Source: Pedosphaera parvula Ellin514
Lineage (GTDB): Bacteria > Verrucomicrobiota > Verrucomicrobiia > Limisphaerales > Pedosphaeraceae
Assembly (NCBI RefSeq): GCF_000172555.1
Contig: NZ_ABOX02000005.1
Location: 124,001 to 188,000, forward strand
Length of the DNA stretch: 64,000 nucleotides
Direction of reading: 5' to 3'
Shown here: piece after piece, positions 1-64,000 of the stretch
How the letters are laid out: the number at the start of each line of letters is the position of its first letter
Numbering within the stretch: position 1 is the first letter of the stretch
The notes under the pieces: model-generated
Told to the model about the DNA's origin: nothing
What the model saw: only the letters and a program-made list of their open reading frames with translations
Database searches by the model: none
Made by a program: the position numbers and the translations under genes

Positions 1-684
1 CGCAGAGCATTGGCTGACCGCAGAGAAAATAATCTTTGAACTTTACACGCTACCAGTGCACCAAGTGCCTAGAAAGAGGAGACACCTATTAATAATTCAC
101 TAGTGTCCAAATTAGGTTTTTGAAAACTGTGGCTGGGTCCGGCTTATTATTTACAAAACCCAATGTTTATCGAGCAAAAGTGGCGCCCCTTGAAGGGGTC
201 ACCCATTAGGGCATTGGGTCAAGAGATAAAAAGGTATCGTTCCCAATTATTTTTCTTTTGGGTTTTTTGCTACTGCCGAGGAGCTGGTTTTCTTAAGTAC
301 CAACTCGAACCCCGTCATTTCAATTTTGATTCCGGACCCGCTTCAATTGAAGCGATCCTAATGGGTGGCCCCTTTTGGATTTTACGTTGACACCCGAATC
401 ATCGTCTGATTCATTGTCAGAACTTGGTTAAAATTATTGTGATGAAAGGCTATGCGTCTTCCGATATATCTTTCTGTATGAAAGGTTCTTACGTGAGTTC
501 CCTCGGTCTCCATGAGTCAACCAAAAATCTCAAGAATATCCGGGATTGAGCGGCAGAGCGACAAAGCGAAGATTGCATCCAAATCGATGCCCGACGAAAT
601 AGGTTGGATCGCATTCGAATAGACGATTAGCTCACCACCACTTTCACAGCAGAAAGAAAAATAAATTCAGCAAGGACGTTCCGC
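1..684. other. Left-edge stretch without a recognisable gene
   Basis: No convincing coding region is visible on either strand before the methyltransferase. The longest open stretch (163-390, + strand) has erratic composition, no ribosome binding site and no recognisable motif, so I leave it uncalled. The region is AT-richer than the genes to the right and holds a 16-bp palindrome at 339-354. It may be an intergenic spacer or the decayed remainder of something cut off by the window edge. Confidence 0.5.
339..354. repeat. 16-bp perfect palindrome
   Basis: CGCTTCAATTGAAGCG reads identically on both strands. It lies in non-coding sequence about 330 bp upstream of the methyltransferase start. It could be a protein-binding site, but no second copy was noticed and chance cannot be excluded. 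Confidence 0.35.
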
Positions 685-1524
685 ATGGCAATAAGACCCA
701 TAAGATTAATCAGAGCAATTCGTAAAATTTTACCCAGGTTGAAGGCGCTTGAGGAACGGACTACCGATACCGACACTCAGTTAAAGCAATTCATCTCGCT
801 TCTTAGCATTAAAGACGGATTGCCACCCATCCCGCCAAAACACCTTCAATTCAGGGTGGCCGGGTCATACTACCCGGAATTTTTCAACCATGGTGAACGC
901 ATGTTTCATGACATCGAGGATTTACTGAAAAGTCATGGAGAAAGCTTTTTCCGGTTCAAAAACATTCTTGATTTTGGATGCGGTTGCGGGCGTTTCATGA
1001 TTCCCATGAGTTACCGGATAGCCCCCAAGAAAATCAGCGGCACTGATATTGACGAAGAGGCTATTCGCTGGTTGAAGGAAAATTACACCTCATTCAACGA
1101 TCTGGACGCAAATGGTTTCATGCCCCCCACCAAATATGCGGATGGGACATTCGACTTTGTCTTTGGCATTAGTATTTTCACACACCTACCCGAGGACATG
1201 CAACACGCGTGGCTAAAGGAGCTTTCCAGAATCATCCAGCCGGGCGGATATGGCCTCTTCACCACACATGGTGAGAATCACTTCGATGAACTCAAGAAGC
1301 CTGCCTATGGTGAAACTGCTCATGGAGAATTGATGAAACGAGGATTCTACTATTCCGTCCGCGATTCAACGGATGGGTTGCCAGACTTTTATCAAACAAG
1401 TTTTCACACACACGATTACATTAAGCGTGTATGGGCGGAATATTTTGAGGTGGTCTGCATTCGAAAGCAAGGAATTGGTCAGAATCAAGATGCGGTTTTG
1501 GTCAGAAAAGGCGTCGCCCATTAG
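685..1524 (+). CDS. SAM-dependent class I methyltransferase
   Basis: A 279-residue protein with a Rossmann-type methyltransferase core. Motif I is DFGCGCGRF at about residues 96-104 (SAM glycine loop), followed by an acidic strand end (GTDID) and a motif-IV-like FDFVFGISIFTHL segment. The later stretch ELSRIIQPGGYGLFTTHG is typical of the Methyltransf_11/25 families. About 90 N-terminal residues precede the core and include a short basic, possibly helical stretch. AAGGA lies about eight bases before the ATG and supports this start. The substrate cannot be told from sequence. Such enzymes often sit in sugar or cell-surface biosynthesis clusters, but the neighbours do not settle this. It appears to be a single-gene unit. 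Confidence 0.85.
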   Translation: MAIRPIRLIRAIRKILPRLKALEERTTDTDTQLKQFISLLSIKDGLPPIPPKHLQFRVAGSYYPEFFNHGERMFHDIEDLLKSHGESFFRFKNILDFGCGCGRFMIPMSYRIAPKKISGTDIDEEAIRWLKENYTSFNDLDANGFMPPTKYADGTFDFVFGISIFTHLPEDMQHAWLKELSRIIQPGGYGLFTTHGENHFDELKKPAYGETAHGELMKRGFYYSVRDSTDGLPDFYQTSFHTHDYIKRVWAEYFEVVCIRKQGIGQNQDAVLVRKGVAH

Positions 1525-1752
1525 CATTTCACCCGGCGTGCGCCGTTGGGAAGGCGTGAATAACTTGCCAGGGTTTTCGTTCCCGAGCAGAGACGGCTGG
1601 TCCGATCCTGAACGGCTCGGCCCTAATTATTTATACCAGCTAGGCGTATGGCTATGGCACCCTGGATCAAATTACCAGCGGCATGAAATACTGAAACTAG
1701 TCTGGATCGCTGGTCCCAAGCCGGAAAACAGGCGGATGATGGTCTTGTCGGT

Positions 1753-2217
1753 TTAAACTTCGAAGGTGAGGCAGAATTTGGTTCGCCGTTTTTGGGCAAA
1801 TTCCAAGATGAGTTCCAGTTGCTCGAGATCGAAAATTACGGCGGTGTTAAATTCCCGCTGGTCGCAGCAGTGACCCAGATCAGACGGAACACTCACCATC
1901 ACCCCGCCGTCGCGGATTTTTCCGAGAATGTCCCTGACTGCTCCCAGGCCTTTGCCGGCTTCGTGCCAGCGGAGGGCCGGACCGTGACAAAGAAATTCAT
2001 CCAGGGACGAAAGCAGGGCGTCTCCTGAACCGCGGGTGCCATTGGGCATGGGGTGGCCATCGCTAAAATTGACCAGGATAATGTTGTCAGCAGTTTGAGC
2101 CTCCTCGGGATAGCCATCCAGGCCTTCGCCGCAATAGGCAGCCAGCAGCGACTTGCCTTCCATGTAAGGTGTGTTCAGGTTTTCCCTTTCCAGAACACAT
2201 TTAATCGCCATCCCCAT
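1753..2217 (-). CDS. Hypothetical protein, 154 residues
   Basis: I do not recognise a family. The protein is cytoplasmic in appearance: no signal peptide, no membrane segment, mixed alpha/beta composition, several Cys and His residues (for example GHCC near residues 115-118) and a plausible amphipathic C-terminal helix. The composition looks like genuine coding sequence, and no better candidate exists on the opposite strand. It begins with a Met-Gly-Met run, so translation could start at either Met. It stands alone between the methyltransferase (convergent) and the secreted protein at 2408-2995 (same strand, about 190 bp upstream). Confidence 0.55.
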   Translation of the reverse strand: MGMAIKCVLERENLNTPYMEGKSLLAAYCGEGLDGYPEEAQTADNIILVNFSDGHPMPNGTRGSGDALLSSLDEFLCHGPALRWHEAGKGLGAVRDILGKIRDGGVMVSVPSDLGHCCDQREFNTAVIFDLEQLELILEFAQKRRTKFCLTFEV

Positions 2218-2407
2218 AAGTTCCGCTTTGAGTCCTTTCAGTTGTTGGATTCGTCCGCTACCAGTCCGACGAATTTAGGGAACTTAAAGCGGAATGACTG
2301 AGAGTTCAAGTAAGCTGCGCTTGAACATGGAGTTAGATTTGAAGAAAAGTGGCTCTATTCCGTTGTGGAGTTGACGTTTTCACTGGGAATCTCCGATTTC
2401 CAGCGCT

Positions 2408-2995
2408 TCATTTCTGGATCTGATACACTTCCTGAAAATCGTGTTGTGAAGCCTGCTCGCGTGCCGGGTTTGCTCCGGGCAGGCCTGAGGCATCATTGTC
2501 AGGTTGGGCACACCATTTACCCTCTTTTGATTTGAGGACGAGTGTGCGGGTGAGTGCCTTTTTGCCTGTATTGCTGATCACGACTACATCTACAAACATG
2601 ACGTCCTGAAATTCGAACTTTTGGCGAGCATAGGGAACCACACCTTTATCGCTGAGATGCCGCGCGACGTAAACCTTGCCGATGGTCAGGGGCATCTGCG
2701 CAGAACTCTTTTGCGATGCTTCGCTCTTCAGGCGGGTCACCGTTTCCAGCAAATAATCTGCGTAAGCCTTGCGGACCTTCCCGGTGCCATAGGGGATAGC
2801 GCAGGTTTTCAGGAAAAGTTGACTGTCGCTAAGAATATAAGCACGGGCAATATCACAAGCCGCGCCTTCAGGAGATTCCTGGCCGGTGGGAAAGCCATCC
2901 TTGGCCACTTGAATCTTTGGAAGAGTGGTTTTATCCGCAGCCAGGGCTGGGAAGGAAAGTGCGGTCACGACGAGTAGCAGGAGTAACTTTTTCAT
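2408..2995 (-). CDS. Secreted hypothetical protein
   Basis: About 195 residues from the chosen ATG (MKKLLLLLVV), which gives a textbook signal peptide ending ALAAD; a Met six codons upstream would only lengthen the basic start. The mature part has a segment with regular alternating beta character (VMFVDVVVISNTGKKALTRTLVLKSKEGKW), like small export-related or NTF2/DUF4878-like folds in which a lone domain ends with a G-K-W motif. Two Cys residues (ACDIARAY and KTCAIPY) could form a disulfide. The function is unknown; it is probably periplasmic. No operon partner is evident. Confidence 0.65.
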   Translation of the reverse strand: MKKLLLLLVVTALSFPALAADKTTLPKIQVAKDGFPTGQESPEGAACDIARAYILSDSQLFLKTCAIPYGTGKVRKAYADYLLETVTRLKSEASQKSSAQMPLTIGKVYVARHLSDKGVVPYARQKFEFQDVMFVDVVVISNTGKKALTRTLVLKSKEGKWCAQPDNDASGLPGANPAREQASQHDFQEVYQIQK

Positions 2996-3347
2996 GATGC
3001 GGACTGTTTGCATATATAAGCCATATTAGCGCCTTGCCACTCACCCTGTTCGGCGCACATCTGATCCTAAACATGCGGCTTTGCCCCGTCGAGCACTAAG
3101 CGTAGGAGGAGCGCGAAGGAGGCTCAAATCTCGTTTGAACGGAAAAGAAAAGAGCATGTCTATGTTCACGAAGCCTGTATTAGTGATCCGCGATTGGCGG
3201 TCGTTTACTTTGCCTGCAAGGAGTGTTGTTCCCGAGGATAACGCCTTTTTTCGGCAACTTTTCGACCATGGCGGAGTTATTAGGATGATGTTCTCAGTCT
3301 AAGGTTGCTTTTCAGAAGGCAGCACAGTCAGATAGTGGAAAAATCGG
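2996..3347. other. Intergenic region between divergent genes
   Basis: This is the divergent promoter region between the secreted protein (- strand) and the efflux operon (+ strand). A short open stretch at 3081-3302 has no ribosome binding site and an Arg-rich, atypical translation, so I do not call it. No strong palindrome or riboswitch-like structure was recognised. Confidence 0.4.
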
Positions 3348-5063
3348 GTGACCCTAAAAGGAATGCGAAGAATTGTTGTAATTCTTTTGAGCTGTTCCCT
3401 TCTATTTTATGAAGGGTGCACGACTTCTTATTACAAAAAATCGGCTGATAAGGAAACTTATGCCGTGATCCGGGAAAAGGGGGCGACGATTCCGAACATG
3501 GATCGCCATTTCACGATTGAGGATACCAACATCTTCTCGTTGGAGTTGCCCGTGTCCACGAATGTAGATGAAACGTTGGGCAGCGATGCGGAATCCGAGC
3601 GAGAGGCGCGGATTCTTTCTCTGGATGCGGCCTTGGAGGTGGCAGTGCACAGCAGCCGGGTTTATCAGAGGACCAAGGAACAGTTGTATTTGCAGGCGTT
3701 ATCGCTGACTCTGGCCAGACATGAGTATGATCCCATTTTCTTCGGAAAGGGGAGTGCCGCCTACTCGGTGGAAACCGAGGAAGCCGTTGCTGTAATCGTG
3801 GATCCGATCACCCACCTGCCAACGACAGCCGTAAGTGATAATCTCGTGGAACAGAAGCGGGTGGCTGGTAATGGCAGCACGGGATTTGATTGGCTTTTAA
3901 AAACCGGCGGACGGCTTTCCGCCGCCATTACGACCGATTTCCTGCGATACCTGAGTGGCAGTCCCCAAACCTTCACTTCTTCACAAGTGGCCGCCAACTT
4001 TGTTCAACCACTCTGGCGGGGTGCAGGATACACTGTGGCGATAGAAAACCTTACGGATTCGGAGCGCAACCTTTTGTACGCCATTCGTGATTTCAGCCGT
4101 TATCGCAGAACTTTCAGCGTCCAGATCGCGACGGCGTATTATGGAGTCCTGCAAAATCGCGATACCGTACGGAACAGCTATCTCGGCTATCAAAGTTTCA
4201 AGAAGAGTGCGGAGAGAACCCGTGCGCTGGCGACCGAGGGCCGAACCAAACAGGCGGAGTTGGCGCGACTCGAGCAGCAGGAGTTATCGAACCAAAGCAC
4301 CTGGATCAGCGCCATTCGCACGTATAAACAGGCTTTGGACAGTTTCAAAATACAACTTGGCTTGTCCACGGATTTGAATGTCATTCTGGATGACAAGGAG
4401 TTGGAGGACCTGAAAATCCTTCACCCTGACATCTCATCGGAGGAGGCTCTGAAGGTGGCGTTGACCACCCGGCTTGATCTCTACAATGTGCGGGACAAAG
4501 TGGAGGACAGCGAGCGGCGCGTCAAACTCGCTGCCAATGGTTTGAAACCGCAGGTGGATCTGGTGGCCAATGCCGGGCTTGATAGCAAGCCGAACACCAG
4601 TGGTTTCTTTCCGGCCCCCGAGCCAAATCGATACCACTGGACTGCCGGGTTAAATGTGGATCTGCCCCTGGAGAGGAAAGCGGAACGGAATGTCTACCGG
4701 GCCGCCTTGATTGATGTCAGAGTAGCCCAAGGCAACCTGGAGCAGACGACCGATGAAATAAAACTGGAGGTGCGCGATGGTTTGCGCAGCCTGGATCAGG
4801 CCAAACGCAACTACGAGATCAACGAAATTGCGGTGAAACTGGGCGAGCGGCGCGTGGAGGAACAGACCCTGCTCTCTGAATTAGGGCGGGGCACGGCCGA
4901 AGCAACGGTCTCGGCCCAAAACGATTTGGTCGCTGCCAAGAACGCCCTTACCGCCGCGCTGGTTGGCCATACCATTGCGCGGTTGCAGTTCTGGAATAAT
5001 CTGGGGATTCTTTATATCAAGGACAATGGTCAATTCGAGGAGGTAAATCGTGCAATCGATTAG
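3348..5063 (+). CDS. TolC-family outer membrane efflux protein (lipoprotein-type N-terminus)
   Basis: A 571-residue outer-membrane factor that would form the exit duct of a tripartite exporter. The N-terminus (MRRIVVILLSCSLLFYEGC) is hydrophobic and ends at a Cys followed by TTS, compatible with a lipoprotein, though the residue at -3 is not the usual Leu. The body has the two repeated long-helix blocks of the OEP family, with typical phrases such as DLYNVRDKVEDSERRVKLAANGLKPQVDL and the C-terminal repeat NLEQTTDEIKLEVRDGLRSLDQAKRNYEI. The start is either GTG at 3348 or ATG at 3363. The gene overlaps the adaptor gene by 14 bp, implying translational coupling. Confidence 0.88.
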   Translation: MTLKGMRRIVVILLSCSLLFYEGCTTSYYKKSADKETYAVIREKGATIPNMDRHFTIEDTNIFSLELPVSTNVDETLGSDAESEREARILSLDAALEVAVHSSRVYQRTKEQLYLQALSLTLARHEYDPIFFGKGSAAYSVETEEAVAVIVDPITHLPTTAVSDNLVEQKRVAGNGSTGFDWLLKTGGRLSAAITTDFLRYLSGSPQTFTSSQVAANFVQPLWRGAGYTVAIENLTDSERNLLYAIRDFSRYRRTFSVQIATAYYGVLQNRDTVRNSYLGYQSFKKSAERTRALATEGRTKQAELARLEQQELSNQSTWISAIRTYKQALDSFKIQLGLSTDLNVILDDKELEDLKILHPDISSEEALKVALTTRLDLYNVRDKVEDSERRVKLAANGLKPQVDLVANAGLDSKPNTSGFFPAPEPNRYHWTAGLNVDLPLERKAERNVYRAALIDVRVAQGNLEQTTDEIKLEVRDGLRSLDQAKRNYEINEIAVKLGERRVEEQTLLSELGRGTAEATVSAQNDLVAAKNALTAALVGHTIARLQFWNNLGILYIKDNGQFEEVNRAID

Positions 5064-6972
5064 GAAATTTATTTCAGGCCAGCCACGCTGGAGAAAAATC
5101 GCCGCGGCACTGCTGGTGGTTGTCATTCTATTTTTCGTCTTCGGCAGGGGGAAGCACACGGCTGCGGGCATTACATTCACGGCCAAAAGGGGCAAGTTGG
5201 AAATTAATGTACTGCAGGGCGGCAGCATAGAAGCCTTGGAATCCCAGGCGGTGAAGTGCGAGGTAAGAGGTTATCAAGGGGTGAAGATTTTGAAGATAGT
5301 CGAGGAAGGTTACCTGGTATCCGAGGAGGACGTGAAGACCAACAAGGTTCTGGTACAGCTTGATTCCTCTGAGATTGAGAAGCAAATCACGACGGAGGAT
5401 ATCAATTATGAATCCAATCTTGCTTCGCTGACGGATGCGAAGCAGGCCTATGAAATCCAGGTCAATCAGAATCTCAGCGATTTGAATGCAGCCATACAAA
5501 AGGCCAGATTTGCCCGCATGGATTTCGACAAGGCCATGGGGGCGGAGACAACGAAGACAATTATCATTCGTCTAGGTTTACCCGAGGAGTTGCTTGAAAC
5601 CAACGTGGCTGTGCGCGTGGCTTCCGAGGTGGAGGATAACAAGAAGCTGGCTCTGGGCGGTGGAGCCGCAAAGGGAACCGAGGCTGCCGAAACTGAAGTG
5701 AAAAAAGTGGCAATCAAGAAGGAGGATGCGACGGAAAAAGCCGTGACAGGAGAGAAAAAGGAATCCCAGGCACCGGACCCGGTGGAGGAAGCAGAGGCTA
5801 TAATCAAGCTGGTGAACAGTGATCCCTCATTGATGCAGCCAAAATCAATTGCCATCGATTTTACGAAGTATGCGAAGGAGGAGGCGTTGGGCGATGGCGA
5901 GATGAAGCAGAAGATCCGCAAGAATGAGGATGACCTCCAGGTGGCGCAAAAGGAAATGTCGCAGGCCAAGACACAGTTGGAAGGGACCCAACGACTTTTT
6001 GGCAAAGGATTCGTCACCAAGACCGAGTTGGAGGGGGATGAGTTCAAGTATGAAAACTGCCGGCTCAAGGTTCAAACCGCCGATACGGCGCGAAATTTAT
6101 TTATCAAGTATGAGTTTCCCAAGACCTGCGAGGAGGCGCTCTCCAAATATGTGGAAGCCGTGCGGGAATTGGACCGCACACGCAAAGGAGCGATATCCAA
6201 GCTGGCACAGGCCGAGGCCAAGTTGAGGTCCGCCGAAGGCCGTTACAAATTGGAATTGCATCAACGGAGCGACCTGCTCGGGCAAATGGGAAAGTGCACG
6301 ATCAAAGCCCAGAAACCGGGGTTGGTGGTTTATGGCGGTGGCAACATGAATGCATATTATTACGGGGGTGAAGAGCAGGTGCGGGAAGGGGCGCTGGTGA
6401 GAGAGCAACAACCCATCATCACGATTCCTGACATGACCAAGATGGCGGTCAAGGTGCGCATCCATGAGACCTACATCAAGAAAATCAAGAAAGGACAGAA
6501 GGCGCGGATCACGGTGGAAGCGTTTCCTGACAAAAAGTTGATGGGGGAAATCAGCAAGGTGGCCGTACTGCCCGATTCGCAGAACATGTGGATGAATCCG
6601 GACATGAAAGTTTATCTTACCACCATAACGATCAGTGAAGTTCAGGATTGGATCAAACCGGGGATGAGTTCCAAAGTGGAAATCCTGATTAGTTCCTTGG
6701 ACGACGTAGTCTCTGTTCCATTGCAGGCTGTGATTACGGAAGGAACCAAACAGTTTTGTTACGTTGCCAAGGGAAGCCGGCAGGAACGGCGGGAAGTGGA
6801 GGTCGGCGATTTCAACGATGAATTCATTGAGATCAAGAAAGGCATTGCTGAAGGAGAGAAGGTTTGTCTCAGGAGCCCGGAAGGCAGCGGCGACAAGGAA
6901 AAGAAGGCTGAAGAACCAGCGGTTGATAAGAAGTCCGCGCCGGCCGCGACGACTGAAAAGAAAAAAGCATAG
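5050..6972 (+). CDS. HlyD/MacA-type periplasmic adaptor with long insertion
   Basis: A 640-residue membrane fusion protein linking the inner-membrane ABC transporter to the TolC-like duct. One N-terminal membrane segment (about residues 17-33) is followed by a lipoyl half-motif and a long coiled-coil hairpin, with the second lipoyl half and beta-barrel at about residues 410-560. It is longer than usual MacA (about 370 residues). The excess includes a Lys/Glu/Ala-rich insertion at about residues 195-250 inside the hairpin and a charged C-terminal tail (about 615-640). GTG is the start, with GAGG at a good distance. It sits between the TolC-like gene (overlapping) and the ATPase gene (22-bp gap). 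Confidence 0.85.
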   Translation: MQSIRKFISGQPRWRKIAAALLVVVILFFVFGRGKHTAAGITFTAKRGKLEINVLQGGSIEALESQAVKCEVRGYQGVKILKIVEEGYLVSEEDVKTNKVLVQLDSSEIEKQITTEDINYESNLASLTDAKQAYEIQVNQNLSDLNAAIQKARFARMDFDKAMGAETTKTIIIRLGLPEELLETNVAVRVASEVEDNKKLALGGGAAKGTEAAETEVKKVAIKKEDATEKAVTGEKKESQAPDPVEEAEAIIKLVNSDPSLMQPKSIAIDFTKYAKEEALGDGEMKQKIRKNEDDLQVAQKEMSQAKTQLEGTQRLFGKGFVTKTELEGDEFKYENCRLKVQTADTARNLFIKYEFPKTCEEALSKYVEAVRELDRTRKGAISKLAQAEAKLRSAEGRYKLELHQRSDLLGQMGKCTIKAQKPGLVVYGGGNMNAYYYGGEEQVREGALVREQQPIITIPDMTKMAVKVRIHETYIKKIKKGQKARITVEAFPDKKLMGEISKVAVLPDSQNMWMNPDMKVYLTTITISEVQDWIKPGMSSKVEILISSLDDVVSVPLQAVITEGTKQFCYVAKGSRQERREVEVGDFNDEFIEIKKGIAEGEKVCLRSPEGSGDKEKKAEEPAVDKKSAPAATTEKKKA

Positions 6973-6994
6973 CCTTGAACCCGAGGGCGAAAAA

Positions 6995-7747
6995 ATGTCC
7001 CAGGAAATCGTAACTTCAACACTCGCCGCTGCCAAGCGAAACACGATTGCGACGCGTAAATCCATCGTGCGTTTCGAGGACGTACGCAAAACTTATCAGA
7101 TGGGGCCCGTACTGGTGGAAGCGTTGCGCGGAGTTACGCTGGATATCAAGCAGGGGGAGTATATCAGCATTATGGGGCCATCGGGATGCGGGAAATCCAC
7201 GATGCTGAATTTATTGGGTTGCCTGGATCGGCCCACTTCCGGGCGTTATCTGCTGGGCGAGGAAGATGTTTCCCAGATGCCAGATGACGATCTTTCTGGC
7301 GTACGGGGAGCGAAATTGGGATTTATTTTTCAATCTTATAATCTTATCCCGCAGCTTTCGGTGGTGGAAAACATCGAAGTGCCGCTTTATTACCAGGACA
7401 GGCCGGAGGAGGAGTCGCGGGAGATAGCAATCCGCCTGGCGCAACTGGTAGGCCTGGAAAAGCGCTTATGGCACAAACCCTTTGAGTTGTCCGGTGGACA
7501 GCAGCAACGTGTGGCCATCGCGAGATCTCTGGTGAATGATCCATTGGTAATCCTCGCAGACGAACCGACGGGAAATCTCGATTCCAACTCAGGCACAGAA
7601 ATCCTGAGAGTTTTTGACGACCTGCATCAGCAGGGCAAGACCTTGATCCTGGTGACGCATGACGATGATGTGGCTCACCGGGCGGATCGGGCAATCCGGT
7701 TGCGCGATGGGCAGGTGGAAAGCGACGTGAAGGTTTCCAAGGCATGA
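6995..7747 (+). CDS. ABC transporter ATP-binding protein (MacB/LolD type)
   Basis: A 250-residue ATPase energising the adjacent FtsX-type permease. Walker A is GPSGCGKST, the Q-loop is [12 protein letters not shown], the signature is [15 protein letters not shown] and Walker B is [13 protein letters not shown], with the H-loop in LVTHD. This is the LolD/MacB subgroup. The open frame extends 5' to 6764 within the adaptor gene, but ATG at 6995, preceded by GAGGGCG, fits the family start. Its stop overlaps the permease start as ATGA. In E. coli MacB the ATPase and permease are fused; here they are separate genes. Confidence 0.93.
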
Positions 7748-9102
7748 GTTCCCCTTCCAAAAGCACAAAGAATGCTGCTGAGTTTGTAGATTTCGTACGC
7801 TTTCTGCGCGGCATGAAAGCTGCGCGGATGAAACGCATCATCCGCCTGGGCGTGAAGAGCCTTTGGTTGCATCGATTGCGGTCACTGCTGACCGCGTTGG
7901 GAATTGTATTTGGCGTTTGTTCCGTCATTGCGATGTTGGCCATTGGCGAGGGAGCCAGCCACGAAGCCCAGGAGCAAATCAAGAATCTGGGGAGTCAGAA
8001 CATTATTTTAAAGAGTCTGAAACCTTCGGAGGAGCGGAAGGTCTCCGAGAACAACCGACAAAGCTACATCTTACAGTATGGCCTCACCTATACGGACATA
8101 AAGGCGATCAAAGATACCATTCCCGGCGTGACCGTGGTGGTGCCGGGGAGAATCATGCGCGAATATGTCTGGAATATCAGTCGCCAGACCGATTGTGAGA
8201 TACTGGGAACGGTTCCGTGGTATCCGACCATGCGAAATCATCAGGTGGCCCAAGGACGCTTCTTCACGGAAAGAGAAATGGATGAGAAGGCAAACGTCTG
8301 TGTGATCAGTTCGGAGATGGTTTCGCAGTTGTTTCCATTGCAGCAAGCGGTCGGTTCGGACGTGCGGGTGGGAAATGCTTATTATCGGGTTATTGGGGTA
8401 ATGGAACCGCAGTCCAAGGCGGCCAAAGGAGATGAGGTCACAGGAGCCACCCAAGGTCCGACTTTGGAGCGGATGTTCATTCCCCTTGAAACCGCCAAGA
8501 CCCGATACGGTGAGGTTTTGATGAAGCGCCGGCAGGGCAGTTTTGCGGCCGAGCGGGTGCAATTGCATGAGGTTACCGTGAAAGTAGGCAAGCCCGATGA
8601 AGTGATAAACGTTTCCCTGGCGATCAAGGACTTGATGGAACGCAATCACAAAAAGAAAGATTACGAAATGGTGGTGCCCCTTGAACTTCTGAAGCGCGCA
8701 GAACGCACCAAACAGATTTTCAACATTGTGCTTGGTTCCATTGCCGCGATTTCGCTTTTGGTGGGAGGGATTGGCATCATGAACATCATGCTGGCCAGTG
8801 TGACCGAGCGCACCCGGGAGATTGGGATACGACGGGCATTGGGAGCCAAAAGGCGGGATATTGTTATTCAATTCCTGGTCGAAACGATCATCCTTTCCGG
8901 GGCTGGTGGTGTGATGGGAGTGCTGCTGGGAATTCTGATTCCCTTCGCAGTCAGTTATTTTGCCGGCATGGCAACGATTGTAACCTTTTGGTCACCGGTG
9001 CTTGCGTTTTCCATCTCGGGATTGGTGGGGATTATTTTTGGACTGTATCCAGCGATTCGGGCCGCCAGCATGGATCCCGTGGAAGCGCTCAGGCACGAAT
9101 AA
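7744..9102 (+). CDS. ABC transporter permease, MacB/FtsX type
   Basis: A 452-residue inner-membrane subunit. A first membrane helix (LTALGIVFGVCSVIAMLAIGEG, about residues 49-70) is followed by a MacB periplasmic core domain and then three C-terminal helices with the FtsX signature MNIMLASVTERTREIGIRRALGA and the ending AIRAASMDPVEALRHE. The N-terminus has about 28 extra residues before MKRIIRLGVKSL; the ATGA overlap with the ATPase gene supports the longer start. Together with the three upstream genes it forms a complete MacAB-TolC-like exporter. The substrate (peptide, lipid, macrolide or polysaccharide) is not shown by the sequence. Confidence 0.92.
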   Translation: MSSPSKSTKNAAEFVDFVRFLRGMKAARMKRIIRLGVKSLWLHRLRSLLTALGIVFGVCSVIAMLAIGEGASHEAQEQIKNLGSQNIILKSLKPSEERKVSENNRQSYILQYGLTYTDIKAIKDTIPGVTVVVPGRIMREYVWNISRQTDCEILGTVPWYPTMRNHQVAQGRFFTEREMDEKANVCVISSEMVSQLFPLQQAVGSDVRVGNAYYRVIGVMEPQSKAAKGDEVTGATQGPTLERMFIPLETAKTRYGEVLMKRRQGSFAAERVQLHEVTVKVGKPDEVINVSLAIKDLMERNHKKKDYEMVVPLELLKRAERTKQIFNIVLGSIAAISLLVGGIGIMNIMLASVTERTREIGIRRALGAKRRDIVIQFLVETIILSGAGGVMGVLLGILIPFAVSYFAGMATIVTFWSPVLAFSISGLVGIIFGLYPAIRAASMDPVEALRHE

Positions 9103-9266
9103 CACTGGTTTTTCGTTACGATGAGGAGCGAAAGGGTGAATCATCTCTGTGCGCCGCGTTTTGAGCCGATTTCGCTCAAAAAGAATTTGGCTTGATTTAA
9201 AATCCAATCGCGAGGAAACATCCATGGACTTCAGAAGCATATAGGTACAACTTGAATTAATAGCGC

Positions 9267-10367
9267 ATGCCAACTCTAAATGTTAAACCAGCCGGTTCCT
9301 GCAAATATGACATGCTTGCCCTGGGCGAGATCATGATACGCCTTGATCCCGGCGAAGGCCGCGTACGCACCGCCCGGGAATTCAAAGCATGGGAGGGTGG
9401 TGGCGAATACAACGTTGCCCGTGGTCTGCGGCGCTGCTTTGGTTTCAAGACTGCGGTTTGCACCGCGTTTGCCGACAATGACATTGGGCGGTTGATTGAA
9501 GACTTTGTTTTGCAGGGTGGAGTCGATACCGAATTCATCAAGTGGGTCCCTTATGATGGGGTGGGCCGGACGGTTCGCAACGGTTTGAATTTTACGGAGC
9601 GCGGGTTTGGCGCGCGGGGAGCGGTGGGAATTCCAGATCGCGGCAATACTGCTGCCAGCCAGCTGAAGCCTGGCGATTTCGATTGGGATTATATTTTCGG
9701 CAAGCTCGGCGTTCGTTGGCTGCACACCGGAGGCATTTTTGCGGCGCTCTCCGATACCACCCCCAAGCTGGTCATTGAGGCGGTTCAAAAGGCGAAGCAA
9801 TATGGCACAGTGGTTTCCTATGATCTGAACTATCGGCCTTCACTTTGGAAATCGATTGGCGGCCAAAAACGTGCGCAGGAAGTAAACAAGGAAATCGCCA
9901 AATACGTGGATGTAATGATTGGGAACGAGGAAGATTTCACCGCCAGCCTGGGATTCCAAGTGGAGGGAGCAGATGAACACCTGCTGCACATCGATGTCAC
10001 GGCATTCCAAAAGATGATCGAAACAGCGGTTAAGGCTTATCCCAATTTCAAGGTCGTCGCCACAACACTGCGTGCAGCCAAGACCGCGACGATCAACGAT
10101 TGGGCGGCGATTTGCTGGATGGATGGAAAGTTTTATGAGTCGCGGCAATATCCGGACCTTGAAATTTTGGACCGGGTTGGCGGTGGAGATAGCTTTGCCA
10201 GCGGTCTGGTCTATGGGTTGATGACCACGGGAGACGCACAGAAGGCGGTGAATTACGGGGCAGCCCACGGTGCCCTGGCCATGACCACGCCGGGTGACAC
10301 TTCCATGGCTTCCAAGGATGAAGTTGAGAAGCTCATGAAGGGCGGCGGTGCCCGAGTTCAGCGATAG
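9267..10367 (+). CDS. PfkB-family sugar kinase, 2-keto-3-deoxygluconate kinase-like
   Basis: A 366-residue ribokinase-fold enzyme. The N-terminal PfkB signature contains GGGEYNVARGLRR (about residues 44-56). The C-terminal signature DRVGGGDSFASGLVYG includes the catalytic Asp at about residue 308. The opening ALGEIMIRLDPGEG resembles KDG kinases (KdgK), which phosphorylate 2-keto-3-deoxygluconate in uronate degradation. It is slightly longer than typical KdgK (about 310-340) because of an insertion before the second signature. It is monocistronic: it is preceded by 164 bp of spacer and closed by a terminator at 10401-10422. Other sugar specificity (fructokinase or 2-dehydro-3-deoxygalactonokinase-like) remains possible. 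Confidence 0.8.
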   Translation: MPTLNVKPAGSCKYDMLALGEIMIRLDPGEGRVRTAREFKAWEGGGEYNVARGLRRCFGFKTAVCTAFADNDIGRLIEDFVLQGGVDTEFIKWVPYDGVGRTVRNGLNFTERGFGARGAVGIPDRGNTAASQLKPGDFDWDYIFGKLGVRWLHTGGIFAALSDTTPKLVIEAVQKAKQYGTVVSYDLNYRPSLWKSIGGQKRAQEVNKEIAKYVDVMIGNEEDFTASLGFQVEGADEHLLHIDVTAFQKMIETAVKAYPNFKVVATTLRAAKTATINDWAAICWMDGKFYESRQYPDLEILDRVGGGDSFASGLVYGLMTTGDAQKAVNYGAAHGALAMTTPGDTSMASKDEVEKLMKGGGARVQR

Positions 10368-10400
10368 ACAACCCTCAGATTTATCCGCAGTTTAAACGAA

Positions 10401-10422
10401 CCCCGCTTGTAGCGGGGTTTTT
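10401..10422 (+). terminator. Rho-independent terminator after the sugar kinase
   Basis: A perfect 7-bp stem, CCCCGCT and AGCGGGG, with a TGT loop is followed directly by five T residues. It lies 34 bp after the kinase stop codon and separates that gene from the sensor kinase operon. Confidence 0.88.
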
Positions 10423-10460
10423 AGCATCCCCCAACAAGGTGATTGGCGATGGCTGCCTTC

Positions 10461-10486
10461 GGTGATACGCTCGTTGTAATATCACC
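10461..10486. promoter_or_regulatory. Inverted repeat upstream of the sensor kinase gene
   Basis: GGTGATA and TATCACC form a perfect 7-bp inverted repeat with a 12-bp spacer, ending 6 bp before the sensor kinase ATG. Overlapping it is the 16-mer ACGCTCGTTGTAATAT (10467-10482), which recurs with two changes at 12784-12799. The arrangement looks like an operator for autoregulation by the response regulator, but this is inference. Confidence 0.5.
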
Positions 10487-10492
10487 AGTGTC

Positions 10493-12019
10493 ATGTGGCG
10501 CAACCCAAAAAACTGTGTTCCTGCCGGGAAAGGTTTTGGCTTCCTAACAGGTGCCATGTGTGGAGTGCTGCTTTTAGGAATATTGCGGGCAGGCGGTCAA
10601 ACTCCCGTTCCGAATGACACCCAGTATTCAGTGATTAACAGTATTCCGGCGCCGTTGCATTCGGTGTTGGATGCAACCAATGCGGTTGGTTCCTGGATTT
10701 GGGACAAGGAAACGCAGGATAAGCAAACCTGCCGTTTCTGGCGAGTGTTTGAGGTTCCGCGGGATAATCCCGTAGTGCGAGCAGAAATGCGTATCACTGC
10801 GGACAATGGCTACGACGTTTTCCTGGATGGTAGGAAGGTTGGCCATGGCATTGATTGGAAATGGTTGAGCACATACGACCTCAGCTATGTTTTGCCACCG
10901 GGCAAACATGTGCTGGCAATTGAGGCTTTCAATGAAGGGCAGAAGGCCGGGTTAATTCTCGGCCTCCGAATGCAACTGACTGATGGCCGGGTGCTGGAAG
11001 TGGCTTCAGACCGTAGCTGGTATGTGGTGCCGGACGAGGGGGAAGGTTGGCGGAGCAAAGAACATCCTTTGTCCCGTTGGTATCCAGCCATAGTTGTGGG
11101 TGTGGTAGGCGACCCGCCCTGGTGGAAGACACCGGTGAGCACGGTGATCGTGCCGCCTATTCAGCCATTGACGCTGCATTTTTGGGGATCCACCTGGTTT
11201 CAGGTGGTGATACTGTCCTTATGCGGGATGGCGATGGTCATCTGTTTAAGGTTGATGGCCAAGGTGGCTTTGCAAAGCAAGGAACAAAAACTTTTGCAAC
11301 TGGAACGCAACCGTATTGCACGGGATATCCACGACGACCTGGGGGCAAGGCTGACAGAGTTGGTATTGTTAGGTGAGGTGGCACAGAGCGAGCGCAGAAC
11401 TGAACCGGAGACGCTGGCACAAATTGACCAGATTTGTGAAAGGGCGAGAGGAGTGCTGGGTGCCATTGACGAGATCGTGTGGGTGGTGAACTCCCGGCGC
11501 GATACCTTGAAGGACTTCGTTACGTACGTTTGCAAGTATGCGCAGCTTTTCCTGCGTTCCAGCAATATTCGTTGCCGCCTGGATATCGAACCGGATTTAC
11601 CCAGCATTACCTTTGATTTGCCGGTACGCAGGAACCTGCTGTTGGCCGTGAAGGAGGCCTTGAACAACGCAGCCAAGCATTCACAGGCGACCGAGCTGTT
11701 TTTGAGAGTCCATCGCGATGGTATGATGCTCAGAGTGATTGTGGAAGATAACGGGGTCGGTTTTGAACCTGCCGAGGCCAACCTCGAACGAAATGGTCTG
11801 ACGAACATGGGACAGCGAATGAAGGAATTGGGTGGGGAATACCGGGTGGTCAGTCGGCCCGGAAATGGTTCGCGCATTGAATTCCTGATGCCTCTGGAAA
11901 ATCAACGGTTGCGTTCCAATTGGTTCGGGTGGCTTTGGCGAATCTTTACGGCCAAGGTGGCGCCAGTTCAAGAAAAGGAAAAGATAACTCCAGCCGAGGC
12001 AAGTCAGCCTACGCAGTAA
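10493..12019 (+). CDS. Sensor histidine kinase (HisKA_3) with extracytoplasmic jelly-roll domain
   Basis: A 508-residue NarX/DegS-type kinase. An N-terminal hydrophobic segment (about 17-33) leads to an extracytoplasmic domain (about 45-200). Its text WIWDKETQ...FWRVFEVP...ADNGYDVFLDGRKVG resembles the beta-sandwich domains that precede alpha-L-rhamnosidases and beta-galactosidases, suggesting carbohydrate sensing. A membrane helix follows at about 236-252. The phospho-acceptor His280 lies in RDIHDDLG, and the HATPase domain has an N-box (EALNNAAKHS) and a G-box (EDNGVGF). The partner regulator starts 6 bp after the stop. The signal sensed is inferred, not shown. Confidence 0.88.
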   Translation: MWRNPKNCVPAGKGFGFLTGAMCGVLLLGILRAGGQTPVPNDTQYSVINSIPAPLHSVLDATNAVGSWIWDKETQDKQTCRFWRVFEVPRDNPVVRAEMRITADNGYDVFLDGRKVGHGIDWKWLSTYDLSYVLPPGKHVLAIEAFNEGQKAGLILGLRMQLTDGRVLEVASDRSWYVVPDEGEGWRSKEHPLSRWYPAIVVGVVGDPPWWKTPVSTVIVPPIQPLTLHFWGSTWFQVVILSLCGMAMVICLRLMAKVALQSKEQKLLQLERNRIARDIHDDLGARLTELVLLGEVAQSERRTEPETLAQIDQICERARGVLGAIDEIVWVVNSRRDTLKDFVTYVCKYAQLFLRSSNIRCRLDIEPDLPSITFDLPVRRNLLLAVKEALNNAAKHSQATELFLRVHRDGMMLRVIVEDNGVGFEPAEANLERNGLTNMGQRMKELGGEYRVVSRPGNGSRIEFLMPLENQRLRSNWFGWLWRIFTAKVAPVQEKEKITPAEASQPTQ

Positions 12020-12025
12020 TAAAAT

Positions 12026-12727
12026 ATGAAGCCGCAAGTTTCGATTCCTCAAGTTCAGCCCTCCAGCCGGGCACCTTTACGGGTGGCCCTGGTGGAAGAC
12101 CAAAAGGAAATTCGGGAAAACTGGACCCGATTGATTGAATCCTTTTCCGATTTTAAATGCGTTTGCACCTGTTCCACCGGGGAGGAAGCTTTGCGGGTCA
12201 TTCCCTCAGTGCGGCCGGATGTGATTTTGATGGATATTTTTTTACCACGCATGTCGGGAATCGAGTGCACGGCACGGTTTAAGGAGTCATTGCCCAAGAC
12301 TCAAATTATTATTTTAACGGCCGTGGATGATGATGAAATGGTGTTCCTCGCCCTCGAGGCGGGGGCCGATGGGTATTTGCTCAAACGAACGAAGCCCACG
12401 GACTTGCGGGCCGCCCTGCTGGATGTACTGAGTGGCGGGGCGCCGATGACCAGTGAGATTGCGCGACGAGTGGTTGAGTCTTTTCGGCGGGTATCGAGGA
12501 ATCGGCAGGATACCATTCGCTTAAGCGCTCGTGAAGAGGAGGTCCTGGTAATGCTGTCCAAGGGTTACTCAAACAAGGAGATAGCCGATAAGATAGATCT
12601 GAGCGTGGAAACAGTCAGGAGCCACCTTAAGCATATTTATGAAAAAATGCATGTGCGTTCCCGTACCGAGGCAGTGGCGCGTTATATGACGGCCAAGGGG
12701 AGTACCGCCGACCCGGATGATCTCTGA
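12026..12727 (+). CDS. NarL/LuxR-type response regulator
   Basis: A 233-residue DNA-binding regulator paired with the upstream kinase. The receiver domain has the acidic pair E24/D25 (ALVEDQ), phospho-acceptor Asp70 (VILMDIF), Thr in ILTA and Lys in LLKR. The C-terminal GerE helix-turn-helix (about residues 166-220) reads LSAREEEVLVMLSKGYSNKEIADKIDLSVETVRSHL. An extra 16 residues precede the receiver. The gene starts 6 bp after the kinase stop. Likely targets are its own operon and the surface-protein gene that follows, because both are preceded by the same inverted-repeat and 16-mer elements. Confidence 0.92.
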   Translation: MKPQVSIPQVQPSSRAPLRVALVEDQKEIRENWTRLIESFSDFKCVCTCSTGEEALRVIPSVRPDVILMDIFLPRMSGIECTARFKESLPKTQIIILTAVDDDEMVFLALEAGADGYLLKRTKPTDLRAALLDVLSGGAPMTSEIARRVVESFRRVSRNRQDTIRLSAREEEVLVMLSKGYSNKEIADKIDLSVETVRSHLKHIYEKMHVRSRTEAVARYMTAKGSTADPDDL

Positions 12728-12753
12728 CTCATCAGTCTGACGCGGGGAGGTAG

Positions 12754-12799
12754 TATCACCCGCTTGGGTGATAGACGTTGGAGACGCTCATTGTAGTAT
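12754..12799. promoter_or_regulatory. Inverted repeat and repeated 16-mer before the 1.4k-residue surface protein gene
   Basis: TATCACCCGCTTGGGTGATA (12754-12773) is an 8-bp perfect inverted repeat with a 4-base loop. Ten bases later comes ACGCTCATTGTAGTAT (12784-12799), which matches 14 of 16 bases of the element before the kinase gene. No T-run follows the stem, so it is a poor terminator. It is better read as a duplicated operator or promoter element controlled by the neighbouring two-component system. Confidence 0.5.
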
Positions 12800-12982
12800 G
12801 AGAGTAACTACCCCATAGGGAATTTTTGCCCTGGCTTCTGGTGCACCCAGGATTCAGTTGGGTAACGAACGCAGCGGTGATCCTAAAACAAACGATTTAA
12901 TAGGTGTTGATTGCTGTGCCGACATCAATAAACTTAGAGAGATCCTGAAAATAAATCTGAGGTGTTTTCCCCTAATTCAGCC

Positions 12983-15900
12983 ATGAAACCGACCAAATCG
13001 AACCTGCTAAAGAAATTCTTAACCCTGGGCTTTTTGACCGGGATGACAGCCTCGATGTCATGCACTCAGGCCGCCATTGTCGGGCCATACAGTCTTGATT
13101 CCGCCACGCTGCATCTGTGGCATATGGATCAGGCGACGGTGCCGGTACTGGATTCGGCAGCCGGAGGGACCAACCTGATTGGACTGCAAGGCGGAGCCAC
13201 CTTGGGCAGTCCGTCATTTACGGGGTTTGGCAATGCGCTTAACACCGTGGACGGGGGACAGGATGGGACTGCCGCTGGCACCAGAGATGCCTTATTGAGC
13301 CCTTCCACGGCCAGCCCGCCGGGGAATGTGGCGATCACGTATGCTGATGCGACTACCGGGGCCTTTACGATTGAAGCCATCGTGTGGATTGGTTTTGATC
13401 CGACCAGGAACCTTGGCACCGTTGCGAACGGGGGTAATGGGCGGAGCTCGCCACTGGAAATCGTCTCTGCCGAATCTGGTGCCAACCCGGGGCGTATCTT
13501 TCAGTTTAGAATCATACCCGTCGGCATGGTGCCTATCGGAACCGCACCGGCCACAGTGCCACTGCTCACTTTTGAAAATATTCGAGCAGTAAGTGGTAAT
13601 CAGGCAACCATCTATGCGGCCATACCCACCACCGGTCCAGACGCCATTATCACAAATAATTGGTATCATGTCGCGGTGACCTACAATGGAAGTCCCAACA
13701 CGGCGAATAACATCAAATTTTATTGGACGCTCATGGATCCAAGCCGGACGAGTGCGAACCAAATCAGCATTACTTCGGCACAAACGACACTCTCGGGGAT
13801 GAATCCACTTTCAGCCACCAGCACACCGCTGGTTATCGGCAATGAAGCACGCAATCGATCCGGCAATTTTTTGGGCGCAATTGATGAAGTGCGTATCAGC
13901 AAAGTCGAGCGCACTGCCGTGGGAATGCAGTTTACCCCGGCGAACGTAACCATCCTTACCCAGCCAGCGAGTCAATTTGTAGCTGTGGGTGATACGCTCA
14001 CACTTTCTACTGTCGCGGGCGGGGGCGCGCCGATTTCCTATCAGTGGCAATTTAATGGCAACAACCTGCCCAATGCCACCAATACCAGCCTGATGATCAC
14101 CAATGTAACGGCCAGCCAGGCGGGGAATTACCAGGTGATTGTGTCAAATCCGAACAGCAGCGCCACCAGCGCCACTGCCAACGTGCGGGTAGGCCAATTG
14201 TTCAGCGAACTATTCAATACAGGTCTGGCGGATAACCGCAGTTTGTTGCCGGGCGGGGCTACCGATCCACATTGGCAGTTGGTACAGAGCGATGATCCGG
14301 TCTTTCCTGGACCCGCAGCCATAGTGGACAGTTCACTGCCGGGAGTATGGTTGGTGAATGGGCCCAGTTCATTATGGATATCGCCCGGGGACGGAGCCAA
14401 TAATGCGGCTGGGCTTTATACTTATCGCACCAGTTTCCTGATTGATACGATGGATCCGAACAACGCGCAATTGAGTGGCAGTTGGGTGTCTGATAACCAG
14501 GGAGTGGATGTGCGGTTGAACGGCGTCAGTCTTGGATTAACCAATGCGACCTCGTTGGGAAGCTTCAGCTTTTTTACGATAACCAATGGTTTTGTGGCAG
14601 GAAGCAACACGTTGGAATGTGTGGTGTCAAACTCTGTAGGGGCAGGCATCAATCTGAGCGGGTTGAGAGCGGAAGTGCGCGGCGTAGCCCTGCCACTCTC
14701 CGCGACGCCACTCACATTGGTGAGTTCGCCGGCAAATGTTTCAACACAAGCACAGCAAAGTGTCAGTTTTTCAGTTGTCGCCACAGGCAGCGGCCCGATT
14801 ACTTATCAATGGTTCTTCGGAGCATCGCCACTCAGCGGGCAGACCAATCGTACGTTGGTGCTGAACAGACTGACAACAGCCCAATCAGGGAATTACAAGG
14901 TGGTGGTGGCAAACGGCGTCAGTTCCACGAACGCCACAGCCACACTTACTGTCACAACGCCGCCATCATTGGCCTGGTTGGGATTGAACAGTGCTGATTG
15001 GGACACGGCGACGATTAACTGGCTGGATACCGGCAGTTCTGCCAACGTGCTTTTTAGTCCGAACGACGATGTGCTTTTTGATAACAACGGCAGTGGAGCT
15101 CCAGTGGTCAATTTGACGGCGCCGCTACAGCCGAACTCGGTGGTAGTCAATGCGAGCAGCGATTATACCTTCACCTCTGCGACTGGCGGTGGGATCGCCG
15201 GCCCAGTTAACTTAACCAAGCAGGGAAGTGGCACGTTGGTTCTCGACACAGTCAATACCTACAGTGGCACGACCTTGATTCAAGGCGGCACACTTCAAGT
15301 GGGAAATGCGGACAGCAGTGGAACATTGGGCAGCAGCATGGTCAGCAATAATGCGGCCTTGGTATTCAATCGACTGGATAGCCTGACGGTGCCTAACCCC
15401 ATCGCTGGCACCGGTAGTGTGACGATGGCTGGTTCGGGAGGGCTCGTTCTTACTGGCAGCAATAGCTATACGGGACCGACCGTGATTTCCAGCGGTGTGG
15501 TAAGTGTTCGCAGGACCACGGCGTTGGGGACTGGCGACGCAGGCACCACTGTGGCCGCGGGAGCCCAGCTCTTCCTGGATGTGAACATCGACATAGCCAA
15601 TGAGCCGTTGATTTTGAATGGCACCGGGCCTGCGGGTGATGGGGCGTTGCGCAAGGGTGGCGGCGGTGTAACAACCTTTTCTGGTCCGATCACGCTGGCG
15701 AGTTATTCAGGAATCAAGCTGGATGGCAATACCACATTGAATCTGACCAACAGTGCCGGCATCACGAGTGCGGACATCAACCTCGGATTCGCGGGCGACA
15801 GCGGAAGTCGGGGAACTGTGAGTGGTCCCATAACCTTGGGCGCAGGCGCGGTTTCAGAGTTTGGTTCAGGCACCTGGGTGTTGGCAGGGACCAACAATAC

Positions 15901-17275
15901 GTGGACCGGTGGAACGACCATTACTGGCGGCACACTGCAAATCGGTGATGGCGGGAATAACGGCAGCATCGGCAATGGGCCAATCGAGGTGGATACGACA
16001 CTAACCTTCTTCAGTTCCAATAATATTACCGTAAATAGCACCATCATCGGAGGCGGTGCTTTGAATCAAATTGGGAATGGGACGCTGTTTCTGACCGGCG
16101 TTAATTCATATACCGGACCCACCCGTATTACTGGAACTGGCGCGCTGCGTCCGGGCAACAGCCAGGCAATGGGCGGTGGGACAATCACCATCGGTGGATC
16201 GCAAACCGACACCAGTCGCTTGGAACTGACGGGGGATATAATGTTGTTGAACACAATCACCATATTCCCGCGTGCGTTTGGAGTGCTGGACAATCCCGCG
16301 GACATTGTGAATGTCAGTGGAACTAATGTGATCAACGCACCAACCTCGATTGTGATACCGGGTGGCGGCAACCTGCTTACCTTTGAATCAGATAGCGGCT
16401 TGCTGGTGGTTTCAAATGGAGTCACTGCGGGAGGAGTCGGGCGGTTCCTGGTGTTAAAGGGCGCCGCAGCAGGTCAGATTTACGGCACGATCGATCAGAC
16501 CGCGGGCAATTCTCAAAATCTATACAAACTTGATGCCGGTACCTGGACGCTGTTTGGTCAGGATACCTCCTCGGGCACAACGACTGTCAGTAATGGTACG
16601 CTGGTGATCAATGGCAGTTTGGGAACGAACCTGACAACTGTCGCTGGTGGTGCATTGGGTGGCACCGGTGTTATCCTTGGGCCTGTAGTTGTCACTACGG
16701 GAGGGACACTGGCTCCGGGCACATCCATTGGCACATTGATGGTCAGCAACTCGCTTACGTTGCAGCCAGGCAGCTTTACCTCCATGGAAATCAACAAGTC
16801 AGCGGGCTTGAGCGACGCTGTGGTTGGCCTCACGAGCGCGACTTACGGTGGCACTCTGGTGGTGAGCAATCTCAGTGGCACGCTGGCGATAGGTGACAGC
16901 TTCAAATTGTTCGATGCGCTGACCTACTCTGGTACGTTTGCAAGCATCTTGCCGGCGATCCCGGGCAGCGGATTGGCATGGAATACAAACACGCTGGCAA
17001 CGGATGGCACGTTGCGCGTTGCGGCGAACACTGCTCCTCAGTCGCCGAAGTTCACCAGCATAACATTTAGCGGTGGAAATCAGCTTGTTTTCAGCGGAAC
17101 CAATGGGAGCGCCAGCGCGCAGTTCACAATTCTGTCTTCAGCAAACGTGGCGGCCCCGCTTTCAACATGGGTGCCAGTCTCAACCAACAGTTTCAATGGT
17201 TCTGGCAACTTTACTGTAACAAACACCATTAATCCGGCAGCCGGCAGCCGTTTCTACACCATTCGGGTGCCATAA
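12983..17275 (+). CDS. Giant secreted protein: LamG, Ig-like and autotransporter-associated beta-strand repeats
   Basis: About 1430 residues with a signal peptide (MKPTKSNLLKKF...TQAAI). In order: a LamG/concanavalin-like domain (about 30-310, ending GAIDEVRIS), an Ig-like domain (about 323-405), a jelly-roll region (about 465-570), a second Ig-like domain (about 575-660), then a beta-helix-like passenger (about 670-1340). The passenger has at least five repeats of the TIGR02601 kind (for example GSGTLVLDTVNTYSGTT, LTGSNSYTGPT and GTWVLAGTNNTWTGGTT). There is no C-terminal beta-barrel. The last 75 residues instead form the shared domain ending GSRFYTIRVP. A GTG at 12962 could add seven residues. 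It is probably a surface glycan-binding or adhesive protein, followed 19 bp later by the next gene. Confidence 0.85.
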   Translation: MKPTKSNLLKKFLTLGFLTGMTASMSCTQAAIVGPYSLDSATLHLWHMDQATVPVLDSAAGGTNLIGLQGGATLGSPSFTGFGNALNTVDGGQDGTAAGTRDALLSPSTASPPGNVAITYADATTGAFTIEAIVWIGFDPTRNLGTVANGGNGRSSPLEIVSAESGANPGRIFQFRIIPVGMVPIGTAPATVPLLTFENIRAVSGNQATIYAAIPTTGPDAIITNNWYHVAVTYNGSPNTANNIKFYWTLMDPSRTSANQISITSAQTTLSGMNPLSATSTPLVIGNEARNRSGNFLGAIDEVRISKVERTAVGMQFTPANVTILTQPASQFVAVGDTLTLSTVAGGGAPISYQWQFNGNNLPNATNTSLMITNVTASQAGNYQVIVSNPNSSATSATANVRVGQLFSELFNTGLADNRSLLPGGATDPHWQLVQSDDPVFPGPAAIVDSSLPGVWLVNGPSSLWISPGDGANNAAGLYTYRTSFLIDTMDPNNAQLSGSWVSDNQGVDVRLNGVSLGLTNATSLGSFSFFTITNGFVAGSNTLECVVSNSVGAGINLSGLRAEVRGVALPLSATPLTLVSSPANVSTQAQQSVSFSVVATGSGPITYQWFFGASPLSGQTNRTLVLNRLTTAQSGNYKVVVANGVSSTNATATLTVTTPPSLAWLGLNSADWDTATINWLDTGSSANVLFSPNDDVLFDNNGSGAPVVNLTAPLQPNSVVVNASSDYTFTSATGGGIAGPVNLTKQGSGTLVLDTVNTYSGTTLIQGGTLQVGNADSSGTLGSSMVSNNAALVFNRLDSLTVPNPIAGTGSVTMAGSGGLVLTGSNSYTGPTVISSGVVSVRRTTALGTGDAGTTVAAGAQLFLDVNIDIANEPLILNGTGPAGDGALRKGGGGVTTFSGPITLASYSGIKLDGNTTLNLTNSAGITSADINLGFAGDSGSRGTVSGPITLGAGAVSEFGSGTWVLAGTNNTWTGGTTITGGTLQIGDGGNNGSIGNGPIEVDTTLTFFSSNNITVNSTIIGGGALNQIGNGTLFLTGVNSYTGPTRITGTGALRPGNSQAMGGGTITIGGSQTDTSRLELTGDIMLLNTITIFPRAFGVLDNPADIVNVSGTNVINAPTSIVIPGGGNLLTFESDSGLLVVSNGVTAGGVGRFLVLKGAAAGQIYGTIDQTAGNSQNLYKLDAGTWTLFGQDTSSGTTTVSNGTLVINGSLGTNLTTVAGGALGGTGVILGPVVVTTGGTLAPGTSIGTLMVSNSLTLQPGSFTSMEINKSAGLSDAVVGLTSATYGGTLVVSNLSGTLAIGDSFKLFDALTYSGTFASILPAIPGSGLAWNTNTLATDGTLRVAANTAPQSPKFTSITFSGGNQLVFSGTNGSASAQFTILSSANVAAPLSTWVPVSTNSFNGSGNFTVTNTINPAAGSRFYTIRVP

Positions 17276-17294
17276 AAAGCGATCGGAGTTCCAT

Positions 17295-20162
17295 ATGAAG
17301 TTCAGGGCAGGATGCAATCAGGCAACCCGTTGGAAGCTGCGGGCCGCCAGAGGATTCACGCTCATGGAATTGCTGGTGGTGATTGCGACCATTGCATTTC
17401 TTCTGCCAATCAAGGCCCGGGCGGATACTAATTCAGCTGCGACCTATCTGAACTGTCTGCTCGATTTCGAGCGCTATGCCGAAACCATATGGACGGATGC
17501 ATCGTATTCCAACAGTCCACCCAATTCCGGTTATTGGGGCGATGGTGCGAGTGGTGGCAATGGCGGTATTCGCGGTTCCAGTGGAGTGGCTGTTTCTTAT
17601 GCGGTGTTGGTAAAGGCTTTTCCGAATGATCCAAAGAATGCAACACGCATCAGCAGGATTACCAAAGCGCTGAATTACGCCGCAAATACCCATGTGAGCG
17701 GCACGAACGTCTGCAAGGATGGTTTGAAATGGGGGCACGATTGGCAAACTGCTGAATGGGGCAGTTCGATGGGGTTTGCGTGCGTGCTGGTGCAAAGCAA
17801 TTTGTCCACGGCAACAGTGCAGGCCTGCCAGAGGGCAGTGGCGGATGAAGCAACTTATCGGTCGGGTGTGGCACCGGCTTCGGGTTATATCAGCGATACC
17901 AAAGCTGAGGAAAATGGATGGGATAGTAATATTCTCGCGCTCGGAGCGGCATGGATGAGTACGAACGCCAATGCTGGAGCATGGCTCACCGCATCCAAAC
18001 AATACCTGGCTAACACCTACACGGTAGCAAATACAAACGGCGATCCACTGGCTTCTTGGGTCACGACCGTGACCTTGTATCCCGATTTTGCCCTGCAGAA
18101 CCATGGGTTTTATCATCCGACTTATGAGATGGTGGCGGGAATGTCGATGGGTGATTCATTGCTCATGGCGCGCCAGGCGAACTCTGCCATCGCGGCGCAA
18201 TTGCAGCCGTTTGCCGAGCACAATGTCATCAACGTATGGAATCAACTCACCAATATGGTGATGGATTCCGGTGAGTTTGCCTACCCCGCCGGGCTGGATT
18301 GGGCTTTACATGATTACGAGCAAAATTCGTATGTGGCGTGGCTGGCGGCGCACTTCAACGATCCGATGGCGCGTTGGGCTGATGGGAAGCTGGCGCAATT
18401 GGTGAGGTATCGCCAACAGGTGAATGGTGACGGGCGGTTTGTTGGAGAAAGCGAGCCGAATGGTTTTTATCGGGAGGCGGTTGAAGCCAAGCGGACGGCG
18501 ATTGCCTATCTGCACTGGGCAAATGCGGATTTCTTAGATGGAAGCAGCGTAGCTCCAGGATCGGATGTTTCCTTCTTTTCCGATGTTCAAGTCATTACCC
18601 ATCGAAGCTCGTTTAGTTTCTTTTCACTCAGCTATGGATCGCGGATCATGGGGATGATTGAGGTGCCGGCGACTCCCGGGCCGACAAATACGTTTGTGGC
18701 ATCTCCGAAGTTGCCGGGGATGATTGGACTGGGAGCCTTGGGAAATCCAACCGCAGCCACGCTGATAAGTTTTGTAACCAACGCGAACGGTTTCGATGCG
18801 GAGCTGCGGTTGCAAAATGGGACGCAAGGGACCACGGAGGTTTATGTCAAAAGCACGGGTGAGACGGTGGCAATAGTGGAGGTGCCATATCCGGCCGGCG
18901 GGGTGGCGCCCGGAGCAGTGGGCAGTTTTACCGTGGGCATGGAGAACGATCCGCTTTGTGGTGGCTCACGGCTGGTGGAGTGGGGAAGTGGTTCAACGAA
19001 TATCTTGAATCGCTCCGGAACGGCAAGCAACATCAGCAACAATTGGGTGTGCGTTTCGGGACGCTATGGAATGGCAGCAGGACCGGATGGATATTTTTCT
19101 TATAAGACCGCGACTGGATACAATCGATTGGGAGCGGCAGAGGATGCTTTGCAATTCGTGCCGCAGAACACCCTGGGTGCACGCTATGCGGTATGGTTTC
19201 CGGGCAAGACGGCAGTCCAGACGATGAGCGGGGCAACGAATATTTCATGGAGCCTTACCAGTTCCAACGCGGTGCTGACCTTTCCAGGATTGGGCGGGGC
19301 GATGGAACAGATTACGGTAGCGGTGCCCAACATCGTGCCTTACCCTGCGTACAACGCTCCAGTCTCGAACATAACCGCTTCATCGTCTCAGTCAGGCTAT
19401 CCACCAACGCGTGCCATTGATGGAGATGCGAACACCTTTTGGGTTTCCTCGGGAACGACTCAAGGACAAGGGCCAACAGCCGCTCACCCGGAATGGCTTA
19501 AGTTCGATTTCAGTCGCTCGGTTAATATTTCCAGAGTAAGCATCACTCCCCGGGTGAATTATGGACCGAAAGCCGTTCAAGTATTCATCGGGACTAATTT
19601 GGCTTTCTCAACAACCATGAGCAACGCGTCGTTGACGGTGCCACTCAACCCGCCGATGCAAGGTACCAATGCACAACTCCTGATCACCTCCTCCTACGAT
19701 CCATCGTATCCTGGCAACTCGCGCAACGTGCAAGTGGTGGAAGTCGCCTTCCTGGAGCGGGCTCAGCCGGGAACTTTTGCTGACTGGTCGATTCAACATT
19801 TTACGGATGCGCAGCTGGCAAATGCAGCCATCGGCGGCGCTTTGGGTGATGCTGATGGCGACGGTGTGCCCAACCTGCTTGAGTTTATTACCGGGAATGA
19901 TCCGTGGAGCCCGGATGCTTCACTGGCGGCAATTCAACCTGTTGGGACCGGCGCGGGAAATTATCGCTTTCGTTTCCGGGAACGGCCCAGCCTGGGTGGA
20001 ATTACACGGCAGTTTCAAAGTTCAGCCGACCTGAGTTCGTGGGGGACAGCGACCCCTGTGAGTGTGAGTGTCGTGGCGAATTTTGGCAATGTACGGGTGT
20101 TTGAAGCCAGTTTTCCCGTTACGAATTCGATGCAATACTTTCGGGTGAACTACACACAGTAG
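17295..20162 (+). CDS. Secreted alpha/alpha-toroid-like protein with prepilin-type N-terminus, F5/8C and Ca-binding repeat
   Basis: 955 residues. The start carries a prepilin peptidase-like motif, RGFTLMELLVVIATIAF, but the hydrophobic stretch is short and ends ARADT, which also suits signal peptidase I. Residues about 40-640 are Trp/Tyr/His-rich with helical repeats (WDSNILALGAAW, YEQNSYVAWLAAHF), reminiscent of alpha/alpha-toroid polysaccharide lyases or glycosidases; I cannot assign a family. A discoidin-like F5/8C domain (about 685-830, SQSGYPPTRAIDGDANTFW) follows, then a thrombospondin-3-like calcium loop (GDADGDGVPNLLEF, about 850-863) and the shared C-terminal domain ending MQYFRVNYTQ. 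It lies 19 bp after the giant protein and is presumably co-transcribed. Confidence 0.75.
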   Translation: MKFRAGCNQATRWKLRAARGFTLMELLVVIATIAFLLPIKARADTNSAATYLNCLLDFERYAETIWTDASYSNSPPNSGYWGDGASGGNGGIRGSSGVAVSYAVLVKAFPNDPKNATRISRITKALNYAANTHVSGTNVCKDGLKWGHDWQTAEWGSSMGFACVLVQSNLSTATVQACQRAVADEATYRSGVAPASGYISDTKAEENGWDSNILALGAAWMSTNANAGAWLTASKQYLANTYTVANTNGDPLASWVTTVTLYPDFALQNHGFYHPTYEMVAGMSMGDSLLMARQANSAIAAQLQPFAEHNVINVWNQLTNMVMDSGEFAYPAGLDWALHDYEQNSYVAWLAAHFNDPMARWADGKLAQLVRYRQQVNGDGRFVGESEPNGFYREAVEAKRTAIAYLHWANADFLDGSSVAPGSDVSFFSDVQVITHRSSFSFFSLSYGSRIMGMIEVPATPGPTNTFVASPKLPGMIGLGALGNPTAATLISFVTNANGFDAELRLQNGTQGTTEVYVKSTGETVAIVEVPYPAGGVAPGAVGSFTVGMENDPLCGGSRLVEWGSGSTNILNRSGTASNISNNWVCVSGRYGMAAGPDGYFSYKTATGYNRLGAAEDALQFVPQNTLGARYAVWFPGKTAVQTMSGATNISWSLTSSNAVLTFPGLGGAMEQITVAVPNIVPYPAYNAPVSNITASSSQSGYPPTRAIDGDANTFWVSSGTTQGQGPTAAHPEWLKFDFSRSVNISRVSITPRVNYGPKAVQVFIGTNLAFSTTMSNASLTVPLNPPMQGTNAQLLITSSYDPSYPGNSRNVQVVEVAFLERAQPGTFADWSIQHFTDAQLANAAIGGALGDADGDGVPNLLEFITGNDPWSPDASLAAIQPVGTGAGNYRFRFRERPSLGGITRQFQSSADLSSWGTATPVSVSVVANFGNVRVFEASFPVTNSMQYFRVNYTQ

Positions 20163-20207
20163 AAGATGAGGTCTGCCAGACGGATTTAATGAAAGAGGTT
20201 GTGCCGG

Positions 20208-21368
20208 TCAGTGGTGCGGGAATTTCCGGTTTTTTGCCCGATATTGATTGGGGGAAAGACCAGCTTTCTTTTTGAAGGCAGTGCTGAGATACTCCACATG
20301 CTCAAACCCTGTCCGTTCCGCGATCGTGGCCAGATTCAATTCCGTTTCCGTCAGCAACTCTTTGACCCGGTTCATGCGCACCCGGATGATTTCCTCATGC
20401 GGCGTGTGTCCCAAAATCTTTTTGAAGAGGCCTTCGAATACGCGGCGCGATAGCGGCACAACCTTCAAAACCGCCTCGATGTTAATTTGTTCGTGGGCAT
20501 GTTCCCGGATGAAGCGTACCGCCCTGGCAATATGCCGGTCCTCGATGGCCAGCACATCCGTGGACTGACGGGTGGCCACCCCGAGCGGAGTGATCAAATG
20601 CGCTGTCGGCGGCACCTTCCGGCCTGACATCATCTGATCCAACAGCGCCGCCGCTTCGTAGCCGGTGCGCTGGGTGTTGGGGATGACGCTGGAGAGCGGC
20701 GGAGACGAAAGATCGCAGAGCAGCGTGTCATCATCCACTCCAATTACTGCCACCTCATCCGGCACTGCCAGGCTGGCATTGCGACAGGCATCCAGCACCT
20801 GCTGGCCCCGAATGTCGTAACACGCCATGATTGCCACCGGTTTCGGCAATTTGACCAGCCATTGGGCAATTTCAGCAACCTGGTTTTCCAATGGTGCCAC
20901 CGGCGAAATGGTTGAGCGATAGTGTTGGCATTCGCGGCCCGCCTGATGAATGGCCTTTTCAAAGTGTTCCGCACGCCAGTTGGACCAGTTGAAACGGGCA
21001 TCGCCACAAAAGCCGAAATGTTTGAAGCCGCGATCGAGCAGATGCTCGGCCGCCAGTCGGGCAATATCCCGGTCATCCGTTTCGACCCAGGGCAGGGACG
21101 GCAGCATCCGTGCCGCACTCACATCCACGGCGGGTAGACCGGAGGCTGCGACAGAGCGCGCAATTTCCTGGTTTTCGATGCGGGCAATAATTCCATCCCC
21201 CTGCCAATTTGCCAGCCAACCCGGTGGAATATCCCCTCGACCTTGTTCGGGAAGATAAAATGACCAGCGGGAATTTTCGCGAATATACCGGACAACACCT
21301 TGGAGCACCCCTCGTGCGTAAGCATTCGAAGTTTCGATTAATAGCGCGACTTCCCTGCGTTTGCTCAT
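20208..21368 (-). CDS. XylR-like AraC-family regulator with LacI-type sensor
   Basis: About 386 residues from ATG at 21368 (MSKRREVALLIETSNAYARG); a start 10 codons earlier is possible. The N-terminal two thirds form a periplasmic-binding-protein-like sugar sensor (VNTDDRDIARLAAEHLLDRGFKHFGFCG-type text, with DEVAVIGVDDD). The last about 100 residues are an AraC helix-turn-helix pair (NLATIAERTGFEHVEYLSTAFKKKAGLSPNQYR). This is the architecture of E. coli XylR, and many verrucomicrobial paralogues sit beside glycan loci. It is divergent from the prepilin gene at 21737 and convergent with the upstream operon. Likely regulatory target: the prepilin/giant-protein unit to its right. Confidence 0.88.
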   Translation of the reverse strand: MSKRREVALLIETSNAYARGVLQGVVRYIRENSRWSFYLPEQGRGDIPPGWLANWQGDGIIARIENQEIARSVAASGLPAVDVSAARMLPSLPWVETDDRDIARLAAEHLLDRGFKHFGFCGDARFNWSNWRAEHFEKAIHQAGRECQHYRSTISPVAPLENQVAEIAQWLVKLPKPVAIMACYDIRGQQVLDACRNASLAVPDEVAVIGVDDDTLLCDLSSPPLSSVIPNTQRTGYEAAALLDQMMSGRKVPPTAHLITPLGVATRQSTDVLAIEDRHIARAVRFIREHAHEQINIEAVLKVVPLSRRVFEGLFKKILGHTPHEEIIRVRMNRVKELLTETELNLATIAERTGFEHVEYLSTAFKKKAGLSPNQYRAKNRKFPHH

Positions 21369-21736
21369 GTAATAACTTGCGGAACGATCATCAGCCACCA
21401 GTACCCATCAAGCCACGATTTTGAATATTTCATGTCGTCCACTCCCAACCCGAGCGTTCTGGCGCAGCCTGAATGGGGAATTTCGTAACTATCGAATAAC
21501 AGCAGAAGACCATGGCAGTCAATGGCTTTGTCGCCCACGTCCGCCCGTGGTGCAGGTGGGCGAAAAGTCTGGCGGTGAAAAAGCTTAAAAGATTTGCGCG
21601 AAAGCTCATTCACAAACTCCCTCCAAATCCTTTAGCTTTACTGCGATCCCAAAAAGTAAAGTTCTGACGCGAGTCAGTGTCTGCGACTATTCAGCAGCGC
21701 GGACATGGCGTCATAATTGGAAGAAATCTTAGGCAA
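21369..21736. promoter_or_regulatory. Divergent promoter region with an inverted repeat at 21531-21563
   Basis: This is non-coding DNA between the XylR-like regulator and the prepilin gene. It contains TCGCCCAC and GTGGGCGA as perfect 8-bp arms separated by 17 bp, with a nested CCACG/CGTGG pair. It could be the regulator's binding site or an mRNA hairpin; nothing decides between them. Confidence 0.4.
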
Positions 21737-22588
21737 ATGAAATATTGGCTTTTGAATCGTCTGCCATCGAGTCCAAAGGAGAACGCTTCTTCACCGTCGT
21801 CCAGACGCGGACGACAGGGATTTACCTTGATCGAACTGCTGGTCGTCATCGCCATCATCGCCATCCTGGCAGGCCTGCTCCTGCCCGCCCTCGCCAAAGC
21901 AAAATCGAAGGCCTACCGGATTTCCTGCCTGAACAATCTCCGCCAGGTTTCGATCTTCATGCAGCTCTATACGGACGACAACCATGAAGTCTTTCCGGCG
22001 CATCGTAATCAAAACCAACCGGACGACCATACGACCGCACTCACCAACTGGTGGGGCACCGCCATTATTGGCTACGCCAATACCCAATCCAACCTCTTTC
22101 ATTGTCCCGCCTTAAAAGGCAAAATAGTGACTTATGGCCAAACCTGGCAGTGGAATTTCGACTGTGACAACGTCGGTTATGGTTACAACGGCTTCTTCCT
22201 GGGACATCATCCCTATACTGCAGGCAGCATCACCGTGGCGGGAATCGTTTTTACTTTCGATACGGAATTTAAACGAACTGCCGTAGTCCACCCGAGTGAT
22301 AGTTTATTAATTGGCGATAAAAATCCAGTGCCGGGCGATCTCTGGGCCTCCAGCCTTTGGTGGCCGAACGCCTGCATGGACCCAGACCCGTCCAAGAGCA
22401 ACGGCGCCCATGAAGGAATAGACCCCGTGCGCCATTTGGGGACAGGTGTCGTGGTTTTCAATGACGGTCACTCCGAAGCCCGCAAGGATCAATTTATCAA
22501 TCCACCGTCGGACCCGGGCAGTTTTAATAATACAACCAGCCTGATCAACTCCCGGTTCTGGGATCCCATGCAACGATCGCCCAAATAA
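21737..22588 (+). CDS. Prepilin-like H-X9-DG protein
   Basis: About 283 residues from the ATG at 21737 (GGAAG upstream); a GTG at 21677 would add 20 poorly conserved residues. The N-terminus has a basic leader and the type IV pilin/pseudopilin cleavage motif [25 protein letters not shown]. The C-terminal part has the H-X9-DG motif ([12 protein letters not shown]), defining the planctomycete/verrucomicrobial prepilin group. A prepilin peptidase would process it, and it would be assembled into or retained at the cell envelope. Its precise role is unknown. It precedes the 1761-residue surface protein by 72 bp, and a similar pairing recurs at 35842-40560. Confidence 0.88.
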
Positions 22589-22660
22589 TCATTGGCACCA
22601 GTGAAAATCCATTCCCTGACGAAATAGACATTTTAAATCTCCCACCTCAAACCTACTCGT

Positions 22661-25600
22661 ATGAAAAAAAACTCTAAAAACCCTGGCGCTACGTCGCCTG
22701 CGGACCGTCGAAACCTACCGGGCAACCTTCCCAAAACGCTGACTCGTTCCCTGGCCGTCGCATTTGTGCTGCTGACGGCGGCTTTACCAACCCGAGCTGG
22801 CGTGGCCTTGAAGCTCTATTACGATCCAATTCCAGGAAACACGGTCAGCAATCTAACCAGCAATCCGATTTTCCCCAGCGCGCCCACCTCATACGAAGTG
22901 CTGGCCAACGGCCTTCAAGAATCAATAAATATTGGTGATACCTTCGGTGCCTGGACGCGGGGGTTCATCGAAGCACCGCAGACGGGCCTGTATACCTTCT
23001 CCGTCGCCAGCGACGATGAAGGGCAGTTGTGGTTAAGCACGAATTCCAGTCCGGCTGGTCTGGTCCAGATTTGTGAGAATCAGACCGCTGTCGGCTATGC
23101 CACCTATTCTCAAAATCCGGGGCAAAAATCGGCCTCGATCCCGCTGGTAGCCGGACAAAAGTATTATTTCGAAATGTTCCACCAGGAAGGGATTGGCGGG
23201 GATCATTGCGAGGCCTCGTGGACCCTGCCGGATGGGACATTTGAAACGATAATCTCGGGCAACCACTTATGGCCATTCCCGGTTGATTTAGCTGATCCAA
23301 CTTATCCTTCGCTGGCCAAGGCCCCCGCGGTTTTGACTGCCTACAACGGAGTAGGGGTAACCTCACTGCCCGGCTCCATCAGTGTCGAGGAAGGTCGGCC
23401 CGTGGATTTGACCGTGACGGTTGAAGCCAGTCAGCCAGCTTTCGTGCAGTGGTATAGCAACGGTGTTGCCATCGCCAATGCCAATCTTTTGAACTATCAT
23501 ATTCCGGTGGTTCCATTGGCTGCCAATGGCGCTGTTTACAGCGTCATCATCACGAATTCCCTCGGCCAGGACACGGCCTCGACAACGGTCTTTGTCTCCC
23601 AGGATACCGTCGCGCCAAACCTGGTGGATGCTCTCAATCTGGGCAATCCCACAGGCGATGTGGCCGTGATCTTCGATGAAGCAGTCGATCCAGTGAGTGG
23701 TACCACCCTGGCAAATTATTCCATAAGTGGTGCGACCATCACCAGCGCCCATATTGGCACTACTCCGAACATGATTCTGCTGCGAGTTTCCGGGACATCG
23801 ATTGGCGCCACGCTTACCGTAAACAACGTTCACGACCTGGCCGCGTCTCCCAACACAGTGGCGGCGAATAGTTCGGTGGTGATCGATCAAAATTTACATA
23901 CCTGGCTCCGGTTGGATGAAGCCACAGGTACGAGCGTTGCAGACTCCTCCGGCAACAACCGTAATGCCACCTTTGTGAACGGTGCCGTGCCTGGTTATAC
24001 GGGAAAAGTTTTGCGGGCGGCGAAATTTGACGGTCTGGCTGGATACGTGGGATTGCAAACTGGTTATAATGATTTTTCACAGGGAATGACGGTTGCGGTT
24101 TGGGCCAACCCCACCAGCACCCTGACGGCCTGGGCTCGATTCATCGATTTCGGCAATGGGCCGGATAACAATAACATCATCTTCGCGCGCAATGGGAACA
24201 GTTCTGACCTCACGTTCGAGGTGCGTGTGGGAGTCGCCAGCGGCGGCCAGGTGACAGCTGGCGGTGCCATAGCGTTGAACCAGTGGCAGCATTTCGTGGC
24301 CACCCTGGACAACGCTGGAAACGTGACACTTTACAAAAATGGTGTAGTGGTTGCCACTGGAGTCACTGGTGTGCCGAACGTGGTGAATCGCACCAACTGT
24401 TTTGTCGGGCGCAGTGACTTTCCACAGGATGGATATTTCCAGGGTAAAATGGACGACGTCCGCATCTACAACCGGGTGCTGGGGCCGGAAGCAATCGCCG
24501 CCCTGGCCAGTGGCGGTGGGGCGGATGATTCCAGCCCTTCGATTCCACCAGTTTCCATTGTAGCCACCACGCCATCCACGGCTGAGAAAGCAACTCCACC
24601 CGGCGTTTTCACGGTCACCCGTACCGGCAGCACCAGCAGCTCCCTCTCGGTTTCCTACGTTATCGGAGGAACCGCCACGAACGGGGTCAATTATACGGCG
24701 CTGACCAATCCTGTTGTCATTGCGGCTGGCACCACATCGGCAGTGGTTCAAATCAAGCCAATCGACTTTTCCTTTCAGCAACTTTCCGAAACCGTAAATC
24801 TCACCCTGGCTGGCAATACGAATTACACCATTGCTGATGCGGACAACGACACTGTCACCATCCTCAATAACGACGTGAGTCCGGGCGCATCCATTGCCCT
24901 GGCCGACAATGCGCCCTCAGCCGCTGCGCTCACGACTGTTGATGTCTGGTTCAACGCGTCAGTCACCACGCCGACAGCCACCAATCTGGCAAATTACACG
25001 TTGAACAACGCGCCCGGCTTGAGCATCACGAATGCAACTTTGGGCAATCGCAATCTGCGCGTGGTGCTGGGAATTTCCGGGGGTCTCGTGCCGACCAATG
25101 CGACCTTATCGGTCAGTGGAGTGCAGGATCCCGGCGGGAATAGCAGCACCACGAATGTGCCGATTCGAGTCCGGTTGCCAGCCGCGAACTTGCTGGCCAA
25201 TATCTATCACGCATCTGCCACGCGCAGTGTTGACTTTGCTGGCGTCAACAACGGGCTGGTCAACACCACAGCCAATGGGGGCGGGGCGAACGGTTTCGAC
25301 ACGTTTGGCGGCGCGGCGAATGCTGTGCTCACGCAATTCGGAGGAATGCTCTATCCCTCCTCTGTGGATATTCGCGAAATCAAGGTGGATCTCGGCCAGC
25401 AATTTAGTGACGGCGGCAACTGGAAGGTCCAGCCGAGCGTTTACATTCTGAAAAATCCCGTGGACTCCAATTCGACCCGGCCGGAAGCCGATACCAATGA
25501 TTGGGTTCTGGTTCCTGCCAATCTCATTAGCGGCAGCCAGTTCCCCGCTACGGGAGTGGACGCCAATCCATCGCCCAATACGCCGATCGTATTTGACCTT

Positions 25601-27946
25601 TCCGGTTTGACGGCAGGTCAAAGAACCGGTTATGGCTGGGCTGTGGGCGGGGCGAAAGGAGACGGAGCCAATGGATTTCTTTCCTTCACCGAAATGCGCG
25701 CCTACGGCTTCCCCGGAAGTAATTCAGTGATGTTCGTGCAACAACCCACGAATGTGACAGTAATTGCCGGGCAACGAGCGATTTTCTCCGGGGTTCTAAA
25801 TACCAACCTGCTCGCGATCAACTACCAGTGGCTGCGGGATGGTGTGGCCATCGATGGGGCCACCAATGGGACCTACACCACAATCCAGACAACGACAGGC
25901 GATAATGGAGCTCACTTCAGCTTGATTGCGAGCAATGCCTTGCTTTCCATCACCAGCCAGGTGGCGGTATTGTCGGTAACGCCCCGCACCACACCTCCAG
26001 TGGTAGTTGCTGCCACGATGGACCAGCTTGGCAATATCGATGTCTGGTTTGACGAGCCGGTTGATGCGGGAAGCGCGCAAAACAGCGCCAACTATGTGCT
26101 TAACGATCCTGCGTTGTCGATAATCGGCATCAGCCAGGATTCGTATCAATTGCGCGTAGGCTTGACGGTTTCCGGAACTCCAAGCGTCTCAAGCCTGACC
26201 CTTACCGTTTCGAGTGTGATGGATATTTTTGGCAACACCCTTGGGACGCAAACGGTGCCTCTGTTTTCCGAGAGCTGGCCAGCGCTGAACCTGGTGGCCA
26301 ACCAGTTTCATCAGGGGCGGGCGGTCATGTTAAGCGCGTTGACTAACGGAGTGGCTCAATATGCCAGTGCGGCCAACACAGACAACGCAGATACCTTTGG
26401 AGGCAATTTGGGACTGAGTGATTTTGTGGGATTGATTTACAGTCAGCCTCAAGTATTTGGAGTGGTCAAAGTTGATCTTGGCCATCAATTTGCAGATGGC
26501 GGTGACTGGTCGGCACTGCCCACTTTGTATGTGCTGAAGAGCCCGCAGGACCCTGGTCAAACACCTCCGGAAACAAGCGCCAACTGGGTGGCGGTGCCGG
26601 CCAAGCTGGTCAGTGGGAACATCTTCTCGTGGGAAATTGATGCACCGAATGGCAGCGCACCGGTCAACAGCCCGATAGCATTTGACCTGTCGCATCTGCC
26701 AGCCAGCCAGCGCACCGGTTATGGTTGGGCAGTGGGTGGTGTGCCGGGGAATGCGTTGGCTTCGGCCAAGACCGGCATTGCGCCAGCCGCTGAGTTCCTT
26801 TCCATATCGGAACTGAGCTCGTTCGGAGTTCCGGCGAATGCCTACACTAATGTCGCTGGCGCGCCGCAGATCCTGCTGGATGTTGCGCCCCTGTCGCAGA
26901 CGTACCCAAGCGGATTACCGCTTACCTATTCAGTGTATGCCACCGGAACGCAGCCAATCTCCTATCAGTGGAAGTTCAATGGAACCAATCTCACCGATAA
27001 TGGCCACATCAGCGGCGCGCACTCCAATCTATTGACCATTGGACAGGTATTCGCCAATGATGCAGGGACCTACCAATTGTTCATGACCAACAGTGCAGGA
27101 AACAATGCCAGTGCCGTCGCAACCCTGGCGGTTTCCAGAATTGCCCTCAACAATGGCAGCGGCTGGACGCAAAACGGCGGTGCTGTAATCAGTAATAATG
27201 TCCTGTCACTGATCGATGGTCAGGGAAACGAAGCTCGCAGCAGCTTCGTGAATTATCCGCAATACATCGGAGCGTTTAGAGCTTCGTTCACCTATCAGGA
27301 TCTGGGTGGTGGCGGGGCTGACGGAGCTACGTTTGTGATGCAGAATTCGCCGGCAGGTGCATCAGCACTCGGCGGCGGTGGCGGTGGTTTGGGTTACGCC
27401 GGAATCATCCCAAGTGCGGCTTTGGAATTTAACATCTACGGTCCGAATACGCCGGGAATTGCCTTGCGCAGTAATGGAGCGACTGGGACGCCGTATGCAC
27501 CTACGACTCCCGTCAACATTGCCAGCGGGGATGCGATTGGGGTGAATCTGAATTACGACGGAACTACGTTGTCATTGACATTGACTGATGCGGTAGCAGG
27601 CGTTTCGTTCAGCACCAATTACATCGCCAATCTGCCATCCATCGTTGGCACGAATACGGCTTATGTTGGCATCACTGCCGCCAGTGGTGGTGTGGCTTCG
27701 ACGCAGAACGTAAGCAACTTCTTGTTTGTCAGCCTGCCGGGATTATCCGTTCAGACCACAGGCACCAACACGTACGTGTTCACCTGGCCTGCTTCTGCCG
27801 GAGGCTTTGTGCTCCAGCAAAACACGACGATTGGCACCGGGAGTTGGGTGAATGTGACCAGTCCGGTTACCCAGATTAACGGCCAGAATCAGGTGGTGGT
27901 GCCCATCGCTGGCGGTAACCGTTTTTACCGCCTCAGTCTGCCGTAA
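22661..27946 (+). CDS. Giant multidomain secreted protein: PA14, LamG, Calx-beta, Ig-like, lectin-like
   Basis: 1761 residues with a long basic leader and signal peptide (ending PTRAG, about residue 46). In order: PA14-like glycan-binding domain (about 47-210), Ig-like (225-310), an SbsA-like Ig domain, LamG (about 411-610), Calx-beta (about 631-737), a second SbsA-like domain, a galactose-binding-like domain (about 843-1018), Ig, a third SbsA-like domain, a second copy of the galactose-binding-like domain (about 1206-1396), Ig, an L-type lectin-like domain (about 1490-1693), and the shared C-terminal domain ending NRFYRLSLP. No catalytic domain is evident. It is probably a cell-surface glycan-capturing protein, co-transcribed with the prepilin upstream. 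Confidence 0.85.
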   Translation: MKKNSKNPGATSPADRRNLPGNLPKTLTRSLAVAFVLLTAALPTRAGVALKLYYDPIPGNTVSNLTSNPIFPSAPTSYEVLANGLQESINIGDTFGAWTRGFIEAPQTGLYTFSVASDDEGQLWLSTNSSPAGLVQICENQTAVGYATYSQNPGQKSASIPLVAGQKYYFEMFHQEGIGGDHCEASWTLPDGTFETIISGNHLWPFPVDLADPTYPSLAKAPAVLTAYNGVGVTSLPGSISVEEGRPVDLTVTVEASQPAFVQWYSNGVAIANANLLNYHIPVVPLAANGAVYSVIITNSLGQDTASTTVFVSQDTVAPNLVDALNLGNPTGDVAVIFDEAVDPVSGTTLANYSISGATITSAHIGTTPNMILLRVSGTSIGATLTVNNVHDLAASPNTVAANSSVVIDQNLHTWLRLDEATGTSVADSSGNNRNATFVNGAVPGYTGKVLRAAKFDGLAGYVGLQTGYNDFSQGMTVAVWANPTSTLTAWARFIDFGNGPDNNNIIFARNGNSSDLTFEVRVGVASGGQVTAGGAIALNQWQHFVATLDNAGNVTLYKNGVVVATGVTGVPNVVNRTNCFVGRSDFPQDGYFQGKMDDVRIYNRVLGPEAIAALASGGGADDSSPSIPPVSIVATTPSTAEKATPPGVFTVTRTGSTSSSLSVSYVIGGTATNGVNYTALTNPVVIAAGTTSAVVQIKPIDFSFQQLSETVNLTLAGNTNYTIADADNDTVTILNNDVSPGASIALADNAPSAAALTTVDVWFNASVTTPTATNLANYTLNNAPGLSITNATLGNRNLRVVLGISGGLVPTNATLSVSGVQDPGGNSSTTNVPIRVRLPAANLLANIYHASATRSVDFAGVNNGLVNTTANGGGANGFDTFGGAANAVLTQFGGMLYPSSVDIREIKVDLGQQFSDGGNWKVQPSVYILKNPVDSNSTRPEADTNDWVLVPANLISGSQFPATGVDANPSPNTPIVFDLSGLTAGQRTGYGWAVGGAKGDGANGFLSFTEMRAYGFPGSNSVMFVQQPTNVTVIAGQRAIFSGVLNTNLLAINYQWLRDGVAIDGATNGTYTTIQTTTGDNGAHFSLIASNALLSITSQVAVLSVTPRTTPPVVVAATMDQLGNIDVWFDEPVDAGSAQNSANYVLNDPALSIIGISQDSYQLRVGLTVSGTPSVSSLTLTVSSVMDIFGNTLGTQTVPLFSESWPALNLVANQFHQGRAVMLSALTNGVAQYASAANTDNADTFGGNLGLSDFVGLIYSQPQVFGVVKVDLGHQFADGGDWSALPTLYVLKSPQDPGQTPPETSANWVAVPAKLVSGNIFSWEIDAPNGSAPVNSPIAFDLSHLPASQRTGYGWAVGGVPGNALASAKTGIAPAAEFLSISELSSFGVPANAYTNVAGAPQILLDVAPLSQTYPSGLPLTYSVYATGTQPISYQWKFNGTNLTDNGHISGAHSNLLTIGQVFANDAGTYQLFMTNSAGNNASAVATLAVSRIALNNGSGWTQNGGAVISNNVLSLIDGQGNEARSSFVNYPQYIGAFRASFTYQDLGGGGADGATFVMQNSPAGASALGGGGGGLGYAGIIPSAALEFNIYGPNTPGIALRSNGATGTPYAPTTPVNIASGDAIGVNLNYDGTTLSLTLTDAVAGVSFSTNYIANLPSIVGTNTAYVGITAASGGVASTQNVSNFLFVSLPGLSVQTTGTNTYVFTWPASAGGFVLQQNTTIGTGSWVNVTSPVTQINGQNQVVVPIAGGNRFYRLSLP

Positions 27947-28112
27947 GGTTTGTTTGTAAAGTTGGTGATCATTGCGGTTTAATGGCCATGGGTCGAGTTG
28001 GCGGGAGCGGTCAAAAGCTTCCACCACTTTTCCATTGCGACTCAAGATGTTTTTCACGCAGCAGATTGAAGAGACAAAGCCGAGCGCACGGTTGACAGGC
28101 CAATATTTTTTT

Positions 28113-30548
28113 ATGATGGATCGTCGTGGATGGATTACATGCGGGCTGGTTGGTTCTTTTCTCGTCGTCGCCAGTGCTTTTGCCCAGGTCAATGTGCTCA
28201 CTTACCACAATGATAATGGTCGCACCGGACAGAATCTGAACGAGACAATTTTGACGCCCACGAACGTCAATCAAACGACATTTGGCAAGCTTGGTTCCTA
28301 TACTGTGGATGGTCAAATTTATACCCAGCCGCTGTACGTTTCGAATCTGCTTCTTCCCGGCCAGGGCACGCATAATGTGGTTTTTGTCGCCACGCAGCAC
28401 AACACGGTTTACGCGTTCGATGCGGACAGCAACGCCGGGCCGACGCGTGGATTAATCTGGCAGACAAACCTGGGGCCATCCGCGATCACGCCGAACAATG
28501 ATTTTGGCAATCGTTATCAGCCTTATCCGGACATTCGGCCGGAAGTGGGCATTACGGGCACGCCGGTTATTGATCTCGCTTCGGGCACACTCTTTGTCGA
28601 TGCCTTCACGCACGAGGGCACAAATTACTTTCATCGGCTTCACGCGCTCAACCTTACCAGTGGAACGGAGCAACCGAACGGCCCGGTCGTGGTCACCGCT
28701 TCCATTCCGGGAGTAGGAGCGGGAAGCATAGGAGGGCGGCAAATATTCAATGCCCGGCAGCAACTTCAACGCTCTGCATTGACCCTCGCCGGCGGCATTT
28801 TGTACGTGGCATATTGCGGGTATGGCGATACCGATCCATATCACGGCTGGGTTATTGGATTTAATCCGGCCAACCTTCAGCAGCTTACCAACTATGTTTT
28901 CAACACGACTCCCAACAGCGCGACGGGTGCTTACGGCACGAATGCCGGTGAAGGCGGTATCTGGATGGCAGGCGGCGGGTTGGCGGTGGATGCCAATACG
29001 AATTTATATTTCGAAGTCGGTAATGGAATTTTTAATGCCACGAATAATTCGGGCGGAACCGAGTATGGCGATGGTTTCATCCGGCTTTCGACTACCAACC
29101 GGCTGGCGGTGGCGGACTATTTTGTCCCTTACAATCAATTGGCCTTACAAGCCGCTGACAAAGATCTCGGTTCGGGCGGGTTATTAATACTTCCTGATCA
29201 ACCCGGGGTTTTTCCGCACTTAATGGTGGGCTCCGGTAAGGAAGGAAAAATGTATTTGATGAACCGCGACCTGATGACCACGGGCAATAATCATTATAAT
29301 GCCACCGGCACGGTGGATTATGTCCTGCAGACGATTACCGGGCAGATAACCGGGTCGTTTGACACTCCGGCCTATTTCAATGGAAGAATTTATTATGTGG
29401 GCACGGGAGACAAACTGAAAGCCTTTGCACTTAATAACGGGTTGCTGGTCGCCAGCCCTGTCTCTGTGGGACCGCGCACATTCGGATTTCCTGGCTCAAC
29501 ACCGAGTGTGACCGCCAACGGAACCAATAACGGGATCATTTGGACTCTGCAGATGGGAAGCCCGGCGGTGTTGGCTGCCTATGACCCGGTGGATTTGACG
29601 ACGGAAATTTATAATAGCACCCAAGCGGCGGGAAACCGGGATCAGCTTCCCAGTGGCGTCAAATTTGCCGTGCCTACGATCGCCAATGGAAAAGTCTATA
29701 TCGGCGGGCAGTATGCCTTATCCATCTTCGGCATTCTCGCTGACACTAATTTATTCACCTCGCCGGATATAGCGCCGCAGGGGACGGCAATTCTTGGTGT
29801 CAAGGATACCATTAGCAGCGGCACGGAGACATCGCTGGTTCATGCCGGTGTAATCGGTGCCATCAATGATGGCGATTCCTCCACGCGCGTGGACACTTTC
29901 AACGGGACCGGCACAAGCACCGCCAGTTTTGTGGGCGTTGTCTGGAATCAGCCGCTTACGAACCCCATTGTTCGTTTGGAATTGAGTCTGGCAATCTTCT
30001 TTGACGGTGGCTGGCTGGGCGTCAACGACGCAGGTCCAGGTGCTGGCGGATCACTCTCGGCCACACTACATCTGGTTGAGCCCACGGTGCAGGTCACGAC
30101 CAATGGTGGAAGCACATGGACCACAGCAGAGCACACGTCCGATTATCTTCAGGCGCTTAATGGACAGCAACTCCCGGCGGTTGTTTCTGGTCCACCCACA
30201 CACGTTACGGCCAATTTCCAACTCAGCGAACCGCAAGAAGGGATCAATGGTGTTCGGATCATCGGAACTGAAGGGGGCACTGCGAGCGGCGGTTTTCTGG
30301 GCGTGTTCGAACTGGCGGTTAAAACCAGCACACCGCAGCCGGTAAAGCTGATGAACGTGGCGATTGCCAGTGGACAGGTCCAGTTCGAGTTCGATTCACA
30401 GACAGCTGTAACGCATCTGGTTCAGTTTAAGACTTCGGCCACTGCGGACTGGCAAACGCTAGCATCCATAAAAGGCGATGGCACGCGCAAGCAAGTGACC
30501 GATAATCTCGCTGATGCGGAACGCATCTATCGGGTAACCAGTCAGTGA
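28113..30548 (+). CDS. Secreted PQQ-type beta-propeller protein
   Basis: About 811 residues from ATG at 28113 (tandem Met); the frame runs 47 codons upstream from a TTG, but only the internal start gives a signal peptide (ITCGLVGSFLVVASAFAQ). Residues about 30-540 form blades typical of PQQ/quinoprotein-like propellers (VFVATQHNTVYAFDADS, GKVYIGGQYALSIFG). I see no metal or PQQ ligands that would prove dehydrogenase activity, so it may be a binding scaffold. Residues about 560-735 resemble the galactose-binding-like domain duplicated in the preceding giant protein. The last about 70 residues are the shared C-terminal domain (AERIYRVTSQ). It follows the giant gene by 166 bp. Confidence 0.78.
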   Translation: MMDRRGWITCGLVGSFLVVASAFAQVNVLTYHNDNGRTGQNLNETILTPTNVNQTTFGKLGSYTVDGQIYTQPLYVSNLLLPGQGTHNVVFVATQHNTVYAFDADSNAGPTRGLIWQTNLGPSAITPNNDFGNRYQPYPDIRPEVGITGTPVIDLASGTLFVDAFTHEGTNYFHRLHALNLTSGTEQPNGPVVVTASIPGVGAGSIGGRQIFNARQQLQRSALTLAGGILYVAYCGYGDTDPYHGWVIGFNPANLQQLTNYVFNTTPNSATGAYGTNAGEGGIWMAGGGLAVDANTNLYFEVGNGIFNATNNSGGTEYGDGFIRLSTTNRLAVADYFVPYNQLALQAADKDLGSGGLLILPDQPGVFPHLMVGSGKEGKMYLMNRDLMTTGNNHYNATGTVDYVLQTITGQITGSFDTPAYFNGRIYYVGTGDKLKAFALNNGLLVASPVSVGPRTFGFPGSTPSVTANGTNNGIIWTLQMGSPAVLAAYDPVDLTTEIYNSTQAAGNRDQLPSGVKFAVPTIANGKVYIGGQYALSIFGILADTNLFTSPDIAPQGTAILGVKDTISSGTETSLVHAGVIGAINDGDSSTRVDTFNGTGTSTASFVGVVWNQPLTNPIVRLELSLAIFFDGGWLGVNDAGPGAGGSLSATLHLVEPTVQVTTNGGSTWTTAEHTSDYLQALNGQQLPAVVSGPPTHVTANFQLSEPQEGINGVRIIGTEGGTASGGFLGVFELAVKTSTPQPVKLMNVAIASGQVQFEFDSQTAVTHLVQFKTSATADWQTLASIKGDGTRKQVTDNLADAERIYRVTSQ

Positions 30549-30643
30549 ATCAGGCCAAGGTTGTTGAGCTGCCCTCATTGCAGGTTTTTGTAGATACTTC
30601 CACAATTTTTTGTTTCTTTAAAAAAACTTTCCAAAAAAACGTT

Positions 30644-30678
30644 GCGTAGCTATATAGCTACGCATATATTCGTAGCTA
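30644..30678. promoter_or_regulatory. Palindromic operator upstream of the ArsR-type regulator
   Basis: GCGTAGCTATATAGCTACGC (30644-30663) is a 20-bp perfect palindrome. The half-site CGTAGCTA repeats at 30671-30678, immediately before the regulator start at 30683. ArsR-family repressors typically bind such palindromes and autoregulate their operon. The site would cover or follow the promoter of the ArsR-SRPBCC-YdeI genes. Confidence 0.75.
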
Positions 30679-30682
30679 CATA

Positions 30683-31006
30683 ATGAATTTGAGACGAGAC
30701 GTATTTCAAGCAATGGCAGACCCGACCAGACGGGCTATACTTCTGTTGGTTGCTTCGCAATCCATGACAGCAGGTGCAATAGCCTCAAACTTTGACACAG
30801 CAAGGCCGACTGTTTCAAAACACCTGCAAATACTCACCGAGTGCGAATTGCTTAAACAGGAGCAAAACGGCAGAGAAATATATTATCACTTGAACCCCCA
30901 AAAGATAAAAGAAATAGCAGACTTTATTGAACCGTTTCGAAAATTGTGGGACGACAGGTTTAATAAATTGGAGGCCATTATGAAAAAAAGCAGATCAAAT
31001 AAATAG
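30683..31006 (+). CDS. ArsR-family winged-helix transcriptional regulator
   Basis: 107 residues with a complete ArsR helix-turn-helix: [17 protein letters not shown] near the start, recognition helix [19 protein letters not shown], and wing [13 protein letters not shown]. No CXC metal site is visible, so it belongs to the non-metal branch often paired with SRPBCC/AHSA1 proteins. A palindromic operator precedes it. It is 6 bp from the SRPBCC gene. The composition is visibly more AT-rich than flanking genes, and the gene order ArsR-SRPBCC-YdeI is common in Bacteroidota, suggesting acquisition. Confidence 0.9.
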
Positions 31007-31012
31007 AATAAC

Positions 31013-31477
31013 ATGGAACAAAAAACAAAAATCAATGCCGAGGATGGCAGGCAGGATTTGGTGATAACACGGGAATTTGATTTGCCATTGGAATTGCTTT
31101 TTAAAGCGTATGTAGAGCCCGACATTGTTGAGCAATGGATGGGCACGCGCGTGCTGAAACTCGAAAGTAAAAAGCACGGCAGTTACCAATTTGAAACAAC
31201 CGATCCTAAAGGAAACAAACACAGGTTCAATGGGGTCATTCATGAGTTTGTCCCGAACCGGAAAATCACGCGGACATTTGAAATGGAGAATACGCCTTTT
31301 GAGGTCCAGATCGAGTTCCTGGAATTTGAAAAACTCACTGACGACACCAGCAAGCTCAATATGCATGTAGTATACAGATCAGTCGCACTCAGGGACCAAA
31401 TGCTGCGGCTACCCTTTGCTCAAGGCATAAATATGGCACATAACCGGTTACAAGACATCGCAAGCAAATTAAAATAA
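31013..31477 (+). CDS. SRPBCC/AHSA1-like ligand-binding protein
   Basis: 154 residues of the activator-of-Hsp90-like START superfamily. Hallmarks are the opening ITREFDLPLELLFKAYVEPDIVEQWMG and the pattern FNGVIHEFVPNRKITRTFEMEN. Such proteins bind hydrophobic ligands in a helix-grip fold; the ligand here is unknown. It lies 6 bp after the ArsR gene and 6 bp before the YdeI-like gene, so the three form one operon. Confidence 0.88.
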   Translation: MEQKTKINAEDGRQDLVITREFDLPLELLFKAYVEPDIVEQWMGTRVLKLESKKHGSYQFETTDPKGNKHRFNGVIHEFVPNRKITRTFEMENTPFEVQIEFLEFEKLTDDTSKLNMHVVYRSVALRDQMLRLPFAQGINMAHNRLQDIASKLK

Positions 31478-31483
31478 CATACC

Positions 31484-32077
31484 ATGGCAAAGAGCAGCAT
31501 GAATCCCAAGGTTGATTTCTTTTTCAGTAAGGCCACTCAGTGGCAGGAAGAATTTGAGCAATTGAGAACCATCGTTGTTGGTTGCGGGCTGACCGAAGAA
31601 TTGAGGTGGGGTAAACCTTGTTACACATTCCAGGAAAAAAACATCGTTTTAATACATGGATTCAAAGAATACTGCGCGCTGCTGTTTATGAAAGGTGCCT
31701 TGTTGAAGGATTCCAAAGGCATTCTCATTCAACAAACGGAGAATGTGCAGGCCGCGCGCCAGATCCGGTTCACCAATGTCCGGGAAATAGTGAAGCTGCA
31801 ACCGATCCTGAAAGCCTATATCAAAGAAGCCATTGAAGTGGAAAATGCCGGTTTGGAAGTGAATTATAAAAAGACTGCAGAATTCACAATGCCTGAAGAA
31901 TTGCAAAATAAATTAAATGAAATCCCTGCCCTGAAAACTGCTTTTGCTGCATTGACGCCGGGACGGCAAAGAGGATACATCCTGTATTTTTCTGCAGCCA
32001 AACAATCCAAAACCCGGGAGGCAAGGGTTGAAAAATGTATGCCGCAAATTCTCAAAGGAAAGGGATTAGATGATTAG
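31484..32077 (+). CDS. YdeI/OmdA-like protein with DUF1801 domain
   Basis: 197 residues. The N-terminal part (WQEEFEQLRTIVVGCGLTEELRWGKPCYTFQEKNIVLI) matches the DUF1801 fold. The C-terminal part (TPGRQRGYILYFSAAKQSKTREARVEKCMPQIL) matches the OmdA/YdeI bacteriocin-protection-like domain. The biochemical role is unknown. Its stop overlaps the next small gene by 8 bp, so it belongs to the ArsR-led operon. Confidence 0.85.
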   Translation: MAKSSMNPKVDFFFSKATQWQEEFEQLRTIVVGCGLTEELRWGKPCYTFQEKNIVLIHGFKEYCALLFMKGALLKDSKGILIQQTENVQAARQIRFTNVREIVKLQPILKAYIKEAIEVENAGLEVNYKKTAEFTMPEELQNKLNEIPALKTAFAALTPGRQRGYILYFSAAKQSKTREARVEKCMPQILKGKGLDD

Positions 32078-32282
32078 CGATGCCACCAAACGTTCGATTC
32101 TTCGCTGGATACATATCGTCTTTAGCATCCCGATAGTCGGCTATATTTATAGTCCGTTTAAAGAATTGCCAAATTACGCCCCGGTTGTTCGGTATGTCGC
32201 CATCCCCGTCATTTTCCTTTCGGGGCTTTGTATGTGGAAAGGCCATCTCCTTCGGCGACTTATTGCGAAAAGATCGGGCTAA
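32070..32282 (+). CDS. Small two-helix membrane protein
   Basis: 70 residues with two hydrophobic stretches (IHIVFSIPIVGYIY and VVRYVAIPVIFLSGLCMW) separated by a short loop, and a basic C-terminus. No family assigned. It overlaps the YdeI-like gene by 8 bp. Its stop codon falls inside the left arm of the attC-like site at 32277-32339, as is common for genes carried on integron cassettes. Confidence 0.6.
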   Translation: MISDATKRSILRWIHIVFSIPIVGYIYSPFKELPNYAPVVRYVAIPVIFLSGLCMWKGHLLRRLIAKRSG

Positions 32283-32339
32283 CAAGATCCTGCGGCGAAC
32301 CCCGACTCAGAGTCGGTCAAATGAGCTTGAAAGTTAGGC
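32277..32339. other. attC-like recombination site (integron cassette junction candidate)
   Basis: GGCTAAC at the left end pairs, with one mismatch, with GTTAGGC at the right end (32333-32339), which fits the integron core consensus GTTRRRY. The 63-bp length is normal for attC. A hairpin CCGACT-CAG-AGTCGG (32302-32316) sits at its exact centre. The inner L-boxes are not clearly complementary, so the site may be decayed or coincidental. No integrase gene is in the window. Confidence 0.35.
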
Positions 32340-32354
32340 GCTAAAACCTGCTTT

Positions 32355-32750
32355 ATGAAAAAACGACCCACATCTGGGAGGAGTCGGAAAGAAATGAAGT
32401 CCCCAAAATTTAATTCAATTGAGGAATATTTGGCCTCACTGGACCCTGTGAAAGCAAGGACCTTCAGGTTCGTCATTGATTTCATTCTTACCGAATTTCC
32501 AGAACTGGAGTCCAAAATTTCCTGGAACGTGCCTACCATCCACCGGAAAGGGAAGTATGTATTTGGCCTGGCTGCCTACAAAAATCATCTCACATTGGCA
32601 CCCTGGAGTCCTCGTGTCATTGAAGACTTTAAGGTGAGGTTGGGGAAGTTTGTCGTCTGGAAGAACTGCTTTCAGATCCCTGTCGATTGGGAAATCGACA
32701 GAGAATTAGTGAAGGATTTGATCCGGGCCAGACTAGCCGAGCTGGACTAA
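32355..32750 (+). CDS. DUF1801 family protein
   Basis: 131 residues with the DUF1801 pattern: FNSIEEYLASLDPVKARTF, then ESKISWNVPTIHRKGKYVFGLAAYKNHLTLAPW, then a C-terminal helical part. The fold is related to YdhG and frataxin-like proteins; the function is unknown. It starts 15 bp after the attC-like site and is the last gene of the AT-richer group. The second DUF1801 domain in this cluster (see 31484-32077) suggests that related cassettes collected together. Confidence 0.85.
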   Translation: MKKRPTSGRSRKEMKSPKFNSIEEYLASLDPVKARTFRFVIDFILTEFPELESKISWNVPTIHRKGKYVFGLAAYKNHLTLAPWSPRVIEDFKVRLGKFVVWKNCFQIPVDWEIDRELVKDLIRARLAELD

Positions 32751-32813
32751 GAATATCTTTGGCATGCCGTCTAAATCGACGATGTTTTTGAGTTGTGGCT
32801 TGATTGGAATGGT

Positions 32814-34784
32814 ATGTCAGGCAGTCTCATGCTGATAAAAATGATTTTAGAGACGAAGCCAGAATACATACGCACCAACCTTTTGTTGAAAGCCAGCCTT
32901 TGGCTTGTGCTGGGACTCTTCGGTGTTTTCCCGGCCCATGGCGAAGCATCGTCCGAGGATGATTTTTATGCGCACACTGTCACTTCTGCCAAAGTTCTGC
33001 AGCAGTGGTATAACGGACAGGGTTTATGGGATTCCGCGGGTTGGTGGAATGCTGCCAACTGCCTGGAGGCGATTGAAAGTGTCATCGAATCCAATAATGG
33101 CCAGGAATATAGCGAGGTCATGCGCACGACGTTTGACAACAACAAGACCAACAATTTTCTTAACGAGTATTACGATGACGAGGGTTGGTGGGCGCTGACG
33201 TGGATTCGGGCGTTCGACCTCACGGGTGAGCCTCGTTATCTCGAGATGGCCGGGAAGATTTTCGAAGATATGAAGGGTGGTTGGGATGACCATTGCGGCG
33301 GTGGCATCTGGTGGAAGAAGGAGCGTCGTTACAAGAATGCGATCGCCAATGAGCTATTCCTGTTGGTTGCAATTCGCCTGCATCAAAGAACCCCTGACAA
33401 GGAAGGAGCCGGCAGTTATTTGGATTGGGCCAAACGTGAATGGACGTGGTTCAAGCAAACCGGGATGATTAATACCAACAACCTGGTCAATGACGGCTTG
33501 AATCGTAATTGCGAGAACAATGGGCGCACGACATTCACATACAATCAAGGGGTAATTATCGGCGGTTTGACGGAATTATACAGGAGCACTGCCGACACGA
33601 ATTGCTTATCGCAGGCGATCGCGATAGCAGATGCGACGGTTAAAATGCTGGTTAATTCCAATGGCATTTTGGAAGAGCCGAACGAGTCAAGAGGGCTGCA
33701 TGGGGCGGATGTCCCGCAATTCAAGGGCATTTTCATTCGTCATCTCGTGGAGCTTTACGAAGTGACGGGCAATCCGGCCTATCGCGAATTCCTGGTGCGA
33801 AATGCCCGCTCGGTGTGGCGCGGCGATCGCGATCAGACCAACGGTTTCGGTGGGCATTGGAGCGGGCCGATTGACGCAGTGGATGCCGTTCGTCACAGCT
33901 CCGCCATGAGGGTCATCACTGCACTGGCAGATCCGGTGACCACGAATTTAGTGTTCATCAAGGTGGCTGGCAGTCCTGAGTTTCGACACGAAGTGGGCGC
34001 GCCTGTGGGCGCAGCGGGTTGGAAGTGTGATGATGCCCAGCACTGTGGTTATTTTCTCAAAAGCCCGGACTTAACATCGCTCCCGGCAGGCACGCTGGAA
34101 GTCCAGTTTCGCCTGGCGATCAGCGCGCTCTCGCGGTCTGAGGCAAAGCTGGCGCGCCTGGAGGTCTGTGAGTCGGATGGGGAAGCAGTTCTCGCGCGTC
34201 GGGAGATAAGGTGGAACGAGTTCCATGAGGCAAATCAACCACAGAGTTTTTCCATTGCGTTCACGAATTCCGCCAAAGGTAATCCGGTGCAATTCCGCGC
34301 CTACTGGAATCAGGAGTCGAAGTCTCCGGTCATGACGGCCACGGATGTGAGCGTCAGCAATTATCGCAATTGGAGCGCGGCGAACCTAGGGCATGATTTG
34401 GGACGGATGGACAGATTCAGTCATTGGTTTGCTGATCCGCTTCGGGATAAGGCTGCCGGCTATCTGGTAAAAGGTCCGGAGACAGCAGACCTGCCTCCGG
34501 GCGAATACGACATTTGCTATGAGTTGAAGGTGGACAATTTTAATCGAGACAATTCAACCATCGCGACCATTAGCGTAGTGGACGTTGGAACAAAGAAGAT
34601 TCTGGCCACAAGAGATTTGCGGAGGGGTGATTTTGCCAACGTATTATACCAAACGTTTGCGTTGCCTGTAAAAACCGTTGCCGGCCAACGATTGGATTTT
34701 CGGACATTCTGGCATCATGCACCCACTGCGCCGCAATTGACCCAGCGCAGCGTTGTTATCAAGCCGCGTGTGAGAAATCCATAA
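32814..34784 (+). CDS. Secreted GH76 alpha-1,6-mannanase-like glycosidase
   Basis: About 656 residues. The GH76 alpha/alpha-barrel occupies about residues 45-390 and carries the catalytic Asp-Asp pair in NEYYDDEGWWALTW (Asp121-Asp122 from this start), as in bacterial endo-alpha-1,6-mannanases. Family features include WWNAANCLEAI and KNAIANELFLLVAIRLH. The last about 260 residues are beta-rich, probably two carbohydrate-binding-like sandwiches. A hydrophobic signal (LLKASLWLVLGLFGVFPAHG) follows the N-terminal stretch. The exact start is uncertain (TTG 32793, ATG 32814, 32829 or 32841). It probably cleaves fungal or yeast mannan. It faces the sialic-acid locus convergently. Confidence 0.85.
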   Translation: MSGSLMLIKMILETKPEYIRTNLLLKASLWLVLGLFGVFPAHGEASSEDDFYAHTVTSAKVLQQWYNGQGLWDSAGWWNAANCLEAIESVIESNNGQEYSEVMRTTFDNNKTNNFLNEYYDDEGWWALTWIRAFDLTGEPRYLEMAGKIFEDMKGGWDDHCGGGIWWKKERRYKNAIANELFLLVAIRLHQRTPDKEGAGSYLDWAKREWTWFKQTGMINTNNLVNDGLNRNCENNGRTTFTYNQGVIIGGLTELYRSTADTNCLSQAIAIADATVKMLVNSNGILEEPNESRGLHGADVPQFKGIFIRHLVELYEVTGNPAYREFLVRNARSVWRGDRDQTNGFGGHWSGPIDAVDAVRHSSAMRVITALADPVTTNLVFIKVAGSPEFRHEVGAPVGAAGWKCDDAQHCGYFLKSPDLTSLPAGTLEVQFRLAISALSRSEAKLARLEVCESDGEAVLARREIRWNEFHEANQPQSFSIAFTNSAKGNPVQFRAYWNQESKSPVMTATDVSVSNYRNWSAANLGHDLGRMDRFSHWFADPLRDKAAGYLVKGPETADLPPGEYDICYELKVDNFNRDNSTIATISVVDVGTKKILATRDLRRGDFANVLYQTFALPVKTVAGQRLDFRTFWHHAPTAPQLTQRSVVIKPRVRNP

Positions 34785-34796
34785 GTGAGGAATGGC

Positions 34797-35738
34797 TCAT
34801 GCCATGGCAAGCGGAGTTGTTGAACCGGATTGTCGGAGAAACGAAAACATGCCGGCTTGCTTCAATTCCTGCCGCAGATCCTCCTTCTGTTTCGCAGATA
34901 AATTTTGCAGGGGCGCGCGGACCGGCCCGCAGTCAATCCCGATCATTTTCATGATTGCCTTGGCAGCAGGCAACCCTCCGTGACGAATCATTATCGAAAT
35001 AATCTCGATGGCGAAAAGTTGGTGCTGACGGGCAGTGCGGATATCTCCAGCGTTGAACGCCGTCATCAATTGGAGATATACCGGGGCAATATAATTATAC
35101 GTGCTGCCCACGGCGCCGTTGGCGCCCATGGCTAACGACCCAAGAAGAATTTCGTCCCGTCCAAAAAGAATATTGAATCGCCCCTCTTCAAAATGAACAC
35201 ACTGGCTGTAATCCATCAAATTCTCATGGGTGAACTTGATGCCGGCGAGGTTGGGGATGCGATTGCCAGCGGTCATGAGAAAATCGAGCATGGAGAAATT
35301 GATCCCGGTCATGGCGGGCATATGGTAGAAATAAAACGGCAAACTGGGAGCTGCGGCGGCAATCTCCATACAATATTGCACCAACTGTTCCACGTTGGCC
35401 GGACGAAAAAAATTGGAACCCATCGTCGCGATGGCGTGCGCGCCAATATGCTCCGCGTGAGCTGCCAACTCGCAGCTTTCCTTCAGGGAGTTATGCCCAA
35501 CATGCACAATCACCCGCAACTGCGGCGGTGCTGTCGCGACCCATTTTTCAGCAACGAGCAGCCGCTCTTCGGTCGTCAAAGACAATCCTTCTCCCGTGGT
35601 GCCGCAAATAAAAGCGCCCTGAACTCCCGAGGCAGACAAGGCGTTCGCCTGGGTTTCGATCATGGGCAGATTAAGGCTGCCGTCCTCCAACATTGGTGTG
35701 AAAGGTGCGGCAATAAGTCCGGTCAATTTTGATTTCAT
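34797..35738 (-). CDS. nanA: N-acetylneuraminate lyase / DHDPS-superfamily aldolase
   Basis: 313 residues of the DapA/NanA class I aldolase fold. The carboxylate-binding motif GTTGEG is at 46-51, Tyr138 is in FYFYHMPA, and the Schiff-base lysine is Lys168 in GIKFTHENLMD. YHMP rather than YN(I/V)P favours neuraminate lyase over dihydrodipicolinate synthase. The reaction would split N-acetylneuraminate into ManNAc and pyruvate. Sialidase, NanM-like and MFS genes nearby on the same strand support this. It lies 104 bp downstream of the prepilin gene. Related KDG or KDPG-type aldolases are the main alternative. Confidence 0.83.
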   Translation of the reverse strand: MKSKLTGLIAAPFTPMLEDGSLNLPMIETQANALSASGVQGAFICGTTGEGLSLTTEERLLVAEKWVATAPPQLRVIVHVGHNSLKESCELAAHAEHIGAHAIATMGSNFFRPANVEQLVQYCMEIAAAAPSLPFYFYHMPAMTGINFSMLDFLMTAGNRIPNLAGIKFTHENLMDYSQCVHFEEGRFNILFGRDEILLGSLAMGANGAVGSTYNYIAPVYLQLMTAFNAGDIRTARQHQLFAIEIISIMIRHGGLPAAKAIMKMIGIDCGPVRAPLQNLSAKQKEDLRQELKQAGMFSFLRQSGSTTPLAMA

Positions 35739-35841
35739 ATTAGGGTTGGCACTGAAATAATTCTCTGAAAGTATTCCACATCACTCGTGGCAGATTCCGC
35801 CTCGATTTTTGATGCTGCCTCAGACTGTCCAAGGATTAATT

Positions 35842-36690
<849 letters not shown>

Positions 36691-36732
36691 ATACAACTCC
36701 GAAAAATGAAATTTCAGGATAAAGGTATTTGC

Positions 36733-39700
36733 CTAGCGCACGTTGATTCGGAAGAACTTTTGTGCACCGCTGGCCGGATAGTTCACTGTCTTCCGGGTTC
36801 CATCACCGGCCACCGTCTCGACATCCGTCCATGCTCCACCCAGGGAGGTGGTGGACTGCACCACATAAGAGCGTCCAGTTTCCGTAACGAAACTGAAGGA
36901 CACAGAGTTAGAACTCACGGAGACGTTTTGAATGCTTACGTTGGCCACAATTCCGCCCAGCGGAATGAACCAGCTTACATCCAACGGCGCGCCTGTTACA
37001 CGGACGGCGTCGATATCTCCTTCGAACAGGCGATTCCCGGCCTGGAACCCGGCAACCCACAAGTCCTGGGCTGTGCCGATGATATTGCTCAATGAGGTGT
37101 AGGTCGTGGCTACAGTATTGCCGTCCTGCACGTAATCAACATAAGCACGCAACTGCTTTGCGGTGCCATCATAGATCACAGCCACATGATGCCATTGGCC
37201 ATCATTCAGCTTTTTCGTTCCGCTGACACTTTTGGCCCCTGTGCCGTCATTGACATTGAATTGCTGGAAGCCGGTCGTATTAATTCGCCACCACCATTCA
37301 GGCGGTGTGGCGGATTGTTTGGACAAAATGGACCCGACTTGAGCCTGCCCAATAGTGGTTGTTTTAATGATCGCTTCGAGGGTAATGCTTTGGGTCGGTG
37401 TAAAGTTGAACACACCGCCGGGATCAGGAATGCTGACATGGTTCGCGGCAGCGACGGTGAACTCAAGCGCCGACGATCCGCCATAACTCGGACTGCCGAT
37501 GACATAAGGCAATCCCGTCTTGCTCGCGGTGCCATGGCGCAGGTTCACGCTGGAATCCAGGATCGCTCCAGGAGTTGTATCTGCCGTATCGCCGGGAGCC
37601 TTTTCATTAAACTGATAGAACCCAAGGACTGGTTCGTTGTTCACCACCGTAAAACTCCATTGATTGGTGACAGAATTGGCTGGTGAAGCAGTGTCGCCAA
37701 ACCGGACCACCACTGTATGCAAACCATTTGCCAGCGGCGAAGCGGGTTTATACTGGATGGAAGCGTTAGAGACGGAGGACGTCACCGTGATTCCTGCACT
37801 CACATCGTTCCCATCAATGAACATCTTGCAACTTCCAGGCACTACCTGAGTATCCCGGTTCTGCACATCCATTTGGATGGAAGGCATTGGAAATACATGC
37901 GTGGCGTTGGTATTCGGACGCACTGCCTTCACGATGGGCGGCAGGGCAACCGTGGTTTGGATGAATTGTGAATTGGTCAGCGCTCCATTGCTGATGCGAA
38001 TCGCATCAATGTCGCCGTCGAAGTCATTTCCACCACCAATGAAGCCGCCGATTTGAAGATCCGCAGGACGGCCAATACTGTTGGTAAAGAGCACATTCGT
38101 CAGCGTCGCCTCCAACTTATAGTCCGCATAGAGCCGGATTTGCGCAGTGTTGGTGTCGTACACCACTGCGACATGATGCCACGCCCCATCGGTCAGGCTA
38201 TTGGTGCCCGCAAGAAATTTGGCTCCGGTGCCGTCGTTCATCCCAACGGACTGCACTCCATTTGCACTTCCTGGTAACCGCCACCAGAATTCTCCTTCAC
38301 CATCACCCGTGCCGTTTTTGGCCAGGATGGCGAGATTCGTTCCGGTGCTGGTGCTGCGCAACACGGCTTCCCAGGTAAAGGAGCCTTGGAAATTGAAGCT
38401 GCCCGAAGGATCAGGAATCACGACACGATCCGAGCCGGAAGTGAACCTTAGCGCAGAGGAGTTGCCATAATTAAAACTGCCGGTGACATATTGCATTGTG
38501 GGGTCGTTGGCGGTGCCGTTACGGCTGTTGCCACTGGCATCCAGAATGGCTCCGTTGGTGATGCTGACCAGGTTGCCCGGAGTTTTCTCATTGAAGTTCC
38601 AGTAACCGCGAACCAATGGGTTTGCCACCCAGAATTGCCACTTGTTTGTGATCGAACTCGAGGCGCTGTCGGTGAAGATTAACGTGACGGTGTGTAATCC
38701 CACGGCCAGAGGAAATGGGGTGTAGCTGATTTGCGTTCCGGTGGCTGTGCCCGTAATAGCGGGTGTAACACTGGTCCCATCGAGTTTCAACTGGATGCTG
38801 CCTGTATTGACCTGCGTATCTGCATTACGAATTGTGGCTTGCACTACAACGTTGCTGCTCTCGTTATTCGCAGCCGAGGCGGGTGAAACTGAAGCGAGAA
38901 ACGGAACCTGCGAACCCTGAGGAACGAACACGAGATAGTTTGCGTTCAAGCCGGTTGTGCCTGAAACCATTGACAGTTTCAGTGTTTTCACACCGTTCAA
39001 GGAGACCCCAACCTCATTACCCAATGCGTCCGTGAGTGGAATAAATGCAAAAGCTTGAGCGCTACCGGTAGGTTGGCCACGGAACACGCCGATAGGCGAA
39101 GTGGTCTGTGAGTTGGTGGTGCTGCCGGCAGTTACCTCATCGAGATTCATCACGATCGGAACAGTTCCACTTTTGGAAACACGTGCATAGACATGGTACG
39201 TGTTCGCAGGGAACGTGCGGGTGTAGTTTACCCACTCGCCGTTGATGAAATCCCTGGCATTGTAATCGACAACACCTGGATCTACTGCCTGGGCGTCGAT
39301 ATAGTTCTGACGAAGCGCGTCGCTGCTTACAAAGGTGCCCACCTGGTCGCCGGAACGGTACTGAGTGGCTACCGGAGGATTCACTTTATGGTAATCAATT
39401 CCTTCCACGCCCACTTGATAGAGGTAATTGTTGGGCCCGGGAGAGCTGGATAACTGCGGATTATCAATGTATTGGCCCCCAGCAAAGTTGTAATCCTCCG
39501 CTTCGATAAAGAAGAGGTTTTGCGTGAAAGTATTAAAAGTGTTCGTTTGACCGGCCTGGTGTCCGGCCTGATCGGTTACAGAAATCTCCAGCCGGTAATT
39601 TTGATTTGCCGTCAAGGCAGGAAGTGAAGCCGTCCAGTCGTTGATGTTTCCCGTAAGCTGTAACTGGCTGGAAATGTTTGTTCCACTCAGAATGGCATGG

Positions 39701-40560
39701 ATGTTCGCCGCCGTGACTCCAATGGTCGGAGATTTTACACTGAAGCTCGCAGTGGCGGCGGAAAAAAAGCTCGCTCCATCTACCGGCACCACGTTGGCTA
39801 TATAGGTCAGAGGCTGAACAAAGTCACTGGTCAGCAGTGCACCCGTGGAAATGCGAACAAAATCGATGTCCCCATCGAATTGTCGATTTCCGGCCTGAAA
39901 AGCTCCGATCCACAGGTCCTTGTCGTTGCCGATGATATTTCCCAAAACGGCCGACGCCGGCGCACCATCCAGCGCGTAATCCACATATACACGCACCTGC
40001 TGGGCAGTTGCGTCGTACTCGGCTGTGACGAGATGCCATTGACCATCATTCAGCTTGCGGGTGCCACTGACGTTCCGGCTTGTTGTGGTATCGTTGATAA
40101 AAAACTGCTGGGTGCCGTTGGCGTTGATACGCCACCACCATTCGCCGGATACGCCAGCTACAGCACCCTGTTTCGCCACCATGCAGCCAACCCCATCCTG
40201 ACCGATGTTGGTTGTCCGAATCATCGCCTCCAGAGTGAAGCTCTGCGATGAAGAAAAATTGAAGTTGCCAATCCCCGTGTCAGGAACTGTCACATGATCC
40301 GGGCCGAGTGTGAAGCGCAAGGCTGAGGTCCCGGCATAATTCGTGTTTCCACTCACATACAACACCCCGGCGTCACTCATCGTGCCTGGTCGCGCATTGC
40401 CGCTGGAATCGAGCAGGGCACCGGCGGTGAGGTCTGCTGTGTTGCCGGGTGTTTGTTCGTCGAAGCGCCAGTAGCCGATGACCTGTGCATGGACCATTCC
40501 TGCGAGGAAGAAACTTAAGATCCAGAGAATGCCACCCGTCAGTCTGTAATTCCGTTTCAT
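36733..40560 (-). CDS. Giant secreted protein with three LamG domains and a CBM6-like domain
   Basis: About 1275 residues from MKRNYRL at 40560; an open extension upstream to 40710 lacks a signal. A signal peptide (ILWILSFFLAGMVHAQ) leads to LamG 1 (about 26-235), an Ig-like linker, a CBM6-like domain (about 349-545, FFIEAEDYNFAGG...GEWVNYTRTFPANTYHVYARV), another linker, LamG 2 (about 649-867), a linker and LamG 3 (about 977-1190). The LamG copies share RSTGTAS-type openings, GYW/GFYQFNE and GDIDAVRIS endings. The protein ends with the shared C-terminal domain (AQKFFRINVR). It probably binds sialylated or other host/fungal glycans at the surface. No catalytic motif was seen. Confidence 0.87.
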   Translation of the reverse strand: MKRNYRLTGGILWILSFFLAGMVHAQVIGYWRFDEQTPGNTADLTAGALLDSSGNARPGTMSDAGVLYVSGNTNYAGTSALRFTLGPDHVTVPDTGIGNFNFSSSQSFTLEAMIRTTNIGQDGVGCMVAKQGAVAGVSGEWWWRINANGTQQFFINDTTTSRNVSGTRKLNDGQWHLVTAEYDATAQQVRVYVDYALDGAPASAVLGNIIGNDKDLWIGAFQAGNRQFDGDIDFVRISTGALLTSDFVQPLTYIANVVPVDGASFFSAATASFSVKSPTIGVTAANIHAILSGTNISSQLQLTGNINDWTASLPALTANQNYRLEISVTDQAGHQAGQTNTFNTFTQNLFFIEAEDYNFAGGQYIDNPQLSSSPGPNNYLYQVGVEGIDYHKVNPPVATQYRSGDQVGTFVSSDALRQNYIDAQAVDPGVVDYNARDFINGEWVNYTRTFPANTYHVYARVSKSGTVPIVMNLDEVTAGSTTNSQTTSPIGVFRGQPTGSAQAFAFIPLTDALGNEVGVSLNGVKTLKLSMVSGTTGLNANYLVFVPQGSQVPFLASVSPASAANNESSNVVVQATIRNADTQVNTGSIQLKLDGTSVTPAITGTATGTQISYTPFPLAVGLHTVTLIFTDSASSSITNKWQFWVANPLVRGYWNFNEKTPGNLVSITNGAILDASGNSRNGTANDPTMQYVTGSFNYGNSSALRFTSGSDRVVIPDPSGSFNFQGSFTWEAVLRSTSTGTNLAILAKNGTGDGEGEFWWRLPGSANGVQSVGMNDGTGAKFLAGTNSLTDGAWHHVAVVYDTNTAQIRLYADYKLEATLTNVLFTNSIGRPADLQIGGFIGGGNDFDGDIDAIRISNGALTNSQFIQTTVALPPIVKAVRPNTNATHVFPMPSIQMDVQNRDTQVVPGSCKMFIDGNDVSAGITVTSSVSNASIQYKPASPLANGLHTVVVRFGDTASPANSVTNQWSFTVVNNEPVLGFYQFNEKAPGDTADTTPGAILDSSVNLRHGTASKTGLPYVIGSPSYGGSSALEFTVAAANHVSIPDPGGVFNFTPTQSITLEAIIKTTTIGQAQVGSILSKQSATPPEWWWRINTTGFQQFNVNDGTGAKSVSGTKKLNDGQWHHVAVIYDGTAKQLRAYVDYVQDGNTVATTYTSLSNIIGTAQDLWVAGFQAGNRLFEGDIDAVRVTGAPLDVSWFIPLGGIVANVSIQNVSVSSNSVSFSFVTETGRSYVVQSTTSLGGAWTDVETVAGDGTRKTVNYPASGAQKFFRINVR

Positions 40561-40690
40561 AACTTTTGTTTGCCTTTCGTGGGCAGTAACTCCCCGACTG
40601 AATTCAAAGGACGAGTCATCGCGCGTCTGCCGATTCGCAGATTGGATGGTTTCGCCTGTGCCATCATGGTTCGTGGAGCGGTTCCAAGTT

Positions 40691-40834
40691 ATGGCTGGTC
40701 CTCCCGTCATTCAAACGGCAAACGCTGGTCAGTTCACCTTACCAGTGGGCAGGCACGACAAATGGCAATATTTAGCAGAAGAAGAATTTGCGCGTGCTTA
40801 TGAGTTACTCGAAGCTGGGCTGCCGGTCAGCTGA
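40691..40834 (+). CDS. Possible small ORF opposite the GntR gene end
   Basis: A 47-residue frame whose second half, GRHDKWQYLAEEEFARAYELL, reads like real protein rather than random sequence. It overlaps the 3' end of the GntR-type gene by eight bases on the opposite strand and has no clear ribosome binding site. It may be a small gene or the tail of a deleted one. Confidence 0.25.
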   Translation: MAGPPVIQTANAGQFTLPVGRHDKWQYLAEEEFARAYELLEAGLPVS

Positions 40835-41900
40835 AAGTTTCGCCTTTGACCAATTCCGGCGTAAGTCGAATTTCCTTTTGCAGCAGTGGCATGCCCGATG
40901 CCAATTGGATTACCATGCGGGAGGCCACCTTGGCATAGTGCCGAGGATTCAAGGCATAGCGGGCGACGGTTGGAACCATGTATTCCAAAAACGGATCATG
41001 GTCCCGCGAAATCAACAGTGCATCCTTGGGAAAGCGCAACCCGCGCTTAAGCAAATAACCAACTACCGTTAACGCAGCAGCCGAACGTGCCACTAAAAAA
41101 GCAGTGGGAGGTCGCGAACTTGCGAACAAGGCATCCAATCGATGCACAATCCCTTCAGGCGAACTGTCATGCCAGACGATTTCCGGAGCAGGAGCAGCAG
41201 GAGCAAATTGGGTGTGCGCTTCATGAACCCCTTCCACACTTTCCAGGTCCCCGGCAAAACCGCCGGTATGAATAATGAAAGCAATACGTTGGTGGCCGCG
41301 CGCATAAAATTGCGACACCGCATGGCGGCAGACTGCGCGTTGATCCAGATCAAGGGAGGGCAATGAAATGCCGTGGTGGGATGACCCCATGAGCAGGCAG
41401 GGGACCTTTTGCTCAGAAAACCATCGTTGCATGCGTGCTGAGGAAAGCCACAGCACCCAACCGGCAGCGCGAGTCTGTTGAACTAGTCCTGCCAATGATT
41501 TTTTGGGGTTCTCCCGGTAAAACCGTTCGCCGTAATGAATCTCCAAACGGTACCCCGCCTCGGTAAGATGATCCCGCAATTCATCGATCCAAAACAATGT
41601 CAACGGAGGAACAGCATACAGCGGCAGCGGTGTGAGCAGACCTACCACGTTGGTGACCTGTTTGCCGGCCAGGGCAGGACGCAGGATGCGTCGGCAGCGA
41701 GTGCTATCCACGCGCAGCCAGCCTTCTTTCTCCAACTTTTCAAGCGCTGCCCGCAAGGTCGGACGACTGACCTTCAATCGTTCGCAAAGCAGTCTTTCTC
41801 CCGGAAGCCATTCGGTCCAGATTCCACTCATCATTCCGTCGCGGAGAATGTCAGCCACCTGACTGGAGAGCGAAACGCGCTTTGGTACTAAAAGTGACAT
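40827..41900 (-). CDS. GntR-type transcriptional regulator with LacI-like effector domain
   Basis: About 357 residues from MSLLVPKRVSLSS at 41900; a TTG four codons upstream is possible. The N-terminus is a GntR winged helix (LRDGMMSGIWTEWLPGERLLCERLKVSRPTLRAALEKLEKEGWLRV). The remaining part is a periplasmic-binding-like sensor (GHQRIAFIIHTGGF, FPKDALLISRDHDPFL) like that of LacI-family repressors. Such hybrid regulators respond to sugars. Position and orientation place it within the sialic-acid locus, between the LamG/CBM6 giant gene and the MFS transporter, so it is a likely local repressor. Confidence 0.85.
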   Translation of the reverse strand: MSLLVPKRVSLSSQVADILRDGMMSGIWTEWLPGERLLCERLKVSRPTLRAALEKLEKEGWLRVDSTRCRRILRPALAGKQVTNVVGLLTPLPLYAVPPLTLFWIDELRDHLTEAGYRLEIHYGERFYRENPKKSLAGLVQQTRAAGWVLWLSSARMQRWFSEQKVPCLLMGSSHHGISLPSLDLDQRAVCRHAVSQFYARGHQRIAFIIHTGGFAGDLESVEGVHEAHTQFAPAAPAPEIVWHDSSPEGIVHRLDALFASSRPPTAFLVARSAAALTVVGYLLKRGLRFPKDALLISRDHDPFLEYMVPTVARYALNPRHYAKVASRMVIQLASGMPLLQKEIRLTPELVKGETFS

Positions 41901-42033
41901 CGGATAAACCAAGTCTATCCCTGCGGTGGCGTCAATACAGCAAAGAATTTTGGAAGGGAGATAAAAAGTGAGGTCGATTCGTTAAATGCAGGCACACTCG
42001 CCGGGAGCAATTTGAAGTGACCTGCAATTACTA

Positions 42034-43335
42034 CTAACTGCGGCGGGCTTCGACCTGGGGGCAGGAATCCTCTCTGGTTTCGGCAATGCGTGCTGGCCTT
42101 GGTTTTATGGCCAACAGCAACAACCCGACGACGAACAAACCTGCGGCGGAGATTTGAAAGATCAGACTTAGATCCACATGCGCATCCTTCATCCGTCCGC
42201 TGGCGTAGATCATGATGCCTCCGGCCACACAACTGACCAGATTCAGCAGACCATAGCCTGTGGCGCTGTATCGCTCATTCACCAGTTGACGCAAAATGGG
42301 CATGTGATTGGCGTCAAAAAAGCCGCGTCCTAATCCGAAGACCACCAGTCCGGCGATAGCCATTGGCAAAGTATCCGTCACTGCGCTCAGAAATAGGCAT
42401 GGACCAGCAATACAATAGCCGATGGCCGGAACGAGTGTGCGTGCACGCGGGTTGGTGCGACTCCATTTGTCCGCCCAGGCGCCGCCCAGGAGCACTCCCA
42501 GGAAGGAGGCTGTTTGAATATACCCGGTGGCCGACAAGCCTGCCGCACCCAGACCCAAATGAAAGTGTTCCTTGAGATACGTGGGGAGCCATCCGTTGAT
42601 CGACCAGTTGGCTGAGCCGACGAGAGCGTTCAGAGCAAAGAGAATCCAGAAGGAAAAAACACCGAAAAGACCGAGCAAGATCGCAGGAATACCCAGAGGC
42701 TTGGCGGATGTGGTAGAGCTCTCCTGACTGGCCGTGTCCAACCGGGGCACATCCCGCAAATAAAACGCCAGCAAGATCGCATAAGCCACGCCGAAGGCAC
42801 CAAAGATGCCGAAGCCTGCGCGCCACCCATAATATTTTGCCAGGTATCCTCCCACACCACCCAACGCCGCACCGGCATAGACTCCACTCATGTGTAAGCC
42901 GGTCGCCAACGAACGAGTTGAACCGCGATGGTAGTCGCAGATGAGAGCCAGGGCTGCGGGAATGTAACAAGCCTCGCTTATTCCCATCAGCGCCCGGGCC
43001 AGCAGCAAGTGTTCGAAGGTCTTCACGTAACCGGTAACCCAGGTGAGCAACGACCAGACGAACAGGCTGCCCAAAATGACCTTGCTGCGGCTGAATCGGT
43101 CTGCCAGGAACCCACCGAAGGGACTTAGCAGTCCGTAAACCCATAGGAACACAGAAGTCAACAATCCGAACTGCGCATCCGTCATTGGAATCGCCGCCTT
43201 GATCGGGTCACGCATGGTCGTGATCATCAAGCGATCCAGGTAATTCAGGAGCGCGACCACCCAGAGCAAGCCGACTACCAACCAGGCACGCCTGGTTACG
43301 GCTGAAATTCCTGGCGCTTGGGCTTGCCTGTTCAT
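42034..43335 (-). CDS. MFS transporter, probable sialic-acid or hexuronate uptake
   Basis: 433 residues, twelve predicted membrane helices. It carries the MFS family signature between helices 2 and 3 (GGFLADRFSRSKVILG) and belongs to the anion/cation symporter-like group (LNYLDRLMITTMRDPI). It overlaps the NanM-like gene in an ATGA arrangement, implying coupled translation. With sialidase and mutarotase next to it, N-acetylneuraminate import in the manner of NanT is the likeliest role. Other sugar acids remain possible. Confidence 0.83.
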   Translation of the reverse strand: MNRQAQAPGISAVTRRAWLVVGLLWVVALLNYLDRLMITTMRDPIKAAIPMTDAQFGLLTSVFLWVYGLLSPFGGFLADRFSRSKVILGSLFVWSLLTWVTGYVKTFEHLLLARALMGISEACYIPAALALICDYHRGSTRSLATGLHMSGVYAGAALGGVGGYLAKYYGWRAGFGIFGAFGVAYAILLAFYLRDVPRLDTASQESSTTSAKPLGIPAILLGLFGVFSFWILFALNALVGSANWSINGWLPTYLKEHFHLGLGAAGLSATGYIQTASFLGVLLGGAWADKWSRTNPRARTLVPAIGYCIAGPCLFLSAVTDTLPMAIAGLVVFGLGRGFFDANHMPILRQLVNERYSATGYGLLNLVSCVAGGIMIYASGRMKDAHVDLSLIFQISAAGLFVVGLLLLAIKPRPARIAETREDSCPQVEARRS

Positions 43336-44444
43336 TTTACGTCTTTGTCAGTGCGGGAAATATTCGTCCACCACACTTCCGGCGTGCGTTCGCGAGGACG
43401 AAGCTCGCCGTTTAGCACGACGATATGGCCACGCCACTGCACCGCCGGTGCGGTCGCCCGTGAGAAAGGCACCTCGCCCGGGATAGACCAAGTGCCATTT
43501 TTAATATCAAACGCCAACACCTCGCGCGAGAAACCGGGATGTTCCGTTAGCGGCTGAAAATCGACTTTCGTTCCATCATCACCTGAAAGAACAAGCAGAT
43601 GATCAGTGCCGATGGCTGGCGAAGGCGCGGCAACAACGGGGTGAGGGAGATCAGTCAGACGTTGCCATCCCTTGCCGGGAGTAAAGCGATACGCATCCTG
43701 TAAATATTCCCGTACTGGTTTGCCGGTTGGTCCTGCTTTCAAATGCGCGCCGCTGAACAAATAAAAAGATCCTCCGGATGCACCGGCAACGGCAAGCATG
43801 CGCGCCGGTCCGGGCCACGGTTCCAACTCCTCCCAGTGCGGTTTTTTCGCAGACAGGTCCAGCTTCCAGAAGGTCTTCAAGGCTTCCGTTGCGGTAGGCG
43901 TTTCCGTGCCGCCTGCCACATAGATTGTGTGGTCAATAATTGTGCCGCAGAAATTGGCGCAGGGCTTCGGCAGGGCTGGCATGGGAATGCACTCGAGCTT
44001 CCCTTGATGCCAAACGAGGCGAAACACATCCGGGTAATGGCGATTCGCATCACTGCCTCCGATGCACACAATGCCATTCTCCGTCGTAACGGAGACACCG
44101 TAGCCGAGTGGATGAGGCAGCTTGAAGCCGGTTTGCCACGGACCATCGGGTTGCTCCAATACAAAGACCGAGTCGTACCAAACCTTATCAAAGCTGCTTC
44201 CCCATTTGTCCCCTTTGATATTGGCGCCGCCGGCAAATATGAGTGCATCATTGCTCACCCCGGCAAAGCCGCCAGCAAAACCTTCCCGGTCAGGGACGGG
44301 CGGAAGTTTGGTCCAATGAAGAGGCATGGCATTAGGATGCGAGCCGGTGGTTTGACAACCCGTTTGGGTAATTAACATGTAAATTCCCAGCATGAATGGA
44401 GCGAGCGCTTTTCGAATAAACCTATGGGTGCACTGGCTTTTCAC
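43332..44444 (-). CDS. nanM: Kelch-type N-acetylneuraminate mutarotase-like protein
   Basis: 370 residues with a lipoprotein-like leader (GIYMLITQTGCQTTGS). The mature part is a six-bladed kelch propeller with blade motifs such as PPVPDREGFAGGFAGVSNDALIFAGGA, VWYDSVFVLEQPDGPWQTGFKLPHPLGYGVSV and NGIVCIGG. This matches NanM-type sialic-acid mutarotases, which interconvert anomers of N-acetylneuraminate after release by sialidase. The start is GTG (44444) or a later Met. It overlaps the MFS transporter gene by 4 bp and lies 55 bp after the sialidase gene. Confidence 0.85.
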   Translation of the reverse strand: MKSQCTHRFIRKALAPFMLGIYMLITQTGCQTTGSHPNAMPLHWTKLPPVPDREGFAGGFAGVSNDALIFAGGANIKGDKWGSSFDKVWYDSVFVLEQPDGPWQTGFKLPHPLGYGVSVTTENGIVCIGGSDANRHYPDVFRLVWHQGKLECIPMPALPKPCANFCGTIIDHTIYVAGGTETPTATEALKTFWKLDLSAKKPHWEELEPWPGPARMLAVAGASGGSFYLFSGAHLKAGPTGKPVREYLQDAYRFTPGKGWQRLTDLPHPVVAAPSPAIGTDHLLVLSGDDGTKVDFQPLTEHPGFSREVLAFDIKNGTWSIPGEVPFSRATAPAVQWRGHIVVLNGELRPRERTPEVWWTNISRTDKDVK

Positions 44445-44499
44445 ATGAGACGTAAAATGTGCTTCAGTTTACCGCCAGTTGCAACGAACTTGAAATCAT

Positions 44500-45732
44500 T
44501 CATTTGGACCACGAGTCCTTGCCCCCGGTGAGCCATTCGAGATTGAACCGGGCTACCGTGAGCAGCTTTTGGCGCTCGTAGAAGCAAAGGATGGTGCCAT
44601 CGGGAAGCACGGCCATGTCCGAATAGGCGCTTGGCCCCTCTTCCAGGGTTTGGTGCACCGGCCAACTCCTGGCTTCGTCGTAGCTCAACTTAATGGTGAG
44701 ATTCCTGCGGTCGCGATGTGCTCCCGGCTGCTCATTTCCTTTGGCGCTGGAGAGATTTTCAGGATTGGAGAACAAGACCCGGTTCGTTTTGTTCGCTGGC
44801 ATTGTGGAGAGGCGGATGAGACTGGCCATGCAGACTGGTTCCACCAAAGCATCGTCAAAGTGTGGCTTGGTCCAATGCGTTGCTCCGTCGGGACTGGTAG
44901 TCACCAGCCGGCGATTTGGCTTGGATGCGCTACGGATATTCAGCATCACGCCCCCATCTGCAAGCTCCATGGCGATGGTCTCATTCGGTTCGACCCAGTC
45001 CGCGGTGTTCGGGGCGGCGATTTCTCCGTGCTGCCAGGTCCGGCCATGGTCGTCGCTATAAATGGTGGTTGCGACCGAGGGGCCATGACCTTTGGCACCG
45101 GTCGATATCCAAACTGGAACGACCAGGCGGCCATTGCTCAGTTGGATGCCGTGTCCTGGGCCGGTGGCGATGACGTTGCAATCATAGGCAGGGCGGAAGC
45201 TTTCAAACGCGGCGCTGATATCGGCCGGCTTGGAGAAAGTCACGCCATCGTCATCGCTCCGCAGGTAGAAGCACTTTTGATAATTGACGCAGTAAAGAAA
45301 ATGCACTGTACCCGTCTGACGATCCACGATTGCCACTGGATTATTTACAGTCTGGTCCGTGTCATTGCCTGCTTTCCGGCGGATGGCAACCGGGCTGCGG
45401 GGCAATCTTGGACCAAAATGGGCAATCTGGCGGGGCGGTTCCCAGGTTTTGCCTCCGTCAGTGCTGCGACGCAGGAAGGTTTCGCTCTCAGCCCAGTCAC
45501 TGTTGCTGTTCTTGCGCGCTTCGCAATAGGCCAGCAGCGTGCCGTTGGTGGTGACCACGATTCCGGGAATGCGGTAGAGGGCGTGTCCTTCTTCACCGGC
45601 TTTGAATAGATCGATTTTCTCGATGAATCCTGGGGCGGCCTGGGTGATCCCGGCAATGGCCGGCAGGAGCAACAGCACAGCCAGGAGTGTTGCAATTTGC
45701 AAATGTGGTCGGAAAGGCTTTTGATAACTCAT
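44500..45732 (-). CDS. Secreted GH33 exo-alpha-sialidase
   Basis: 410 residues from ATG at 45732 (a TTG three codons upstream also opens the frame). A signal peptide (IATLLAVLLLLPAIAGITQAA) precedes a six-bladed sialidase propeller. The YRIPGI motif (about residues 53-58) supplies an Arg of the catalytic triad. Asp-boxes are seen as STDGGKTW, SDDDGVTF and SDDHGRTW, with weaker later copies. The enzyme would release terminal sialic acid from glycans outside the cell or in the periplasm. It is the first gene of a unit with the mutarotase and transporter genes. Confidence 0.92.
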   Translation of the reverse strand: MSYQKPFRPHLQIATLLAVLLLLPAIAGITQAAPGFIEKIDLFKAGEEGHALYRIPGIVVTTNGTLLAYCEARKNSNSDWAESETFLRRSTDGGKTWEPPRQIAHFGPRLPRSPVAIRRKAGNDTDQTVNNPVAIVDRQTGTVHFLYCVNYQKCFYLRSDDDGVTFSKPADISAAFESFRPAYDCNVIATGPGHGIQLSNGRLVVPVWISTGAKGHGPSVATTIYSDDHGRTWQHGEIAAPNTADWVEPNETIAMELADGGVMLNIRSASKPNRRLVTTSPDGATHWTKPHFDDALVEPVCMASLIRLSTMPANKTNRVLFSNPENLSSAKGNEQPGAHRDRRNLTIKLSYDEARSWPVHQTLEEGPSAYSDMAVLPDGTILCFYERQKLLTVARFNLEWLTGGKDSWSK

Positions 45733-46344
45733 GATACTCAAACACGGTATTGGAATCGTGGACGATAATAGAATCAGTTTTGTTCAGGCACCAGATTTGT
45801 TTGCTGGTAAGTTATTATGACCAGCGGCTCGACGGCCGTGGATGAAGGTTTCTAGCAAAGCGAAGTATACTCCCAAATTATTCGAAGAACGCTGTGACCG
45901 GGAGACGCGGTACGTCCATAACATTTTCTAATTTATGTGATTGTCGTGTAAATTATTTTAGCTTATGCTTCGTTAACCAAAGGCGCGTGATTGCAGGGTT
46001 TTTTTTCAGTTTAGATTTACCGCACAAGTTTAGTTTTGATAATTCAAACGTGTGTGTTGGTGTCCAATTCTGAAGAGGAATGTTGTATATATTTAGGCCA
46101 AGAAAGTCAGGTGAAGGCGGGAACGGATCTGGTAGATTGCCTCTGACCTTGCATTATGCCGGCAGTTTTAACGGTGCTTCTGGTTAATAAGTTCTTTCCG
46201 GCAGTGTCTGTCGTTAGTTTTTCGATTCATTCTTATTGTTTATCCCCTACGGAAAGCTGCATGAAACGCCGATGGGAACATTGGCAATCGATTTGCTTGG
46301 ACGCAGGTATGCTGAAAACTTTCACATCATTCAGTTCACAGCAG
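45733..46344. other. AT-rich non-coding region
   Basis: About 600 bp between the sialidase gene and the Fn3-containing protein. No confident open reading frame, terminator or RNA gene was recognised. Some frame continues upstream of the Fn3 gene start but lacks a signal peptide and ribosome binding site. Confidence 0.45.
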
Positions 46345-46869
46345 ATGTATCGGGTTCTGAGCCGAGGATTTCGTCTGGCAGTCTTCTGCATGCTTGCTTG
46401 TCCCAGTTTGCATGCTTCACAGACTGTAACGCTGGCATGGAACAAGAGCCCGGATACCAATGTTGTCGGCTACAACGTTCATTATGGAACCCAAAGCGGT
46501 AATTATCAGCAAATGATATCTGCCGGAACCAATAAGACGGTAAAAGTGACTGGCCTGACTGATGGTCTTACAAACTACTTTGTTGTGACAGCCTATAATA
46601 AGCAAAATGTGGAAAGCACTCCTTCAAATGAAATTTCGTTTATAGCGCCGGGACGCCTTTTTATCGCTCCCAAAGCAAAACCGTCTGCCACCTCTACGAT
46701 TATTTCATTTCCGGCAGCCTCAGGGCATTACTATGAAATTTACGCTTCGGAGAACATGAACTCGTGGACGAACGTTTACAAATCTCCGGTGGCCACCACA
46801 AATTCCTTTTTACATTTCACGAACTCATTAATTTACCAGCATCGCTTTTACAAACTGGTTCTCCATTGA
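46345..46869 (+). CDS. Secreted fibronectin type III protein
   Basis: About 174 residues from ATG at 46345, which gives a clean signal peptide (VLSRGFRLAVFCMLACPSLHAS). Earlier in-frame Met codons (46261, 46309) only add non-signal residues. One Fn3 domain follows (TVTLAWNKSPDTNVVGYNVHYGT...GLTDGLTNYFVVTAYNKQNVESTPSNEI). The last about 70 residues match the shared C-terminal domain (SAASGHYYEIYASENMNSW-like text, ending HRFYKLVLH). It is a small secreted or surface protein at the entrance to the exopolysaccharide locus; its role is unknown. Confidence 0.75.
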   Translation: MYRVLSRGFRLAVFCMLACPSLHASQTVTLAWNKSPDTNVVGYNVHYGTQSGNYQQMISAGTNKTVKVTGLTDGLTNYFVVTAYNKQNVESTPSNEISFIAPGRLFIAPKAKPSATSTIISFPAASGHYYEIYASENMNSWTNVYKSPVATTNSFLHFTNSLIYQHRFYKLVLH

Positions 46870-47269
46870 TGGACGCAAGATGGAGAGAAAGGTTGGTAAT
46901 ATAAAAGGGAAGGGTTCGAATTTCCACGTTGCACCGGATTTTTCGGCTTTCAGATCATGGTTCTCTTCGTTAGCGTACGGTTATTGGGCCGCAGGGCAGG
47001 TTGGTCAAGCCTTGCGCAGATGTCGTTTCCAGGCAGGCAATCTGTCAAGGGGCCCGGTTGGTTTTGGATCAGTGGAGTGGTCCAGGAGCATCTGGGTAAA
47101 ACAGGGGGAATTGCAGAATGAACATTGCCCAGCTGCAAAATGCAAGGGGGAGTGTCCAAAATTTAGATGGCAAAAAGAGTGTGTTTGTACTGAAACGAGA
47201 CATTTTTTAATGAAAATACATGAAATTGGCCTCTTTTTAGCTTGGCATTGCAGATGCTAGGGATACTGT

Positions 47270-47443
47270 ATGCAAAAAACACCGATATACTTAACTGTTA
47301 TCCTGATGTTACCGCTTGCTATCATTCTCCGGAAACTGCGTTCTGCGTTGGAAGCGAAAGTGCCGGTTGGCTATCAAGATGAAAGTGGTTTTCATGTCGG
47401 CGTGAAGTCTAATGGTGCAAAATCCTGGCCTTCCCTCTGGTAA
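47270..47443 (+). CDS. 57-residue single-pass membrane protein
   Basis: The frame ATG...TAA encodes MQKTPIYLTVILMLPLAIIL followed by a soluble part with VPVGYQDESGFHVG and a Trp-rich end (SWPSLW). AGGGA lies about seven bases before the ATG, a better ribosome binding site than most genes here. The layout is one N-terminal membrane helix with a short outward or cytoplasmic tail. No family is assigned. It is easily missed because of its size. Confidence 0.5.
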   Translation: MQKTPIYLTVILMLPLAIILRKLRSALEAKVPVGYQDESGFHVGVKSNGAKSWPSLW

Positions 47444-48064
47444 TATATTGCACAATCAAGATTTCAAGCCGCGATGAGGCTCTTCACTCTTGAGTTGGGG
47501 CTAATTGTCGTCGGTTTTCTTTGGGGATAACGTCGGTTTCCGCGTCGTAAAATCAGGCCAGCCCAGGAAATTGAAATAGTTCCCACCCGTTTCCAGTCGT
47601 TTCTTGGCTATCGGTAATTTTTAAAGGATCAGTGTAGGTAGCGCCTTCTTCAGCTTTGCTCCTTCGTCACTTTCCAAAAGTGGTTTAATTCGCAAGCCAC
47701 ATGCCTTTCCAAAATACTGCACACATTGGACTGTGCACCATGTCCCTATAGCATCCGCCATCCCACCATGCGGGTCATCACTGCAGGTATCAAAGGGGAG
47801 TCGTTGATTGGCAGCATGTGTTCCATAATTGAATTCGGAAATGAGGGCGAGGACTCAAAAGTCGCAACAAGGCTCTGACAAGGGTTAACTTTTAGCCTAA
47901 AATTTATGCCTCCTGTTAAACGTGACTCATGCGTCCACTGAACCGCTTCCAGATCGCCACATTGTGGCCCGAGTGGAAGCCGGAAGAATGGATGACAACA
48001 ATGAATTGAGACGAACATGAGGTCCCCGATTTCGTGGACACGCAAGCGAGATTCATGTTGATGG

Positions 48065-48223
48065 TTAGTTTAGTTGGTTTTCACAGTCCACAGGTGATTG
48101 GTAACCGAGCGAGCTGTGGAGCCTGGTTCGGTCGTAAAAGACTTCGATCCACTCGAAGGTACGCAGGCCTGCTGATTTCCGATCCGGGTAGATACGGACT
48201 GGCAACTTTAGTGGTATGGCACC
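48065..48223 (-). pseudogene. IS3-family transposase C-terminal relic
   Basis: The minus strand encodes about 52 residues containing LRTFEWIEVFYDRTRLHSSL followed by GYQSPVDCENQLN and a stop. This is the characteristic end of IS3-group OrfB (DDE integrase), [IL]F-[DE][YW]IE-x-[FW]Y-[ND]R-xRxHS-xLGYxSP. An in-frame stop precedes it at about 48224, and no catalytic domain is recognisable upstream. A following VSTKSG stretch in another frame may be a second fragment. No terminal inverted repeats were identified. Confidence 0.7.
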
Positions 48224-49199
48224 TTAAGTGGATTTTCAGTAGGATGCGCTCCTCGAGTGAGATCCGATGCCTACAAACGAGACGAGGGGTTGCAGAGTTG
48301 TCCTGTTGGAGCATTAAGGAATCGAATTATTCGTAAATCTAATGGGAAATACGCTTTGGCATGCTGCTTGCGGTTGAGATTTCCAGAAAATCCACTCACC
48401 GTGGTGCGGGACAGAATCGCAAATACCGATGAGAGACTGGCAATTTGAGCATACAAATTCATCAAAAAGAAGATTGTAGCAAGGGCTAAAAGTGTGTAAT
48501 TGAAACAATTGCGAGTTGTCTCGTGGAGCTTAAAAAAACAAGACAACTGCGACGAAGGACTTGGTGAGGGGGAGTTAACTGTTTAGAAGAGAAAAATGTC
48601 CGAGGGACATTTGGCGTGGTAGCAGCCGCGTGTTTTTGGGTTTTAGAGATGGTGACAGTTGCCGGGCTGGGGAGAGGCGGCATCTCCTGCCTGGGCAGGT
48701 TTGGTGCGGGCTGTCGGAAAAAATAGGGTATCGGAAGTATTCATTTGCGGAGACGTACGGTGCCAGAGAGAAAAGTTGAGAGAAAGCATTCTCGCCAACA
48801 AGTGCGGAGCCTTGTTTAAATCTGGTCCAGCACTGTCAAACGGCCGCGAAATTCGGGGGCGGGAGCCATTATTGAGTGGTTGCTGCACATGAGTAGAAAG
48901 TGCACTGACTTGACCAGTTGTAAAGTGTCGGAATTGCATAGGTCGTGTTTGTTTTTTGGAGTTTTGAAGAATTTGGTTGGGTTAGAGGCTTTGTGGGATG
49001 CCAGATAGGATTTGTTTGGAGCCTGAAATTAGTTCACAGAAAAGTCACAGAAAAAATGTTGCCTCGAGATGTAAATGTAGATTAAATGCTCGACTCCTAG
49101 CTCTAGTGAGCCATGGCCAATGGAGCATAGTCGTTTAACGAAAATCAGCCAACCGAAACCCATTAAACAACTTTTCCCGTGGTCGCCCAAACGATTTCA

Positions 49200-49562
49200 A
49201 TGCCGATGAATTCTCCCGCCTGGTATTGTGCGCGGACAAAGCCGAAGCACGAGCACATTGCGGCGGCGAATTTGCTGCGGCATGCCAACGTGGAGGTTTT
49301 CAATCCCCGTTTAAGGGTGGAAAAGGCGACTCGCCGAGGAGTAATTCGAGTTTCCGAGCCCCTCTTTCCTTGTTACATTTTTGTTCGATGCGTGATCGAG
49401 GAGAAGTTGAACGATATCAGATATGCGAATGGGATAAGTACCATTGTCCATTTTGCAAACAGGATTCCGCATATCTCCGATAGTGTGGTAGTTGAGCTGC
49501 AAGAGCATTTCAAAGAGATGCGAGAAGCTATTGTCGATCAAAGACTTAGCGTTGGGCCTTAG
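49200..49562 (+). CDS. NusG-like transcription antiterminator, N-terminal (NGN) part
   Basis: The NGN domain begins SPAWYCARTKPKHEHIAAANL and continues VEVFNPRLRVEK, SEPLFPCYIFVR and LNDIRYANGISTIVHF, as in RfaH/UpxY-type antiterminators that sit at the head of polysaccharide operons. The frame stops at TAG 49560-49562 after QRLSVGP, before the usual KOW domain. The KOW part continues in another frame from 49562. ATG 49200 or 49206 is favoured over GTG 49179. It would promote read-through of the long exopolysaccharide operon. Confidence 0.75.
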   Translation: MPMNSPAWYCARTKPKHEHIAAANLLRHANVEVFNPRLRVEKATRRGVIRVSEPLFPCYIFVRCVIEEKLNDIRYANGISTIVHFANRIPHISDSVVVELQEHFKEMREAIVDQRLSVGP

Positions 49563-49801
49563 TGATCCTGGCGGAACAAGCCTTCCTTGGAATGAGAGCT
49601 TCCGTGCTGGAGTTTTTGCCAGCGAAGCAACGGGTACGCGTCCTGCTTGATTTTCTGGGTCGACCCACGCCCGTAGAAGTGGATAGGAACTCAGTGGCAT
49701 TGGAAAAGTCTTCTGTGATGGCTGGATTGCTGGTTGGTGGAATCCAATTGGAAAAACAAAGTAATTTTTTGAAGAAAAGGGCAGGGGAAATCGTTGTTTA
49801 G
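49562..49801 (+). CDS. NusG-like antiterminator, C-terminal (KOW) part, frame-shifted
   Basis: About 79 residues: AEQAFLGMRASVLEF, then RVRVLLDFLGRPTPVEVDRNSV, the KOW-type end of NusG/UpxY proteins. Its GTG overlaps the preceding TAG (TAGTG). One added base in the GGGCCT tract near 49555 would join the two parts into a standard about 200-residue protein. So this is either a real frameshift, an assembly error, or two coupled polypeptides. Confidence 0.6.
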   Translation: MILAEQAFLGMRASVLEFLPAKQRVRVLLDFLGRPTPVEVDRNSVALEKSSVMAGLLVGGIQLEKQSNFLKKRAGEIVV

Positions 49802-49896
49802 TGGTTCGGCCCAAGTCAAGGCAGTGCAAGAGGTCTCATTAATCAGATGTTTAAAGAACCTAACTGTAGCGATGTTAATTTTTGTAAAGAATTAAT

Positions 49897-49914
49897 CAGT
49901 GATTGCGATCACTG
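49897..49914. promoter_or_regulatory. Inverted repeat before the sugar transferase gene
   Basis: CAGTGAT and ATCACTG flank a TGCG spacer, a perfect 7-bp inverted repeat 12 bp before the ATG at 49926. It overlaps an alternative GTG start (49899), which argues for the ATG. It may act as an operator or an mRNA hairpin. Confidence 0.4.
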
Positions 49915-49925
49915 ACTCTAAAACT

Positions 49926-50708
49926 ATGGCTTCTCGGATTGCGAATACAAACCAGGTGCGGAATGGCACCTGGCATGAAGCGCCTGTGTACTCAACCTCT
50001 CCCCCGGTGCCGCCATGGCTGCGGGCCTGGGATGTCACGTTAATTCTGCTGGTGTTGCCATTGGTTTTGCCGGTAATGCTGGTGATAGCCATTTTAATCC
50101 GGATCAGCTCCCGGGGGCCGATCTTGTTCCGACAGGAGCGCATAGGATACCTGGGCAAGGGGTTCATGTGCTTGAAATTTCGAACCATGGTGGCGGGCAA
50201 CGACACCAAAACACACCAAGGACATCTGAAGCAGTTAATGAAAGCGGATGTTCCGATGGTAAAGATGGACATGAAGGGAGATCCCCGAATCATACCCTTT
50301 GGAGTCATTCTGCGCGCCTCCGGCCTGGATGAGCTGCCACAACTGTTCAACGTGTTGCAAGGTGAAATGAGCCTGGTTGGGCCGCGGCCATGTGTGCGTT
50401 ATGAGTATGAAAACTATGAGTTGTGGCAGAAGGAGCGGTTCAACACGCTGCCGGGGCTTACCGGGTTATGGCAGGTGAGTGGAAAAAACAAAACCACCTT
50501 TGATGAGATGATCCGGCTGGATATCGCCTATTCGAGAAACAAAACTCCCGGATTGTATCTCAAAATCATTTTGAAGACGGTCCCTGCGATTATTGTGCAG
50601 ATGCTGGAAACCCGCAGATCGCGAAAGGAACTCTCGCGAGCCGGCACCCAGCTGCAGAGCTCTCAAAGAGAGCCGCTGAATGGCAGGGTGAGCGCAGATG
50701 CAAAGTAA
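49926..50708 (+). CDS. Undecaprenyl-phosphate sugar-1-phosphate transferase
   Basis: About 260 residues of the WcaJ/EpsL/PssY bacterial sugar transferase family. One hydrophobic helix (VTLILLVLPLVLPVMLVIAILI) is followed by the catalytic block: LFRQERIGYLGKGFMCLKFRTM, DELPQLFNVLQGEMSLVGPRP and LPGLTGLWQVSG. It would transfer a sugar-1-phosphate to undecaprenyl phosphate, starting repeat-unit assembly at the inner membrane. The N-terminal extra membrane region of full-length WbaP is absent. It is the first enzyme gene after the antiterminator. Confidence 0.92.
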   Translation: MASRIANTNQVRNGTWHEAPVYSTSPPVPPWLRAWDVTLILLVLPLVLPVMLVIAILIRISSRGPILFRQERIGYLGKGFMCLKFRTMVAGNDTKTHQGHLKQLMKADVPMVKMDMKGDPRIIPFGVILRASGLDELPQLFNVLQGEMSLVGPRPCVRYEYENYELWQKERFNTLPGLTGLWQVSGKNKTTFDEMIRLDIAYSRNKTPGLYLKIILKTVPAIIVQMLETRRSRKELSRAGTQLQSSQREPLNGRVSADAK

Positions 50709-50754
50709 CCTGTTCTTTCCTGCGCCGTAGAAGTTCCAGAACTCAGAAAAAACC

Positions 50755-51966
50755 ATGACAAAGCAAATAAAAGTTGGCGTTGTTGGATTGGGCTATTGGG
50801 GTCCAAATCTGGTGCGTAATTTCAGAGTCCTTTCGGATTGCAGCCTGAAACTAATGTGCGACATGAACACGGCACGACTGTCGCATCTTAAAGCGTTATA
50901 TCCCGAGGCGGAATGCGAAACGGACTTTAACCGCATGCTCACCGAAGGCGGCCTGGATGCGGTAATTATCGCCACCGCAGTCCGATTGCACTATCCCATG
51001 GCCAAAGCCAGCCTGCTGGCGGGGAAACATACCTTCATAGAAAAGCCAATGGCCATGTCATCAGCAGAATGTGAAGAGCTGATTGATATAGCTCAGAAAA
51101 AAGGGTTGGTGCTGATGACCGGGCACACATTCCTTTATTCGCCGGCCGTAAGAAAGATCAAGGAAATCGTCGATTCCGGAGACATCGGGGAAATACGATA
51201 CATTTGCGCGCGCCGTTTAAATTTGGGGCTTTTCCAAAAAGATATCAATGTTGCCTGGGATTTGGCTCCGCACGATATTTCGATCATTCTCTCGATCATA
51301 GGGGAGCAACCTCACACGGTGAATTGTCGTGGGAGCGCCCATATCACACCTGGAATTGAGGACGTTACCACCATGTGCCTGAGCTTTCATAAACAGCGCA
51401 CGGCCATCATCCACAGTAGCTGGCTTGATCCGAGAAAGATCAGGGAGATGACGATCGTGGGCAGCAAGCGGATGATTGTTTATGATGACGTAGCCCCGTT
51501 GGAGAAGATTAAGATATTTGATGCCCGGGTTGATCGCCCACCGCATTACGATACTTTTGCTGAATTTCATTACGCATACCATTACGGTGATGCCTACGTT
51601 CCGTACTTAAAGCAGGAGGAGCCGTTAAAGACGGAGTGCCAGCATTTCCTTGACTGTATTAAGCACGGCAGGGATCCGATATCCGGCGGCAAGCAGGGTT
51701 TGGAACTTGTGCGCATATTGGAAGCATCCTCGGCTTCCTTAAAGCAAGGTGGCGGGCCGGTGGACCTCAAGCCGACAGGCAACAAGCTGCGGATAGCATT
51801 ATCATTCCCCAATACGCCGGCAGTGCCTTCCGGAAATGGCAGGCACACCAATGGCAATGGCCATGCGAATGGCAAAAGTAACGGCAACGGCAACGGCAAC
51901 GGCCATGCGAATGGCAAAATTACTGGCAACGTCAAGGTAGCCAAGCGTCTTAAAAAATCGCGATAG
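50755..51966 (+). CDS. Gfo/Idh/MocA oxidoreductase, nucleotide-sugar dehydrogenase candidate
   Basis: 403 residues. The NAD(P)-binding Rossmann motif is VGLGYWGPNLVRN at the start, with EKPMAMS (about residues 97-103) and a C-terminal substrate domain (YNCRGSAHITPGIEDV-type text). It is WlbA-like: such enzymes oxidise C3 of UDP-N-acetylglucosaminuronate for 2,3-diamino sugar synthesis. The hexapeptide acetyltransferase that follows fits the same pathway, though the required aminotransferase is not in the window. The last about 45 residues are an Asn/Gly/His-rich tail (NGNGHANGK) ending basic, unusual for the family. Confidence 0.85.
   Translation: MTKQIKVGVVGLGYWGPNLVRNFRVLSDCSLKLMCDMNTARLSHLKALYPEAECETDFNRMLTEGGLDAVIIATAVRLHYPMAKASLLAGKHTFIEKPMAMSSAECEELIDIAQKKGLVLMTGHTFLYSPAVRKIKEIVDSGDIGEIRYICARRLNLGLFQKDINVAWDLAPHDISIILSIIGEQPHTVNCRGSAHITPGIEDVTTMCLSFHKQRTAIIHSSWLDPRKIREMTIVGSKRMIVYDDVAPLEKIKIFDARVDRPPHYDTFAEFHYAYHYGDAYVPYLKQEEPLKTECQHFLDCIKHGRDPISGGKQGLELVRILEASSASLKQGGGPVDLKPTGNKLRIALSFPNTPAVPSGNGRHTNGNGHANGKSNGNGNGNGHANGKITGNVKVAKRLKKSR
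51859..51919 (+). repeat. Short direct repeats encoding the NGNGHANGK tail
   Basis: GGCCATGCGAATGGCAAAA occurs at 51859-51877 and again at 51901-51919, separated by GGCAAC hexamers in tandem (about 51883-51900). The repeats lie within the oxidoreductase gene and encode its Gly/Asn-rich tail, so they may vary in length by slippage. Confidence 0.7.
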
Positions 51967-51985
51967 AGATCAGGGCATAAAAGGC

Positions 51986-52489
51986 ATGAGTACGCCGGTG
52001 CAAACCTTTCAGCAGATTGCGTCCAACGTGAAGTTGGGCAAAAACGTCAAGATTTTTGCATTCACGAACCTTTATGGATGTGAACTGGGGGACGATGTCA
52101 AAGTTGGAACTTTCGTGGAGATACAAAAGGGAGCCCGGATCGGGAATCGTTGTAAAATCTCCAGTCACAGTTTCATTTGCGAAGGAGTGACCCTGGAGGA
52201 CGATGTGTTCATCGGGCACAGCGTCACTTTTACAAACGATCGTTATCCACGGGCCACGAATGCAGGCGGGCAGTTGCAGACCGAGTCAGATTGGTCCTGC
52301 GTACCCACGCTGGTGAAGCGGGGGGCATCCATAGGATCCGGTGCGACTTTGCTCTGCGGCATAACGATTGGCGAGAATGCAATGGTGGGTGCGGGCAGTG
52401 TGGTGACCAAGGATGTTCCGCCTAACGCGGTGGTGGCGGGTAATCCGGCGAGAGTGGTCAAAACCCTGGCCGCTGGCGGGCAGCGGTAA
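51986..52489 (+). CDS. Hexapeptide-repeat acyltransferase (WlbB-like)
   Basis: 167 residues of left-handed beta-helix (hexapeptide) repeats: LGDDVKVGTFVEIQKGARIGNRCKISSHSFI, then TNDRYPRA, then GSGATLLCGITIGENAMVGAGSVV. It is typical of N-acetyltransferases such as WlbB that acetylate the 3-amino group of UDP-GlcNAc3N-type sugars. AAAGG precedes the ATG. It lies 19 bp after the dehydrogenase gene. Other acetyl-acceptor sugars are possible. Confidence 0.9.
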   Translation: MSTPVQTFQQIASNVKLGKNVKIFAFTNLYGCELGDDVKVGTFVEIQKGARIGNRCKISSHSFICEGVTLEDDVFIGHSVTFTNDRYPRATNAGGQLQTESDWSCVPTLVKRGASIGSGATLLCGITIGENAMVGAGSVVTKDVPPNAVVAGNPARVVKTLAAGGQR

Positions 52490-52612
52490 AAACGCCCTTG
52501 CGTTACGAAGAGGACCCGGTTTAAGGCCTGATCGAAGTCCGCTGCGACGGTGGTGCCGTGTGGTTTGTAGTTTCTGAACCGCATGGAAACGGCTTAGGCA
52601 TGGTTAAAACGT

Positions 52613-53731
52613 TTGAAACTTATCGAACATCCTCTCCCTGCGATTCTTCAGAAGGCCGACAGCACGGAATTCGTCCCGACGCAGCAAGCCGCGGATTTTC
52701 GGGTGCAAACCATTGACCCGGTTCGGAACAAGAACTGGGAGGATCAAGCGGGCCACTTTCCGGCCTATTCCCTGTTCCACAGCGCGGCATGGGCGAGAGT
52801 GTTGCAAAAGACTTATGCGTTCACTCCCACGTATTTTGTCAAAGGTGAAGGCAAGGTTCCTGAAGCCATGCTGCCGGTGATGGAGGTGAACAGCTGGCTT
52901 ACCGGAAGGCGTGGAATCTCGCTGCCCTTCACCGATGATTGCACATCGTTGGGTTTGAATTCGGAATCAGTGAGGCATTTGTTTTGGGAGGCGGTTCGAT
53001 TTGGGAAAGAACGAAACTGGAAATACCTTGAGTGCCGAGGGGGCCGGGAGTGGTTGCCAGAAGCTTGTGCTTCGCTTTCATTTTACGGGCATATCCTGGA
53101 ATTGAAGCCTGATGAAGAGTTGATGTTTGCCGCGCTGGATCCTTCCGTGCGCCGGGCGATACGAAAGGGAAGAAAGGATGGGATTCGAGTGGAGGTTAGC
53201 GACTCGCTCGAGGCGGTTCGTTTGTTTTATGCCCTGCTGTGCAAAACCCGGAGAAAGCATGGATTGCCGCCCCAGCCATTTAAGTTTTTCGAGAATATAT
53301 ATGATGAGATTATTTCGAAACAGATGGGGAAGGTAGTCACGGCCATGTATGGGCAAAAGCCGATCGCGGCGGGGGTTTATTTTCAGGCCAATGAAAAGGG
53401 TATATACAAGTATGGAGCTTCCGATGAGGCGTTCCAACATTTGCGCGGCAACAACCTGGTGATGTGGGAAGCGATAAAATGGCACCTGCAACATGGCTTC
53501 AAATCATTGCATATGGGCAGGACTTCGATCGGCAACGAGGGGCTAAGAAAGTTCAAGCTGGGATGGGGATGCGAGGAACACCAGGTGGAATACATTAAGT
53601 ACGACTTGAGGAAACAGAAGTTTGTCCAGGACAAGGACGAAGCTTTCGGGTGGCATAATACGCTGTTTCGATGCATGCCAGGATTTCTCTCGAAAGTGGC
53701 GGGGGCGCTGCTTTACAAGCACGTGGCTTAA
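52613..53731 (+). CDS. FemAB/GNAT-like acyltransferase of polysaccharide loci
   Basis: About 372 residues with the GNAT-like BioF2/CelD fold: PAYSLFHSAAWARVLQKTY early, SVRRAIRKGRKDGIRVEVS in the middle, and LRGNNLVMWEAIKWHLQHGFKSLHMGRTSIGNEGLRKFK near the end. It matches FemAB-type proteins found in XrtA/PEP-CTERM exopolysaccharide loci. A TTG start at 52613 is weak; an ATG in another frame at 52600 does not fit. It probably transfers an amino-acyl or acyl group in cell-surface polymer modification. Confidence 0.83.
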   Translation: MKLIEHPLPAILQKADSTEFVPTQQAADFRVQTIDPVRNKNWEDQAGHFPAYSLFHSAAWARVLQKTYAFTPTYFVKGEGKVPEAMLPVMEVNSWLTGRRGISLPFTDDCTSLGLNSESVRHLFWEAVRFGKERNWKYLECRGGREWLPEACASLSFYGHILELKPDEELMFAALDPSVRRAIRKGRKDGIRVEVSDSLEAVRLFYALLCKTRRKHGLPPQPFKFFENIYDEIISKQMGKVVTAMYGQKPIAAGVYFQANEKGIYKYGASDEAFQHLRGNNLVMWEAIKWHLQHGFKSLHMGRTSIGNEGLRKFKLGWGCEEHQVEYIKYDLRKQKFVQDKDEAFGWHNTLFRCMPGFLSKVAGALLYKHVA

Positions 53732-53788
53732 AGAGAGTGCAGAACAATAGTTTGGAGTCAGAGCACCGGAGCAGCTTTCAGGAAACAC

Positions 53789-56056
53789 ATGAATGAAAGA
53801 CGACAGGTTGAGCCATCCGCCGGGATGGGATTGGGAGATGTTTACTTTGTGCTGTTCAGGCACAAATGGAAAATCATCATCCTTGCGGCGGCGGGGCTGA
53901 TCGCCGCGGCAGCATTCCATCTCAGCCAACCCCCGTTGTACGTATCGGAGGCGAAGCTATTCATCCCATATGTTTTGGAGACACGGTCGGCCAGTGCAAT
54001 CGGAGGTGATTCCCAAATCAAGCCAACAGACGCAGGCGGTCACTCGATCATAGATGCCGAAGTTGAGATACTGGGGAGCCTGGATTTGGTGGAGAAGGTG
54101 GTGGATAATGTCGGGGCTGAAAGAATTCTGGCAAAAATGGGTGGAGGCAAGGATCGTGCGGTTGCGGCTGCGATAGTGAGGGGAAATCTCATGGTTGAAG
54201 CGGCGGCGAAAGCGAGTGTCATCCATATTATGTTCCAACATCCTGATCCCGAGATAGTGCAACCAGTGTTGCGGGAGCTGGTCAGCGCTTATTTTAAAAT
54301 GCATGGAGAGATTCACCGTTCGGGAGGACTTTCATACGACTCCTTGACACAGGAGACAGATCAACTGCGTTCCCGGCTGAATGATACCGAGGAGGCATTG
54401 AGGAAGGAAAAGGCAAAAATCGGGGTGATTTCCCTGGGGGACGCCGAGAATTCCTATGCCCAGCAGATTTCAAAGATCCAACAGGATCTGTTAAATGCCG
54501 AAGCCGAACTCGAGGAACGCCAGGCTGCCCTGGCGGCACTGTCGCAGTCTTCATTCTTGCCCGTTGTAGAAACAAACAAGGTGAGGGAGGTCAAAGCTGC
54601 GCCTCCAGTTCCCAAGGAGAAGGCAGCAGACTATAAGCGCATTTGGGCACGTTTGGATGCTTTAACAAAGAAGGAAAGTGAGCTGATGTTGCAGTACACC
54701 GATGAAAATGAGTTGCTCAAAGAGGTTCGCCACCAAGCAGCTGTGGTTGCAAAGCTGAAAACTGATCTGGAGGAGCAGTATCCTTCACTTCTGACAACCC
54801 CCGTGATCAGCCACGAAGGGGCACCGAAAGAAAACAACAACAACAACCTGCTTTTGGCTGCACAATCCGCGCAGATCACGGCATTGGGAGCAAAGATAAA
54901 AGTGCTTAATTCGCAGTTGGAACGGGTCAAAGCGGAGGCTGCCAGTTTCGCGGACAAGGAACCAGCCATCCTCGAACTACAGCGAAGAAAGCAGCTCCAG
55001 GAGACGAATTATCAATACTTTGCAACCAGCTTGGAGAAAGCGCGCATAAATGAACAATTGGGAGAGGGAAAGCTTTCAAATATCAGCCAAATTCAAGCCC
55101 CGTCCCCGCCGGTCAAAGACAGTGCGAAAAGTGCCAAGAAAGTGGCCATGATAGGGGTTTCCGGAATAGTGGCAGGCTTGGGTTGGGCGTTTTTGATGGA
55201 ATTATTTCTAGATCAATCTGTCAAACGACCGAAGGATGTGGAAAAGCGGTTGAAAATGCGTTTGTTTCTTTCCATACCGGATGCGAACCGAAAGGGGTTT
55301 CGAAACCAGGCCCGGCTGAACGGCAGCAGGAGATTATTGCTAAATGCCGGAGCGGAAAATGTCCTCCAAACGAATGGCAACGGAGCGCTGGAAAAAGCAG
55401 AGCCATTAGACCCCGCACCCTGGGAGCCGAGTCATGCGTTGCATTCGTATTATGAAGCCTTGCGCGATCGGTTGGTGGTTCATTTTGAAGTGATCAATCT
55501 GACCCGCACGCCGAAACTGGTCGCGGTGACCAGCACGGGGGCGGGTTCCGGGGTGAGCGACATCGCAGCGGGTTTGGCGGCATGTCTTTCAGAGACCGGG
55601 GATGGGAACGTGCTGCTGGTGGATATGAACCAGGAACAAGGCGCGGCGCAGCAATTCTTTAAAGGAAAACCAGGGTGCAGTCTGGACGAGGCTTTGGATG
55701 CGGAAACCAAAAGTAACACCCTGGTGCAGGAAAATCTTTATGTGGTCACGGAGGGAGTCAGTAATGGCAAACTGCCGCACATATTGCCGAAGAGATTCAG
55801 CAACCTCGTTCCAAAGCTGAAGGCAAGCGATTACGATTATATTATTTTCGATATGCCTCCGGTAAATCAAACGAGCGTAACGCCCAGGCTGGCAGGGCAT
55901 ATGGATATTGTCTTGATGGTGATCGAGGCGGAACAAACGGATCGGGAAGTGGTTGAGCGGGCAAATGCGCTCCTGGCCGAATCCAAGGCCAAGGTCGCGG
56001 CCGTGCTGAACAAGACGCGGACGTATGTCCCAGCGCGATTGCAGCCAGAACTTTAA
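53789..56056 (+). CDS. Wzz-type polysaccharide co-polymerase with degenerate BY-kinase domain
   Basis: 755 residues. Membrane helix 1 (about 28-45) and helix 2 (about 451-468) bracket a periplasmic domain with coiled coils (about 185-255 and 345-400). After helix 2 comes a cytoplasmic domain similar to tyrosine autokinases. Its P-loop region (about 581-590, TSTGAGSGVS) has lost the Walker A lysine (GxGKS/T expected). VLLVDMN and YIIFDMPPV keep Walker A'/B character, and there is no Tyr-rich C-terminal tail. It should govern chain length and export without kinase activity. AGGA precedes the ATG. Confidence 0.87.
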   Translation: MNERRQVEPSAGMGLGDVYFVLFRHKWKIIILAAAGLIAAAAFHLSQPPLYVSEAKLFIPYVLETRSASAIGGDSQIKPTDAGGHSIIDAEVEILGSLDLVEKVVDNVGAERILAKMGGGKDRAVAAAIVRGNLMVEAAAKASVIHIMFQHPDPEIVQPVLRELVSAYFKMHGEIHRSGGLSYDSLTQETDQLRSRLNDTEEALRKEKAKIGVISLGDAENSYAQQISKIQQDLLNAEAELEERQAALAALSQSSFLPVVETNKVREVKAAPPVPKEKAADYKRIWARLDALTKKESELMLQYTDENELLKEVRHQAAVVAKLKTDLEEQYPSLLTTPVISHEGAPKENNNNNLLLAAQSAQITALGAKIKVLNSQLERVKAEAASFADKEPAILELQRRKQLQETNYQYFATSLEKARINEQLGEGKLSNISQIQAPSPPVKDSAKSAKKVAMIGVSGIVAGLGWAFLMELFLDQSVKRPKDVEKRLKMRLFLSIPDANRKGFRNQARLNGSRRLLLNAGAENVLQTNGNGALEKAEPLDPAPWEPSHALHSYYEALRDRLVVHFEVINLTRTPKLVAVTSTGAGSGVSDIAAGLAACLSETGDGNVLLVDMNQEQGAAQQFFKGKPGCSLDEALDAETKSNTLVQENLYVVTEGVSNGKLPHILPKRFSNLVPKLKASDYDYIIFDMPPVNQTSVTPRLAGHMDIVLMVIEAEQTDREVVERANALLAESKAKVAAVLNKTRTYVPARLQPEL

Positions 56057-56234
56057 CATAAACCGGTGATGAGTTAAGAAACAGCTGGTTGTGAGTTGCC
56101 AGTTTGTGCTGGGGTGAATGGCGGGTGCGAACCCGGTGCCGGTTCAAACTAAAGCGAGGTTGTCATTTGGAAAATTTCCTTCACCACTCTGCATTCAGCA
56201 GCCAGGTTCCCTCTCCAGTTATAATTGTGATTTT

Positions 56235-58442
56235 ATGGCGGCGAGCCGACTTTATTACGATTTAAAGCCTTATATGCCCTGGGGGCTGCGCATCGGACTG
56301 CGCAGGGCGATCGCGCGCCGAAAGAGGGTGGCCAATCAGCACCTCTGGCCGATTAATGAAGCGGCAGGAGCGCAACCTCCCGGATGGCGCGGCTGGCCGG
56401 ATGGGAAGAAATTTGCCCTGGTGCTTACGCATGATGTGGAGGGACCCGGAGGACTGGCGAAATGCCGGGATCTGATGGAGCTGGAGAAGCAACTGGGCTT
56501 CCGTTCTTCCCTCAATTTTATTCCTGAGGGGGATTATGTCGCATCGCGAGAATTGAGGGAGGATTTGGCGCGCAATGGATTTGAAGTCGGAGTGCACGAT
56601 CTGCGCCATGACGGCAAGCTTTATGCGAGCCGCGAGCAATTTGCCGAAAATGCGAAACAGATCAACCATTATCTGAAGGAATGGGGCGCAACCGGATTTC
56701 GTTCCGGCTTCATGCATCATAGGTTGGATTGGGCTCACGATTTAAACGTGCTTTATGACGCCTCCACCTTTGATACCGATCCATTTGAACCTCAGCCTGA
56801 CGGTGTAAACACGATCTTTCCCTTCGTGGTCACCAGCCCAGGGAAAAGCAGCTACGTTGAACTGCCTTATACCTTGCCGCAGGATTCGACCTTGTTCATC
56901 ATTTTGCGGGAAAAAGGGATTGATATCTGGAAAAGAAAACTGGATTGGATTGTGCAGAAGGGCGGAATGGCACTTTTAAATGTTCATCCTGATTATCTGA
57001 GTTTCAATGCTGAGCAGCGAAAAAGCTCGGAGTATCCAGCGAAGTGGTATGCGGACTTCCTGGAATATGCCAGGGAACAGTACGGCAGCGTGAGCTGGAA
57101 TGCACTTCCCAACGAGGTAGCCACATGGACGCGGTCCATGCAGCCAGAAGTCGGAGAAAGCCATCGGCCAGAGAAGGCGGGGCCCGCAAGCCAGGGCAAT
57201 CCAAGTTCTTCCAGTTCCAGATTCACTGTGCTTGAGGAGCGGCAGAAAAGCGCGTGCCCGCCGAAGCGGATCTGCATGATCTCGCATTCATTTTACGAGA
57301 ATGACAACCGGATCATGCGCTACGCGGAATCCCTGGCTGACCGGGGGGATGAGGTGGACATCTTTTCCTTGAAGAGAGATCCGGCATCCGCTGATGTGGA
57401 GACGATCAGAAAAGTGCGTGTGCATCGCATCCAAAACCGGTTCAGCAAGGATCAAAAAGACAAGGCGGGATATTTACTGCCGCTCATAAAGTTCTGGTTT
57501 GGGTCATCGCTTTATTTGACCCGCAAACATTTCCAGAAACGGTATGATCTGATCCATGTTCACAATGTGCCTGATTTTCTTGTTTTCGCGGCCTGGTTTC
57601 CGAAGGTGAGCGGAGCCAAAATCATTTTGGATATACATGATATTGTGCCGGAGTTTTACTCGAACAAGTTTCAGGTGAAGCCAACCCGCCTGGATGTGCA
57701 GATGCTAAAAAAGATCGAATGGGCCTCGGCGACATTTGCCGACCATGTCATCATTTCCAATCACATCTGGCACAAACTTATCACTGCACGCTCCGTGCCG
57801 GAGGAAAAGTGCCGGGTGTTTATCAATCATGTAAACCAGAAGGTTTTTTATCCCAGAGTACGTTCCAGGCATGATCATAAGCGCATCATTTTATTCCCCG
57901 GGGGCCTGCAATGGCATCAGGGGTTGGACATTGCCATCCGGGCGATGCCTGAGGTTTTGAAGCAGATTCCGGAGGCTGAATTTCACATTTACGGAGATGG
58001 AAACATGCAGGCTGAACTGCAGGAATTATCCCGGAGCCTGGGTCTGGAAGAAAAGGTGCGTTTCTTCAAACCGCTGCCTGTGTTAAAAATAGCCGAGGTC
58101 ATGTCGGCGGCTGATGTCGGGGTCGTGCCGAAGCGTGCGGATTCCTTTGGGAATGAAGCCTACAGCACGAAGATCATGGAATTCATGTCCGTGGGAGTGC
58201 CGGTGGTGATATCAGCCACCAAGATTGACCGGTATTATTTTGATGATGCCGTCGTGAAGTTTTTCGAATCTGGAAATTCGAACGCGCTGGCGAAGGCCCT
58301 CGTGGAAGTGTTGCAAAATCAAGGTCTGCGCCAGCAAATGGCTGCCGCTGCCTCAGCCTATGCGGCCAGGCATAGCTGGGAAATTGCCAAAACCGAATAT
58401 CTTAAGCTGGTGGATTCCCTTTGTGCCAACCCCCATGGTTGA
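56235..58442 (+). CDS. Polysaccharide deacetylase-like / GT4 glycosyltransferase fusion
   Basis: About 735 residues from ATG at 56235; an upstream GTG-type extension to 56118 is not needed. Residues about 60-300 are a NodB-like domain (FALVLTHDVEGPGG, VGVHDLRHDG and RSGFMHHRLDW); the usual DD pair is D-V-E, so activity is uncertain. A Ser-rich linker follows. From about residue 345 comes a GT4 glycosyltransferase (ICMISHSFYENDNRI, LIHVHNVPDFLV, FPGGLQWHQGLDIAI, EAYSTKIMEFMSVGVPVV). The two activities are joined in one chain. It ends 29 bp before the next deacetylase. Confidence 0.82.
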   Translation: MAASRLYYDLKPYMPWGLRIGLRRAIARRKRVANQHLWPINEAAGAQPPGWRGWPDGKKFALVLTHDVEGPGGLAKCRDLMELEKQLGFRSSLNFIPEGDYVASRELREDLARNGFEVGVHDLRHDGKLYASREQFAENAKQINHYLKEWGATGFRSGFMHHRLDWAHDLNVLYDASTFDTDPFEPQPDGVNTIFPFVVTSPGKSSYVELPYTLPQDSTLFIILREKGIDIWKRKLDWIVQKGGMALLNVHPDYLSFNAEQRKSSEYPAKWYADFLEYAREQYGSVSWNALPNEVATWTRSMQPEVGESHRPEKAGPASQGNPSSSSSRFTVLEERQKSACPPKRICMISHSFYENDNRIMRYAESLADRGDEVDIFSLKRDPASADVETIRKVRVHRIQNRFSKDQKDKAGYLLPLIKFWFGSSLYLTRKHFQKRYDLIHVHNVPDFLVFAAWFPKVSGAKIILDIHDIVPEFYSNKFQVKPTRLDVQMLKKIEWASATFADHVIISNHIWHKLITARSVPEEKCRVFINHVNQKVFYPRVRSRHDHKRIILFPGGLQWHQGLDIAIRAMPEVLKQIPEAEFHIYGDGNMQAELQELSRSLGLEEKVRFFKPLPVLKIAEVMSAADVGVVPKRADSFGNEAYSTKIMEFMSVGVPVVISATKIDRYYFDDAVVKFFESGNSNALAKALVEVLQNQGLRQQMAAAASAYAARHSWEIAKTEYLKLVDSLCANPHG

Positions 58443-58471
58443 GTCATGGAGGTCATACAACCCCGTTGAAC

Positions 58472-59347
58472 ATGCCCGCAGTACGATTTGATCGATTGCT
58501 CACCCTGTCACTGGCCCGTCCCTTTGGCTGCATCGGGCTGGGAGGAAACAAGGAACGCCTGCCGATACTCATGTATCATAGCATCTCAACGGATGTTGAG
58601 AGCGGCACTTCTGATTATTATAAGACATGCACGAGCCCGAAAGTATTTGCCGAGCAGATGGCTGTGCTGAGTAGTGAGGGGTATCAGGCGGTAAGCCTGG
58701 CCGAGGGTTTAAAGAGAACGCGGGATGGGAAGCGTGCCGATGGCAAAAATGTCGTGATTACCTTTGATGACGGATTTCGCGATTTTCATACCGAGGCATT
58801 TCCAGTTTTGAAGAAATATGGATTTGGAGCCACGATGTTCCTGCCGACTGCCTACATTGGAAATGAGGTGCGGCGTTTCAAGGATCGTGAATGCATGACC
58901 TGGAATGAAGTGCGGGAGATGCGGAAAGCTGGAATTGAGTTTGGCTCCCACACTGTCAATCACCCGATACTTTACCAGCTTGATTTCAAAAAGATCCGTG
59001 CGGAAATCGAGCAATCCAAAAGCGTGATTGAGGCTGAGTTGGGAGAGCCGATTGGTTCCTTTGCGTATCCGTATGCGTTTCCGAGCGCGGACCGGGGATT
59101 CGTGGGAGAATTTGTGGGCTTGTTAAAGGAGGCGGGGTATGCGCAATCGGTCACGACACGGATTGGCCGTGTCGGGCGGAGGGACGATCCTTTCACATTG
59201 AAACGGTTGCCGGTCAATTCAGCGGATGATACCTCCTTGTTTGTAGCAAAAATGGATGGAGCCTATGACTGGATGGCACTGCCGCAGGATGCCATAAAAG
59301 GGGTGAAATGCGTCATTGGCCGAGGTCAACGAGCCACCAAGAACTAA
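58472..59347 (+). CDS. NodB-type polysaccharide deacetylase
   Basis: About 291 residues from ATG at 58472. The NodB motifs are intact: VITFDDGFRDFHTE (metal-binding Asp pair near 98-100), GFGATMFLPTAYIG and GSHTVNH (metal His pair). It is likely to remove N-acetyl groups from the growing exopolysaccharide or from its lipid intermediate. No signal peptide or membrane segment is evident, so the location is uncertain. An upstream frame starting at 58421 overlaps the previous gene, so I prefer the internal ATG. Confidence 0.87.
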   Translation: MPAVRFDRLLTLSLARPFGCIGLGGNKERLPILMYHSISTDVESGTSDYYKTCTSPKVFAEQMAVLSSEGYQAVSLAEGLKRTRDGKRADGKNVVITFDDGFRDFHTEAFPVLKKYGFGATMFLPTAYIGNEVRRFKDRECMTWNEVREMRKAGIEFGSHTVNHPILYQLDFKKIRAEIEQSKSVIEAELGEPIGSFAYPYAFPSADRGFVGEFVGLLKEAGYAQSVTTRIGRVGRRDDPFTLKRLPVNSADDTSLFVAKMDGAYDWMALPQDAIKGVKCVIGRGQRATKN

Positions 59348-59378
59348 GATTTGCCGAACCTGACAACCATTCACTTTA

Positions 59379-60260
59379 ATGGAATCCCCTCGTTACCTCA
59401 TCATAACACCGGTCCGGAATGAAGAAGCCAATTTGCGGGACACGGTTGAATCCGTGGCCCGGCAAAGCATTCGTCCTGTAAAATGGGTGATCATCAACGA
59501 TGGTTCCACGGACCGGACGGGAGTGATTGCCGATGAGGCGGCGCGGGAGCACGACTGGATCAAAGTGGTGCACCGGAAGGATCGCGGTTTCCGTAAGTCC
59601 GGGGCGGGCGTGATTGAGGCATTTTATGATGGTTATGAACTGATCAAAGGCGAAGCCTGGGATTATTTGATCAAGCTCGATGGGGATTTGTCGTTCGCGA
59701 CGGATTATTTCGAGAAGTGCTTTGCCCGGTTCAAGCAGGATGAGCGCCTGGGGGTTGGGGGCGGGATGATTTGTGTGAACACGCCGGAGGGCGTGCAGGA
59801 GGAAGCGAAGGGGGACCCGGCGTTCCATGTTCGTGGGGCGACAAAAATATATCGTCGGGCGTGCTGGGAGGCGATTGGGGGAGTGTTGCGCGAGACGGGT
59901 TGGGATACGCTGGACGAGGTGAAGGCAAACATGCTGGGTTGGCGGACGTATACTTTCAGGGACGTGCCAATCATGCATCATCGGGAAACGGGCGGCGCGG
60001 ATGGAACGTGGAAGAACTGGGTGAAGAATGGGCGGGCAAATTATGTGGTGGGTTATCATCCATTGTTCATGCTTTGCAAATGTGCACTGCGTTTATGGGA
60101 GCGGCCGTATGTGATTGTTTCGGCGGGGTTGCTTTATGGTTTTGTAATGGGATATGTGCGGCGGTTGCCGTGCTCGCGAGAGCCGGATGTGGTTCGGTAT
60201 TTGAGGCGGGAGCAGATGCGGCGGTTGATGTTGAAGAGCAGCATCTGGGCGGGGAAGTGA
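59379..60260 (+). CDS. GT2-family glycosyltransferase
   Basis: 293 residues with the GT-A opening LIITPVRNEEANLRDTVESVARQSIRPVKWVIINDGSTDRTG and the DxD-like LDGDLSF (about residues 109-115). LRETGWDTLDEVKANMLGW supplies the later ED-like element. A C-terminal hydrophobic stretch (VIVSAGLLYGFVMGYV) may tether it to the membrane. It adds one sugar to the lipid-linked repeat unit. It is followed 29 bp later by the AsnB-like gene. Confidence 0.88.
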   Translation: MESPRYLIITPVRNEEANLRDTVESVARQSIRPVKWVIINDGSTDRTGVIADEAAREHDWIKVVHRKDRGFRKSGAGVIEAFYDGYELIKGEAWDYLIKLDGDLSFATDYFEKCFARFKQDERLGVGGGMICVNTPEGVQEEAKGDPAFHVRGATKIYRRACWEAIGGVLRETGWDTLDEVKANMLGWRTYTFRDVPIMHHRETGGADGTWKNWVKNGRANYVVGYHPLFMLCKCALRLWERPYVIVSAGLLYGFVMGYVRRLPCSREPDVVRYLRREQMRRLMLKSSIWAGK

Positions 60261-60289
60261 GGAGTCATCATCCCTGGTATTAAGACGGT

Positions 60290-62182
60290 ATGTGCGGCAT
60301 TGCAGGCAAATTGTTTCTGGACAGGTCGAGGAGTGTTCGGCAATCGGACATTCAGCGGATGCTGGATGCGATTGCGCATCGGGGGCCGGATGCGGAGGGG
60401 ATTCACCTGGATGGGTATGTGGGGTTGGGGCATCGGCGGTTGTCGATCATCGATTTGAGCAGTGGTGCGCAGCCGATGTGCAATGAGGATGGGAAGGTGT
60501 GGATCGTTTTTAACGGGGAGATTTATAATTTCCAGGAATTGCGGAAGCGGTTAGTGGCGCAAGGGCACAAGTTCAAGTCGCATTGTGACACCGAGGTGAT
60601 CCTCCATTTGTATGAGGAGTTGGGGGAGGATTGTGTGCGGGAGTTGCGGGGGATGTTTGCGTTTGCGATCTGGGATGCGGTGAGGGGGCGGTTGTTCGTG
60701 GCGCGGGATCGGGTCGGGATCAAGCCGTTGTATTATGCGGTGACGAAGGAGGGATTTTATTTCGGGTCGGAGTTGAAGGCGATTATTGCGGATGGAGGGA
60801 TTAAGCGGGAGGTCAATCGGGGGGCGATTCGGCGGTTTTTGTCGTTCAATTATGTGCCGGGGGCGGAGACGTTGTTGAAGGGGATTGTGAAGTTGTTGCC
60901 GGGGCATTGTTTGACGGTGGAAGGGGGGAAGGTGCAAGGGCGGCGGTATTGGGATTTGAAGTTTACGCGGGAGCGGTGGGAGCGCTCGATGGAGGAGGCG
61001 GTGGAGGAGTTGCAGGGGTTGTTGAATGAGACGGTGCGGGGCCACATGATTTCGGATGTGCCGGTGGGGGTGTTGCTGAGTGGAGGGGTGGATTCTTCGG
61101 CGATCCTGAGCATGGCGACGGGGAATACGGATAAGAAAGTGCGGACGTTTACGGTCGGGTTCAATGGGGGCGGCGTGGTGGATGAGCGGCCGTTTGCGAG
61201 GTTGTCAGCGGAGCGATTTGGGACGGAGCATCATGAGGTGACGATTTCGGCAGAGGATTTTTCGAATTTTCTGCCGGCGTATGTACGGCATATGGAGGAG
61301 CCGGTGTGTGAGCCGCCGGCAGTGGCGTTGTATTATGTTTCGAAGCTGGCGCGGGGGCATGTGAAGGTGTTGCTTTCGGGTGAGGGAGGGGATGAGGCGT
61401 TTGGGGGTTATCCGAATTATCCAAACATGATGCAGTTGCAGGGGATCGGGAGGGCGGCGGGTGTTTTGGCGCGACCGATGGGAGCGGGGGCCTCATTGGC
61501 CGGAAAATTGCTGAAGGAGAAGCGGTTGGTGCGTTATGGCTCGGCGTTGGGGCGGCCGTTGGGGTCGCAGTATTTCAGCCGGACGGCGGGGCCGACTTCG
61601 TTTTTTAACTGTGAGGGAGAGAATTTTTTTACGGATGAGTTTTCGGCGGGGACGGCAGGGGTGTCGGCCGAGGGGTTGGTTGGGGAGTTGTTGGAGCGGG
61701 TGAAGGAGGAGCCGTGGTTGAATCAGATGTTGTATGTGGACTCGATGACATGGCTGCCGGATGATTTGCTGGTGAAGGCGGATAAGATTACGATGGCGAA
61801 TTCGCTGGAGTTGCGGGTGCCGCTGCTGGATCACATGGTGCTGGAGTTTGCGGCGTCGCTGGCGCCGGAGTTGAAGGTGAAGGGAAAAGAGACGAAGCGG
61901 GTGTTAAAGCAGGCTTTTGCGGGGATTCTTCCAGCGGAGGTGATTCACCGTAAGAAGGCGGGTTTTCCGGTGCCGTATGAGTTGTGGATGCGGTATGAGT
62001 TGAAGGGGCAGATTGAGGGTGTTTTGCTTTCGGAGCGGGCGCTGGGGCGGGGTTATTTTCGGAAAAGTGAGGTGCAGCGGTTGTTGGAGGCGAACGCGCG
62101 GCACGGAAAGTTTTCGAAGGAAGTTTTTTCGCTGTTGGTGCTGGAGTTGTGGCATCGGGAGTTTTTGGATGGGGCAAAGTGA
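60290..62182 (+). CDS. Asparagine-synthase-like glutamine amidotransferase
   Basis: 630 residues. It begins MCGIAGKLFLDRS with the catalytic Cys2 of class II glutamine amidotransferases; the synthetase domain P-loop SGGVDSSAI (about 263-271) and YGGEGGDEAFGGYP-type motifs are present. It is the XrtA/polysaccharide-locus type AsnB, which may amidate uronic-acid residues rather than free aspartate. The coding strand is extremely G-rich (codons GGG, GCG, TTG, CGG dominate), unlike the genes on the left. Its stop is 15 bp before the next GT4. Confidence 0.9.
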   Translation: MCGIAGKLFLDRSRSVRQSDIQRMLDAIAHRGPDAEGIHLDGYVGLGHRRLSIIDLSSGAQPMCNEDGKVWIVFNGEIYNFQELRKRLVAQGHKFKSHCDTEVILHLYEELGEDCVRELRGMFAFAIWDAVRGRLFVARDRVGIKPLYYAVTKEGFYFGSELKAIIADGGIKREVNRGAIRRFLSFNYVPGAETLLKGIVKLLPGHCLTVEGGKVQGRRYWDLKFTRERWERSMEEAVEELQGLLNETVRGHMISDVPVGVLLSGGVDSSAILSMATGNTDKKVRTFTVGFNGGGVVDERPFARLSAERFGTEHHEVTISAEDFSNFLPAYVRHMEEPVCEPPAVALYYVSKLARGHVKVLLSGEGGDEAFGGYPNYPNMMQLQGIGRAAGVLARPMGAGASLAGKLLKEKRLVRYGSALGRPLGSQYFSRTAGPTSFFNCEGENFFTDEFSAGTAGVSAEGLVGELLERVKEEPWLNQMLYVDSMTWLPDDLLVKADKITMANSLELRVPLLDHMVLEFAASLAPELKVKGKETKRVLKQAFAGILPAEVIHRKKAGFPVPYELWMRYELKGQIEGVLLSERALGRGYFRKSEVQRLLEANARHGKFSKEVFSLLVLELWHREFLDGAK

Positions 62183-62197
62183 ATTTTGGCAAGGTGA

Positions 62198-63382
62198 ATG
62201 ATGGATTTTAAAGGTAAACAGGTGCGGGTGCTGTACAGCTTCCCACTGAAGATTGGTGCGGGCAGAATCTGTTACACTGCATGGGAACAAGTGGAAGGCC
62301 TTGCGGCAGCAGGAGCTTCTGTGATGACTTTTCCCGGGGTGTTGCATCGACCCCTTTCCGCAACTGTGCGCGTCGAACCGACGCTGGCCTGGGGGAAGTT
62401 GCGAATCTCGTACAAATATTTTGGCACGAAGCGGGCTTGTGCCTGGCATGACCGGATTGTCGCGCACCGGTTGAAAAAAATGGCCGGACAGGTGGATATT
62501 GTTCACACGTGGTCTCTGGGTGCGCGTCAGACGCTCATCACTGCCGCAAAACTCGGAATTCCGACAGTTTTGGAAAGGCCTAATGCGCATACCAGATTTG
62601 CGTATGAGGTGGTGCAAAAGGAATGCGAGCGCATTGGAGTTCCCCTGCCTCCGGATCATGAGCATGCCTATAACGCTGATACGTTGCGAAGGGAAGAAGA
62701 GGAATACCGGCTTGCATATCGCCTGTTATGCCCCTCGGACTTCGTGGTGAAGACCTTTGTTGACCAGGGATTTTCCCGCGACAGTTTGGTGCGGCACATT
62801 TACGGTTACGATGAGAAGCGATTTTATCCGGATAATCAGCCGCGCGATCCGAAGCGTGGCTTGACGATGATTTCCGTGGGGGTTTGTGCGGTGCGGAAGG
62901 GATTGCACTTCGCGTTGGAAGCGTGGTTGAAATCGCCGGCATCGCGCGATGGGACGTTTCTCATCGCCGGCGACTTTCTGCCGGCTTACCGGGAAAAGCT
63001 GGCTCCGTTGTTGAATCATCCGAGCATAAAAGTTCTGGGGCATCGCAATGATGTGCCGGAGTTGATGCGGAAAAGTGATATTTTGGTTTTGCCAAGTATC
63101 GAGGAAGGATTTGGGCTGGTGGTGGCGGAAGCGATTGGCAGCGGTTGCGTGCCGCTGATTTCCGATGCCTGCACTGATATTTGCAAGCACATGGAAAATG
63201 GCATGGTGCATCCGGTGGCGGATGTGGGAGTGCTTACGAAGCAGATCACCCAGTTGCACGAGGATCGCAGGTTGCTTGAGAAGCTGAGAGCGGCATGCCT
63301 AAGCAACGCCCCCGAAGTCACCTGGAAAGCGGCGGGTGTGAAGTTGCTGCAAACTTATCGCGAAGTGATAGCGAGCCGGTAA
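62198..63382 (+). CDS. GT4-family glycosyltransferase
   Basis: 394 residues with GT-B fold text: VLYSFPLKIGAGRICYTAWEQVEGL, DIVHTWSLGARQTLI, MISVGVCAVRKGLHFALEAWL, IKVLGHRNDVPELMRKSDILVLPSIEEGFGLVVAEAIGSG. The EX7E-like part is SIEEGFGLVVAEA. Two adjacent Met codons start it, with AAGGTGA before them. It adds a sugar in the same pathway as the neighbouring GT2 and GT4-fusion genes. Confidence 0.9.
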   Translation: MMDFKGKQVRVLYSFPLKIGAGRICYTAWEQVEGLAAAGASVMTFPGVLHRPLSATVRVEPTLAWGKLRISYKYFGTKRACAWHDRIVAHRLKKMAGQVDIVHTWSLGARQTLITAAKLGIPTVLERPNAHTRFAYEVVQKECERIGVPLPPDHEHAYNADTLRREEEEYRLAYRLLCPSDFVVKTFVDQGFSRDSLVRHIYGYDEKRFYPDNQPRDPKRGLTMISVGVCAVRKGLHFALEAWLKSPASRDGTFLIAGDFLPAYREKLAPLLNHPSIKVLGHRNDVPELMRKSDILVLPSIEEGFGLVVAEAIGSGCVPLISDACTDICKHMENGMVHPVADVGVLTKQITQLHEDRRLLEKLRAACLSNAPEVTWKAAGVKLLQTYREVIASR

Positions 63383-63415
63383 TCTTGTTCAGTCAGAAAT
63401 CGAATCATACCACCT

Positions 63416-64000
63416 ATGCCTGAACATCCTGTCATGACCATCAAGGTCCTGCGTACTTTCGAAGAAATCGAGGGGGCGCGTCCGATCTGGTCGGCATTTC
63501 AACGAACCCCGGAAGCGGACATTGATTTTGTCCAGTTCATCATCCGAATGCGTTCGGAAATTCTGCGGCCCCATGTAATTATCATCTACGAAGATGGGAA
63601 GCCAATTTCACTGGTGGCAGCGCGGATCGAGAAGGGACATCTGGAGGTCAAGGCAGGTTACAAGGTTTTGTGGCGCCATGACGTCTGCCGGCTGGCTGTA
63701 TTTTATGATGGTTTTATGGGGCGGACAGACCCGGGTGTGGCGGAGTTTGCCATCGGCCAGATGCTGAATTCATTGAAGGAAGAAAAAGCCGATCTTTTGG
63801 TTTGGGACGGAATCCGTTGGGAATCCGAGTTGCACGAGCTGCTTAAAAGCAAGCCAAACCTCTTGTGTCGCGATTATTTGGCACGAGTGAACCATCATTG
63901 GACCATGAGCCTGCCATCCTCCCTGGACGAATTGCTCGAGACAAAAATGAGCAAGAAACACCGGTATTGGGCAAAGCGGACGATGCGCATGTTGGAGAAG
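63416..64000 (+). CDS. GNAT/BioF2-like acetyltransferase, truncated by the window edge
   Basis: An open frame of 195 codons begins MPEHPVMTIKVLRTFEEIEG and runs off the end. Content such as SEILRPHVIIIYEDGKPISLVAARIEKG and LEVKAGYKVLWRH resembles the CelD/BcsL-type GNAT family, relatives of the FemAB-like protein at 52613. Only the N-terminal part is present, so the function is not settled. It probably acts on the polysaccharide or its precursor. Confidence 0.65.
   Translation, partial: MPEHPVMTIKVLRTFEEIEGARPIWSAFQRTPEADIDFVQFIIRMRSEILRPHVIIIYEDGKPISLVAARIEKGHLEVKAGYKVLWRHDVCRLAVFYDGFMGRTDPGVAEFAIGQMLNSLKEEKADLLVWDGIRWESELHELLKSKPNLLCRDYLARVNHHWTMSLPSSLDELLETKMSKKHRYWAKRTMRMLEK

Follow-up and report, generated by a model that had tools for sequence, protein, structure and literature searches.

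Does a shared DNA element tie a two-component system to the giant surface protein encoded beside it? The question is raised by a locus in the window (G000:C5:124001-188000, the whole 64-kb stretch of DNA that was analyzed, from a 7.41-Mb genome in 102 contigs), for which the first-pass annotation had proposed a duplicated operator-like element before the sensor kinase gene and before the gene of the giant protein. The promoter regions of both genes do share an element that recurs at homologous loci, but the exact element proposed is not the shared one. Because it recurs at homologous loci, the shared element can be tied to the two-component family. Comparison gives good support to the proposed tie of this system to the giant protein, once the element is corrected to a dyad with a 6-nt spacer (N6). 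Judged from the sequence, two sites, E1 (10426-10466) and E2 (12755-12772), are likely operators of the response regulator encoded at 12026-12727, which would activate the Ig/PATR surface protein gene and probably autoregulate the kinase operon.

Gene content of the locus

The genes concerned are as follows.
9267-10367, same strand as the histidine kinase gene: pfkB-type kinase gene, first in gene order
10493-12019, + strand: histidine kinase with HisKA_3 and HATPase_c domains (Pfam) and with lectin matches in the PDB
12026-12727, + strand: response regulator with a receiver and a GerE (NarL/LuxR-type) DNA-binding domain (Pfam)
12983-17275, + strand: proposed target, a 1430-aa secreted Ig/PATR surface protein (Pfam), with homologues in loci L114 and L132

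In the histidine kinase, for which an alternative start is possible at the ATG at 10556, the HisKA_3 (E = 1.2e-8) and HATPase_c (E = 1.8e-11) domains are both over the Pfam cut-off, as are the Response_reg domain (E = 3.2e-26) and the GerE domain that follows it (E = 5.2e-19) in the regulator. After the pfkB gene, at window positions 10399-10422, a 9-bp stem with a run of T residues behind it can be read as terminator-like; the scan for sigma-70 promoters did not flag it. Downstream of the surface protein genes, an AraC-type regulator with an XylR/LacI-like sugar-binding domain is encoded on the minus strand (window positions 20208-21398).

The palindromes and the 16-mer

The letters first noted are all present. 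GGTGATA (10461-10467) and TATCACC (10480-10486) form a palindrome that ends 6 nt ahead of the kinase ATG at 10493, that is, just before the kinase as had been described, and TATCACC (12754-12760) and GGTGATA (12767-12773) form a second one. The accompanying 16-mers, ACGCTCGTTGTAATAT (10467-10482) and ACGCTCATTGTAGTAT (12784-12799), are identical at 14 of 16 positions, and the end of the latter lies 183 nt ahead of the ATG of the giant-protein gene (12983), in agreement with the distance of about 180 bp given for the second element. The two palindromes differ in arrangement, the first having its arms out with a 12-nt gap and the second having its arms in with a 6-nt gap, and the former (10461-10486) is not the conserved form of the shared element. 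The exact form GGTGATA-N4-24-TATCACC occurs at two places in the 7.41-Mb genome, the site at 10461 and a GGTGATA-N15-TATCACC at C1:57234, which lies inside a 1317-aa ORF and was taken as chance; TATCACC-N2-24-GGTGATA occurs at one place. By our own estimate, about 0.6 of each gapped palindrome would occur by expectation in 7.41 Mb, so these counts alone are unremarkable; the presence of both within 2.3 kb is striking.

The 16-mer, which had been described as part of the element, was rejected as an operator. In its IUPAC form it occurs genome-wide only at the two places in the window, and with up to 2 mismatches it occurs at 9 places in the genome versus 12 for the reversed control; its matches in 7 of the 182 fetched loci are all copies of the window locus. 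Of 300 dinucleotide shuffles of the two intergenic regions, 2 reached a match of 14/16, so the resemblance of the two 16-mers is unlikely to arise by shuffling. A better reading of the end of the second 16-mer (12794-12799) is a -10 hexamer.

A conserved dyad

The unit common to both places in the window and to the relatives is the dyad ATCMCC-N6-GGKGAT, a pattern written after ATCCCC-N6-GGTGAT had been seen in E1. Dyads were scored with a half-site matrix from 41 sites, 8 of which had also trained the 48-column matrix described below, with a 6-nt spacer and a threshold of 11.5 or 9. The following features were located in the window.
10426-10443, no strand assigned: E1 dyad ATCCCC-CAACAA-GGTGAT, before the kinase operon; score 20.3, second best in the window; one of the 8 genomic places of the pattern
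10461-10466, + strand: further E1 half-site GGTGAT, the left arm of the first-noted palindrome, with offsets as in L098
12755-12772, no strand assigned: E2 dyad ATCACC-CGCTTG-GGTGAT, 27 nt after the regulator gene; score 21.6
12794-12799, + strand: proposed -10 hexamer TAGTAT, 21 nt after the E2 dyad, matching TATAAT at 4 of 6 positions with the spacing seen in relatives

The score of E2 is the maximum possible, and the third dyad of the window reaches 11.6. E1 begins 35 bp upstream of the first-noted palindrome and had been missed in the first reading. Its half-sites lie at offsets 0, 12 and 35, which are also the offsets in L098, a locus whose regulator is the nearest to that of the window on the tree; this pattern, written after E1 and L098 had been seen, occurs at only these two distinct places in the 1.80 Mb of partly overlapping sequence fetched. 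The sites of relatives often comprise two dyads on a 12-bp period.

Recurrence in related loci

Twelve loci of kinases with the full sensor were found in 8 genomes of the family, the window's own included. At 8 of the 11 other loci a strong motif either follows the regulator gene or precedes the cluster's first gene, and at 3 (G001:C268, G005:C65 and G005:C17) it is absent. Ten sites from relatives and paralogues align without gaps, with the half-sites ATCACC, GGTGAT, (T)TACC and GGGGAT on a 12-bp period, and a 48-column model was built from these ten with E1 and E2 left out. In the window the model gave 17 hits, among which E2 ranks first and parts of E1 rank second and fourth, at modest E-values of 0.16, 0.89 and 2.2. 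In the 8 genomes, with 150 candidates scored per genome, it gave at least 22 hits at E ≤ 1e-4; these include its 10 training sites, and 18 of the 22 are on a contig bearing a full-sensor kinase. For the window genome, where 150 of 3815 candidates were scored, the 8 matches listed include neither E1 nor E2.

Related loci were also found with the response regulator alone (the best 80 of 275). They are mostly labelled Verrucomicrobia (Limisphaerales or subdivision 3), and several are from Pedosphaera sp. The 48-column matrix gave at least 30 hits scoring 20 or more in 21 of these 80 loci, with up to 4 listed per locus; those listed are all on the strand of the regulator, and 6 of them are training sites. 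A dyad scoring at least 11.5 lies within 300 nt after the regulator stop in 29 of the 58 Limisphaerales loci, against a background of 37 in 2323 other 300-nt windows of the same loci, and in none of the 20 loci of more distant regulators. Spacers of 0 to 14 nt other than 6 are found after the regulator in only 0 to 3 of the 58 loci. The count of 29 is partly circular since several matrix sites lie in the windows counted; among loci with no 48-column-matrix hit, 15 of 38 after-regulator windows reach 11.5, a count that includes the near duplicates L134 and L135. At a score of 9, the dyad follows the regulator in 35 of the 58 loci, and the 23 loci that lack it there include L101, whose regulator shares 77% identity.

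A dyad before the kinase is rare (7 of 54 loci at a score of 9, and also 1 of 17 control loci). Dyads at both positions, before the kinase and after the regulator, were found in L131, L134, L135, L137, L141 and L149. In three of these loci (L134, L137 and L141) the kinase has a divergent upstream neighbour, and sites before the kinase may therefore serve that gene. In the window the pfkB gene upstream reads in the same direction as the kinase, which makes forward autoregulation likeliest at E1. As a separate observation, L141 and L131 carry near-identical operator and promoter sequences at the two positions, in opposing orientations.

The majority of sites lie directly after the regulator gene and on its strand. 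This position, together with the 8-bp hairpin with a 4-nt loop that E2 can form, would suit an RNA element, namely, a hairpin located 3' in the kinase-regulator transcript or within the leader of the following gene, with a role in termination, in processing or as a leader element. However, some sites lie 2.5 to 7 kb upstream of the regulator, Rfam gave 0 matches at the gathering score in the 64-kb window, and the folding of the + strand is close to that of shuffled sequences (z of -0.75 to -0.83). In addition, 14 of 41 dyads have a C/T mismatch at pair 4-15, and a -10-like hexamer lies downstream of the dyad. The minus strand of E2 folds with a z of -2.03, with 8 of 200 shuffles as good. Given the Rfam result, the + strand folding and the mismatches, an RNA element was set aside as improbable and kept as a low-ranking alternative to DNA operators.

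Genome-wide distribution

The pattern ATCMCC-N6-GGKGAT occurs at 8 places in the window genome and at 52 places in the 8 genomes, whereas the reversed-pattern control gave 0. In the 8 genomes, 14 of the 52 dyads are within 5 kb of a HisKA_3 kinase, compared with about 1.3 expected by coverage; of the 8 dyads in the window genome, 4 are within this distance and 6 within 15 kb. The dyad is thus not an element common genome-wide at random positions, the distribution that had been named as contrary to the original proposal. Given this control, and given that the dyad is met again at corresponding positions with one and the same spacer, the likeness of E1 and E2 is very improbably a product of chance or local duplication with no regulatory role, a reading that would draw on the confinement of the 16-mer to one locus among those fetched and on the differing arrangement of the first-noted palindromes. 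Such an origin is hard to hold for the dyads; for the 16-mer it may be possible.

Several single places were recorded in addition. The dyad at C1:55835, outside the 15-kb range, is inside an ORF. A perfect dyad at G000:C25:25785-25802 (L180 2786-2803), which is also readable as a longer hairpin, stands about 100 nt before a secreted-protein ORF on a contig with no kinase hit. A GGGGAT-form dyad at G000:C2:211241-211258 (L179 2742-2759) lies 163 nt after the regulator gene of another kinase-regulator pair, and the same 18 letters are found near a kinase at G004:C21:42027; further paralogues may therefore use related operators.

Candidate promoter

A -10-like hexamer shows a preferred distance from the dyad. 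The letters TA...T at columns 64 to 67 are present in 31 of the 41 sites (the median 4-nt bin holds 1). Outside the 41-site set, 12 of 18 single-dyad loci have at least 4 of the 6 letters of TATAAT 19 to 23 nt after the dyad, with 0 to 4 loci in the other non-overlapping 5-nt bins; a dyad score of at least 9 was required for this count, and L135 (a near duplicate) and L154 (a weak, different site) were dropped. The per-spacer TATAAT profile is noisy, with its best value of 2.39 at 22 nt, yet 2.33 at 43 nt. In the window, TAGTAT stands 21 nt from E2, and so the end of the second 16-mer is probably a promoter. E1 has at best 3 of 6 letters of TATAAT at 19 to 23 nt; counted from the half-site at 10461, TGTCAT matches at 4 of 6. 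A scan of 10360-13000 yielded no consensus sigma-70 promoter; this is compatible with a promoter that depends on an activator, though it is no proof of one. E2 can be predicted with confidence to be an operator-promoter. E1 is likewise a confident call as a dyad, and its output is uncertain.

Correlation between the regulator and the dyad

Residue 180 of the regulator fragment, which is located in the recognition helix (TV-R-SH in the window), has the highest z of 123 variable columns for dyad positions 7-8 (6.3; next, 5.9); for dyad position 12 it falls outside the top 10. The analysis covered loci whose dyad scores at least 9, again with the near duplicate L135 and the weak, different site of L154 dropped. 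Six of the seven regulators with R at residue 180 have CG or CC at dyad positions 7-8. On a receiver-domain tree, with the trait placed on 35 of 36 rows (L153 gave no helix match), the match between residue and operator is mostly a difference among three clades, with 1 to 3 independent pairs on supported branches and none in the opposite direction. Covariation was rejected as proof of the binder, the independent changes being too few for a test, and was kept as support only.

This clade structure bears on the question of which protein reads the dyad. Binding by the regulator of the locus is what we infer, and another sugar-type regulator is encoded at 20208-21398; E1 and E2 might thus be true operators read by a regulator encoded elsewhere, such as a sugar-responsive LacI/AraC-type factor. 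This is unlikely, since the response regulator was the sole query that retrieved the loci and the dyad lies at that very gene, the top column for dyad positions 7-8 is a recognition-helix residue of the same protein, and the symmetry of the dyad suits a NarL-type dimer.

Sensor region and downstream genes

The sensor region of the kinase (about 10691-11125) matched lectin chains in the PDB (E of 1.6e-14 to 2.1e-14) and the N-terminal part of Rhamnosidase B (4.1e-4), and PF08531, the alpha-L-rhamnosidase N-terminal domain, scored 14.7 bits (E = 0.028), below its cut-off of 25. Among the PDB entries matched, 6KBJ appears in a paper on a Pleurotus ostreatus lectin. The kinase may sense a glycan, perhaps of the rhamnose or galactose type. 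Homologues of the giant protein come right after the regulator and the dyad in L114 (45% over 415 aa, at the N terminus) and in L132 (33 to 35%). Nine downstream proteins were scanned: those of L108 and L110 are GH78 alpha-L-rhamnosidases, that of L100 is a GH76 enzyme, those of L099, L114 and L132 are LamG/Ig/PATR proteins, and those of L140, L119 and L103 have only Ig, PKD, fn3 or DUF642 domains. GH78 rhamnosidases thus follow the operator in L108 and L110, and in the window the sensor region of the kinase resembles lectin chains and the N-terminal part of Rhamnosidase B.

In the mechanism proposed, a glycan signal at the lectin-like domain of the kinase would lead to phosphorylation of the regulator, which would then bind ATCACC-N6-GGTGAT as a dimer. 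Because the E2 dyad ends 21 nt upstream of the -10 hexamer, a dimer bound there would be placed next to the -35 region, from where it would switch on the gene of the Ig/PATR surface protein. The E1 dyad and the third half-site, just upstream of the kinase-regulator operon, would probably mediate autoregulation of presumed sign and direction. A broader proposal, put forward tentatively, is that Limisphaerales possess a large, diversified family of glycan-sensing two-component systems that use one operator code, ATCMCC-N6-GGKGAT, with clade-specific central letters following helix residue 180 (R, CG; G, TA; C, mostly TG or TA ending TTTC), a fixed distance to the -10 hexamer, and a sensor akin to the substrate-binding domain of the GH78 rhamnosidases that neighbour some of these systems. 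If this code were true, sequence alone would suffice to assign to many orphan regulators their operators and the surface-protein or glycosidase genes that they target.

Comparison with known systems

In the open-licence literature searched, no operator or regulon was found described for two-component systems of this verrucomicrobial order. The operator family thus appears to be undescribed, and the kind of system is ordinary. The dyad offers a testable way into the question of what turns on glycosidases and giant autotransporter-like surface proteins in bacteria that are poorly cultured. The pairs of regulator and operator also lend themselves to studying how paralogues of the NarL type keep their specificity.

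Like NarL of Escherichia coli, the regulator in the window consists of a receiver and a GerE-type domain, with an inverted-repeat site suited to a dimer. According to passages of PMC4549865, NarL prefers inverted heptamers 2 bp apart, with the dimer bound through its output domain. The dyads described here do not have that 7-2-7 arrangement: in the 58 loci the 6-nt spacer, with 29 loci, prevails over all others from 0 to 14 nt (0 to 3 loci each), and the hexamers ATCACC and GGTGAT are thus 6 bp apart, often as two dyads on a 12-bp period. Compared with ComA and other LuxR/FixJ/NarL-type regulators, the element is different, and here a recognition-helix residue appears from aligned sequences to go with the operator letters. 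In Bacteroides, polysaccharide utilisation loci are under two-component control by hybrid two-component system (HTCS) proteins (PMC11253607), with carbohydrate-related surface genes beside the regulator. As proposed here, the present locus would resemble them in both respects; unlike the HTCS proteins, in which kinase and regulator are joined in one polypeptide, it has two ORFs (10493-12019 and 12026-12727) and a NarL-type regulator.
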